Shown: positions 1 through 38,581 of the stretch, in pieces
Position numbering within the stretch: position 1 is the stretch's first letter
How the letters are laid out: every line of letters starts with the position of its first letter
DNA from: Deltaproteobacteria bacterium RIFCSPLOWO2_12_FULL_60_19
GTDB taxonomy: Bacteria > Desulfobacterota > Binatia > UBA9968
DNA length: 38,581 nucleotides
Direction: 5' to 3'
Assembly: GCA_001798595.1 (NCBI GenBank)
Contig: MGSS01000147.1
Coordinates: 1-38,581 of the forward strand
Notes under the pieces: model-generated
The model's database searches: none
What the model was told of the DNA's origin: nothing
The model's input: the letters and a program-made list of their open reading frames with translations, nothing else
Program-made: the position numbers and the translations under genes

Positions 1-278
1 TGGGCATGAATGACCGCCTTGGCGTCGGTCCCGTGATAGACGGCGAGATGGAGCGGCGTCTCGCTCGACGGGCGCTTATCTTTTTTTACCGCGCGGCCCC
101 GGCCGTCGACTTCGACAAAATCTTTGGCCGTGAGAAAGCCGAGCGGCGCGTGCTGGCCGGTGATGAGAAATCGATCTTTTCCCAGGCGGCAACTGATGTT
201 GCCTCCCCAGCCGGTGATTAGCCTCCGCTCGAAGAGGAGCTTGCCCCAACGGATCATTTCGCGTTCTAATGTTTTCAT
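1..278 (-). CDS. Class II aldolase/adducin-family protein, N-terminal part (runs off the window)
   Basis: The visible 92 residues begin MKTLEREMIRWGKLL and carry the class II aldolase hallmarks: GGNIS at about residues 26-30 (phosphate-binding loop) and SSETPLH at 71-77, followed by AVIHA just before the window edge, where the zinc-ligand HxH motif would follow. Family members include fuculose-1-phosphate aldolase, MtnB dehydratase and the aldolase of the 5-deoxyribulose-1-phosphate (DHAP) shunt; the fragment cannot separate these. The start sits 3 bases after the stop of the isomerase-like gene at 282-1811, so the two are almost certainly co-transcribed. An upstream phosphorylase and isomerase make a role in cleaving a 1-phosphoketose the likeliest (inference). 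The C-terminal half and zinc ligands are not visible. Confidence 0.85.
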   Translation of the reverse strand, partial: MKTLEREMIRWGKLLFERRLITGWGGNISCRLGKDRFLITGQHAPLGFLTAKDFVEVDGRGRAVKKDKRPSSETPLHLAVYHGTDAKAVIHA

Positions 279-281
279 TCG

Positions 282-1811
282 CTACTTGCCGCCGTCCTGT
301 TTGAAGAGCGACCACGGGAGGATCTCGCGCTCAAGCGGGTAGAGGCCGGCCCCGTCGGGGCTGACTTTTTCTCCCATAAACGTCGAGACGTCCTGGTCCG
401 CCGTCGCCGTCTCGGACGTTTCGGCCGCGAGGAGTTCCACCGGCACGCCGTGGGCACGGGCCAGGAGCACCGCGAGCAGCGAGCCGCAGATCCCCGCCGG
501 CCCCTTCGCGTCCAGCTCCGCATAGAAAAGATAGAGCCGGCGGATCTGGCCTTGGGCGAAAAAAGTTCCCATCATGTTGTCCGAGATGATTTGAAACGGC
601 ACGCTCTGCGCGCTCATCTCCCTGGCGACGACATGGAGGCCCCGGAGGTGCGGGCGCATCTCCGGCAAAAGAATATTCTGAGACTGCTCGGCTTTGAGCG
701 CGTGGGCCAGGTGCGCGTAGCTCGCGCGCTTGGGCACGCCGTAGACGAGCAGGCTGTTTCCGCCCGCTCCTTTCTTCTCCTGCGGGGCGGCCCCGTTCCG
801 CTGGAACTTTCCGCGAAACGCCTCCGGCGTGTAGACTTGATCGAAGGCGATGAGACGGGAGATCAACGCTGCGGGCGTCACGTCGAACGCGGGGTAGCGC
901 CCCGAGATCGCCGCGGCCCACTCGGGCGCGACCGAGCGCGCCTGGAGATGAAACAGCTCGGCGGACGGCCGCTCCTCGATCGACGCCGCGGCGCCGGATT
1001 CGAGCGCGCCCGGATCCTGCACCAGCGCGTAGAAGGGGATGGCGTACTGTCCGGCGATGACGGCGATCGGATGAGTTCCCACTTTGTTGATGATATCGCC
1101 GTTCCTCGCCGAGCGGTCCGCGCCCACCACGACGGCGTCGACCTCGCCCCTGGCCATCACCTGCGCGATCGCGCAGTCGGGGATCACGTCAACTTTCACC
1201 CCCGCCTGCGCTAGTTCCCAGGCGGTCAGCCGCGATCCCTGCAAGTAAGGCCGGGTCTCGGTGGCGATAACGCTGAGCTTTTTTCCCATCGCCTGAAAGT
1301 GCCGCGCCATGGCCACCAGCTCGCCGCTCACGTTGCAATGGGTGAGCAGGCGGCAGGGATCGGGTAAAAGTTCGGCGGTGAGCTTGGCGCGGTGCTCCCT
1401 TGCCTTGAAGATCGTGGCGACAAGCTCATGAATCTTTTTTTCAATCCAGCCGGCGGCGTCGTCCGTCGCCGGCGATTCGTTGAACCACGACAAAAAATAG
1501 CCGGCCAGCCCCTTAAAATCGAAGGTCGGCCGCGCTTCGGCGAACCGCTCTGCGAGCTGAACCAGATCGGCCTTCAGCTCCGCGCTGTTTTTGCCTTTTG
1601 CGCTCCGCGCCGCCAGCGCCGCCGCGTAGAGGAAGGTGAGCACCTGGCCGAAGGCGCGGGTCTTCATCGACCTGACCGCCTCGAGCGCCTGGGCGACATC
1701 GCGGATCTCGATGTATTCCGTCTTCCACGGCAATAAGGTCTCGTCGAGAATTTTGAAGCGCCCGTCTTCCCAGAGCGCGGGCTCGAAGAGCGGACTTTGA
1801 TTCATGTGCAT
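282..1811 (-). CDS. MtnA/eIF2B-type sugar-1-phosphate isomerase with an extra degenerate C-terminal domain
   Basis: A 509-residue protein. Residues about 40-330 match the MtnA/eIF2B alpha-beta-delta family: LLTHCN at 155-160 has the catalytic Cys (C159), ETRPYLQG at 185-192, and GADRSARNGD at 230-239 has the catalytic Asp (D232) and is followed by NKVGTH. MtnA converts an aldose-1-phosphate such as 5-methylthioribose-1-phosphate to the ketose. MtnA proteins are usually about 340-370 residues. The extra 170 residues here contain EMRPHLRG at 384-391, with a predicted Rossmann-like continuation that resembles the first domain but lacks the GADR/NGD catalytic motif. The start is ATG at 1811, with a second ATG at 1805 also possible. 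It lies between a nucleoside phosphorylase and a class II aldolase. The exact substrate is not determinable. Confidence 0.8.
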   Translation of the reverse strand: MHMNQSPLFEPALWEDGRFKILDETLLPWKTEYIEIRDVAQALEAVRSMKTRAFGQVLTFLYAAALAARSAKGKNSAELKADLVQLAERFAEARPTFDFKGLAGYFLSWFNESPATDDAAGWIEKKIHELVATIFKAREHRAKLTAELLPDPCRLLTHCNVSGELVAMARHFQAMGKKLSVIATETRPYLQGSRLTAWELAQAGVKVDVIPDCAIAQVMARGEVDAVVVGADRSARNGDIINKVGTHPIAVIAGQYAIPFYALVQDPGALESGAAASIEERPSAELFHLQARSVAPEWAAAISGRYPAFDVTPAALISRLIAFDQVYTPEAFRGKFQRNGAAPQEKKGAGGNSLLVYGVPKRASYAHLAHALKAEQSQNILLPEMRPHLRGLHVVAREMSAQSVPFQIISDNMMGTFFAQGQIRRLYLFYAELDAKGPAGICGSLLAVLLARAHGVPVELLAAETSETATADQDVSTFMGEKVSPDGAGLYPLEREILPWSLFKQDGGK

Positions 1812-1831
1812 ATAGGCCGTTGAAAACTTTC

Positions 1832-1858
1832 GTCACCCTTCGACTAGCTCAGGGTGAC
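1832..1858. repeat. Palindromic intergenic element, copy 1
   Basis: Perfect 8-base arms GTCACCCT (1832-1839) and AGGGTGAC (1851-1858) flank a 11-base loop. Read on the minus strand it contains a CTGAGCTNGTCGAAG-like core shared with the element at 1889-1922. It lies in the 138-base gap between the phosphorylase stop and the isomerase start. It has no T-run on either side, so it is not an ordinary intrinsic terminator. Confidence 0.6.
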
Positions 1859-1888
1859 CGGATAAATGAGTCAAGTGATGTATAGCAA

Positions 1889-1922
1889 CCGTTCGTGCTG
1901 AGCTTTGTCGAAGCGCGAACGG
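1889..1922. repeat. Palindromic intergenic element, copy 2
   Basis: The arms CCGTTCG-T-GCT (1889-1899) and AGC-G-CGAACGG (1912-1922) pair over 11 bases with one T.G wobble. The core CTGAGCTTTGTCGAAG matches the core of the element at 1832-1858, so the two belong to one dispersed family. As RNA it would fold into a stable hairpin just after the phosphorylase stop codon (1950), where it could protect the upstream message or tune readthrough (inference). Confidence 0.6.
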
Positions 1923-1949
1923 GGTCTGTTCAACCGTGCTCATCGCTTT

Positions 1950-2687
1950 TCAATCCATGAAGCGGAGCGCCTTGAGCGCGACCTCGATGGTCTTCTCCTC
2001 CGCCTTAAGAAAAGCCGGATCGCGAAAGCCCATCTTGCCGTAGAGGCACTCATCCGAGACCGCCAGCACCGCGCCGGCCTTCTTGCCGCGCACCTGCGCG
2101 ACCGTGAGAAAGGCCGACGTGACCATGTCGATCGAGGAGACGCCCTGCTGCTCCAGCTCGGCGATCAGCTCCGGGGTCTCCTGAAAAAGGGCGTCGGTCG
2201 TGTAGATCCAGCCGAGATGGTAGCGCGCGCCGGCGCTCTTGGCCGCCTCTTCGAGCGCCCGCACGACGCCCGGATCGGCGACGGTGGAGAAATTTTTCGG
2301 CACGTAGTAGCTCGTGGTTCCCTCGCCCCGGAGAGCGCCGGTGACGATGACGAGATCGCCGACTTTGACCTTGTCCTGCAACGAGCCGCAGCTGCCGACG
2401 CGGACCATGGTCTCGACGCCGCCGGCGCAGAGGATTTCCGTCGAGATCGCCGTGTCCGGAGCGTAGCGCCCGCCGTTGCCGACCGTGACCCTTTTTCCGT
2501 CGTAGGCGCCGGTGTGCATCTCGGTGTCGAGGAAGGTGAAATTTTTCTGCGGCTGCTCCAACATCCCCAGGATCATGTCGCTTCGCTCTTTCGGTCCGGG
2601 GATGAGCGCGTAGCGGCCCATCGAGCCGGGCTTGATGCCCAGCATCGAAACCATTCTCGCCGGCGTGAAGTGAGGTTCTTTCGGCAT
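1950..2687 (-). CDS. NP-I family nucleoside phosphorylase
   Basis: The 245-residue product has the hexameric purine/uridine phosphorylase layout: IPGPKERSD near residue 31 (phosphate-binding loop with Arg), RVGSCGSLQ around residue 100 (second phosphate site) and VSDE near residue 217 (catalytic Asp region). These enzymes split a nucleoside with phosphate to give base plus (deoxy)ribose-1-phosphate. In the segment that normally reads EME (ribose-hydroxyl-binding Glu), this protein reads IDMVTSA, so the usual Glu seems absent, which suggests altered sugar specificity. I chose ATG at 2687 because longer versions overlap the upstream Fe-S gene out of frame; this start leaves a 2-base gap from that gene's stop. 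The MtnA-like gene downstream suggests that 5'-methylthio- or 5'-deoxyadenosine is the substrate (inference). Confidence 0.8.
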   Translation of the reverse strand: MPKEPHFTPARMVSMLGIKPGSMGRYALIPGPKERSDMILGMLEQPQKNFTFLDTEMHTGAYDGKRVTVGNGGRYAPDTAISTEILCAGGVETMVRVGSCGSLQDKVKVGDLVIVTGALRGEGTTSYYVPKNFSTVADPGVVRALEEAAKSAGARYHLGWIYTTDALFQETPELIAELEQQGVSSIDMVTSAFLTVAQVRGKKAGAVLAVSDECLYGKMGFRDPAFLKAEEKTIEVALKALRFMD

Positions 2688-2689
2688 GG

Positions 2690-3916
2690 CTAGAGGCTCT
2701 GGGAGAGAAATTCCAGCAGATCCTGGATCGGCAGCGCGTTCTCGCCCGACGAGAAGCTGCGTAAACAAACGGCGCTGGTTGTCACCATCAGCTCGGCGCC
2801 GGTCTCCCGCGCTTCCTTCAAGCGGTCCTCCGCGTTCCAGCGGGCCAGCTCCGGGTAGGCCTCCGGCACCCCGCCTCCGCCCCCGCAGCACCACGCCCAG
2901 CGCCGGTTGCGCGGCATCTCCACCAATTCGACGCCGGGAACGGCGCGGAGAAGATTTCGCGGCGCTTCATAGACGCCGCAGCCTCGCCCCAGATGGCAGG
3001 GATCGTGATAGACGATTTTTTTCCTTGCGGCTTTCTTGAACTTGAGCTTCCCGCTTCGAACGAGCCGCTCCAGATATTCCACGGCGTGCAGCAGCTCGAC
3101 GCCCGCCGTCTCTTCTTTCGGATACTCGCGCCAGATGCGCGTGCAACTGCCGCAGGCGGTGACGATCGTCGTGATGCCGGCCGTCTTGATCGCGCGCTGG
3201 TTCTTTTCTTGCAAGCGATGGTACTCGTCGCGAAAGCCCAGATCGCGGGCGTAGAGGCCGCAGCAGCTCTCCTCCGCGCCGAGAATCACGAACGGCTCCC
3301 CCGCATGCTTCATCAATTTCGCCAGCGCCACGGCGCCCGCTCTGCCGTGCGGCTGGTCCGCCGAGCAGCCGGCGAACAGCAGCGTCGAAGCCTTCCCGCT
3401 TCCCAATGTTTTCAACCCCAACCCGTCGGCCCATTTTCCGCGCTCGCTCTGCGGCTGCGACCAGGGGTTGTCGTGTCGCTTCAAGCTCTCCAGCAACGGA
3501 CGGTGCGCCTCGATCGGCCCTTCTTTGGCCGTGATCTCTTCGCGCATCGCCGCCGTGATGTCCCACGGGCCATAGCCGTCGTCGCGCACGCCGCAGGTCT
3601 CCTGGCACATGAGACAAGTGGTGCAGGTGTAGATGACTTCCTTCAGCTCAGGCGTGATCGTGTCGAGGCCGTGAAAGACCCGCTGCGACATGAGCCAGCG
3701 CGACTTGGGCGTGAAACGCTGGAAGCGGTAGAACTCATACGGAGGGCATTTGGTCTTGGGCCCCGGCTCGTCTTCCATCGGATTGATCGGCCCGTGGCCG
3801 TAGCACGATCCGCAGAGCACGCAGCCCGACGCGCGCTCCTCGATATCCTTTGCGTAGAGCCAGCGCTTGACCCGCTCCAGGCCGGATGGGGGTTTATTCT
3901 TGCTCTTTTCGTCCAT
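2690..3916 (-). CDS. (Fe-S)-binding oxidoreductase with two CCG domains (HdrD/GlpC/LutA-like)
   Basis: A 408-residue protein. Two [4Fe-4S] motifs sit at the N-terminus: C32-x2-C35-x2-C38 with C57, and C98-x2-C101-x2-C104-x3-C108. Two cysteine-rich CCG domains follow: C184...CCG (218-220)...C255/C258, and C307...CCGGGGG (from 343), with a last Cys in SAVCLRSF. This is the architecture of heterodisulfide-reductase subunit D, GlpC and glycolate/lactate oxidase Fe-S subunits, which pass electrons from a flavoprotein dehydrogenase to the membrane or a disulfide. No flavoprotein partner is visible. It is the first gene of the minus-strand operon, with a promoter at 3941-3968, and it is nearly fused to the phosphorylase (2-base gap). 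The redox partner and substrate are unknown. Confidence 0.85.
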   Translation of the reverse strand: MDEKSKNKPPSGLERVKRWLYAKDIEERASGCVLCGSCYGHGPINPMEDEPGPKTKCPPYEFYRFQRFTPKSRWLMSQRVFHGLDTITPELKEVIYTCTTCLMCQETCGVRDDGYGPWDITAAMREEITAKEGPIEAHRPLLESLKRHDNPWSQPQSERGKWADGLGLKTLGSGKASTLLFAGCSADQPHGRAGAVALAKLMKHAGEPFVILGAEESCCGLYARDLGFRDEYHRLQEKNQRAIKTAGITTIVTACGSCTRIWREYPKEETAGVELLHAVEYLERLVRSGKLKFKKAARKKIVYHDPCHLGRGCGVYEAPRNLLRAVPGVELVEMPRNRRWAWCCGGGGGVPEAYPELARWNAEDRLKEARETGAELMVTTSAVCLRSFSSGENALPIQDLLEFLSQSL

Positions 3917-3940
3917 GATCGAAATCGTTAAGGTGTAAAC

Positions 3941-3968
3941 TTTATATCCGCCAAGTTTATTATGTCAA
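3941..3968 (-). promoter_or_regulatory. Sigma70-like promoter of the Fe-S/phosphorylase operon
   Basis: On the minus strand, TTGACA (3968-3963) and TATAAA (3946-3941) are separated by 16 bases. The predicted start point lies about 20 bases before the ATG at 3916. The -35 box is a perfect consensus and the surroundings are AT-rich compared with the flanking genes. Confidence 0.6.
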
Positions 3969-4017
3969 CGCTCCATTACATCGCTGCGCATCAAAATCTC
4001 GCGCCTGTCTGTTTGGT

Positions 4018-4506
4018 CTAGTGCGTCAGGGAAACGCGGATCAATTTGCGCAGCAGAGAGGCAAGCTCCTTTTGCTGCGGCTTGCCGAGCGGAGAGAAAA
4101 CTTCCGAGATGCTCTTTTCGAAAAGCGGGATCGTGCTTTTGTAAAGCTTGGCGCCCTTGTCCGTCAGCATGACGCGGACCACGCGCCGGTCGCGCGAGTC
4201 TCTCACGCGCGTCACCAGCCCTTTTTCTTCCAGGCGGTCGACGATGCCGGTCAAGTTACTGACCGTGACCATCATCTTTTCCCCGATGTTGCTGAACGGC
4301 ATGCCGCCCGCGTAGCCGATCGTGGCCAGGACGTAGAACTGCGGCGCCGTGAGATCGAGCCGGTCCAGGTCGTCCTGGAGCTTTTTGTTGGACAACAGGT
4401 TAAAGCGCAGGAAGCGAACCCAGAGACTAGTCGTGTAGCGAGCGAAAAAAGGTCTTTTGCTGGGCGGCACGAAGCAAAGTCTAGTCGTGACGGAGATAAA
4501 ATGCAA
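4018..4506 (-). CDS. MarR-family transcriptional regulator
   Basis: The 162-residue protein has the MarR winged-helix core: a helix with LTAPQFYVLATIG, a recognition region with VTVSNLTGIVDRLEEKGLV, and a wing with RDSRDRRVVRVMLTDKG, followed by a C-terminal dimerisation helix. MarR proteins usually repress neighbouring genes and release DNA on binding a small aromatic or other ligand. It is divergent from the hydratase-like gene at 4589, with 82 bases between them. Two direct copies of CTAGTCGTG lie inside its 5' end (about 4425-4433 and 4479-4487) and could be operator-like. No alternative ATG/GTG/TTG lies early enough, so the 4506 start is kept, although the first 20 residues look unlike family members. 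Confidence 0.85.
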   Translation of the reverse strand: MHFISVTTRLCFVPPSKRPFFARYTTSLWVRFLRFNLLSNKKLQDDLDRLDLTAPQFYVLATIGYAGGMPFSNIGEKMMVTVSNLTGIVDRLEEKGLVTRVRDSRDRRVVRVMLTDKGAKLYKSTIPLFEKSISEVFSPLGKPQQKELASLLRKLIRVSLTH

Positions 4507-4588
4507 CCCGATGGTTGACAGCGCCGGCGGTCATAGAATAGCGTTCGCCTGAGCGCGGCCCCAAGCAGATCACGAGGAGGAAAATGCC

Positions 4589-5443
4589 ATGAACGAACCG
4601 TTGGAGAGCTTCAAGAGCTATATCGGAAAGAGCGAAACCGCCGCCGACGTGGTGACCGCCTCGGCGATGCTCAAGATCGCCGCCACGCTGGGGCTGAAAA
4701 ATCCCGCCTCCGCCAAAGGCGACTCCATTCCGCCCGGCTGGTACGGGGCGTTCTTCCCGCCGTCGCACGGGCCCTCCGCCATGCGCGCCGACGGCCAGCC
4801 TTCGGGTGGAGGCATCGCGCCGCCGATCCCGCTGCCGCGCCGCCGGTTGGGCGGGGTGCGCATGAGCTTTCACGAGCCGCTGAAGATCGGCGACGAGATC
4901 ACGCGCGTGACCGAGATCGCCGACGTTCAAATCGACGAGGACCGGAGCGGAGCGATGGTCGTTGTCGTCGAGCGCAACAATATCTCGAACGGACGCGGCC
5001 TCGCCGTGGTCGAAGAGCGCGACCTGATCTATTTGAGCGAGGACCGGGCAACAAGGAAACCCGCCTCGCCGCCGGTTCCCGGCCAGGCGGCGTGGCGGCG
5101 CGTGATCGAGCCCAATCCCCCGCTGCTCTTTCGCTTCTCAGCGATCCGTTTCAACAGCCACCGCATCCACTATGACCGCGATTACGTCACAAAGGTCGAA
5201 AAGCTTCCCGGCCTGGTCGTGCAGGGGACGCTCGTCTCCCAGCTGTTGATCGAGATGTGCCGGAGCGAATTGCCCGGGCGCCAGATCTCGTCATTCGCCT
5301 ATCAGGCGACGCGCCAGATCTACGATACGGGGCCCTTCACCATCGCCGGCGCGCCCGCGGCCGGCGGCCGCGAAGCGGCGCTCTGGGCGCTCGACGCCGA
5401 CGGCAACCTAGCCATGACGGCCACGGCGAAGTTTGGGCAATGA
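4589..5443 (+). CDS. FAS1-like/MaoC-family dehydratase (mesaconyl-C4-CoA hydratase or HTD2-like)
   Basis: A 284-residue double hot-dog protein. An N-terminal MaoC-type domain (about 1-150) includes the MSFHEPLKIGDEI stretch at 92-104. The C-terminal domain has FRFSAIRFNSHRIHYD at 181-196 followed by PGLVVQGTL, the catalytic segment of mesaconyl-C4-CoA/3-methylfumaryl-CoA hydratases and HTD2-like 3-hydroxyacyl dehydratases. It probably adds or removes water on a CoA-bound acyl or dicarboxylic substrate in a catabolic route. The ribosome-binding site GAGGAGG lies 8-10 bases before the ATG. It is divergently arranged with the MarR gene, which may control it. It ends 15 bases before the convergent DUF3300 gene. 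The exact substrate is unknown. Confidence 0.85.
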   Translation: MNEPLESFKSYIGKSETAADVVTASAMLKIAATLGLKNPASAKGDSIPPGWYGAFFPPSHGPSAMRADGQPSGGGIAPPIPLPRRRLGGVRMSFHEPLKIGDEITRVTEIADVQIDEDRSGAMVVVVERNNISNGRGLAVVEERDLIYLSEDRATRKPASPPVPGQAAWRRVIEPNPPLLFRFSAIRFNSHRIHYDRDYVTKVEKLPGLVVQGTLVSQLLIEMCRSELPGRQISSFAYQATRQIYDTGPFTIAGAPAAGGREAALWALDADGNLAMTATAKFGQ

Positions 5444-5458
5444 AAAGAGAGGATACGG

Positions 5459-6661
5459 TCACGTCTCTCTCCGACCGCGATCACGCTCACGTCCTTTATC
5501 CTCACCCCTCGGCTGCTCCGCCCGTTCCGGCCGCTCCCTTCGCGGCTTCGGGACATTCGCCGCGGGAGGCGGGCCGGGCTGCGGAGCGCGCCCCCGGATC
5601 GTTTGCCGGCGCTCGTCGGGATCGGCGCGCCGGTTGTCGCGGAACGCCTCGCGCGGCGGCTGCCGGATCTCTCTCGGCCGCGGCTCGGGAGCCCGCCGCG
5701 CGACCTCGGGAGATGGAATTCGCGGCAGCGGCCGAGACCGTTCGACCGCGGGCGCCGCTTCGCGCCTGACGATCCGGTCGCGGCCGTTGGAATCGCCGCG
5801 CCCGCCCCGGTCGCCGCGATCGCGGTAATTCACTTCGCGGTGAACCCGCGCGTAGCGGTTGAGGTTGTCGAAGTTCACGCTCCGACGGGCCACGTCGCGA
5901 TTGACCCGGACGGTCGTGAAGCGGTTGTCGACGTAGACGTTGGTGAGGCGCACGTGCGGGCGGCTGCGGTCGACCCAGTGCCGGCCTCCCCGCCAGCCGT
6001 GATAGAAAACGCGCCGCCCGCGCCAATCGCAGTCGCGGTTGAGCCACGCGCCGATCAGCAGCGGCGGGCCGAAGGTGACGACGGGATGGAAATAGGCGCG
6101 CTCGACGAAAACCACGGCGGGATCGTACGCCGGCACGTAGATATACTCGGGCTGAAAGGGGAAGATCTCGATGTATTCCCGCTCCACGACCACCTGCTGG
6201 TACGGGCCAGAGGCCAGGTGTCCGGCGGCGTGGGCCATCCGCCGCAGGTGCTGGACCGACGCCATGACGTCGCCGGGTTGATCGACGTAGGCCTGGCCCA
6301 ACGCAACCGTCCAGTCGATTCTTTCGGCCATCATGGAAAGCACCGGCGGGTAGTGGGCGACGGCCTTGACGCTCACGTCCCACGGCGCGTCGTCGATGCC
6401 GTAGGGGTCGTTGTAGCGGCGCATAAAACGCGCCGCGTCCTCGATCTCATCGGCAAAGGTCGCGGCGACCAGGATCTGCGCCAGCAGCGGGTCGGGATAG
6501 AGGGCGACCGGCGCGAGCAGATTGTCGAGCTCCTCCTGAGAGAAGCGCCGGTCTCCATAATATTCCCGGGCTTCGGCGGTCGCGTAAGTCAGCGGGTTGG
6601 CGCCCGCCGCCGGCCCCGAGACGATCGAGACAGCCAGCAAAACCGCCAATGTTTTCTTCAT
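5459..6661 (-). CDS. DUF3300 domain protein, secreted
   Basis: The 400-residue product starts with a signal peptide (MKKTLAVLLAVSIVSGPAAG). Residues about 40-270 match DUF3300: LAPVALYPDPLLAQIL, then ATFADEIEDAARF, YPPVLSMMAERIDW and FPFQPEYIYVPAYDP. The C-terminal 130 residues are low-complexity and rich in Arg, Pro and Glu, as is common for this family's tails. The function of DUF3300 is unknown; members are periplasmic or surface proteins of Proteobacteria and relatives. It is transcribed convergently toward the hydratase-like gene and appears monocistronic. The compositionally extreme tail produces long open frames on other strands that are not real genes. Confidence 0.85.
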   Translation of the reverse strand: MKKTLAVLLAVSIVSGPAAGANPLTYATAEAREYYGDRRFSQEELDNLLAPVALYPDPLLAQILVAATFADEIEDAARFMRRYNDPYGIDDAPWDVSVKAVAHYPPVLSMMAERIDWTVALGQAYVDQPGDVMASVQHLRRMAHAAGHLASGPYQQVVVEREYIEIFPFQPEYIYVPAYDPAVVFVERAYFHPVVTFGPPLLIGAWLNRDCDWRGRRVFYHGWRGGRHWVDRSRPHVRLTNVYVDNRFTTVRVNRDVARRSVNFDNLNRYARVHREVNYRDRGDRGGRGDSNGRDRIVRREAAPAVERSRPLPRIPSPEVARRAPEPRPREIRQPPREAFRDNRRADPDERRQTIRGRAPQPGPPPAANVPKPRRERPERAEQPRGEDKGRERDRGRRET

Positions 6662-6892
6662 GTTTCTCCTTTCGCCCGGCCCTTGCGCGCGGCCGGCGTC
6701 GTTCTGGCCCTGTCCGGTTAGACGGTCGGGGAGAGAAAAGGGTAGAGTTGAGGCGGTGATTGTTTGCCGAAGTCCGGCGCAGACAGGCTATTTTCCCCTT
6801 CACGAAGACGATCACGAGTCACGAACACGTCTATTTTCTCTCCCTTTTCCGCTTTCATCTTTTCCGTTTTCATCCTTGCCCGGGCTGCGGGG

Positions 6893-6950
6893 TCAGGCAT
6901 TGCTTTCTTGATAATCTCACCTTTTGAGAATTATCAAAACATCAAAATGA
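6893..6950. repeat. 58-bp palindromic repeat, copy 1 (upstream of ridA)
   Basis: It starts TCAGGCATTGCT and ends TCAAAATGA, and it aligns without gaps to 7628-7685 at 45 of 58 positions (counted by eye). The centre GAGAATTATC (6926-6935) lies within a wider AT-rich dyad. It lies in the otherwise gene-free interval 6662-7234. Confidence 0.65.
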
Positions 6951-6959
6951 CTTCATCTC

Positions 6960-6985
6960 CACGTTTCCGCAATCCCGGAAATGTG
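6960..6985. repeat. Short inverted repeat in the 6662-7234 gap
   Basis: The arms CACGTTTCCG (6960-6969) and CGGAAATGTG (6976-6985) pair at 9 of 10 positions around a 6-base loop, just after the 58-bp repeat. The rest of the 6662-7234 interval shows no convincing gene. A 102-residue open frame on the minus strand (6934-7242) has no recognisable motif and is not called. Confidence 0.45.
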
Positions 6986-7234
6986 AGAATCGATTTGTTG
7001 CAGCGCCGGCGGAACCAGGATAATCTTACCCCGGAGGCGCCGAGGGCGCGAATGTCTCCACCCCGGAAGCCGCGATTGGCCGGCTTGTCTATTCTCTGCA
7101 CCGCCTCGCGCGCGAAGAAATCGCCACGGACCTGGGCGGGGAAAAACCATCGAGAGATTGAAAAGAACAGCGGTCGGAGTAAGCTGACCCGGCTTCGACG
7201 GATAACTAAAAATCGACAGGAGGAGTGCAACGCC

Positions 7235-7582
7235 ATGGACATTAACAGAATTCAACCTGGAGAATGGAACAGCCGCGCGGTGGCGCATGGCACTCTGGTT
7301 TTTTGCTCCGGCATTGTCGCCGACGATAAATCGTTGCCGATGAAGGGCCAAACCGAGCAGGTATTACGGAAGATCGAGGCCGTCCTTGCCGCCGCCGGCA
7401 GCGACAAATCGCGCATCGTGAGCGCAACGGTTTTCATGGCCGACGCGAGCCGGAAAAACGAAATGAACGAGGCCTGGATGGCTTGGGTCGATAAAACGAA
7501 CTTACCCGCGCGCTGCGCGGTCGGCGCGGTGCTGACTCCCGGCACGCTGGTCGAGATCATGGTTATTGCCGCAAAAAGATGA
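7235..7582 (+). CDS. RidA-family reactive enamine/imine deaminase
   Basis: A 115-residue protein of the YjgF/YER057c/UK114 family, near the usual 110-130. The segment PARCAVGAVL carries the arginine (R93) that corresponds to the catalytic Arg of E. coli RidA, and LVEIM supplies the nearby Glu (E108). Such proteins hydrolyse 2-aminoacrylate-type enamines and imines released by PLP enzymes; other Rid subfamilies act in catabolic pathways. The start ATG at 7235 follows a strong AGGAGGAG site (7218-7225). The same frame stays open upstream to 6764 but that part is repeat-derived and lacks a start signal. The gene stands alone, bracketed by two 58-bp repeats. Confidence 0.88.
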   Translation: MDINRIQPGEWNSRAVAHGTLVFCSGIVADDKSLPMKGQTEQVLRKIEAVLAAAGSDKSRIVSATVFMADASRKNEMNEAWMAWVDKTNLPARCAVGAVLTPGTLVEIMVIAAKR

Positions 7583-7627
7583 TCGGGTTATCGCCTTAGA
7601 TTCTCGAGTACGTTAGGAGACGCCGGC

Positions 7628-7685
7628 TCAGGCATTGCTAACTCGACACTTCCACGTTTCGAGAATTCTCAAAACGTCGAGATGA
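7628..7685. repeat. 58-bp palindromic repeat, copy 2 (downstream of ridA)
   Basis: The partner of 6893-6950 in the same orientation. It contains the perfect palindrome GAGAATTCTC at 7661-7670 inside the wider dyad GTTT...AAAC. It lies between the ridA stop and the hydrolase gene at 7735. Confidence 0.65.
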
Positions 7686-7734
7686 GCGGAAACCATGCCT
7701 GGAAGTTCGTTCGCTTGTGACCGCCGGTAACTTC

Positions 7735-8292
7735 ATGAAACAGACAAGTGATAGTAACTTGTTCATCCTTCGAGCCATCGATTTTGCGGCTCGGAAGCAC
7801 AGGGACCAGCGCAGGAAGGATGAAGAGTCGTCGCCTTACATCAATCATCCGATCTCTGTTTCTTTGTCGCTTGCCGAAATCGGCGGTGTCAGAGACCCCG
7901 AAACTCTCGCCGCCGCCATACTCCACGACACGCTTGAAGATACGGTAACGACCCCCGATGAACTTGAAGCGACCTTCGGACGCCGCGTCCGAAGAATCGT
8001 TGAAGAGGTGACGGATGACAAGAGCCTGCCGAAGGCGGAAAGAAAACGGCTGCAGATCGAGCATGCGCGGAGCCTCTCCCCCGAAGCAGTTCTGATAAAG
8101 CTAGGCGACAAGATAGCGAATGTGCTTGATGTGACTCACTCCCCGCCGGCCGATTGGAGCCTGGAGCGACGCAAAGAGTACCTCGACTGGGCTGAAACGG
8201 TCATCAAAAACTGCCCACAAACCAACACCGCCCTGGAGAGTCACTTCAACCAGGTCCTTAAAGAGGGAAGGCGGAAGCTACTGTCGCTCTAA
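7735..8292 (+). CDS. MESH1-type HD hydrolase (small alarmone/NADPH phosphatase)
   Basis: A 185-residue HD-domain protein. The metal ligands expected from human MESH1 are all present at a constant offset of three: H38 (YINHPI), H64-D65 (AAILHDTLEDT) and D125 (KLGDKIANV). MESH1 proteins remove the 3'-pyrophosphate of (p)ppGpp or the phosphate of NADPH. No synthetase or TGS/ACT domain is present, so this is a stand-alone hydrolase. I chose ATG at 7735; a GTG at 7717 in frame would add six residues. No strong ribosome-binding site precedes either. It is not obviously co-transcribed with ridA, since a repeat lies between them, and the downstream amidohydrolase is convergent. Confidence 0.87.
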   Translation: MKQTSDSNLFILRAIDFAARKHRDQRRKDEESSPYINHPISVSLSLAEIGGVRDPETLAAAILHDTLEDTVTTPDELEATFGRRVRRIVEEVTDDKSLPKAERKRLQIEHARSLSPEAVLIKLGDKIANVLDVTHSPPADWSLERRKEYLDWAETVIKNCPQTNTALESHFNQVLKEGRRKLLSL

Positions 8293-8300
8293 TACCAGCC

Positions 8301-9935
8301 TTACGGCTTAAAGCCCACCGTGAGATGGGCCCGATTGGACTCGGGCAGCGCTTCTCCTTCGCTCCTGAGCGTGACGATGTACGTGCCCGCCTTGGCGATC
8401 GCCTCGGGTGAAACGATCGCCTCAAGCTCGCTTTTTGAGACGAAACGGGTCGGCAGCGGCTCGCCGTTCAGCATGACGCGGTGGAACGGCCACATCCCGC
8501 CTTCCCCGCGTACCTTCAATACCGTGGGACCGGTCCGCTCGATCAGAAACAGCGGCGATATTTCGAGGTTCGGCGGCAAGCTCTGGTAGGAATAGAACGA
8601 CGGAATCGGATTCTTGTATTTGTGGAATCCGATGTCGATGACCTTCCCGTCCATGACGACCATCTTGACGTTTTGCGTCATCCAGATGTCTTTTAGCGGA
8701 TCCCCCTCGACGATCGACAGGTCCGCGACCTTGCCGGGCTCGACGCTGCCGTAGTCCTTGTCTTTCCTGAAGGTCCTGGCGACGTTGAGCGTGGCCGATT
8801 GGATCGCCGTCATCGGCGGCACGCCCGCCTCAACGTCCATCACGAGGGCCTGATGCATCAGCAGGGCCGCCATGCCGCGGGGCGGGTCCGAGCCTTCCTT
8901 CAAGATGCCGCCGGCCTGGACAAAGCGCCGGATGAATTCATGGGCTTTTTCATAGCCGATCTTGGCGCGCTTAAGCTGCTCGGGGGTGTATCGCTTGAGC
9001 AATTTGTCGTAGGCGTTGTCGGTCACCGCGCGGACCGCAGGGGGGAGATCGGCGTTGGGGTCGTTCAAGATCTCGTTCTCTCTTTCTCTGAAGCGGTTGG
9101 CGCTCGGCGAAAGAGGGCGGAGCCATTTGGCGATGGTCGGCGTCCACGCGACGCGGCGCTCCACCATCGCGCCGATCACCTGGTCGTAATTTTCGGTTTG
9201 GTAATACGAGCCGGCGAGCTCCTGCTCGATCACCCCTCCCAGGCGATCCTCGGCCAGCTTGCGCCTGGCGGGGGCATACGGGATGGAGCTGTAGCCGACC
9301 GACCAGATGTGCTCGATCGAGTCGACGCCCGCCTTGACCGAGCCGACGACGTCCCAACTGTGGGCGGCGACCGGCATATCCAGTCGATGGGCTTCGTCAA
9401 CGGCGATCTTCAGCAGATCCAAAGAAAGAAACTCATTGACCTTGAGGATGTCGCATCCGAGCTCCTTTTTCCGCCGCACCGCGTTGCGCACCTCGTCCGG
9501 CGTGGTGACGATGATGTTGTCGCGGGACGTTCTCGAACCGAATGCGTCGTGCCCGGTGCCGACGCCGCCGATCGCCCGGCCCGACATCCAGATCCGCGGC
9601 CCGCGAATCTTGCCCAGCTGGGTCCCCTGTTTTTGCGCGAAGGTCCAAGGGCCGTCCTGGTAGAGCTCGATCGTGGCGCAGGTGGTAATGCCCAGATGGA
9701 GATAAAGCTCTCCATGAAACTCCTCCAGGTGGCCGTGACCGTCGATGAAGCCCGGCAGAACGGTCTTGCCCCTGACGTCGATCGTCTCCGCGCCGGCGGG
9801 AATGGAGACATCTCCGCTCCGGCCGACCGCCTGGAACCTGGCCGCCCGGATAACGATGACGGAATTCTCGATCGGCGGCCGGCCGGTGCCGTCGATCAGC
9901 CTTCCGCCCTGAAGCACGAGCGCTTTGTCCGCCAT
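8301..9935 (-). CDS. Amidohydrolase-superfamily protein with a C-terminal beta domain
   Basis: A 544-residue protein with a typical metal-dependent amidohydrolase core: HxH at H67/H69 (DGHGHL), a likely carboxylated Lys at K165 (CDILKVNE), H192 and H209 as further ligands (AAHSW, SIEHIW) and D350 (KEGSDPP). The N- and C-terminal strands of the urease-like composite beta-sandwich are present (VEPGKVADLSIVEGDP). Residues about 440-544 form an extra beta-rich tail (LEISPLFLIERTGPTVLKVRG onward) that resembles an IPT/TIG-like module. There is no signal peptide, so it is probably cytoplasmic. Substrate is unknown; imidazolonepropionase/prolidase-like amides are possible. It is followed upstream by an orphan binding-protein gene on the same strand (gap 64 bases). 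Confidence 0.85.
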   Translation of the reverse strand: MADKALVLQGGRLIDGTGRPPIENSVIVIRAARFQAVGRSGDVSIPAGAETIDVRGKTVLPGFIDGHGHLEEFHGELYLHLGITTCATIELYQDGPWTFAQKQGTQLGKIRGPRIWMSGRAIGGVGTGHDAFGSRTSRDNIIVTTPDEVRNAVRRKKELGCDILKVNEFLSLDLLKIAVDEAHRLDMPVAAHSWDVVGSVKAGVDSIEHIWSVGYSSIPYAPARRKLAEDRLGGVIEQELAGSYYQTENYDQVIGAMVERRVAWTPTIAKWLRPLSPSANRFRERENEILNDPNADLPPAVRAVTDNAYDKLLKRYTPEQLKRAKIGYEKAHEFIRRFVQAGGILKEGSDPPRGMAALLMHQALVMDVEAGVPPMTAIQSATLNVARTFRKDKDYGSVEPGKVADLSIVEGDPLKDIWMTQNVKMVVMDGKVIDIGFHKYKNPIPSFYSYQSLPPNLEISPLFLIERTGPTVLKVRGEGGMWPFHRVMLNGEPLPTRFVSKSELEAIVSPEAIAKAGTYIVTLRSEGEALPESNRAHLTVGFKP

Positions 9936-9999
9936 GTTGTTTCTCCGTTAGCCCGCGCCGAACCGGGATGATCTCACCACCGAGGCGCCGAGAGCGAGC

Positions 10000-11016
10000 T
10001 TATTTCCCTTTGCCGTACACCCGGTCGATGAACCCCTCCTTCTCGATCTCGCGCACGAGGCTGTCGTCGATCAAGCTGTCCACCGTGACCTTGCTTGCGG
10101 GATTCAGCTTCAAGGCGTCGTCGAGTTGGATTTTCATTCCCTCGCGGGTTGTGTAGGGGGCGCGCTCCAGGATCTTCACCGTCGAGGCGTACGAACTGTC
10201 GAGGTAGGCCTTATTCGCGCTGCGAAGATATTTGGCGACGATCTTTTGCGTTCCCTCCTTGTTCGTCTTGAAGTAGTGGGACGCTTCGATCAAGGCCATG
10301 AGGACTTTCTTGACGGTCTCGCGCTTCCTGGCCACGAAACTTTTGGTGGTCGCCGCGCAGATGAACGGCAATAGATAAGGCTTCGGCAGGTCCGACATGT
10401 TGGCCAGGATGCGGTGCGGCAGGCCGCCGGGGATAAGCTCGACGTTGCCCGGCGGAGAGGGAAAGCCGGCGATCACCCCGCGGCTGAAGCCGGCGGCGCG
10501 CTCCGAGGCGCCGCCCACCTGCAGGATCTTCACGTCTTCCATCGGTCGCAGCCCCAGCCCTTTCAGCAGCTCGCGCGCCGCGACATCCGACACGCTGCCG
10601 AAGCGGCTGATGCCGATCGACTTTCCTTTTAAATCTTCCGCCGACTTGATGCTGTCGAGCACCACCAGCTCGTAGGCCAGAACGTTGATCACGCAGCCGG
10701 CGCTGACGACGTCGGCTCCGCGGATCGCGGCGTTGGCGATGCCGCTCCCGGCGGCGTTGCCGACCTGAATGTCCTGAGCGATGATCGCCGTAACGGCCAC
10801 CGTAGTGCTGCCGATGTAGACGAGCTCGACGTCCAACCCATGTTTTTTAAAGAAGCCGGCCTCGTAAGCCACAGTCCACGGCTGGTTGATCGTGTCGGTG
10901 GACGAATAGGCGATCTGAACCCTCTCCTGCGCTATTGCGTCGATTGACAGGATGACGCTCAGCGAGAGCGCGACGGCGAGAATAAATATCTGGCTGCTGC
11001 GATTCTGGCGCTTCAT
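10000..11016 (-). CDS. Orphan ABC/NMT1-like periplasmic substrate-binding protein
   Basis: The 338-residue product has a signal peptide (MKRQNRSSQIFILAVALSLS, cleaved near AIAQ) and the NMT1/THI5/SsuA-like two-domain fold: YEAGFFKKHGLDVELVYIG, then AEDLKGKSIGISRFG. It would bind a small organic solute in the periplasm. No permease or ATPase gene is nearby. I chose ATG at 11016 because it follows a clear GAAGGAGG site; a longer frame to 11133 lacks one and would bury the signal peptide. It is divergent from the MFS gene and lies just upstream of the amidohydrolase, so uptake and cleavage of one compound is plausible (inference). Confidence 0.86.
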   Translation of the reverse strand: MKRQNRSSQIFILAVALSLSVILSIDAIAQERVQIAYSSTDTINQPWTVAYEAGFFKKHGLDVELVYIGSTTVAVTAIIAQDIQVGNAAGSGIANAAIRGADVVSAGCVINVLAYELVVLDSIKSAEDLKGKSIGISRFGSVSDVAARELLKGLGLRPMEDVKILQVGGASERAAGFSRGVIAGFPSPPGNVELIPGGLPHRILANMSDLPKPYLLPFICAATTKSFVARKRETVKKVLMALIEASHYFKTNKEGTQKIVAKYLRSANKAYLDSSYASTVKILERAPYTTREGMKIQLDDALKLNPASKVTVDSLIDDSLVREIEKEGFIDRVYGKGK

Positions 11017-11131
11017 AAGACCTCCTTCGACTTGTCTTGCCTTGCCGGCGATCTGCCGGTACGGGGCGCAACTTAACCCATTTGCCGGATTCCGGTCAAA
11101 CGTGTCCGTGCTTTCGCTCGGTACGAAGTTC

Positions 11132-12484
11132 ATGATAAGTAATCATAGTTGCGCTCGTGGGAGGGGACGATCACGAGACCACAACGCGCCGCTTCCAAGT
11201 TACACGGACACGGTCTTGCCTAATAACCTAACCGGACTTTTTTATGGCTGGCGCATGTTGGCCGCCTCTTCCGCTATGCGCGCGCTCGGCGCGGGACTTC
11301 ATAGTTTCGGCTTTACGGTGTTTTTTCTGCCGCTAAGCCGGGATCTAGGCTTGAACCGGACCTCAACGTCGCTGGCTTTTTCCCTGGCGCGCGCGGAAGG
11401 CGCCATCGAAGGGCCCATCGTCGGTCACCTGCTCGACCGCCACGGCCCGAAGCCGATCATGCTGGCGGCCGTGTTGCTCATGGGCGTCGGATATCTGCTC
11501 CTCTCGCAGGTCGACAGCTATGCGACGTTTTTAATCGTCTATCTTGGCGTCATCTCTTTGGCTCACGCGGGCGGGTTCATGCATGCGCCGATGGTGTTGA
11601 TCAACACCTGGTTTATCCGCGCCCGCGTCCGCGCCATCACCATCAACAGCGCCGCCTTCGGATTGGGTGGGGTTTTGATCGCGCCGGTCCTAAGCTTCAT
11701 CGTGCAGGCCTGGGGATGGCGTTGGGGCGCCGCCGTCGCGGGGGTTACGTTCCTGGCGATCGGGATACCGGTCTGTCTCACGATTCGCAGGTCGCCGGAA
11801 AGCATGGGGCTGCTCCCCGACGGGCGCGAAGCCGCCGGTCCGGCGCCAGGCGGAGGCGGCGCAGGGCAGACGACGACCCCGGAAGCCGAAGTCACCGTGG
11901 CCGAGGCGCTTAAGTCCTTCGCGTTCTGGGGATCTGTGCTGGCGGCGGGGATACGCAACGGCTCCTACCATGCGATCTCCGTTCATTTCGTGCCCCTCAT
12001 GGTGTGGAAAGGATTCAGCCAGTCGGAGGCGGCCCTGTTGCTGAGCGTCTACGCGGTCTTCGGCGTGGCGGCGACGCTGATCCTCGGATGGTTCGCCGAC
12101 AAGGCGAACAAGCCCCGCATGACCGCGGTTATTTTATTTGCCGCCGCCGGCGCGATGTTGTTGCCGATCGCCGGCAACTCGCTCTGGTCGCTGATCCTGT
12201 TCATAGTTTTCTTTGCCGGCGTGGAGGCGACCTACCCGCTCGGCTGGGCAGTGGTCGGGGATCTGTTCGGCCGGAAACATTACGCCAAGATCCGCGGCTA
12301 TATGACTTTGTTTTACACCTGGGGCGGAGTTCTCGGTCCGGTGATTGCCGGAATGATTTTTGACCGGTGGCAAAGCTACGAGCCGCTTTTGTGGGGGCTT
12401 ATAGTCATGTACATTGCTGCGGGAATATTTTACGCTAGCCTTAACCGCTGCTGGCAAGAAGCCACGAATAGGCGCGAGGCGTGA
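11132..12484 (+). CDS. MFS transporter
   Basis: About 450 residues with some twelve hydrophobic segments from LFYGWRMLAA onward. The MFS signature GHLLDRHGPKPIM (loop 2-3) and its second-half counterpart GWFADKANKPRM (loop 8-9) mark a major-facilitator carrier of the monocarboxylate/oxalate:formate-like group. A Gly/Ala/Pro-rich cytoplasmic linker (about residues 215-250) joins the halves. The start is uncertain: ATG at 11132 or TTG at 11216, which would begin just before the first membrane segment; neither has a strong ribosome-binding site. It is divergent from the binding-protein gene at 10000-11016 and is followed by a glutathione transferase, consistent with carboxylate uptake in a catabolic cluster. 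Confidence 0.83.
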   Translation: MISNHSCARGRGRSRDHNAPLPSYTDTVLPNNLTGLFYGWRMLAASSAMRALGAGLHSFGFTVFFLPLSRDLGLNRTSTSLAFSLARAEGAIEGPIVGHLLDRHGPKPIMLAAVLLMGVGYLLLSQVDSYATFLIVYLGVISLAHAGGFMHAPMVLINTWFIRARVRAITINSAAFGLGGVLIAPVLSFIVQAWGWRWGAAVAGVTFLAIGIPVCLTIRRSPESMGLLPDGREAAGPAPGGGGAGQTTTPEAEVTVAEALKSFAFWGSVLAAGIRNGSYHAISVHFVPLMVWKGFSQSEAALLLSVYAVFGVAATLILGWFADKANKPRMTAVILFAAAGAMLLPIAGNSLWSLILFIVFFAGVEATYPLGWAVVGDLFGRKHYAKIRGYMTLFYTWGGVLGPVIAGMIFDRWQSYEPLLWGLIVMYIAAGIFYASLNRCWQEATNRREA

Positions 12485-12595
12485 GGCGATAGTCAACTCA
12501 AGAGTAAAAGGCAAAGAAAACAAAAAGTTATAGGTATAGCGAGGGGGAGAAAACTGTTGCCTGTTGCCTCTCGCCTGTTGCCTAGGAGGAACACT

Positions 12596-13204
12596 ATGGC
12601 GATCAAGTTGTACGATGCGGTGCCGTCGTCCAACAGCGACCGGGTGAAGATCGCGCTCAACGAGAAGGGACTCGCTTACGATCGAGTCACGCTCAATCTC
12701 GCCAAGAAAGAGCAGAAAAAGCCCGAGTTTCTGCGGCTCAATCCCTATGGCAAGGTGCCGGTGATCGACGACGGCGGGCAGGTACTCTTCGAATCCTGCA
12801 TCATCAACGAGTATCTCGATGAAAAATATCCCAACCCGCCGCTCATGCCGAAGGACCCCTATCTTCGGGGGCGCGGCCGGATCCTGGTCGATTACGGGAT
12901 GAACCACCTTCACGAGTCCTATTGGGCGGTCAGGACTGAAATCATGAAGAAAGAAGCGGAGCGCAATGCGTCGGTCATGGACGAGAGCCGCCGGACGCTC
13001 AGAGAGCTGCTCCGGTATCTCGAAGACGCGCTGGGCGACAAGCCGTACTTTTTAGGAGAGTTCAGCCTTACGGATATCGACCTGTGGCCCCGCTTCGGCC
13101 GCATGGAAGATTACGGCGTTCTGCCGGCGGCGTCTCTGCCGCGGCTGAGCGCCTGGGTGGCGAGGATGAAGGCGCGGCCGTCCGTGAAGTCGCTGGGGAC
13201 GTGA
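12596..13204 (+). CDS. Glutathione S-transferase family protein
   Basis: A 202-residue protein with the thioredoxin-like N-terminal domain (AIKLYDAVPSSNSDRVKIAL, then NPYGKVPVIDD with the cis-Pro, and FESCIINEYL with the conserved glutathione-binding Glu-Ser) and an all-helical C-terminal domain with SLTDIDLWP. The N-terminal SSNSDRV offers the Ser used by beta/zeta-like bacterial enzymes to activate glutathione. These enzymes conjugate glutathione, isomerise maleyl compounds or dehalogenate. The ATG at 12596 has a TAGGAGGA site. Bases 12556-12583 upstream carry a short repetition of the GCCTGTTGCC word. Its partner genes suggest detoxification or ring catabolism (inference). Confidence 0.87.
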   Translation: MAIKLYDAVPSSNSDRVKIALNEKGLAYDRVTLNLAKKEQKKPEFLRLNPYGKVPVIDDGGQVLFESCIINEYLDEKYPNPPLMPKDPYLRGRGRILVDYGMNHLHESYWAVRTEIMKKEAERNASVMDESRRTLRELLRYLEDALGDKPYFLGEFSLTDIDLWPRFGRMEDYGVLPAASLPRLSAWVARMKARPSVKSLGT

Positions 13205-13377
13205 TCGTGCTCAGGGTCGTGAACAGCCGCTACTTCTCCCTGCACGGTTTCGCTATTCGACGAATAAGCCGTTCAAAATCGGAGATTTTTCCCCGCGTCG
13301 TTGAATTCGACGGCGTGCTGGAATACCATTCCCTCCAATGGGCCGGTTGCTGCATTTTTCTTTTTCGGGAGGAATGA

Positions 13378-14442
13378 ATGCTTGTATTCGACAACGACGA
13401 CGTGAAAAACGCTCTCTCAATGGACGTCTGTCTCGACGCCATTGAAGAGACCTATCGGGATTACGGTCAGGGGCAGGCCGTCAATATCCCGCGCGCGGAT
13501 ATGCTGACGCCCCATCCGCAGGAGGGTTATTTCTACGAGTTCAAGACCATGAGCGGCGCCGTGCCCCGGTACGATATCTGCGCGCTACGGTTGAGCTCGA
13601 GCGTGATCGGATTTCCAACCGTTCTCGGAACCTTTCGCAAAGAGAAAGTTCCGGCGGCGCCCGGAAACCGCTGGCTCGGTTTGATCATGCTCTATCGCAT
13701 CAGTAACGGCGAGCTTTTGTGCGTTTTCCCGGACGGCTACCTGCAACGAATGCGGGTCGGAGCCACCAGCGGTATCGGCGCAAAGTACATGGCAGTCGAG
13801 CGCGCGGCCCGCGTGGGCATCCTCGGGTCGGGCTTTCAGGCAGGGTCGCAGCTGATGGCCATGTGCGGCGTAAGAAAGATTACCGAAATAAAGGTGTACA
13901 GCCCCAACCGCGACCACCGCTATGCTTTTTCCGTGGAGATGGAAAGGGAGCTGGGGGTGGCGGTCAAGCCGGTCGGCAGCGCCGAAGAAGCGGTCCGAGA
14001 CGTCGATATCCTGGTGACCGCCTCCAACGCGATGGTTCCGCTCACCAAGCCCGAATGGTTGCGGCCGGGCATGCACGTCACGAGCATCCGGCCGATCGAG
14101 ATCGACGACGAGACTTTCGACCGGTTCGACCGCATCGTCAAGAACTCCGTCGAAGCGGAGCCGCTCTATTACCCGATGGAGGGATTCAAAACACCGGACA
14201 CGGACGTGGGCTGGTCGACTTACCAGCGGGAACGTTTTCCGCAACTCCGAATCCTGGCCGAGGTCGTGGCAGGAAAGATTCCAGGCAGACAAAAGCCTGA
14301 GGAAATCACTTATTTCCTGAACAGCGTCGGGCTCGGAATCCAATTCGCCGCGGTCGGAGCGAAGTTTTACGACCTTGCCCGCAGCCGGGGTTTAGGCAAA
14401 GAAATCCCCACTGACTGGTTTCTCCAGACTTTACATACCTAA
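13378..14442 (+). CDS. Ornithine cyclodeaminase/mu-crystallin family NAD(P)-dependent enzyme
   Basis: A 354-residue protein with the OCD/mu-crystallin fold. The Rossmann dinucleotide motif is VGILGSGFQAGSQL (about residues 145-158), preceded by LQRMRVGATSGIGAKYMA, a family signature. These enzymes act on imines or cyclic amino acids using NAD(P) (ornithine cyclodeaminase, ketimine reductase, alanine dehydrogenase). The family's residues KMRTGA read RMRVGA here, so classical ornithine cyclodeaminase activity should not be assumed. The ribosome-binding site CGGGAGG lies 5 bases before the ATG; an ATG at 13374 is out of frame. A binding-protein gene follows 17 bases after its stop, so the two are likely one operon. 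Confidence 0.86.
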   Translation: MLVFDNDDVKNALSMDVCLDAIEETYRDYGQGQAVNIPRADMLTPHPQEGYFYEFKTMSGAVPRYDICALRLSSSVIGFPTVLGTFRKEKVPAAPGNRWLGLIMLYRISNGELLCVFPDGYLQRMRVGATSGIGAKYMAVERAARVGILGSGFQAGSQLMAMCGVRKITEIKVYSPNRDHRYAFSVEMERELGVAVKPVGSAEEAVRDVDILVTASNAMVPLTKPEWLRPGMHVTSIRPIEIDDETFDRFDRIVKNSVEAEPLYYPMEGFKTPDTDVGWSTYQRERFPQLRILAEVVAGKIPGRQKPEEITYFLNSVGLGIQFAAVGAKFYDLARSRGLGKEIPTDWFLQTLHT

Positions 14443-14459
14443 GAAAGGCGGCATTGACC

Positions 14460-15440
14460 ATGCGATTGCGCGTTGTTGGGTCTATTGTGTTTTTGTTTTG
14501 GTTCGCTTGTGCTCCCTGGGCGCTGGCCAAGGACCGTCTGCGTGTTTCAATCGCCGGTTTCGACGGCACCACCGAAATGGTCCTGGCGGTTACCCAGGGC
14601 GCCGGCTTGTTCGAGAAAAACGGGTTGAAGGTCGAGTTGATCGCGATCGCCGGCGCGGCGCCTTCCACGAGCGCGTTGGTGAACGGCGACGTGGATATCG
14701 ACGTCCGCTCTCCCGTGAACGCTGCGGTGGCGATGCTCAACGGCCTCGACTTCACGTTTCTCGCCACCGCGCAAAATTACCTCGATTACATCATCGTAAC
14801 GCGTCCCGAGATCAAGGGCATCAGCGACCTTAAAGGAAAAAAGGTCGGTATCGTGCGATTCGGCGGGAAAACGGACCTGCTTGTGAGATATCTTTTTCGC
14901 CGGCAGGGGCTGGAGCCGGTCAAAGATTTCGCGATATTACAGGTGGGGCCTTCGACCGCCCGGGTCGCCATCGTCCAAAGCGGGGGAATCGATGCGACGG
15001 TGTTGTCGCCGCCCCAGGCGCACACCGCTCTCAAGGCGGGCCTGAAGGCCATCGACGTTCCGAACGCGCCCTTCTTTCAAGGCGTCGTGATCGCGCGGAA
15101 AAAATTTATCCAGGAAGAGCGCCCGACCGTCGATCGTTTTCTCCGGAGCTATTTGGACGGGATTCATTTTTTCCTTACCCGGAAGGAAGAAACGCTAGGC
15201 ATACTTTCCCGCGTGTACCGCGTCAACGACCGGGAATGGCTCGACTACGTGTATCGCACCCACCAGCAGCATCAAATCGGCCGGAAGCCATATCCCGACT
15301 GGGAAGCGGTGCAGGCGACTCTGGACATGATGGCGCCCGACACGCCCGGCGTCAAAAAGTTAAAGCCCAAGGAACTCTTTGACCTGAGCCTGCTGGAAGA
15401 GCTGGACCGTTCCGGGTTTATCGACCGGCTATATAAATAA
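14460..15440 (+). CDS. Orphan ABC/NMT1-like periplasmic substrate-binding protein
   Basis: A 326-residue exported protein with a signal peptide (MRLRVVGSIVFLFWFACAPW, cleaved near ALA). The lobe signatures are TQGAGLFEKNGLKVELI and ISDLKGKKVGIVRFGG, as in NMT1/SsuA/TauA-type proteins. The ATG at 14460 is taken; the frame also has a TTG at 14454 closer to the AAGAAAGG site. It follows the cyclodeaminase-family gene closely, so both probably respond to the same substrate. No ABC permease or ATPase is in the window, as with the other binding proteins here. The ligand is unknown. Confidence 0.85.
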   Translation: MRLRVVGSIVFLFWFACAPWALAKDRLRVSIAGFDGTTEMVLAVTQGAGLFEKNGLKVELIAIAGAAPSTSALVNGDVDIDVRSPVNAAVAMLNGLDFTFLATAQNYLDYIIVTRPEIKGISDLKGKKVGIVRFGGKTDLLVRYLFRRQGLEPVKDFAILQVGPSTARVAIVQSGGIDATVLSPPQAHTALKAGLKAIDVPNAPFFQGVVIARKKFIQEERPTVDRFLRSYLDGIHFFLTRKEETLGILSRVYRVNDREWLDYVYRTHQQHQIGRKPYPDWEAVQATLDMMAPDTPGVKKLKPKELFDLSLLEELDRSGFIDRLYK

Positions 15441-15875
15441 CAAAAGGCGTCGGGCGGTCGTTAAGATGGAGAGCGAAAAATCAGAAGGCAAAAAGCTCTC
15501 GTCTCCCGCCTCTGAAAAATAGGGGTTGAGCCGCTCGAGAGCCGGATGGCGGAAGATCTTGATCCCCGCCGTCCTCTCGATGTAGCGGCCGTAGCGAAAT
15601 TTCGATTCGACGTCGCCGATCGGAACGCCGCCCGGTTTTTCGCGCAGCGGCTCGACTTCGAGGACCGTGAACGTGTGGCCGGGCTGCAGGACGATTTTAT
15701 CGAACTGGCCGTGCAGCGCCTCGACCGAGTCGATCTCGAAGACCCGTTCGATGCCGACGGCTCGCGCCATCGCCGCGTAATCGTTACGCCGGGCGTTCGC
15801 CAGGGGAACGGCGCTGGTGGCGTTATAGACGCGGCGCCAGGGTCGGGTCTGACTACTAACCTGATGAAGTTCAGA
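15429..15875 (-). pseudogene. 3' remnant of a TPP-dependent decarboxylase-like gene
   Basis: On the minus strand an open frame bounded by a stop at 15876-15878 reads ...YNATSAVPLANARRNDYAAM, then ARAVGIERVFEIDSVEAL, LQPGHTFTVLEVEPLREK, VESKFRYGRYIERTAGI and IKIFRHPALERL. From memory this is the C-terminal end of the pyruvate/sulfopyruvate-decarboxylase-like TPP-binding domain, with the usual 'VDLAAxARAxG...V.EPGREK...KYRxVRYIE' order. The upstream half (TPP- and Mg-binding GDG...N) is absent; the frame stops or breaks where it would lie, and an esterase gene starts at 15890 on the other strand. An internal ATG at 15770 could give a 113-residue product but a functional enzyme is unlikely. It fills the otherwise empty 15441-15889 interval. 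Confidence 0.55.
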
Positions 15876-15889
15876 TTACAATCCTACCT

Positions 15890-16522
15890 ATGTCTCGAAT
15901 CTTTTCGGCGTTGCTTCTTACCGGCCTCTTGCTCGCCAGCTGCGAGCGCAGCGCGAGTTTCAGCGATATTCGCAACCTCAGCTCTCGCGGAGAAAACATC
16001 GTCTGCTTCGGCGACAGTCTGACCGAAGGCGTGGGCGCCGGGAGCGGGGAAGATTACCCGTCACTTTTGTCGCGGCAGATCGCGCAGCCGGTTATTAACG
16101 CCGGACGGCGGGGAGACACGTCGGCGGACGGCCTGGCCCGGTTGGATCGAGAGGTGCTGGAGCGGAATCCTCGCTTGGTCATCGTGCTTTTCGGAGGCAA
16201 CGATTTTTTGCGCACAATACCCGCCGGCGAGACCAAAAAGAATCTCGCAGAGATAGTGAAACGCATTCACGAGCGCGGGGCCATGGTGGTCGTGGCGGGA
16301 TTGAGGCTGGGCCTGTTTACCGACGAGTACGGCCCGATCTATCGGGAGATCGCCGAGAAAAATGGCGCGCTATATATTCCCGAAGTTCTCGAAGGGATAC
16401 TCAACGATCCGAAATTGAAAAGCGACGCCATTCATCCCAACGCCGCCGGCTACCGGTTGATGGCGGAGCGGATTGTGGAACAGGTGAAACCCCTCTTGGA
16501 AGAGGCGAACCGAATGACATAG
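15890..16522 (+). CDS. GDSL/SGNH-family esterase, lipoprotein
   Basis: A 210-residue SGNH hydrolase resembling arylesterase/TesA. The signal peptide ends in a lipobox (LLAS-C18). Block I is FGDSLTEG with the nucleophile S43, Gly in GRRGDTS, Asn in GGND (N104) and the D179-x-x-H182 pair in DAIHPN. All four SGNH positions are present, so the enzyme should be active as an esterase or thioesterase on the periplasmic side of a membrane. It is a single gene, with 77 bases before the next gene. The substrate is unknown. The upstream side carries the broken decarboxylase remnant. Confidence 0.9.
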   Translation: MSRIFSALLLTGLLLASCERSASFSDIRNLSSRGENIVCFGDSLTEGVGAGSGEDYPSLLSRQIAQPVINAGRRGDTSADGLARLDREVLERNPRLVIVLFGGNDFLRTIPAGETKKNLAEIVKRIHERGAMVVVAGLRLGLFTDEYGPIYREIAEKNGALYIPEVLEGILNDPKLKSDAIHPNAAGYRLMAERIVEQVKPLLEEANRMT

Positions 16523-16599
16523 GTCTCTCCGGAACCGGGGGTTGCAATCTCAGTGATCCGCATGCAACTCTTTAGCGCGTAGCCGCAGGTAACTTCCCG

Positions 16600-17133
16600 A
16601 TGACTCTTCAAGCGAAGGATTCCCAATCGTCGGACGATCCGTTCACCGTGTTGATTTTGGACAACGAGGTGACGGTCAGCGAATTTGTCATGAGCCCGCC
16701 GCTTTCCTGGAGCCGCCTAACCGAGCAGCAGGGCGCTTGCCGGATTGCGGAAGGCTATCCCAGTCTCCTGACGGCGGAGCAAGCCAGGTTCGAAATGAAA
16801 AACTGGGACCAGGTTTCATTGCCTGCGATTGTGCGCCATTTGAAAGAGCTGAAGGGCGGGGTGGACTACCTGCTCATCGGAAACAACGCCGGCCAGGGTC
16901 TTCCGCTCGCCCGGAGCCTGCCGGAAAGCATCATCGACAACCATGCGGCGATCATTTACGGAGTAAGCCTCCCCGAGATAAAAGAGTATGAGAAATCGGG
17001 TTATCGAACCTTTTTTCGGCGGAGCGAGGCCGCTTCCCGCCTGTTCGAGCCGGCGACGGGCGCGGGCCGGCCCGTCTCCCTCTTCTTCATCAACACCATT
17101 CAACACAACGAGCTGAACTATCACGATCCTTGA
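16600..17133 (+). CDS. Hypothetical protein, 177 residues
   Basis: I do not recognise this protein. It is soluble-looking with no signal peptide or membrane segment. Its centre (HLKELKGGVDYLLIGNNAGQ, then LPLARSLPE) looks like an alternating alpha/beta protein. The C-terminal part has FFRRSEAASRLFEPATG and a final VSLFFINTIQHNELNYHDP. Coding is supported by codon-position GC bias and by the lack of a better frame on either strand. The ribosome-binding site is weak (AGGTAA). A small gene follows after 37 bases on the same strand. Confidence 0.6.
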   Translation: MTLQAKDSQSSDDPFTVLILDNEVTVSEFVMSPPLSWSRLTEQQGACRIAEGYPSLLTAEQARFEMKNWDQVSLPAIVRHLKELKGGVDYLLIGNNAGQGLPLARSLPESIIDNHAAIIYGVSLPEIKEYEKSGYRTFFRRSEAASRLFEPATGAGRPVSLFFINTIQHNELNYHDP

Positions 17134-17170
17134 GAGGGATGACGGAAGAGAGAGCCGGGGGAAAGATCGG

Positions 17171-17410
17171 ATGAAGAAAGTATCGTATAAGGGTCATGTC
17201 ATCGAGCCGGCCTCTCACCGGCTGCGATCCGGGGGATGGGCCGCGCGCGCGACGGTTATTATCCATGAAAAGAACAGCGTCAAAAAAATCCCGATCTTCG
17301 GGCGACGCAGAGCGAGCTTCGATTCCCGGCAAAAGGCGGACGCCTACGCTCTGGAGCTGGCGAGGCTGTGGGTGGAGGGAAGAATCTGGGGCGCGAATGG
17401 GTGCGGCTAA
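17171..17410 (+). CDS. Small conserved-type hypothetical protein (DUF6566-like)
   Basis: A 79-residue protein reading MKKVSYKGHVIEPASHRL, then a glycine/tryptophan patch (SGGWAARATVIIHE), a basic middle (GRRRASF) and an ADAYALELARLWVEGRIWG tail. The order YKGHxIEPxxxRL...W.A...A..A.......W.I.G resembles small DUF6566-type proteins; the match is from memory and weak. Function is unknown. A TCGG/GGGGGAAAG stretch precedes the ATG. It overlaps no other gene and ends 38 bases before the MBL-fold gene; the three genes 16600-18183 may be one unit. Confidence 0.55.
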   Translation: MKKVSYKGHVIEPASHRLRSGGWAARATVIIHEKNSVKKIPIFGRRRASFDSRQKADAYALELARLWVEGRIWGANGCG

Positions 17411-17448
17411 CGCGGCGAACGGCATTTGAACCGGGCGAGGCCGGCGCG

Positions 17449-18183
17449 ATGAGACTCCATATCCTCGGCTGCGGCGACGCCTTCGGGAGCGGAGGCAGAA
17501 ACCAGAGCGGCTACCTGGTCGAAGCTACGGACCGCCTCTTTCTCCTCGACTGCGGGCCGAGCGCGCTGTTCGCCATGAAGCGGGCGGGCTTCGACCCCAC
17601 GCGGCTCGATGCCGTCTTTGTCAGCCACCTCCACGGCGATCACTATGGCGGCCTGCCGTTTTTCTTCATCGACGCTTTGTACGAGCATCCGCGCGAGAGG
17701 CCGCTCCATGTCGCCGGCCCGGCAGGAATCGAAGAGCGCGTGCGCGGGCTGTTTCAATTAATGTACGGCGACCCTAAAGAACCGCGGGCGCTTCCGCCGA
17801 CTAAGTTTCACGTGCTGGAGCCGGACCGCGCGGCGACGATCGAGGGCATTCACATCTTTCCCTTTCGCGTGCCGCATCAGGTGCGCGAGATCTCGCTCGG
17901 CCTCAAGGTTACGTATCAAGGCAAGACGATTCTTTTTTCCGGCGACTCCGCCTGGACCGATCAGTTCGTCGCGCACTCCCGCGGCGCGAACCTCTTCCTC
18001 TGCGAGTGCTGCTTCTACGACCGCGAGGTCGCCAATCACATGAGTTATCGAAAGCTCGAAGAAAATCTCGGACGGCTGGAGTGCAAGCGAATCCTTCTCA
18101 CCCACCTGGGCGAAGAGATGCTCGCGCGGAAGGATCAACTGAATATCGACTTAGCTTATGACGGAATGGCGATCGAGATTTGA
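17449..18183 (+). CDS. MBL-fold metallo-hydrolase (RNase Z-like)
   Basis: A 244-residue metallo-beta-lactamase-fold protein. The Zn-binding signature HLHGDHYGG is at about residues 63-71, with later ligands in FPFRVPHQ, FSGDSAWTD (Asp) and ILLTHLGEEM (His). The N-terminal LHILGCGDAFGSGGRNQSG strand is typical of the RNase Z/ElaC-like subgroup, which includes phosphodiesterases as well as tRNA 3' processing nucleases. The start ATG at 17449 is chosen over a longer frame because the fold begins there. It ends 4 bases from the end of the convergent D,D-carboxypeptidase gene. Exact substrate is open: phosphodiesterase or hydrolase of a small ester. Confidence 0.87.
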   Translation: MRLHILGCGDAFGSGGRNQSGYLVEATDRLFLLDCGPSALFAMKRAGFDPTRLDAVFVSHLHGDHYGGLPFFFIDALYEHPRERPLHVAGPAGIEERVRGLFQLMYGDPKEPRALPPTKFHVLEPDRAATIEGIHIFPFRVPHQVREISLGLKVTYQGKTILFSGDSAWTDQFVAHSRGANLFLCECCFYDREVANHMSYRKLEENLGRLECKRILLTHLGEEMLARKDQLNIDLAYDGMAIEI

Positions 18184-18187
18184 AGAA

Positions 18188-19393
18188 TCAGCTCGGTCGT
18201 TCCGCGGGAGGAGCAACCGGAGCGGCGGGAACGATGATGGCCCGCAAGCCGGCGCGGTTCTCGATGTCGCGCGCCGCTGCTTGCGCCTGGCCCAGCTGAG
18301 AATACGGGCCGACGCGGACCCGGTAGGTGGTTTCGCCGCTGTTGAGCGGCCACGATTCCACAAAGGCCTGAAGCCCGCCGGCGCGAATGGTTTTCTGTAG
18401 CGATTCCGCCCGGTCGCGCTCGCGGAAGGAGCCGATCTGAAGGATGTAGCCGAGCGGCGACTTGAGGCTTTGCGCTTCGGCGGCGGAGAACAGAGAAGAA
18501 GGGGGATGCTCCGGCTGCGTCGGGGGCTGACCGTTGGCGAGATAGGAGCCGCTCTCGGCCGCGGCGAGCTTTAAAGTCTCGTAGTTCTGCAACCCGTATT
18601 CCAACAGCTTCCTCGTGTCGCCCCACAAGTTGCGGGAGCCCAGCAGGGAGACGGTCAACGTCGCCCCGTTGCGCGCCGCCGAGCCGACGAAGCAGCGCTG
18701 CGCGGCCAGCGTATAGCCGGTCTTGCCGCCGAGGGCGCCGTCGAAATTCCACAGCAGCCGGTTGTGATTCTGCACGACGATCTTTCGCACGCGCGCCGCG
18801 CGGCCGGCGGCGGTGATCGAGGCGACGACGCTGGTTTTGGTCTGGACGATTTCCCTGAAGGTGGGATTTTTCAGCGCGTAGTTGAAGATGAGCGCCATAT
18901 CGTGGGCGGTGGAGTAATGGCCCGGCGCGGTCAGGCCGTGAGGATTGGTGAAGCGGCTGTTGGTCGCGCCCAAGTCGCGCGCCTTTTGCGTCATCATCCC
19001 GGCGAAGCGCTCCACGGAGCCGCCGATCCCCTCAGCCAGGACGAGGCTCGCGTCGTTGGCGGAAGAGAGGAGCAGGGCGTAGAGGAGATCGCGCATCGTC
19101 ATCATCTGTCCCGGGCGCAGAAAGAGCTTTGACGAAGGGACATAGGTGGCGTTTTTCGACACGGTCAAGGTCTCGCTAAGCGACCGGCCGCTCTCCAGCA
19201 CCACCAGCGCGGTGAGGATCTTGGTCGTGCTCGCCGGGGGAAGCGGCAGATCGGAGTCGCGCTGGAAAAGAATCTGCCCGCTCCCGGCGTCCACGAGCAC
19301 AATGGACCGGGCGCTCAGTCCCGCTTCGGGAAAGGAGGCCCAGAGCGCGGAGCATGACGCGAGGGCGAGACAAAAACCCAGGAGGACGATCAA
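18188..19393 (-). CDS. D-alanyl-D-alanine carboxypeptidase (PBP5-like) with SPOR domain
   Basis: A 401-residue S11-type peptidase. The motifs are S55-TTK58 (PASTTK), S111-A-N113 and K224-TG (GGKTGYT), giving the active-site Ser, the SxN and the KTG triad. The C-terminal part (about 310-395) is a SPOR peptidoglycan-binding repeat (YILQIGSFRERDRAES, then YRVRVGPYSQLGQAQ). It trims D-Ala from pentapeptide stems in the periplasm. The frame begins at a TTG (19393) that gives a signal peptide without basic residues. Twenty-four bases upstream a CTG (19417) would add MKNRRQRA, a normal n-region, at a good distance from a GAGGAG site, and no ATG/GTG/TTG lies in frame above it. The CTG start is plausible. 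Confidence 0.88.
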   Translation of the reverse strand: MIVLLGFCLALASCSALWASFPEAGLSARSIVLVDAGSGQILFQRDSDLPLPPASTTKILTALVVLESGRSLSETLTVSKNATYVPSSKLFLRPGQMMTMRDLLYALLLSSANDASLVLAEGIGGSVERFAGMMTQKARDLGATNSRFTNPHGLTAPGHYSTAHDMALIFNYALKNPTFREIVQTKTSVVASITAAGRAARVRKIVVQNHNRLLWNFDGALGGKTGYTLAAQRCFVGSAARNGATLTVSLLGSRNLWGDTRKLLEYGLQNYETLKLAAAESGSYLANGQPPTQPEHPPSSLFSAAEAQSLKSPLGYILQIGSFRERDRAESLQKTIRAGGLQAFVESWPLNSGETTYRVRVGPYSQLGQAQAAARDIENRAGLRAIIVPAAPVAPPAERPS

Positions 19394-19543
19394 AGCCCGT
19401 TGTCGTCTATTTTTCAGAACCGGCGGTCCTCCTCGTTGTTATTTTTAAGGGCGCGGCCGGAGAATCCGGTCAACCTCGGCGGAGAACTGAAGCAGATTTC
19501 CATATAGCATCATTTGCCTGGTTCGAGAAGTCCCTCGGCGCTT

Positions 19544-20029
19544 TTACTGGAGCTGCTGCTGGATCGCCTCGATCGCCTGGCGGGCGAACGGATAATTCGG
19601 CTCGATGGCCAAGGCCCGCTCGAATTCCTCCAAGGCTCGCTTCAGCATCCCTTTCGCAAGATAGACCCGGCCGAGATTGCAGTGCGGGTAGTGATAGGCT
19701 TCGTAGCGGCGCGCGCGCATCGCTTTTTCGAGCCAGGGAATCGCTTCGTCCATTTGTCCCAGGTTGATGAGGTAGGCGCCGATGTCGTTGTACGGGTTGC
19801 CGAAGTCCGGGTCGACGGCGATCGCCTTTTTGCACTCCTCGATCGCCTCTTCGTAGTATCCTTGAAAACTGTACGTCCAGCCGAGAAAAGTGTGTGCCTC
19901 CGCGGTGGGGTGGGCGTGAATCGATTCGCGGTAGAGCCGGACCGCCTCGTCCAACTCTCCCTGCATCTGGCGACGATGGGCCTCGTGAAACAACTTGACG
20001 GCTCGCTCGAGGCTGGCTTTCTCGTCCAT
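19544..20029 (-). CDS. TPR-repeat protein
   Basis: A 161-residue protein made of about four tetratricopeptide repeats: LDEAVRLYRESIHAHPTAE, then YYEEAIEECKKAIAVDPDF, MDEAIPWLEKAMRARRYE and LKRALEEFERALAIEPNY. Such scaffolds bind partner peptides. There is no signal peptide, so it is cytoplasmic. The start ATG at 20029 is 2 bases after the stop of the small zinc-ribbon gene; longer frames starting at 20203 overlap that gene in another frame and are not used. Partners are unknown. The 150-base gap downstream (19394-19543) holds no gene that I can support. Confidence 0.85.
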   Translation of the reverse strand: MDEKASLERAVKLFHEAHRRQMQGELDEAVRLYRESIHAHPTAEAHTFLGWTYSFQGYYEEAIEECKKAIAVDPDFGNPYNDIGAYLINLGQMDEAIPWLEKAMRARRYEAYHYPHCNLGRVYLAKGMLKRALEEFERALAIEPNYPFARQAIEAIQQQLQ

Positions 20030-20031
20030 GG

Positions 20032-20220
20032 CTATTTTTTTCGCTCCGGCGGCGGGGCCGGAGTCACGCCCTGTTTTTTCAGCTCCTGTTCCGCTTGAGC
20101 GCGCTCGCCTGCCTGCTGCCCCATCGCCTCCCGGCGAATGCGGTCCTGGCAGGGATCGCAGATCGCGCCTTTGAGCGGAGCGGCCTTGCCGCAGATCATA
20201 CACTTCTTGGCATCGGCCAT
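20032..20220 (-). CDS. Small zinc-ribbon protein
   Basis: A 62-residue protein with two CxxC knuckles: KKCMICGKA at the N-terminus and GAICDPCQDRIRR, followed by an alpha-helical region rich in Gln, Glu and Ala (QQAGERAQAEQ) and a Pro-rich, basic tail. It likely binds one zinc. It is the first gene of a two-gene unit with the TPR protein, joined by a 2-base gap. The promoter at 20229-20256 places the transcript start at or next to the ATG, so it may be translated leaderless. Function unknown. Confidence 0.75.
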   Translation of the reverse strand: MADAKKCMICGKAAPLKGAICDPCQDRIRREAMGQQAGERAQAEQELKKQGVTPAPPPERKK

Positions 20221-20228
20221 CAGGGGTT

Positions 20229-20256
20229 ATTTTACCTCAAAAAATTATTTTTCCAA
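20229..20256 (-). promoter_or_regulatory. Promoter of the zinc-ribbon/TPR unit, possibly leaderless
   Basis: On the minus strand TTGGAA (20256-20251) and TAAAAT (20234-20229) are 16 bases apart. The -10 box ends only 8 bases before the ATG (A at 20220), so the transcript should begin within a base or two of the start codon. No ribosome-binding site is present. The surroundings include an A/T palindrome (TTTTTTTCGAAAAAAA) just upstream. Confidence 0.5.
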
Positions 20257-20350
20257 CCTTTTTTTCGAAAAAAACGTCGCCGCCGCGTTGATCTTCGAGG
20301 ATGGATAACCCTCCGTCGAACATCAGCTTAAGTGCTTTTCCGGCTTGGCG

Positions 20351-20426
20351 TTCTTTGCGCCTTTGCGCGAGATTCTTTTTGTCCGATCTATTTTTACTCG
20401 CGCCAAGACGCCAAGGTCGCAAAGAA
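20351..20426. repeat. Imperfect inverted repeat
   Basis: The arm TTCTTTGCGCCTTTGCGCGAG (split over 20351-20371) pairs imperfectly with CTCGCGCCAAGACGCCAAGG...AAAGAA (20397-20426), around a T-rich loop. It fills most of the 20221-20443 interval, between the zinc-ribbon promoter and the end of the OB-fold gene. The sequence class (CTTTGCGCC/TTTGCGCGA) is a common dispersed intergenic palindrome in environmental genomes, from memory. Confidence 0.5.
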
Positions 20427-20443
20427 TGGAATCGCTATTCGGT

Positions 20444-20923
20444 TTAGTCCAATAACTTAATCTGCCGCGGATCTTCGAGAATCATCTCCAGGCCGTATTG
20501 CGGGTGGTCTTTGATCTCGCCCGTCACCTCGATCTCTTTTCCCTCGAAGCTTTGCGGCGAGCGTTTTTGTTTTTCGAACAGCTCTACGGCGGAAGCGAAG
20601 ATCACGGCGGTGAACGAAGAGCGGGAAGGGCCGAAGTTGATAAAGTACGTGTTGCTTTTCTCCGAGCGGCCGACGCGAAAAACCCGGCCGCGGATTTTCG
20701 CCCGCGTCCCGGCGAGCGCCCTTATTTTTTCCACTTCACGCGCTTCCAGCAGCGGAAGCTCGGCAGGCGGAGGCGGCGGCGCGGGCAGGGGGGCGAACAC
20801 GACCGGGTGGCCGCCGCTTTCCGTGGCGGGACGATCCCAGCGCTGATAGAGGACGTGGCTGAGCAGTCCGGCGAAAAATGCGCCGGCGATCAACAGACTT
20901 ACGGTCGTCCGGCTGCCGCTCAT
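20444..20923 (-). CDS. Membrane-anchored OB-fold protein
   Basis: A 159-residue protein with one N-terminal membrane segment (VSLLIAGAFFAGLLSHVLY), a Pro-rich linker (PLPAPPPPPAEL) and a C-terminal OB-fold-like domain: AKIRGRVFRVGRSEKSNTYF, then FTAVIFASAVELF, GKEIEVTGEIKDHPQYGLEM and ILEDPRQIKLLD. The last domain resembles the OB/staphylococcal-nuclease-like modules found beside PLD-type nucleases. It overlaps the upstream HKD gene by 4 bases (ATGA), which indicates coupled translation. It probably faces the periplasm. The nucleic-acid or ligand target is unknown. Confidence 0.75.
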   Translation of the reverse strand: MSGSRTTVSLLIAGAFFAGLLSHVLYQRWDRPATESGGHPVVFAPLPAPPPPPAELPLLEAREVEKIRALAGTRAKIRGRVFRVGRSEKSNTYFINFGPSRSSFTAVIFASAVELFEKQKRSPQSFEGKEIEVTGEIKDHPQYGLEMILEDPRQIKLLD

Positions 20924-21447
20924 CGTTTTTTCTCCCAGATGCGGAAGAACTCTTTACGGTATTCTTCCGCCAGCGCGCCGGCGTCGCGGAAGAGCAGCAG
21001 GTTTTCGTCGTTGAAGGCCTCCGCCGACGCCGTCCAGTTATAAGAACCCGTGAGAACGACCTTGCGGTCGATCACGGCGAATTTCTGATGCATGAGTCCC
21101 GGGCTCTTTCCTCGATCGAGGCCGGAGACGCGCCTCACGGCGATCCGCTGCTGCTCAAGGAACGATCGCTTGGAAGTTTCATTGCCGGCGTCGAACTCCT
21201 GGTCCACGATCACCTGCACCTTCACGCCGCGCTGGGCCGCTTTGACCAGCGACCACGCCAGCTCGTCGCTGGTAAAGGCGTAGACGGCGACGAGCAGCTC
21301 TTTCTCGGCCCGGCCGATCTCGCGCAGGATGTGGCTCGCGCATTTGCCGTAAGGGCTGAAGCAGGTGTGCACGGCCATGGCCGCTACCGCGGGGGAAATG
21401 GAAATTGCAAAATGAAAAATGCAAAGTGCAAAAGTAAAGACTTTCAT
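20920..21447 (-). CDS. Secreted single-HKD phospholipase D-family nuclease (Nuc-like)
   Basis: A 175-residue PLD-superfamily protein with one HKD motif: H120-Q-K122...D127 (LMHQKFAVIDRKV) followed by TGSYNWT. It matches the Nuc-type enzymes, which dimerise to form one active site and cut DNA/RNA or phospholipids. It has a typical export signal (hydrophobic stretch to about AVAA, residues 20-23). The start ATG at 21447 overlaps the holA stop (ATGA); an in-frame ATG at 21486 would add 13 residues inside holA and is less likely. Unusually, the signal peptide (FTFALCIFHFAISIS) is encoded by an AT-rich palindromic repeat. The stop overlaps the start of the OB-fold gene. Confidence 0.85.
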   Translation of the reverse strand: MKVFTFALCIFHFAISISPAVAAMAVHTCFSPYGKCASHILREIGRAEKELLVAVYAFTSDELAWSLVKAAQRGVKVQVIVDQEFDAGNETSKRSFLEQQRIAVRRVSGLDRGKSPGLMHQKFAVIDRKVVLTGSYNWTASAEAFNDENLLLFRDAGALAEEYRKEFFRIWEKKR

Positions 21448-21462
21448 TTTGCACTTTGCATT
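21418..21462. repeat. AT-rich palindromic repeat at the holA/nuclease junction
   Basis: Perfect 16-base arms (AATGCAAAGTGCAAAA at 21418-21433 and TTTTGCACTTTGCATT at 21447-21462) surround a 13-base loop. A second member of the family lies at 25160-25207. The element covers the last codons and stop of holA and the start of the nuclease, and much of the nuclease signal sequence lies within and beside it (21390-21447). Confidence 0.8.
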
Positions 21463-22805
21463 GAAACGGCTCGGCGTTTTTCGCACATCTCCAGGATCAG
21501 CCGCTCCATGACGATGCGCGGAGAGTTGCCGCTCGATTTGAGGCGGATGTCCGCTTGATAGATGAGCTTAAGGTATCGCGCGAGTTCCGCGGCGGCGAAG
21601 TTCTCGGCGCTCTTAAAGCTCAGGTAAGCGGCCCAGGGGTGGCCCGGCAGGGAAACCGTGCTGTCTTGAAGCACGCTTCGTTGAAACTGCTCATAGCTCA
21701 TCCCTTTGCTCCAACGCCGCCGCTCCCCGTCGATCACTTCGCGCGCCTGCAGGAGCTGTCTCACCTTGCCGGCGATCGGCCCCAGGAGCTTGAGGGGATG
21801 ATCCCCCTGCGCCATTAGACGGGACAATTGGTTGAGCGCCGCAACGGAGTCCCGCGCGGCGAGCGCGTTGGTAAGGTCGAAGATCCAGCCCTCTCCCTGG
21901 TCGAGAAAGATCGCATCCACGTCCTTTGCCGTAATCCCCGGCTCCTGTCCCACGTAGAGCAGGAGTTTCACCATTTCCTGTTGAAAGGCCCGGAGGTCCG
22001 TCCCCGCCCGCGCGAGAACCATCTCTCTGGCGCGCGCGTCTATTTTTTTGCCGCCCTCGCGCACGCCGCGGTCGAGCCATTGCGCCAACACCTCGCGGCT
22101 CAGCTTGCCGGTCTTGTCCCGCTCCACGGCGAGGTCGAGGACATTTCCTTTTTCAGCGAACTTTTTATATTGGCGCATTCTGCGGTCTACCTGCGCCGTC
22201 GTCACTAAAAGCGCGCCCCAGGGCGGGAGGCCCTGATCGGCCAGCGCCGCGAGCCTGTCGGCTTCGCTGCCGCCCGGCTGTTTCAAGGTCAACCCCTGCT
22301 CGCGGCAGAAATCCAACAGAGCTTCGATCTCCCGCAGAGTCTCCTTGCCCGCGTCGCCGAGGAGCCCGGCGATCTCATGAGCGGAGTTTCGCGGCTCCAC
22401 TCTCGCCCAGCGCTCCTGCGTCCAGCCTTCGAGCCGGAGCCGCTCCAGCAAAACGCGCGCCGCTTCGTCCCGCCTGCCTTCGCCCAGGAGCTTGAGCGTC
22501 TTCTCCCCGATCTCGTCTTTGCTCTCCGGCGAGGCAAAGTAGGGCGCGTTTTCAACCCAGACGAGCTTGGCGCCCGGAAAAAACGGCGGTGTCATGAGCG
22601 CCGCCTCGATTTGATCCCACGAGGCCGAGCGCCCGTCGAAGCGCTCCAGGTTGAAGGAGCGATTTTCCGCCGGGACCAGAGCGTCGAGCAGCGCCTGAGC
22701 TGCGGCGTGCACTTGGAAATCGTCGCCGTGGAGCAGGAAAAGGGCGGGCCCTTTTTTCTGGCGGATGTCGGCAAGCAGCGATTCCAGATTGCGTTTCACA
22801 CCCAA
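21444..22805 (-). CDS. holA: DNA polymerase III subunit delta (clamp-loader delta)
   Basis: A 453-residue delta subunit of the clamp loader. The fold signatures are FLLHGDDFQVHAAAQALL (N-terminal AAA-like strand and P-loop remnant), LVWVENAP, then RAFQQEMVKLLLYVG, ITAKDVDAI and the RYLKLIYQADIRLKSS C-terminal domain. It opens the beta clamp and belongs to the replisome. It is longer than usual (about 340): residues 90-192 insert a Glu/Arg-rich helical segment (EGRRDEAARVLLERL, AHEIAGLLGD) before the VTTAQVD strand. The last residues (SMQSAK) and stop come from the palindromic repeat at 21418-21462. The upstream small gene ends 3 bases before its ATG. Confidence 0.92.
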   Translation of the reverse strand: MGVKRNLESLLADIRQKKGPALFLLHGDDFQVHAAAQALLDALVPAENRSFNLERFDGRSASWDQIEAALMTPPFFPGAKLVWVENAPYFASPESKDEIGEKTLKLLGEGRRDEAARVLLERLRLEGWTQERWARVEPRNSAHEIAGLLGDAGKETLREIEALLDFCREQGLTLKQPGGSEADRLAALADQGLPPWGALLVTTAQVDRRMRQYKKFAEKGNVLDLAVERDKTGKLSREVLAQWLDRGVREGGKKIDARAREMVLARAGTDLRAFQQEMVKLLLYVGQEPGITAKDVDAIFLDQGEGWIFDLTNALAARDSVAALNQLSRLMAQGDHPLKLLGPIAGKVRQLLQAREVIDGERRRWSKGMSYEQFQRSVLQDSTVSLPGHPWAAYLSFKSAENFAAAELARYLKLIYQADIRLKSSGNSPRIVMERLILEMCEKRRAVSMQSAK

Positions 22806-22808
22806 TCC

Positions 22809-23045
22809 CTACGTCCTTTGATTCTTCGGCACCCACATTTTATGTTTGTCGCTCCAGACGTAGTCGGACTTCCAGACTTTGACGCCGATGGTGAAAGCGC
22901 CGCCCGATTTGGTGGCGAAAACTTTTTCCGTCGAATAGGGGATCTCCACGCGCGCCAGGAAATAGACCTTCTGGGAGATTCCCTTGTTGATCAGTATCCG
23001 ATCGCCGACCTGCATGGTCGCGCGGCCTCCTCTTTTGTCCTTCAT
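22809..23045 (-). CDS. Small hypothetical protein in the holA operon
   Basis: A 78-residue product with VGDRILINKGISQKVYFLA, a beta-rich middle (TKSGGAFTIGVKVW) and a basic/aromatic tail (KSDYVWSDKHKMWVPKNQ). I recognise no family. It looks like a compact SH3-like beta barrel, but this is only a guess from pattern. The start is either ATG at 23045 (GAGGAAAG upstream) or ATG at 23015 (AGGAGG upstream, ten bases before), the latter giving 68 residues. It ends 3 bases before the holA ATG and so is the likely first gene of the holA-nuclease-OB operon. It is separate from the upstream binding-protein gene (gap 12 bases). Confidence 0.65.
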   Translation of the reverse strand: MKDKRGGRATMQVGDRILINKGISQKVYFLARVEIPYSTEKVFATKSGGAFTIGVKVWKSDYVWSDKHKMWVPKNQRT

Positions 23046-23057
23046 AGGATGCTTTCC

Positions 23058-24023
23058 TCAGTGTAGCGCCAGTTCTTTCTGTACTTCCCTTAGCAGCGTA
23101 AAATCCCGCACCTGCGACAGCGGGACGCGCTTGTCCGAGTTGAGCGCTTTGAGCCGCGTGTCCACAGCAAACCGGTACGTCGCGTCGCCGGCGCCGCCGT
23201 CGGCGCTGAACGAAGGAACGATCAAATCGTAAGAGTCGGCGGCGACCTCTTTGGTCTGCTGCAGCCAGCTCATCATGATCGGGACGACCTCATCTTTTCT
23301 TTCGCGGACGAAACGCAAGCCGCGAACCACGGCTCGAAGCGCCCTCTTGGCTCCGGCCCGGCTCTCTTTGATCCGCATGTCGGTAGCCGAGAACCCGGCA
23401 ATCGGGCTGCCGAGCTTCAGATCCTTCGGCCCGCCGAGAATATTGTAGCCTTCGCGTTGCAGCCGCATCGGACCGGGCGGCGACACGCAGATCGCATCGA
23501 CCAGCCCCTTCTTCAAAATTTCTACTCGCACCGGCTCGTCCGCCCCCAGGGTAACGAACTGGACGTCTTTAATATCCACTCCTTTAGCCTGGAGGATCGC
23601 CTCCGCCGCCAGATGGTCGGAGCCGCCGATCCTCTGCGTGCCGATTTTTTTCCCCCGCAGCTCGGCGATCGTTTTGATATCGGGCCGGGCGACGATGTGG
23701 TGCAGCGGCTTTTCCGTCAGCACGGCAAGTTGCTTGAACGGCATGCCTTGAATGGCGGCCGTTAAAATATTACCGAAGGTGAGCGTGTAGTGAATATCGC
23801 CGTTCATCAGCGCGGGCACCGCCACCTGGCTTCTCATCTGCACCAGGACAGGCTCCAGCGCCTCGTCCTTAAAAAAGCCCTTCGCCACTGCGACCTGCGC
23901 CGGCAGGAAGGCGTAAGTGCGGCTGGAGTATGAGATGACGGTTTTGTCCGCCGCCGCGGCGGAGCCGGCTGCGATCCCGGCGCAAAGCGCCCACGCGGCC
24001 AGAATGACATAGTTGCTCTTCAA
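23058..24023 (-). CDS. Orphan ABC/NMT1-like periplasmic substrate-binding protein
   Basis: A 321-residue exported protein (signal peptide to about AAAA, residues 20-25). Its two-lobe signatures are AVAKGFFKDEALEPVLVQM, PALMNGDIHYTL and IAELRGKKIGTQRIGG, again of the NMT1/THI5-like group. It stands on the minus strand, followed only by the small holA-operon gene, with no permease or ATPase. The gene is preceded by a 163-base gap toward the divergent fumarylacetoacetase-family gene. No ligand can be deduced. Confidence 0.85.
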   Translation of the reverse strand: MKSNYVILAAWALCAGIAAGSAAAADKTVISYSSRTYAFLPAQVAVAKGFFKDEALEPVLVQMRSQVAVPALMNGDIHYTLTFGNILTAAIQGMPFKQLAVLTEKPLHHIVARPDIKTIAELRGKKIGTQRIGGSDHLAAEAILQAKGVDIKDVQFVTLGADEPVRVEILKKGLVDAICVSPPGPMRLQREGYNILGGPKDLKLGSPIAGFSATDMRIKESRAGAKRALRAVVRGLRFVRERKDEVVPIMMSWLQQTKEVAADSYDLIVPSFSADGGAGDATYRFAVDTRLKALNSDKRVPLSQVRDFTLLREVQKELALH

Positions 24024-24116
24024 GGCGGTTCTCCTCCTCTTGCCCGCTCTTTTCAGACGCGGCTAGATTATCATGAAGCGCGCCGCCGGCCAACTTTTTT
24101 CCGGGTTTTGGCTGGC

Positions 24117-24145
24117 TTGACAATATAGCGCCCCTTTCTTATACG
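24117..24145 (+). promoter_or_regulatory. Strong sigma70-like promoter
   Basis: TTGACA (24117-24122) and TATACG (24140-24145) are separated by the ideal 17 bases. The predicted start is about 24152, some 35 bases before the ATG at 24187. It serves the fumarylacetoacetase-family gene. Confidence 0.7.
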
Positions 24146-24186
24146 TCAATGATCCCTCACAGCGAACAAAGATTCGGAGGTTGATA

Positions 24187-25131
24187 ATGCGTTTTTTAAC
24201 TTTCGTGCGGAAGAGTGAAAACCGGTTGGGTCTGATGGGACCGGAGGAGCAGGTGATCGATCTGGCGGAGCTTAACCGGCGGTATCTTAAAGCGGGTGCC
24301 GCGCCCTATCTCGACAACATGCAGGCATTTATCGAGGCGGGCGGAAAAGCGCTCAGCGTCGCAAAGAAAGCCGCCAAATATGTGGCGGGAAAGGATGCGG
24401 AGGGGCAGAAAAAACTGCGCCAGGCCGGCGCGCTCGTGAAACTCAACCAGGTGAAGATTCTCTCTCCCATTCCCTGGCCGCGCAAGAACGTCGTTCTTCT
24501 GGGCGTCAACTATAAGGAGCACATTGAAGAGGGGGCGCGGGCAAGAGACATCGAGCTTAAATATCCCGAGGCGCCGGTCTTTTTTACCAAGCCGGCGACT
24601 TCGGTCATCGGCCAGTTCGGCAAAGTGGTTCACCACAAGGCGACGGAGAAGCTCGACTACGAAGTCGAATTGGCGGTGGTGATGGGCAAAAAGGGGCGCG
24701 ACATCCCCAAGGACAAAGCTTACGACTACATCTTCGGCTACACGATCTGCCTCGACATGACGGCGCGCGATCTCCAGCGCAAGCACGGCCAATGGTTCAA
24801 GGGCAAGTCGCTCGATACGTATTGTCCGTTGGGGCCGTGGATCGTCCACAAGAGCGCGATTCCCGATCCGCAGAAGCTGCGCCTCATCTGCCGGGTGAAC
24901 GGCCAGGTGATGCAGAACGACAACACCGACAACATGATTTTCGATATCGCAACCACGATCGAGTCGCTCTCGAGCGGCATGACGCTGGAGCCGGGCGAAA
25001 TCATCAGCACGGGCACGCCCTCGGGCGTCGGCTTCGCCCGCGTGCCGCCATTTTTCTTAAAGCCCGGCGACAAGGTGGAGGCGGATATCGAGAGGATCGG
25101 CGTTCTTCAGGTGGAAATTGTTGCGCCCTAG
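24187..25131 (+). CDS. Fumarylacetoacetase-family hydrolase
   Basis: A 314-residue protein. The C-terminal 220 residues match the FAH fold: NVVLLGVNYKEHIEE, EAPVFFTKPATSVIG, then the divalent-metal ligands in LDYEVELAVVMG (Glu, Glu) and CLDMTARDLQ (Asp), with TGTPSGVGF near the end. Members hydrolyse or hydrate acylpyruvates, cut fumarylacetoacetate, or decarboxylate oxaloacetate-like acids in aromatic and meta-cleavage pathways. The N-terminal 90 residues form the small extra domain of the longer subfamily. The start ATG at 24187 has GGAGG 7 bases upstream; a TTG at 24181 is less likely. A promoter lies at 24117-24145. It is possibly linked to the bicupin dioxygenases farther along (inference). 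Confidence 0.88.
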   Translation: MRFLTFVRKSENRLGLMGPEEQVIDLAELNRRYLKAGAAPYLDNMQAFIEAGGKALSVAKKAAKYVAGKDAEGQKKLRQAGALVKLNQVKILSPIPWPRKNVVLLGVNYKEHIEEGARARDIELKYPEAPVFFTKPATSVIGQFGKVVHHKATEKLDYEVELAVVMGKKGRDIPKDKAYDYIFGYTICLDMTARDLQRKHGQWFKGKSLDTYCPLGPWIVHKSAIPDPQKLRLICRVNGQVMQNDNTDNMIFDIATTIESLSSGMTLEPGEIISTGTPSGVGFARVPPFFLKPGDKVEADIERIGVLQVEIVAP

Positions 25132-25159
25132 GTCGGCACAATGCAAAATGAAAATCGCA

Positions 25160-25207
25160 AAATGTAAAATGCAAAATTTTTCAACTTAAAATTTTCACTT
25201 TACATTT
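25160..25207. repeat. AT-rich palindromic repeat, second copy of the 21418-21462 family
   Basis: The arm AAATGTAAAATGCAAAATTTT (25160-25180) pairs with AAAATTTTCACTTTACATTT (25188-25207) with one base difference and one bulge, around TCAACTT. The preceding bases GCACAATGCAAAATGAAAAT are the same word family as in the first copy. It lies between the FAH and MEMO genes and codes for nothing. Confidence 0.6.
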
Positions 25208-25227
25208 TAAATTGAGGTTTGGGGTTC

Positions 25228-26073
25228 ATGGCCCAGGTCAGGTCTTCCGCCGTCGCGGGCTCTTTCTATCCGGCGGAGCCCGAAGAGCTTAAAAAACTTC
25301 TGCACGACTGTTTCGTCTCAAACCCGCTGGGACCGCGGGGCGTAAAGTCTCCCACCGCTTCGCTCCTGGGCGGCATGGTGCCGCACGCGGGATATATTTA
25401 CTCCGGCCCGTGCGCCGCGCATCTCTACTCGGCTTTCGAAGACGATATTCAGTGCGTCATTCTCCTCGGCGTAAACCACCGCGGTCGTGGATCAAGAGCC
25501 GCGCTCAGCCCCGCGGAATCCTGGCAGACGCCGCTGGGGAGCGTCAGCGTCGATCGCGCTCTGGGAGAGCAGTTGAAGCGCGAAGTCGATTTTCTGGCCG
25601 ATGATGCCGGCCCCCACCGCGAAGAGCACAGCATCGAAGTCCAACTGCCGTTTCTCCAGAGCGTCCTCGGAGATTTCGGCCTTCTCCCCATCTCCCTCTC
25701 TCATCTGACACTCGAAGACTGCAGCCGGCTAGGGCAAGCGATCGCGCGCTCGTACAACGCAAATCGAGCCTTAAATAAAAAGACGCTCCTGCTCGCCAGC
25801 AGCGACCTCAACCACTATCTCTCTCCCGAAGAGACCGAGCGGTTGGACCGGATGGCGCTGGAAAAAGTTCTCGCGCTCGATCCGGCGGGCTTGCTTGAGA
25901 CGGTCGAGAAGAACGATATCAGCATGTGCGGTGTCTTTCCTACGGTCGTTTTACTTTTCGCCGCCAATGCCCTCGGCGCCCGGCAGTCGCGGCTGCTCAA
26001 GCATTGCCACTCCGGCGACGCGGCGCCGATGCAGGAAGTCGTCGGCTACGCCAGCGTCGCGGTGGAGTTTTAG
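25228..26073 (+). CDS. MEMO1-family protein (AmmeMemoRadiSam system protein B)
   Basis: A 281-residue protein of the MEMO/ligand-binding LigB-like fold: MVPHAGYIYSGPCAAH, LLGVNHRG, then EEHSIEVQLPFLQ and LASSDLNHYLS, with conserved His residues of a metal-site-like pocket (H in VPHAGY, in GVNH, in EEHS and in LNHY). MEMO proteins are related to class III nonhaem iron dioxygenases and often sit beside AMMECR1 and radical-SAM genes. Neither neighbour is present in this window. I chose ATG at 25228 over TTG at 25219. It is 96 bases downstream of the FAH gene and may share its transcript. The function of the bacterial form is unsettled; a Cu/Fe redox role has been proposed for MEMO1. Confidence 0.85.
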   Translation: MAQVRSSAVAGSFYPAEPEELKKLLHDCFVSNPLGPRGVKSPTASLLGGMVPHAGYIYSGPCAAHLYSAFEDDIQCVILLGVNHRGRGSRAALSPAESWQTPLGSVSVDRALGEQLKREVDFLADDAGPHREEHSIEVQLPFLQSVLGDFGLLPISLSHLTLEDCSRLGQAIARSYNANRALNKKTLLLASSDLNHYLSPEETERLDRMALEKVLALDPAGLLETVEKNDISMCGVFPTVVLLFAANALGARQSRLLKHCHSGDAAPMQEVVGYASVAVEF

Positions 26074-26142
26074 GTCTCTTGTATCCCGGAGACGCCTAAG
26101 GTAAAAGCCGGAGAGCTCGAATTGGAAAGAGGTGGGCTTCAA

Positions 26143-26733
26143 ATGAAACGCATTGTACTATGCCTCGTAGTGGCGACTATTTGTCTTGCCGCTCTTGCGG
26201 GCCTTTATGCCCAGGAGCAGGCTCAGACGCCGGTCTATAAGGACGGCGATTTCTGGTGGTACAGGGTTGGGGGAAGAATCTATGAGCTGACAATTATCGC
26301 CGGGAAACTCAAGATATTCGACCCCAAGCCGGACCAAAAAATAGAGGTGGAAGGCGAGGCGGCCGAGGCGTTGAACGGCCTGGTGGCTGTCGGAGAAAAG
26401 GACAGGCAGATGGTCCAATTCCCTCTTTCTGTGGGAAAAGATTGGAGCGATCGATACGACACTGGAAAGCAAGTAAAAGGATTTAGAGGGAGTCGTCTTT
26501 CTGTGTTCAGAAGTGTTGACAACAAAGTGGCTGGAATTGAGGACCTTACAACTGCTGCCGGCACGTTTAGAGCGTTCAAAATCAACAGGAGAGAGAGCGA
26601 GCGGGCAAAAGTTTCGGTCTTAGGTTCAGTTTATTACAGTCCTGAGACCAGGAGCGTCGTCAAGTACGAATATGGGCGTCCGGAAAAGGCGACAAAGGTC
26701 ATCGAACTAACCAAGTACGGCTCGGGGAAGTGA
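26143..26733 (+). CDS. Hypothetical secreted protein, partner of the CHAT-domain protein
   Basis: A 196-residue exported protein with a clear signal peptide (MKRIVLCLVVATICLAALAG, cleaved near LYAQ). The mature part is beta-rich: FWWYRVGGRIYELTIIAG, then QMVQFPLSVGKDWSDRYDTG and a last SVVKYEYGRPEKATKVIEL. I recognise no family; similar layouts occur in periplasmic proteins of about 200 residues that follow this signature. ATG at 26143 is preceded by AGAGGTGG; a TTG at 26122 in frame is less likely. It lies 16 bases upstream of the TPR-CHAT gene, so the two are probably translated from one message and may interact. Confidence 0.7.
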   Translation: MKRIVLCLVVATICLAALAGLYAQEQAQTPVYKDGDFWWYRVGGRIYELTIIAGKLKIFDPKPDQKIEVEGEAAEALNGLVAVGEKDRQMVQFPLSVGKDWSDRYDTGKQVKGFRGSRLSVFRSVDNKVAGIEDLTTAAGTFRAFKINRRESERAKVSVLGSVYYSPETRSVVKYEYGRPEKATKVIELTKYGSGK

Positions 26734-26749
26734 AGCTGAGAGATTCGAC

Positions 26750-29137
26750 ATGGTCAAACTGACAGCATGGTTTTTACTCGCGGCGTTGTTGGGCATGAGC
26801 GGCGTCGCCGCAGACGCCGCTCAGCGCCAGGGGCAGGGAGCGGGAGGCCGAGGCGGCGGAGAACTCAAGCCTCTGCGGGAGGGCCAAGGAGGGTTGAGCG
26901 ACATCGAGGCCAAGGCGGCGGAGGCGGAAAAAAATAATAATCTGGAAGTCGCTTCGGGCGCCTACAATCGAGCTTCATCGGCGGCGAGAAATCAGGGCCA
27001 GTATCAGAAGGCGCTCACCTACGGGAACAAAGCCTTCGAACTGGGGGAAAAAGCCGGCAAGCCGCTGCTTCAAGCGGGCGCGATCCTGCAATTGTCCTAT
27101 ACCACTGGGCTGGTGGGGCAATGGGATAAAAAGAGAGAATTATTGCACAAGGGAATCGAGATCGTAAAGAAAATTCCCTCTGGCGCGCCGAAGTTCACCA
27201 TCGAAGCCAGCCTTTACACAGAGTTGGGGAGCGACTACCTGAGGACCAAGGACGCTCCGAAAGCGATCGACTATATCTCCTATGCGCTTCAAGTCCAGGA
27301 CTCGCAGTTGGACTTTCTCAAAAAACGCGCCTCCCGCCTGCCCAACCCCAGAGTCATACGTGTTATGCAGATCTCGATGCTCACGACACTCCAGCGTCTC
27401 GGCAACGCTTATCGCGGCGCGGGGAAAATAGAGGAAGCGATCAAGGTCTATGAGAGGGGGCTCGGCACGATTAACGAGCTTGCGTTGAGAACTCCCCTTG
27501 AGAGCCGGCTCTATCAGGAGCTGGGCCAGCTCTATCTCCAACAGAAAGATTATGACCGGGCGCTGGCAACTCTCACGCGGGCCGCGGCGTCGGCTGAAAG
27601 GACTCAAAATGCCTATGCCGCCGAGCGGGCCAATGGCCAGATCGGCGACCTGCTGCGCGAAACCAAGAGACCCTCGGAAGCGATACCCTATTATAAGAAG
27701 GCGATTGCGAGCGTCGAATCGAGCCGTTCCGCGCTTGAATCCGAAGAGCTCCGCAGCTCATTTTTTGAAAATAAGCGCCAGACCTACGCCGGCATTATTC
27801 TGGCTTATATCGGAGCCAAGAATTGGGAAGAGGCTTTCAATTACAGCGAGCGGGCGCGCTCGCGCGCCTTTCTGGATATTCTCGGCAGCAAGGTGCAGCT
27901 CGCGCAGGGTTCTCTGCTGGCGGAGGAAAGGGCCTTGCAGGCGAAAATGAGCGCCCTGCGCGCCAAACTGGCGGTGCAACAGGAAGAGTCGGAAGAGGAC
28001 GAGGAGGCGGCCGACCCCAAACAGTTGATGCGGGAGCTGGAAGAGGCGCAGAAGGCGTACAATGATTTTCTGGCAAAGATCAGGAAAGAGAACAAAGAGC
28101 AGGCGTCGTTAATGAACGTCGAGCCGCTGACGCTGAAGGAGACACAGCAACTGTTGGATCCCGGCGTGACGATGCTGGAATATTTCGTGGTTGCGCAACG
28201 GGTGCTCTTGTGGGTGGTTGAGAAAGACCGGATACGCTACCTGAGCAGTCCCATCGCCAGGAGAGATCTGGTCTCCAAGGTGGGCGCGCTGCGCGAGAGC
28301 GTGTTTCAATTGGGGGAGAAGGAGAAATTCAGGGCTTCGGCGCAGGAGCTTTACAAGCTGCTGATCGAGCCGGCGCTGCCGCACGTTCGCGGCAAGGAGC
28401 TGCTCATCATTCCCCACGACGTGCTGCACTACGTTCCGTTCCAGGCGCTCATCTCCCCGCAGGGGAAATATCTCATCCAGGACTATCCGGTTTACTATCT
28501 CTCCAGCGCCAGCTTGATGCAGTTCACTAAGGAAAAGAAGAGAGCGGGTGGGGAGAGAGCGTTGGTCATGGGCAATCCGAGTCTGGGGGACGCGGCGTAC
28601 AATCTGCGCTTTGCGGAAAGGGAAGCAAAGGAAGTGGCCGGGGTATATCCGAAGAGCGAGGTCTATCTAAAAGAGCAAGCGAGCAAGCCCAGGGCGATCT
28701 CGCTCAGTCCCGGCTTTGAAATGCTGCACTTCGCCGTCCACGCGGAGCTTAGTGAGGAGGATCCGCTTAGTTCAGCGCTTCTGCTGGCGGGCGATGGGAA
28801 GGACGATGGTCGATTGAAGGTAGGAGAAATTTTCTCGTTGAATCTCAAGGCGGGGATGGTGGTGCTGTCGGCCTGTGAGACGGGGCTGGGGAAGCTAAGC
28901 AACGGCGATGAGATGATCGGCCTGACGCGCGCCTTCATCTACGCCGGCACGCCGTCGGTCGTGACGACGCTCTGGAAAGTGAATGACCGGTCGAGTTACG
29001 AATTGATGCGGGAGTTTTATCAGCACCTGAAAACAACGAAGAAGTCCGAGGCCCTCCGACAGGCGCAGCTAAAGACAATGAAAGAGTTTCCTGAGCCGTT
29101 CTACTGGGCGGCGTACCAATTGACGGGGGAGCCGTAG
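26750..29137 (+). CDS. Secreted TPR-CHAT protein (caspase-like protease)
   Basis: A 795-residue protein. A signal peptide (WFLLAALLGMSGVAADAA) and a Gly-rich linker precede some six to eight TPR repeats (about 60-340). A coiled, charged region (about 380-460) follows, then a CHAT (Caspase HetF Associated with TPRs) domain in residues about 560-795. The catalytic dyad is H664 (LHFAVHAEL) and C709 (VLSACETGLG), and the late AFIYAGTPSVVTTLWKVND is the usual CHAT tail. CHAT proteases cleave protein targets, and in defence systems they activate gasdermins; no gasdermin or sensor gene is present here. With an export signal, this one probably works in the periplasm or outside the cell. It follows the small exported protein by 16 bases. 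Confidence 0.9.
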   Translation: MVKLTAWFLLAALLGMSGVAADAAQRQGQGAGGRGGGELKPLREGQGGLSDIEAKAAEAEKNNNLEVASGAYNRASSAARNQGQYQKALTYGNKAFELGEKAGKPLLQAGAILQLSYTTGLVGQWDKKRELLHKGIEIVKKIPSGAPKFTIEASLYTELGSDYLRTKDAPKAIDYISYALQVQDSQLDFLKKRASRLPNPRVIRVMQISMLTTLQRLGNAYRGAGKIEEAIKVYERGLGTINELALRTPLESRLYQELGQLYLQQKDYDRALATLTRAAASAERTQNAYAAERANGQIGDLLRETKRPSEAIPYYKKAIASVESSRSALESEELRSSFFENKRQTYAGIILAYIGAKNWEEAFNYSERARSRAFLDILGSKVQLAQGSLLAEERALQAKMSALRAKLAVQQEESEEDEEAADPKQLMRELEEAQKAYNDFLAKIRKENKEQASLMNVEPLTLKETQQLLDPGVTMLEYFVVAQRVLLWVVEKDRIRYLSSPIARRDLVSKVGALRESVFQLGEKEKFRASAQELYKLLIEPALPHVRGKELLIIPHDVLHYVPFQALISPQGKYLIQDYPVYYLSSASLMQFTKEKKRAGGERALVMGNPSLGDAAYNLRFAEREAKEVAGVYPKSEVYLKEQASKPRAISLSPGFEMLHFAVHAELSEEDPLSSALLLAGDGKDDGRLKVGEIFSLNLKAGMVVLSACETGLGKLSNGDEMIGLTRAFIYAGTPSVVTTLWKVNDRSSYELMREFYQHLKTTKKSEALRQAQLKTMKEFPEPFYWAAYQLTGEP

Positions 29138-29189
29138 GACGATAGTTGCGCCGCCCCGTCCGTTCACTGCAAGATAGAGCGGCTCTCAA

Positions 29190-29615
29190 ATGCCCAAACA
29201 ACCGTCTTGGAAGGTTGATGTTAAAAGCCTGAGTCATAACCAGATCGTAGACCTGCTTGAGAAACTACAAGGTAGCGGCCGGCAAGATATCATCCTCTCC
29301 CTGCGCCAGGAGTTGATCGGCAGAGCGAGAATAAGAGGCTTGAGTGACGCAGAGATCGTTAAATCCCTCTCGCGGGGAGTCCCGCGCGGTCTGAGGCTGC
29401 AGGAAGTCGCGAAAGAGTGGGCCGAAGCCTTAGGATTGACTGTCGAAGAATTTAAGCGGATCGCAAACGTGAGGTATGAGCTTCGCGATCTATCTCCGTT
29501 AGAAGAGCAGCAAGCCTCCTCGCCGGCTCGACTACTGTTCGTCGATATTTCTCTCGCTGCTTTTGTTGGGCTTTGGAAACTTTGGCGAGTTTCTTTTTGC
29601 CGTTCCTATGCATGA
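29190..29615 (+). CDS. Hypothetical protein, 141 residues (uncertain)
   Basis: The N-terminal 100 residues look protein-like: MPKQPSWKVDVKSLSHNQ, then IVDLLEKLQGSGRQDI, QELIGRARIRGLSDAEIV and EVAKEWAEALGLTVEEFKR (amphipathic helices). The last 40 residues read less well, and a 67-residue minus-strand frame (29452-29655, MKLDRSAHVS) competes for that part. No ribosome-binding site precedes the ATG. It sits between the CHAT gene and the TPP riboswitch. I recognise no family and mark the call as tentative. Confidence 0.4.
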   Translation: MPKQPSWKVDVKSLSHNQIVDLLEKLQGSGRQDIILSLRQELIGRARIRGLSDAEIVKSLSRGVPRGLRLQEVAKEWAEALGLTVEEFKRIANVRYELRDLSPLEEQQASSPARLLFVDISLAAFVGLWKLWRVSFCRSYA

Positions 29616-29703
29616 AGGCACTATAAGACACGTGCGCTGACCTGTCAAGTTTCACCGGCGCTACCTAAGTTTGACTTGCCCTGACCTATTTGTTAGTTCT
29701 CTC

Positions 29704-29803
29704 CTCATGCTAGGGGTGTCCGCCTAAGGCGGACTGAGAGTCTGCTTCTGGCAGGCAACCCTCTGAACCTGATCCGGATCGTGCCGGCGTAGGGAAGCGT
29801 GAG
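29704..29803 (+). promoter_or_regulatory. TPP riboswitch (THI element)
   Basis: The consensus is textbook: P1 CTCATGC (29704-29710) with GCGTGAG (29797-29803), GGGGTGTCC, CTGAGAG in the pyrimidine-binding loop, then ACCCTCTGAACCTGATCCGG and the pyrophosphate-binding part GTGCCGGCGTAGGGAAGC. It lies about 95 bases before thiS. Thiamine pyrophosphate binding should lower expression of thiS-thiG-thiE. Confidence 0.95.
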
Positions 29804-29810
29804 AGTCGCT

Positions 29811-29835
29811 GTCCCTTCCGCTTTTGCGGCGGGAC
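29811..29835 (+). other. Expression-platform hairpin after the TPP aptamer
   Basis: GTCCC-TT-CCGC-TTTT-GCGG-C-GGGAC folds into a hairpin between the aptamer and the terminator. It is well placed to compete with, or be part of, the antiterminator fold. Confidence 0.5.
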
Positions 29836-29842
29836 GAACTTG

Positions 29843-29893
29843 AAACCGTATTCCCGGGCCACCGGATGTGGTCGAGTCGGATACGGTTTTTTT
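29843..29893 (+). terminator. Intrinsic terminator of the TPP riboswitch
   Basis: The arms AAACCGTAT (29843-29851) and ATACGGTTT (29881-29889) close a stem whose loop holds CCCGGGCCACCGG, and a run of T follows (29887-29893). The T-run ends 5 bases before the thiS ATG, so termination would stop transcription before thiS, and the ribosome entry region is inside the stem. Confidence 0.85.
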
Positions 29894-29898
29894 ATTGC

Positions 29899-30099
29899 AT
29901 GATCGTTCAAGTCAACGGCGAGAAGAAAGAGATTAAAGAGCGGCTCAGCGTGGCAGAGTTGCTGAGCGAGCTGGGAGTCCGCCCCGGGCGAGTGGTGGTG
30001 GAGCTAAACCGCGACGTAGTCTCGCGCGACGCGCATGAGGCGACGTTTCTCAAAGAAGGCGACGCGGTTGAGATCGTCCAGTTCGTCGGCGGCGGATAA
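29899..30099 (+). CDS. thiS: Sulfur carrier protein ThiS
   Basis: A 66-residue ubiquitin-like protein. It begins MIVQVNGEKKEIKERLSVAE, has VVVELNRDVVSRD and ends in FVGGG; the C-terminal GlyGly is adenylated and carries thiocarboxylate sulfur for thiazole synthesis. Its ATG at 29899 lies 5 bases after the terminator T-run and has no separate ribosome-binding site, so translation may depend on the riboswitch fold. A longer frame from 29824 is riboswitch sequence and not coding. thiG follows 36 bases on. Confidence 0.93.
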   Translation: MIVQVNGEKKEIKERLSVAELLSELGVRPGRVVVELNRDVVSRDAHEATFLKEGDAVEIVQFVGGG

Positions 30100-30135
30100 A
30101 TGGTTCGACTGAGCTCACCACCCGGAGGTGACAAG

Positions 30136-30909
30136 ATGGATGACGTTTTTAAGCTTGGCGGAAAAACATACAAGTCGCGTCTCATTGTCGGGACCGGCAA
30201 GTACAAGGACTTCAATGAGACGCGCAAGGCGATCGAGGCCTCCGGCGCGGAGATCGTGACCGTCGCCGTGCGCCGCGTGAACATCACGGACGCGGGCAAA
30301 GAGAACCTGCTCGACTACCTCGACCCGAAGAAGTACACCATCCTTCCCAACACCGCCGGCTGCTACACGGCGGACGACGCCGTGCGCACCTGCCGCCTGG
30401 CGCGCGAGGCGGGCGTGGGGAACCTGGTCAAACTCGAAGTCATCGGCGACGATCGAACTTTGTTCCCCGACATTCCCGCCACGCTTGAGGCGGCGCGCTT
30501 GCTGATAAAAGAAGGATTCATCGTCCTGCCTTATGTCACCGACGACCCGGTGACGGCGAAGAAGCTTCAAGAGATGGGTTGCGCGGCGGTGATGCCGCTG
30601 GCCGCCCCGATCGGCTCGGGCCTCGGCATTCGCAATCCCTACAACATCCGCATCATCTTGGAGCACGCGACGGTTCCCGTGATCGTCGATGCCGGCGTCG
30701 GCACGGCCTCCGACGCTTCCCTAGCAATGGAGATGGGTTGCGACGGCGTGTTGATGAACACGGCCATCGCCGGGGCGAAAGATCCGATCCTGATGGCCGA
30801 GGCGATGAAGCTCGGCGTGGAGGCGGGGAGAAAGGCGTTTCTCGCCGGCCGCATCCCGAAAAAACTTTACGCTACCGCGTCCAGTCCGCTCGATGGCATC
30901 TTAGGCTAG
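30136..30909 (+). CDS. thiG: Thiazole synthase ThiG
   Basis: A 257-residue TIM-barrel enzyme that builds the thiazole phosphate of thiamine from deoxyxylulose phosphate, dehydroglycine and ThiS-thiocarboxylate. Signatures are [37 protein letters not shown] with the Schiff-base Lys, [14 protein letters not shown] and [21 protein letters not shown]. Length matches family norms. The ATG at 30136 follows a near-perfect GGAGGTGA; the frame start at 30100 overlaps the thiS stop region and is discarded. It is followed by thiE after 7 bases. ThiF, ThiO/ThiH and ThiC are not in the window. Confidence 0.95.
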
Positions 30910-30916
30910 GTCTCCG

Positions 30917-31549
30917 TTGCAACGCCGCGCGCCTCAGTTCGATCTTTATCTCATCACCGACCGCCGGCAGGCTCGCGGCGGGGACCTGGTAGCAGTCGTC
31001 GAGCAGGCGCTTGACGGTGGCGTCAAAGCGATTCAACTCCGGGAGAAAGACTTAAGCGGCAGAGAGCTGTTTACGCTTGCCGATACACTCAAGAGCTTGT
31101 GTGCGCGCCACGGCGCTCAGCTTTTTATCAACGATCGCATCGATGTCGCCCTCGCCGTCGACGCGGACGGGGTGCAGCTGGGGAGAGCGTCGATGCCGGT
31201 CGGCGCGGCGCGGGAACTCTTGGGAGAGCGAAAATTGATCGGCGCTTCGACGCATTCGCTTGAAGAGGCCTTGGCCGCCGAGCAGGCGGGAGCGGACTTT
31301 GTTCTGTTCGGCCCGGTCTATTTCACGCCGTCCAAAGCCGCCTATGGGACGCCCCAAGGGATTGAGCCGTTGCGGCAGGTAGTGGAAAAAATTTCAAAAC
31401 CCGTTTATGCTATCGGTGGCATCAGGCCGGAGAACATTGACGCGGTGAAACAAAATGGAGCGCGGGGCGCGGCCCTGATCTCGGCGGTGATGGCCGCCGA
31501 GAAGCCGCGCGAGGCTGCGCGGCAGATATTGCGTTTGCTCAGGGAATGA
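30917..31549 (+). CDS. thiE: Thiamine-phosphate synthase ThiE
   Basis: A 210-residue enzyme that joins thiazole phosphate and HMP pyrophosphate to thiamine phosphate. Signatures: DLYLITDRRQ, KAIQLREKDLSGRE, QLFINDRIDVALAV, DGVQLG, GASTHSLEEA, VLFGPVYFTPSKAAYG and YAIGGIRPENID. All key pyrophosphate- and HMP-binding residues of the family appear retained. It starts with TTG at 30917, seven bases after the thiG stop, with no clear ribosome-binding site, consistent with coupling to thiG. It is the last biosynthetic gene of the riboswitch-controlled operon. Confidence 0.94.
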   Translation: MQRRAPQFDLYLITDRRQARGGDLVAVVEQALDGGVKAIQLREKDLSGRELFTLADTLKSLCARHGAQLFINDRIDVALAVDADGVQLGRASMPVGAARELLGERKLIGASTHSLEEALAAEQAGADFVLFGPVYFTPSKAAYGTPQGIEPLRQVVEKISKPVYAIGGIRPENIDAVKQNGARGAALISAVMAAEKPREAARQILRLLRE

Positions 31550-31553
31550 CCGG

Positions 31554-31859
31554 ATGAAAGAGATCGCGATAGAGGTCTTGGGTTACTTCCAGGGCAATCT
31601 CCTGGCGGCCCTGGCCGTCGCTTTTCTCATGGGGCTGCTCGCCAATAAGACAGTGGACAAATGGGGCAAAGGCAACATCATCCTCTATCTTGTCATCGGC
31701 GCGCTGGGCTCTTTCGTCGGGCAATTTGCCAGCCGCTACATCGGGCTTAAAGGGATCCTGGACCAGGTCGCCGGATTGTGGCTGCTGTTCGATTTGGTCA
31801 TCGCCTATTTAGGCTCGTTCGTGGTCGCGACGCTGTTTCATATGCTCAAACCCCAGTGA
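31554..31859 (+). CDS. Small membrane protein, GlsB/YeaQ/YmgE-like
   Basis: A 101-residue protein with three to four hydrophobic segments: NLLAALAVAFLMGLLA, IILYLVIGALGSFVGQFAS and LWLLFDLVIAYLGSFVVATL. The Gly-rich spacing resembles the transglycosylase-associated GlsB/YeaQ group, though the match is by overall pattern. The first ATG lies 4 bases after the thiE stop, so it is in the thi operon by position. Its stop codon (31857-31859) abuts the first base of the tRNA gene. Function is unknown; a role linked to thiamine uptake is possible but unsupported. Confidence 0.75.
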   Translation: MKEIAIEVLGYFQGNLLAALAVAFLMGLLANKTVDKWGKGNIILYLVIGALGSFVGQFASRYIGLKGILDQVAGLWLLFDLVIAYLGSFVVATLFHMLKPQ

Positions 31860-31935
31860 GCCACCCTAGCTCAGTTGGTAGAGCAGCTGATTCGTAATCA
31901 GCAGGTCGCCGGTTCGAATCCGGCGGGTGGCTCCA
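31860..31935 (+). tRNA. tRNA-Thr (anticodon CGT)
   Basis: The 76-base gene has the acceptor arms GCCACCC/GGGTGGC, a D-arm (GCTCAGTTGGTAGAGC), anticodon stem GCTGA/TCAGC with loop TTCGTAA (anticodon CGT at 31893-31895, reading ACG), a T-arm GGTTCGAATCC and an encoded CCA (31933-31935). All conserved positions look intact. It begins directly after the stop codon of the small membrane protein gene. Confidence 0.96.
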
Positions 31936-32015
31936 AATTTCCCGCTATTTGCAAGACTTCCCAAGCCCTCCCACTCTATCTAAGAGCGAAAAAGGGGCCT
32001 GCGCATATCCGCCGC

Positions 32016-32045
32016 TTGACAAGCGCGACTTGAGTTTAGTAGAAA
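32016..32045 (+). promoter_or_regulatory. Promoter of the GntR regulator
   Basis: TTGACA (32016-32021) is paired with a weaker -10, TAGAAA (32040-32045), 18 bases apart. The likely start point (about 32052) falls inside the 20-bp dyad at 32049-32068. Confidence 0.5.
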
Positions 32046-32048
32046 ATT

Positions 32049-32068
32049 TGTCGACAGATCTGTATACA
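32049..32068. promoter_or_regulatory. 20-bp dyad, probable GntR operator
   Basis: The sequence has the form TGT-NNN-CAGATCTG-NNN-ACA with a perfect centre. It contains the 8-base palindromes TGTCGACA and TGTATACA. It overlaps the predicted transcript start and lies 21 bases before the ATG, which is the place for autoregulation by an FCD/GntR dimer (inference). Confidence 0.5.
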
Positions 32069-32089
32069 CATATCGGCGGAAATCACGGT

Positions 32090-32788
32090 ATGACCAAGGC
32101 AAAAAGTATTCATCGACCTGAAACGCTGGTTGATCGTGTAGTCAGTCACATTCAGGTAGAGATCGCCCAAGATCGCCTGCGAGCCAATCAAAAACTCAGT
32201 GAGAATCAAATCGCCAAGCAGCTCGGTATCAGTCGCTCTCCGATCCGGGAGGCGCTGCGCATATTGGAAAGGGATGGACTGATCAACTATGTTCCGGGAA
32301 GAGGCGCTTACGTCAATGAGGTGACGCCGGAGGATGCCTGCGAGATTTTTTTGCTCCGCTCCTACCTGATCGGCCTAGCCGTTCGCCTGGCAACCCCAGC
32401 CATAAATGGAAAGGAAATCCGGACGTATAAACAGTGGATCAAGGACTTGGAGCGCGCCGCCAAACAGGATGACTCGCAAACGTTTTTGAAAATCACCTCA
32501 GCGATAGAAAGATTTTTTGCGGATCATTGCAGCTCGGGCAGGTTAAGACGATTTATCGAGACGCTTGGCAATCCGTGCCTCAAGTACAGGGCCTTTCTTG
32601 CCTCCGTTCCCGGCTATACGAAAGAGGTCATTCAGTTTCATCGGAGAATCGCGGAAGCCATTGAAAAGAAGAATCCCTCCAAGGCGGAGAGCTTGCGCCG
32701 CGCAATAAGCGAGCGGGGCAGGGTGTTGATTTATCAATATTTTTTAAACCATTACGACAAGAAGCGTGAACACAGAATGCTCGGCTAG
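32090..32788 (+). CDS. GntR-family transcriptional regulator (FCD subfamily)
   Basis: A 232-residue regulator. The N-terminal winged helix is LVDRVVSHIQVEIAQDRL, then LSENQIAKQLGISRSPIREA, LRILERDGLINYVPGRGAYV. The C-terminal FCD effector domain includes EIFLLRSYLIGLAVRLA, and QFHRRIAEAI, with a His typical of a metal or carboxylate site. Such regulators sense sugar acids or aromatic acids. The start at 32090 (GGCGGA before it) follows the 20-bp dyad; a longer frame from 31949 covers the promoter and tRNA-proximal region and is rejected. It heads the bicupin/binding-protein cluster and probably controls it. Confidence 0.88.
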   Translation: MTKAKSIHRPETLVDRVVSHIQVEIAQDRLRANQKLSENQIAKQLGISRSPIREALRILERDGLINYVPGRGAYVNEVTPEDACEIFLLRSYLIGLAVRLATPAINGKEIRTYKQWIKDLERAAKQDDSQTFLKITSAIERFFADHCSSGRLRRFIETLGNPCLKYRAFLASVPGYTKEVIQFHRRIAEAIEKKNPSKAESLRRAISERGRVLIYQYFLNHYDKKREHRMLG

Positions 32789-32811
32789 GTCGCCGATAGG
32801 GAGAAACGGGT

Positions 32812-33873
32812 ATGTCGGACAGAAACCTGATACAAGAGTTGGATCGCGAGCTCGAGGCAAAGAATTTCCAGGGCCTTTGGAATGAGGCTTTGTGGAAATC
32901 TGATGCCAAGCTCATGACCAAAGATCCCAAGACGGCGGTTCTTCCCTGTCTTTGGAAATGGAACGACATCGAACACTATCTCCGCCAGGCGGGAGAGCTT
33001 GTGGGTCTGGACGGGAAGGTCGAAAGGCGAACGCTCCGCTTGCTCAACCCCGGTCTCAAAGATCTCAGAGGGCAAAAGCACGCGACAACGCACACGGTTC
33101 ACATGTCGGTGCAACTTTTGAAGCCGGGCGAGCTGGCGAGCAGCCACCGGCACAACTTCGGCGCGTTTCGTTTCATCGTTGAGGGGCGTGGAGCTTACAC
33201 GGTGGTGGAAGGCGAGAAGTTCGTGATGGAGCCGGGCGATTTAATTCTCAACCCGCCCATGACCTGGCACGGCCACGGCAACGACGCCGAGCCCATCATG
33301 TGGCTCGACGGTTTGGATTACCCGCTGATCCTTTCACTTCAGGTTCTGACCTGGGAACCGTTTCCCGGGGATTTTCAGCCGATCAAAGAGTCGTTTAAGT
33401 CGGCGGCGTACCGGGTGGGGATGGCGCGGCCGGTGTGGGAGAAGGCGGCGGGGCCGCTGGCCTACAAGTGGGAGGAGACGTACCGGACTCTGAAGGGGTT
33501 GGAGGGGGGCGAGGGAAGTCCCTTTGACGGAGTGGCGTTGGAGTACGTGAATCCCGTGGATGGCGGGCACACCTTTCCGACGATGTCGTGCGGGATCCAG
33601 ATGTTGCGACCTGGGGAGGCGACGCAGACGCACCGGCACAACAGCAGCACGGTGTATCATGCGTTCAGAGGGAGCGGTGTGACGGTGATCGACGGGAAGA
33701 GGTACGAGTGGGAGAAGGGGGACTGTTTTGTGGTGCCGTTGTGGAGTTGGCACAGCCATCAGAATCAGTCGAAGAAGGAAGAGGCGATACTGTTTTCGAT
33801 GAACGACCGGCCGATGCTGGAGGCATTGAAACTCTACCGGGAAGAAGCGGGCGAGGGGATGCCGAAGGTGTGA
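32812..33873 (+). CDS. Bicupin ring-cleavage dioxygenase-like protein, copy A
   Basis: A 353-residue double cupin resembling gentisate/salicylate 1,2-dioxygenase. The first cupin has SSHRHNFGAFRFIVEGRG and TWHGHGND; the second has TQTHRHNSSTVYHAFRGSG and SWHSHQN. Both keep His-x-His...His metal ligands. Such Fe(II) enzymes split hydroxylated aromatic acids such as gentisate or 1-hydroxy-2-naphthoate. The ATG follows GGGAGAAACGGG and lies 24 bases after the GntR gene. From about residue 92 it is nearly identical to copy B (36202-37263), while residues 1-90 diverge; from residue 233 it shares 83 consecutive identical residues with copy C. The substrate is not fixed by the sequence. Confidence 0.87.
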   Translation: MSDRNLIQELDRELEAKNFQGLWNEALWKSDAKLMTKDPKTAVLPCLWKWNDIEHYLRQAGELVGLDGKVERRTLRLLNPGLKDLRGQKHATTHTVHMSVQLLKPGELASSHRHNFGAFRFIVEGRGAYTVVEGEKFVMEPGDLILNPPMTWHGHGNDAEPIMWLDGLDYPLILSLQVLTWEPFPGDFQPIKESFKSAAYRVGMARPVWEKAAGPLAYKWEETYRTLKGLEGGEGSPFDGVALEYVNPVDGGHTFPTMSCGIQMLRPGEATQTHRHNSSTVYHAFRGSGVTVIDGKRYEWEKGDCFVVPLWSWHSHQNQSKKEEAILFSMNDRPMLEALKLYREEAGEGMPKV

Positions 33874-33904
33874 CCTCGCCCAAGTCAAGATCACGAGGAA
33901 TCCA

Positions 33905-35041
33905 ATGAGAAGCAAATTTGATTTCACGTTCCGTTCGGCTCTTATCCTGATCTTTCTCTCATTGGGGTTGTTGGTTGCGCCCGTCTCATCGTCCGCGCAG
34001 ACCAAGCCCGATTGGAAAGACAGATGGGGGAAGACTCTGGCGGACGCGAAAAAGGAAGCGAAAGTCGTCGTGTTCGGGCCTCCCGGCGAGCTTATCCGGC
34101 AGGCTTTCGTCGAGGGTTTTAAAAAGGCCTATCCGGATGTCGAAATTGAGTTTTCTGCCGCTCGAAGCGGCGAGCAGGCGGTAAAACTGCAGTCGGAAAG
34201 AGATGCGGGGATCTACAGCGTCGATGTTTTCGTGGGCGGGCCTACTACTGCGAATTTTCAACTGAAGCCGATGGGCGCGCTGGATCCAATCCGGCCGGTC
34301 TTGATTTTACCGGAGGTGGCGGAATCGAGATACTGGCGCGATAATCGACTCGAGTTCTCGGATAAGGAGGGTCTCTACAATCTAGTCTTCGGCATCGAGC
34401 TGTCTCCTCCGATAATCTATGATCCTAAGCAGGCTGCGCGGGACGAGGTTGACGAGCTTCACGATTTGTTGAGTCCCAAGTGGAAGGGGAAAATCGTTCT
34501 TAACGATCCTTCTATTTCGGGCGCGAGCGTGCCGTTATTGCGGTTTATCTGGACGACCCTTGGACCTGAGAAAGCGAGCGATTATTACAGAAAGCTCAGG
34601 GCTCAAACCGGCGCGGTGGACCGCGATCTGCGACGCCAGATCGAATGGGTGGCGCAGGGCAAGTACCCGATCCTGGTGGGCCCGAGCCCTAGAACCGCGG
34701 GGGATCTGATCAAGAGGGGGTTGAAGTTCGAGTTCGTGCCGGAATTCAAAGATATCGGGGGGATGACCGGCTCCAGCTCTGCGACTGTTGTGAAGCTCAA
34801 CAAGTCGCCCCACCCTAATGCCGCTGCGGTCTTCATCAACTGGCTTTTGGCGGCGGAAGGTCAAACGCTCTGGAGCAGGGCAACTGCTCAATCGAGCCTG
34901 CGGTTGGACGTTTCCAAGGACCACGTGCCCGCTTATTTGGTCCCAGGATCGAAAGGCAAATACTGGAAGTCCTACACGGAAGAGGCTCAAACTCGCACCG
35001 CGGAAGAGAAAAAACTCCTGAAAGAACTCTTCGAGCGGTAG
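33905..35041 (+). CDS. Family-1-type extracellular solute-binding protein
   Basis: A 378-residue exported protein (signal peptide ending near SSAQ). It has the iron/polyamine-type (AfuA/PotD) periplasmic fold: KVVVFGPPGELIRQAFVEGF, AYPDVEIEFSAARSGEQAVK, a hinge near DVFVGGPTTANFQ, YDPKQAARDEVDEL and NKSPHPNAAAVFINWLLAAEGQ. It differs from the three NMT1-like binding proteins of the window. It lies between bicupin A and the fourth bicupin, 31 bases after the first, and has a good CGAGGAATCC site. No permease or ATPase is present. It may deliver the ring substrate (inference). Confidence 0.88.
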   Translation: MRSKFDFTFRSALILIFLSLGLLVAPVSSSAQTKPDWKDRWGKTLADAKKEAKVVVFGPPGELIRQAFVEGFKKAYPDVEIEFSAARSGEQAVKLQSERDAGIYSVDVFVGGPTTANFQLKPMGALDPIRPVLILPEVAESRYWRDNRLEFSDKEGLYNLVFGIELSPPIIYDPKQAARDEVDELHDLLSPKWKGKIVLNDPSISGASVPLLRFIWTTLGPEKASDYYRKLRAQTGAVDRDLRRQIEWVAQGKYPILVGPSPRTAGDLIKRGLKFEFVPEFKDIGGMTGSSSATVVKLNKSPHPNAAAVFINWLLAAEGQTLWSRATAQSSLRLDVSKDHVPAYLVPGSKGKYWKSYTEEAQTRTAEEKKLLKELFER

Positions 35042-35107
35042 ATTTTTCCGGGTGAAACTCCCAAGCGCGTTGGATTTAGGCAAGAGAAAAAACGGAGGTC
35101 GGGGTTG

Positions 35108-36136
35108 ATGGCATTTTCAGGGCCGGTTCCAAATGACAAGCTCTACCTGGAGCAGGTGCGCTACGGCAAAGACGAGCAGAAGCGACGCAAGGAATCGCCG
35201 ATTTTTGTCTCCGGCGACGAGGTTGCGAGACTGCTCGAGACCAATCAGGGCGTGTACATGGTCGATCCGAGAATGGGCTTCAACAACCGCACCCACCGGC
35301 TCTTTGTCAGCAAACACGTTCCGACCGAAGCCGAAGACAACAAGGCGTGGAAGACTTTAGGCCATCGTCACACCGTCGAAGCGGTCATCCACTGGCTCGC
35401 CGGGAAAGGGTACAGCATTGTCGACGGCAAACGCTACGACTGGGAAGCCGGCGATTTTATCTGCGTGCCGATTTTTGCGTGGCATCGCCATGTCAACTTA
35501 GGCCACGAACCGGCGATCCACGTCGCTTCGACGACCGGTCCTCTCTACATGGGGATCGGACAGGCGGTGTACGAAGATGAACGCTACCCGGAATACTGGA
35601 TTTACGCGCAGCAGGGCGAGGATGCGCTGCGTACCTTGATTCCAGGGGGAGTCGCCGATGCTGCGGGAGGCGATGGCGGCAGTCAAGCGGCCCGGCTTTA
35701 CGCCGAGCAGGTTGCCTTCGCTTTCAATGAGGAGCAGCGACGTCGCGAGAGTCGCGTGCTGGTAAGGGGAAGCGAGCTGCGCTTTGAGCCGACGGCCATG
35801 GGGAACGTAGCCTATGTCGTGGACAGCCGAATCGGTTTTCATATCAAGGCGTTGTCCACGGTGGTGGCTGAGATTCCCGTGGGAAAGCGATCCGGCGCCC
35901 ACCGCCACCTCTACGATGAGATCGACTACGTCCTCTCGGGGAGAGGACGATGCATCATTGATGATCAGGCATTTGAGATCAAGAAGGGCGACACCTTGGC
36001 CGTTCCGGTCTTCGCCTGGCACCAATACTTCAACACCGGCGAGAGTCCGCTACGCATCCTTGCCCACAGCACGCGCCCGGCCATGGAGAATTTGGGGCTC
36101 GTGCTGACCCATCAGGGGGAAGTGGCGGACCATTAG
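35108..36136 (+). CDS. Bicupin protein of a second type, copy D
   Basis: A 342-residue double cupin, not closely related to copies A-C. Cupin 1 has LGHRHTVEAVIHWLAG and FAWHRHVN; cupin 2 has SGAHRHLYDEIDYVLSG and FAWHQYFN. All four His positions that bind metal in cupin 1 seem present; the second domain has a Tyr in place of the last His-x-His. N-terminal residues before the first cupin contain EVARLLETNQGVYMVD. The ATG at 35108 follows GGAGGT by 8 bases; a TTG at 35105 is less likely. It follows the binding-protein gene by 66 bases. A dioxygenase or isomerase role is likely; the substrate is unknown. Confidence 0.85.
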   Translation: MAFSGPVPNDKLYLEQVRYGKDEQKRRKESPIFVSGDEVARLLETNQGVYMVDPRMGFNNRTHRLFVSKHVPTEAEDNKAWKTLGHRHTVEAVIHWLAGKGYSIVDGKRYDWEAGDFICVPIFAWHRHVNLGHEPAIHVASTTGPLYMGIGQAVYEDERYPEYWIYAQQGEDALRTLIPGGVADAAGGDGGSQAARLYAEQVAFAFNEEQRRRESRVLVRGSELRFEPTAMGNVAYVVDSRIGFHIKALSTVVAEIPVGKRSGAHRHLYDEIDYVLSGRGRCIIDDQAFEIKKGDTLAVPVFAWHQYFNTGESPLRILAHSTRPAMENLGLVLTHQGEVADH

Positions 36137-36201
36137 CGCGCGAGGGCGAATCGACGGTTTCGCGAAGGCTTGTCCGTGAACTAAGTAAGGAGGGGAAAGA
36201 G

Positions 36202-37263
36202 ATGGTGGATAAACAGTTGCTGCAGGCGTTTGACGCGGAATTAGCGCAAGAGAATCTCGAGGGTCACTGGGTGAGAGGTCTGACCGAAGAGGACAAGGTG
36301 CCTTATACCAAGGATCCTCATACCTTTGTGCTGCCGCATCTATGGAAATGGGAAGTCATCCACAGACACCTGCGACGAGCCGGAGAGATGCATGGGTTGG
36401 AAGGTATGGCGGAGCGGCGGACGCTGCGATTGATCAACCCGGCATTCCAAAAGCTTGACAGTCGACGTCGAAGATCGACGACGCACACAGTTCACATGTC
36501 GGTGCAGCTTTTGAAGCCCGGCGAGCTGGCGAGCAGTCACCGGCACAACTTCGGCGCGTTTCGTTTCATCGTTGAGGGGCGTGGAGCTTACACGGTGGTG
36601 GAAGGCGAGAAGTTCGTGATGGAGCCGGGTGATTTGATTCTCAACCCGCCCATGACCTGGCACGGCCACGGCAACGACGCCGAGCCCATCATCTGGCTCG
36701 ACGGGCTGGACTATCCTCTGCTGAATTCGCTTCAGGTCATCACCTGGGAGCCCTATCCCGGAGATTTTCAGCCGGTCAAGGAGTCGTTTAAGTCGGCGGC
36801 GTACCGGGTAGGGATGGCGCGGCCGGTGTGGGAGACGGCAGCGGGGCCGCTGGCCTATAAGTGGGAGGATACGTATCGGACTCTGAAGGGACTGGAGGGG
36901 GGCGAGGGAAGTCCCTTCGACGGAGTGGCGTTGGAGTACGTGAATCCCGTGGATGGCGGGCACACCTTTCCGACAATGTCGTGCGGGATACAGATGTTGC
37001 GGGGCGGGGACGCGACGCAGACACACCGGCACAACAGCAGCACGGTGTATCACGCGTTTCGTGGGAGCGGGGTGACGGTGATCGACGGGAAGAGGTACGA
37101 GTGGGAGAAGGGGGATTGTTTTGTGGTGCCGTTATGGAGCTGGCACAGCCATCAGAACCGGTCGAAGAACGGGGAGGCGATCCTGTTTTCGATGAACGAC
37201 CGGCCGATGTTGGAGGCGTTGAAGCTCTACCGGGAAGAGCCGGGAGAGATGGGCAGGCTGTAG
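36202..37263 (+). CDS. Bicupin ring-cleavage dioxygenase-like protein, copy B
   Basis: A 353-residue paralogue of copy A. Residues 1-92 match A only loosely (MVDKQLLQAFDAELAQEN versus MSDRNLIQELDRELEAKN), but from about residue 92 to 335 only about a dozen substitutions separate them by my count. Metal ligands are kept in both cupins (HRHNFGAF, TWHGHGND, THRHNSST, SWHSHQN). The AAGGAGG site lies before the ATG. The sharp change in similarity at the same residue in all three pairs suggests gene conversion or shuffling rather than simple duplication. It is followed by copy C after 66 bases. Confidence 0.87.
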   Translation: MVDKQLLQAFDAELAQENLEGHWVRGLTEEDKVPYTKDPHTFVLPHLWKWEVIHRHLRRAGEMHGLEGMAERRTLRLINPAFQKLDSRRRRSTTHTVHMSVQLLKPGELASSHRHNFGAFRFIVEGRGAYTVVEGEKFVMEPGDLILNPPMTWHGHGNDAEPIIWLDGLDYPLLNSLQVITWEPYPGDFQPVKESFKSAAYRVGMARPVWETAAGPLAYKWEDTYRTLKGLEGGEGSPFDGVALEYVNPVDGGHTFPTMSCGIQMLRGGDATQTHRHNSSTVYHAFRGSGVTVIDGKRYEWEKGDCFVVPLWSWHSHQNRSKNGEAILFSMNDRPMLEALKLYREEPGEMGRL

Positions 37264-37329
37264 GGCTTAGCTGTCCCCGAGTCCGCTTACGCTCGATACC
37301 TAAAACGCTTGAATCAGGGAGGCATTGCC

Positions 37330-38376
37330 ATGTCCGATCAAAATGCAGTCCAGGAGTTCGACGAACAACTCGGGACCAGGGGGCTCGAAGGGTTGTGGTT
37401 CAACATTACGGAAGCGGACATCGTAGGAAAAGAGCCCCGCACAACGCTCATGCCGCACATCTGGAAGTGGACGGATCTTTACCAGAGCCTGCTCCGGGCC
37501 GGGGATATCCACGGCCTCGGCGGACAGGCGGAGAGGCGCGTGCTCTGTCTGGTTAACCCCGGCCTTAGAGATTTGAAGATGAAGCGGCAGCGGGGAACCA
37601 CGCACACGATGCAGATGACGGTTCAGCTTTTGAAGCCGGGCGAGCTGGCTCGCAGCCACCGGCACAACTTCGGCGCCTTTCGATTCATAATCAAAGGCCG
37701 TGGGGCCTACACCGTGGTAGAGGGAGAAAAGATCGTAATGGAGGAGGGTGACTTAATCCTCACTCCCCCTATGACCTGGCACGGCCACGGCAACGACGCC
37801 GAGACTCTCGTCTGGATCGACGGGCTGGATAATATTTTACTCAATTCCCTGCAGGTGATTTCCTGGGAGCCCTATCCCGGGGACTTTCAGCCGATCAAGG
37901 AGTCCTTCAAATCGACGGCACATTGGGCGGGGATGGCGCGGCCGGTGTGGGAGAAGGCGGTGGGGCCGCTGGCTTACAAGTGGGGGGAGACGTATCAGAC
38001 GCTGAAACATCTGGAGGCGAGCGACGGGAGCCCATTCGATGGGGTGGCGTTGGAGTACGTGAATCCCGTGGATGGCGGGCACACCTTTCCGACGATGTCG
38101 TGCGGGATACAGATGTTGCGACCTGGGGAGGCGACGCAGACGCACCGGCACAACAGCAGCACGGTGTATCACGCGTTTCGTGGGAGCGGGGTGACGGTGA
38201 TCGACGGGAAGAGATACGAGTGGGAGAAGGGGGACTGTTTTGTGGTGCCGTTATGGAGCTGGCACAGCCATCAGAACCGGTCGAGGAACGAGGAAGCGAT
38301 ACTGTTTTCGATGAACGACCGGCCGATGTTGGAGGCATTGAAACTTTACCGGGAGGAGCCGGGCGAGGGCGCGTAG
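37330..38376 (+). CDS. Bicupin ring-cleavage dioxygenase-like protein, copy C
   Basis: A 348-residue paralogue of A and B. Its first 85 residues (MSDQNAVQEFDEQLGTRG) and the first cupin diverge moderately, with RSHRHNFGAFRFIIKGRG; residues 228-310 are identical to copy A over 83 positions. Metal ligands are kept in both cupins. The ATG at 37330 follows CAGGGAGG; a TTG at 37309 would add seven residues and is less likely. The C-terminal half uses G-ended codons (GTG, GGG, TTG, ACG) far more than the N-terminal half. It is followed by a DapA-family gene. Confidence 0.87.
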   Translation: MSDQNAVQEFDEQLGTRGLEGLWFNITEADIVGKEPRTTLMPHIWKWTDLYQSLLRAGDIHGLGGQAERRVLCLVNPGLRDLKMKRQRGTTHTMQMTVQLLKPGELARSHRHNFGAFRFIIKGRGAYTVVEGEKIVMEEGDLILTPPMTWHGHGNDAETLVWIDGLDNILLNSLQVISWEPYPGDFQPIKESFKSTAHWAGMARPVWEKAVGPLAYKWGETYQTLKHLEASDGSPFDGVALEYVNPVDGGHTFPTMSCGIQMLRPGEATQTHRHNSSTVYHAFRGSGVTVIDGKRYEWEKGDCFVVPLWSWHSHQNRSRNEEAILFSMNDRPMLEALKLYREEPGEGA

Positions 38377-38408
38377 GGCGCGAATCAGAGAGAAGAGATC
38401 AAGGAGGC

Positions 38409-38581
38409 ATGAGCTTGAAGGAGATCAAAGGCATAGTGATGCCGATTCTGACTCCGTTTAAAGAGGATGGGGAGCTGGATGAGGCGATGGGGTGCGAGAT
38501 TGCCGATTTTCTCATAGGGGCCGGGGTCCATGCGCTGTTTTTGCTGGGCTCCTTTGGTCAAGGGCCGGTGATGCGAGTGGA
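38409..38581 (+). CDS. DapA-family (dihydrodipicolinate synthase-like) aldolase, N-terminal part
   Basis: The first 57 codons read MSLKEIKGIVMPILTPFKED, then GELDEAMGCEIADFLIGAGV and HALFLLGSFGQGPVM before the window ends. This is the N-terminus of the DHDPS/NAL family of class I aldolases (the usual GxxxP.xTPF..DG.ID and Y/L.LGS.G). The AAGGAGG site touches the ATG at 38409 with no usable spacing; a TTG at 38415 (LKEIKG) has a spacing of seven and may be the true start. It follows bicupin C by 32 bases. The Schiff-base Lys is beyond the window. Confidence 0.83.
   Translation, partial: MSLKEIKGIVMPILTPFKEDGELDEAMGCEIADFLIGAGVHALFLLGSFGQGPVMRV

Follow-up and report, generated by a model that had tools for sequence, protein, structure and literature searches.

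How does a short palindrome that lies across the boundary of two genes come to be read as part of a protein? In the window (the whole stretch of DNA that was analysed, 38,581 nt), an inverted repeat overlaps both the end of holA and the beginning of a nuclease gene. From the sequence comparisons below, we consider it very probable that a dispersed intercistronic palindrome of 7-nt units (heptads) is translated here as the n- and h-region of the Sec signal peptide of the nuclease. A dispersed, A/T-rich palindrome would have come to sit at the holA stop and nuclease start, and its translation would supply these two regions, with the c-region coming from outside the element. The resulting leader would export the nuclease. 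The features concerned are:

21444..22805, minus strand: holA, DNA polymerase III delta subunit (PF06144, E 1.1e-8; PF21694, E 7.2e-15), with the start codon (22805) as mechanically listed.
20920..21447, minus strand: PLD-family nuclease, 175 aa (PLDc_2, E 3.3e-29).
21379..21447, minus strand: putative signal peptide of the nuclease, MKVFTFALCIFHFAISISPAVAA (best 10-residue hydropathy 2.41, n-charge +1).
21397..21462, no strand assigned: TGCAAAA-type heptad palindrome (family F1), from unit array, repeat search and RNA fold.
21418..21433, no strand assigned: left perfect 16-nt arm.
21447..21462, no strand assigned: right perfect 16-nt arm.
25141..25215, no strand assigned: second F1 element in the window (arms of 21 nt, 86% complementary).

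The original prediction described a perfect 16-base inverted repeat spanning the last holA codons, the stop and the nuclease start, and the two arms were located as such. They belong to longer arms of 22 nt (21418-21439 / 21441-21462, 91% complementary) with extra heptads at 21397-21417, and the whole array is composed of TGCAAAA, TGCAAAG, TGAAAAA and their complements. The minus-strand fold of the element reached -21.5 kcal/mol (z -5.8), which none of 200 shuffles equalled. The holA tail (SMQSAK-TGA) ends within the element, which encodes MQSAK and the stop codon (TGA, 21446-21444). With the nuclease ATG at 21447-21445, stop and start overlap as ATGA. The nuclease itself has solved-structure (PDB) relatives in mitochondrial cardiolipin hydrolase, NucT and endonuclease 1byr.

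It had been proposed that nuclease residues 1 to about 20 come from the repeat and its flank. This held for residues 1-17 (MKVFTFALCIFHFAISI; 21447-21397), which make up the n- and h-region, and not for the whole leader, since SPAVAA lies outside the element. The predicted leader has the layout of a Sec signal peptide (MK / VFTFALCIFHFAISI / SPAVAA), with a positive n-region, a hydrophobic h-region and small residues at -3/-1; its cleavage site was judged by eye, and our leader assignments are based on hydropathy, charge and eye. No in-frame ATG, GTG or TTG occurs between the nuclease ATG (21447) and Met24, and an in-frame GTG lies upstream at 21486. A start at Met24 could give a leaderless protein and a start at the GTG a longer one.

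Searching 77 genomes (own included) at the protein level yielded 22 nuclease orthologues of at least 57% identity, own included, distributed over 22 of the family's 25 genomes. Fifteen named loci, of at least 58% identity, came from 13 'Deltaproteobacteria' MAGs, one 'Candidatus Binatia' and one 'Syntrophobacter sp.' In all 22 orthologues the nuclease frame remained open back to a start upstream, and this start overlapped the holA stop by 4 nt in 16 of them. A tree built on the mature nuclease alone (154 columns) contained a nine-genome clade (support 100/99), within which four leaders were of the F1 type (TTTTGCA heptads, the TGCAAAA type; G000, G004, G006 and G012, 6-7 unit matches each) and three of a second type, F2 (TTTTTAC/TTTTGCC heptads, with GTAAAAA/GGCAAAA units; G002, G018 and G022, 3-7 unit matches). 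The G007 leader was a decayed hairpin (MKTEKRK..., 3 F1 matches) and that of G009 belonged to neither type. Even within the heptad leaders the state of the repeat varied: the G018 leader had only a short A-rich arm, and the heptads of G006 had decayed while the frame was still hydrophobic (FVVCVFHFALLF).

Relatives without the repeat were checked for the same signal peptide, and the 13 orthologues outside the clade, as well as G009, proved to have unrelated leaders. No heptad arrays were found in the leaders of those 13 (11 had no unit match and two had one) or in that of G009. Self-match at lag 7 was 0.38-0.54 in the seven heptad leaders versus 0.17-0.35 in the other 15. With seven of the nine clade leaders clearly of repeat type, the relatives support the view that a dispersed palindrome was captured as coding sequence and would now serve as the nuclease leader. 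Capture by two genes, as first suggested, fared less evenly: the orthologue comparison bears it out for the nuclease leader, and the share of holA is minor because the holA tail past the conserved MERLILEMC varies among aligned relatives.

The comparison also went beyond the original prediction, in that sister species bear other repeat families at the holA/nuclease junction. The arrival of the element appears to date to around the base of this nine-genome clade. Within the tree, G002 was sister to G000 (97/91) and G018/G022 joined G004 (96/85); if F1 is ancestral, one type thus replaced the other at least twice, and we infer that F2 was the newcomer on those occasions. Five of the seven heptad leaders, from both the F1 and the F2 group, had WAG directly ahead of the mature domain (G002 has RAG and the window VAA). 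Outside the clade, the n-region of the G005 leader (MRQKATAGATGRSPLLIF...) contained a 28-nt perfect GC-rich palindrome (L046; G005:C749:4367-4388), whose core GGGGCGACCGGCCGGTCGCCCC occurred at 13 places in G005, 18 in G000 and one in G013, the genus mate of G005 (reversed pattern: none). This palindrome was absent from the nuclease leader of G013. With F1, F2 and the GC-rich repeat, the leader of one gene has therefore received three kinds of palindrome.

The F1 palindrome is by no means restricted to the nuclease gene. Its 14-mer TTTTGCACTTTGCA matched 115 places in the 4.19-Mb genome with at most one mismatch, compared with one place for the reversed pattern, and these places were mostly intercistronic, as for a dispersed extragenic palindrome in many copies. 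The recurrence that had been noticed near 25160-25207 was a real copy (25141-25215) between the co-directional ORFs 24181-25131 (+) and 25219-26073 (+). It begins ~10 nt past the stop codon of the former, and its fold was weaker than that of the junction element (z -2.1; equalled by 6 of 200 shuffles). Among the matches listed, 74 elements were at least 27 bp long, and 68 of these lay between co-directional genes, four between divergent and one between convergent genes, with one at an edge. In a pooled set from the own genome and five relatives (200 merged elements, 12 edge elements omitted), 171 of 188 elements were co-directional, 11 divergent and 6 convergent, whereas the 282 element-free junctions of the same loci comprised 235, 19 and 28, respectively (Fisher p 0.02), which amounts to a modest orientation bias. 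Position relative to the upstream stop was the sharper signal: 140 of 169 co-directional elements started within 25 nt of it, with a median of 5 nt past the stop. These figures rest on samples taken around pattern matches (other elements of G006 were left out), on type labels from regular expressions that overlap slightly, and on our own codon-usage gene calls rather than annotation.

The dispersal of F1 suggests that the palindrome may be mobile, as was originally proposed. REP elements, which are mobilised by RAYT, are likewise dispersed short palindromes near gene ends. A link of our elements to RAYT was rejected: F1 and F2 units were absent from the loci (L120-L122; 2.0-3.3 kb) of the three PF01797 (Y1_Tnp) matches of the genome. 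Across the phylum sample F1 was patchy, with any match in 88 of 148 genomes and high counts in few (e.g., 81 in G142 and 53 in G135). F1 units were also common in a distant family within the phylum (G142, G106; loci L289-L333), often as single arms without a second. In the 45 loci of these two genomes, arrays of a single arm were numerous and convincing leaders few (genes by longest ORF only, some stretches masked), and our claims are therefore confined to the own family.

Within the clade, the leader type at the nuclease corresponded to the repeat family that had expanded in each genome. F1 counts were 115, 76, 47 and 38 in the very four genomes that have F1 leaders and did not exceed 11 in any of the other 21. 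F2 counts within the clade were highest in the three F2-leader genomes, G022, G018 and G002 (41, 15 and 14; reversed-pattern controls 6, 2 and 4), followed by G004 (10; control 5). Outside the clade, F2 reached 28 in G023 and 13 each in G008 and G020, with no F2 arrays at the nuclease locus there. We note that G007 (L250-L277) carries many similar copies of another 7-nt palindrome type (GTAAAAA GTTAAAC GTGAAAA GTGAATC ... ATTCAC GTTTCAC CTTTTAC GTTTCAC).

Why would such palindromes lend themselves to encoding leaders? Identical units in a row give one peptide in every frame, since their length of 7 nt is not divisible by 3. Translating each unit in all frames, we obtained FCILHFA for TTTTGCA (mean hydropathy 2.14), FLLFTFY for TTTTTAC (2.0) and FCLLPFA for TTTTGCC (2.27), and CKMQNAK, VKSKK*K and GKRQKAK for their respective complements. 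Some units were unfavourable, such as TTTTGAC, which has a stop, and GTTTCAC, which is barely hydrophobic (0.09). The T-rich arms are thus mostly hydrophobic and the A-rich arms rich in Lys, Gln and Asn, with an ATG in the TGCAAAA type; therefore, a hairpin running from A-rich to T-rich can yield a start, a positive n-region and an h-region on either strand. Open frames were scored as signal-like when they had an ATG, a net positive n-region and an uncharged 10-residue window of mean hydropathy ≥1.7. Of the 714 exit frames in 119 F1 elements, 59 qualified (47 elements had at least one; shuffle mean 2.7), as did 6 of 174 in 29 F2 elements (shuffle mean 0.15) and 17 of 4140 in random pieces of the same loci. 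Signal-like frames were hence ~20 times commoner than in 20 mononucleotide shuffles, an enrichment that partly reflects the order of A-arm and T-arm itself, which the shuffles do not preserve and on which our argument turns.

Element-derived leaders are not limited to the nuclease. When we looked for the repeat inside other genes, as had been recommended, several genes of exported families were found, including LptE and a TctC receptor, which suggests a trait common to several exported proteins and goes further than what was first predicted. Using a strict test with 600-nt flanks, 35 junctions had an element in two or more genomes, and eight of these joined F1-labelled with F2-labelled elements. 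(A looser comparison of 93 pairs with 1300-nt flanks gave false matches, such as infA/rpsM at L209/L229, genes identified by eye, and the strict test was used in its place.) Four of the eight F1-F2 junctions precede exported-type proteins whose leader is wholly or partly derived from the element: the nuclease, an LptM-like lipoprotein, LptE and a pseudopilin. At a fifth (L027/L227), the downstream protein looks exported but has retained a signal of its own, as has the exported gene behind the element at L165 (at 1500).

The LptM-like leaders came from F1 in G004 and G012 (MSLAGLQKSKCKMQNSKSSLNLQFAIFILIFSLASLVGC in G012) and from F2 in G022 (MNQVKRQKAKGGKGICFLLLTFYFCLAVLAGC). The name stems from a sub-threshold Pfam match of a fragment (E 0.0066), the full-length protein having no match at E 0.01, and from a CGKKG motif that we take to be LptM-like. 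LptE (PF04390, 1.2e-9) drew its leader from F2 in G022 (MKEKGKRQKAKGRSQKSGFYLFPFYFCLVTLFGC), and its lipobox stretch in G000 comes after the repeat. One of the pseudopilins passed the N_methyl cut-off (3.3e-7) and the other failed. The TctC receptor of G000 (PF03401, 3e-17) has the leader MKSEKCKTARVNSLILTFAICILHFSFVRDLYAQ, and its next start codon lies 93 nt past the element. Further examples were a TPR-like protein in G004 with an element leader (below Pfam cut-offs), three binding proteins with composite leaders (L011, L063, L064), and a protein at L003 that is EnvC-like by eye, with no Pfam confirmation on a partial sequence. A Pfam scan of four N-terminal fragments gave no match for three. 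Overall, 132 hairpin elements had a downstream gene in the same orientation; 32 of these opened into that gene from a start codon in the element and 100 did not. Some of the 32 frames lead towards cytoplasmic genes that have a start beyond the element, and these frames are probably not used. Units of the TTTTGAA/TTTTAGA type were also seen before prepilin and LptE genes (L077, L079, L199, L185), with leaders like SKFKIQN-GFTLLEV.

A different explanation would be that the palindrome is kept for a role in mRNA, as an intercistronic hairpin for coupling or decay, and that its translation as a leader is incidental. The tight placement after upstream stops, the excess of co-directional junctions and the strong fold of the window element all speak for such a role, as does the fact that most elements are not leaders. 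Nevertheless, the longest perfect arm in G006 is only 5 nt while its frame has stayed hydrophobic, and the two genes overlap by 4 nt in 12 of the 13 relatives outside the clade, with no A/T heptad hairpin present. An mRNA role also leaves unexplained those genes whose sole nearby start is within the element, and we regard it as rather unlikely. T-rich codons are hydrophobic, and leaders are consequently often T-rich; an AT-rich stretch might thus have been selected as a hydrophobic leader and be palindromic by accident. However, the arms match a family with 115 places in the genome, mostly outside leaders, and heptad arrays are lacking in the leaders of the 13 relatives outside the clade. The dispersed family in effect refutes this reading, to which we give almost no credence.

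A closer competitor, with a chance only slightly short of even, holds that the junction is an insertion hot spot at which separate palindrome families inserted independently, with no conversion of one family into another. It would account for the agreement between the type at the nuclease locus and the family expanded in each genome, and for the GC-rich palindrome that is present in the leader of G005 and absent from that of G013. Sharing of junctions across families was, moreover, only modestly above chance. G012 and G022 shared four junctions (0.4-1.6 expected, P 0.0009-0.075), one of the four being labelled F1 in G022, and G000 and G022 also shared four (0.9-3.5 expected, P 0.015-0.46); the expectation varies with the assumed number of usable junctions, and neither value is significant under the strictest. 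Genomes of the same type, on the other hand, shared positions well above chance (11 junctions for G000-G012; 9 for G004-G012, where 0.4-1.4 were expected), so that many element positions are inherited. The element at L204/L222/L167 looks intermediate between the types, and the WAG retained in F1 and F2 leaders alike also argues against independent insertion. Identity of element versus flank followed no uniform pattern, being higher in 7 of 9 G004/G012 pairs and lower in 4 of 6 G018/G022 pairs.

The translated palindrome remains our preferred reading for the nuclease. A wider proposal can be put forward tentatively, and we think it possible though not probable: heptad palindromes may act as frame-independent leader cassettes that repeatedly create or replace Sec, lipoprotein and prepilin leaders. 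Each lineage would rewrite its repeat dialect genome-wide while positions persist, leaving homologues in sister species with unrelated but equally functional leaders.

Prior art for translated repeats as signals exists in enterobacterial repeats. RU-1 and RU-2 are small dispersed repeats read as protein in coding genes, with a repeat-derived signal peptide in YPO1552; signals were likewise predicted for YPO2495 and, from RU-1f, for YE2643, along with membrane helices at nine RU-1f loci (Delihas 2007, PMC2759123). Our case resembles them in that a dispersed repeat is translated, predicted signals included, and, as in YPO1552, supplies a portion of an N-terminal leader that relatives lack. They differ in being MITE-like units of 127-168 bp, and the part of that paper available to us describes no 7-nt unit, frame independence or replacement by a second family in sister species (PMC2759123). 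The same source places Rickettsia palindromic elements inside coding genes (PMC2759123). Like F1, these are repeats translated as protein parts. Unlike F1 leaders, they are inserted within protein bodies, and we know of no report of export signals derived from them.

For 7-nt stems with replacement of unit classes, the nearest parallel appears to be the P6b stem of the Nostoc trnL intron, as far as its description in PMC4476775 goes. That hairpin also consists of 7-nt repeats (Class I TDNGATT, Class II NNTGAGT), and its unit class was repeatedly replaced while the structure was kept, although it is a non-coding, untranslated intron stem at one locus in cyanobacteria (PMC4476775). At the nuclease junction, too, 7-nt units form paired arrays, and the unit class at this one position differs between genomes. 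In the open-access literature we found no report of heptad or frame-independent palindromes serving as signal peptides, Delihas 2007 being the closest.

The arrangement would point to a specific way, open to experiment, in which signal peptides could originate and be exchanged, since a hairpin whose A-rich arm precedes its T-rich arm can encode a leader in all frames when its unit length is not a multiple of three. A second consequence is a warning for annotation, as gene starts within repeats can be real. One protein with leaders from two or three repeat families across related species may further serve as a natural experiment. Two other features of the window were a different inverted repeat at 20351-20426 (TTCTTTGCGCCTTTG / CAAGGTCGCAAAGAA, 15 nt, 87%), between the minus-strand ORFs 20444-20923 and 19544-20203, and a TPP riboswitch at 29702-29812 (+), which scored 75 bits against a gathering threshold of 54.3.
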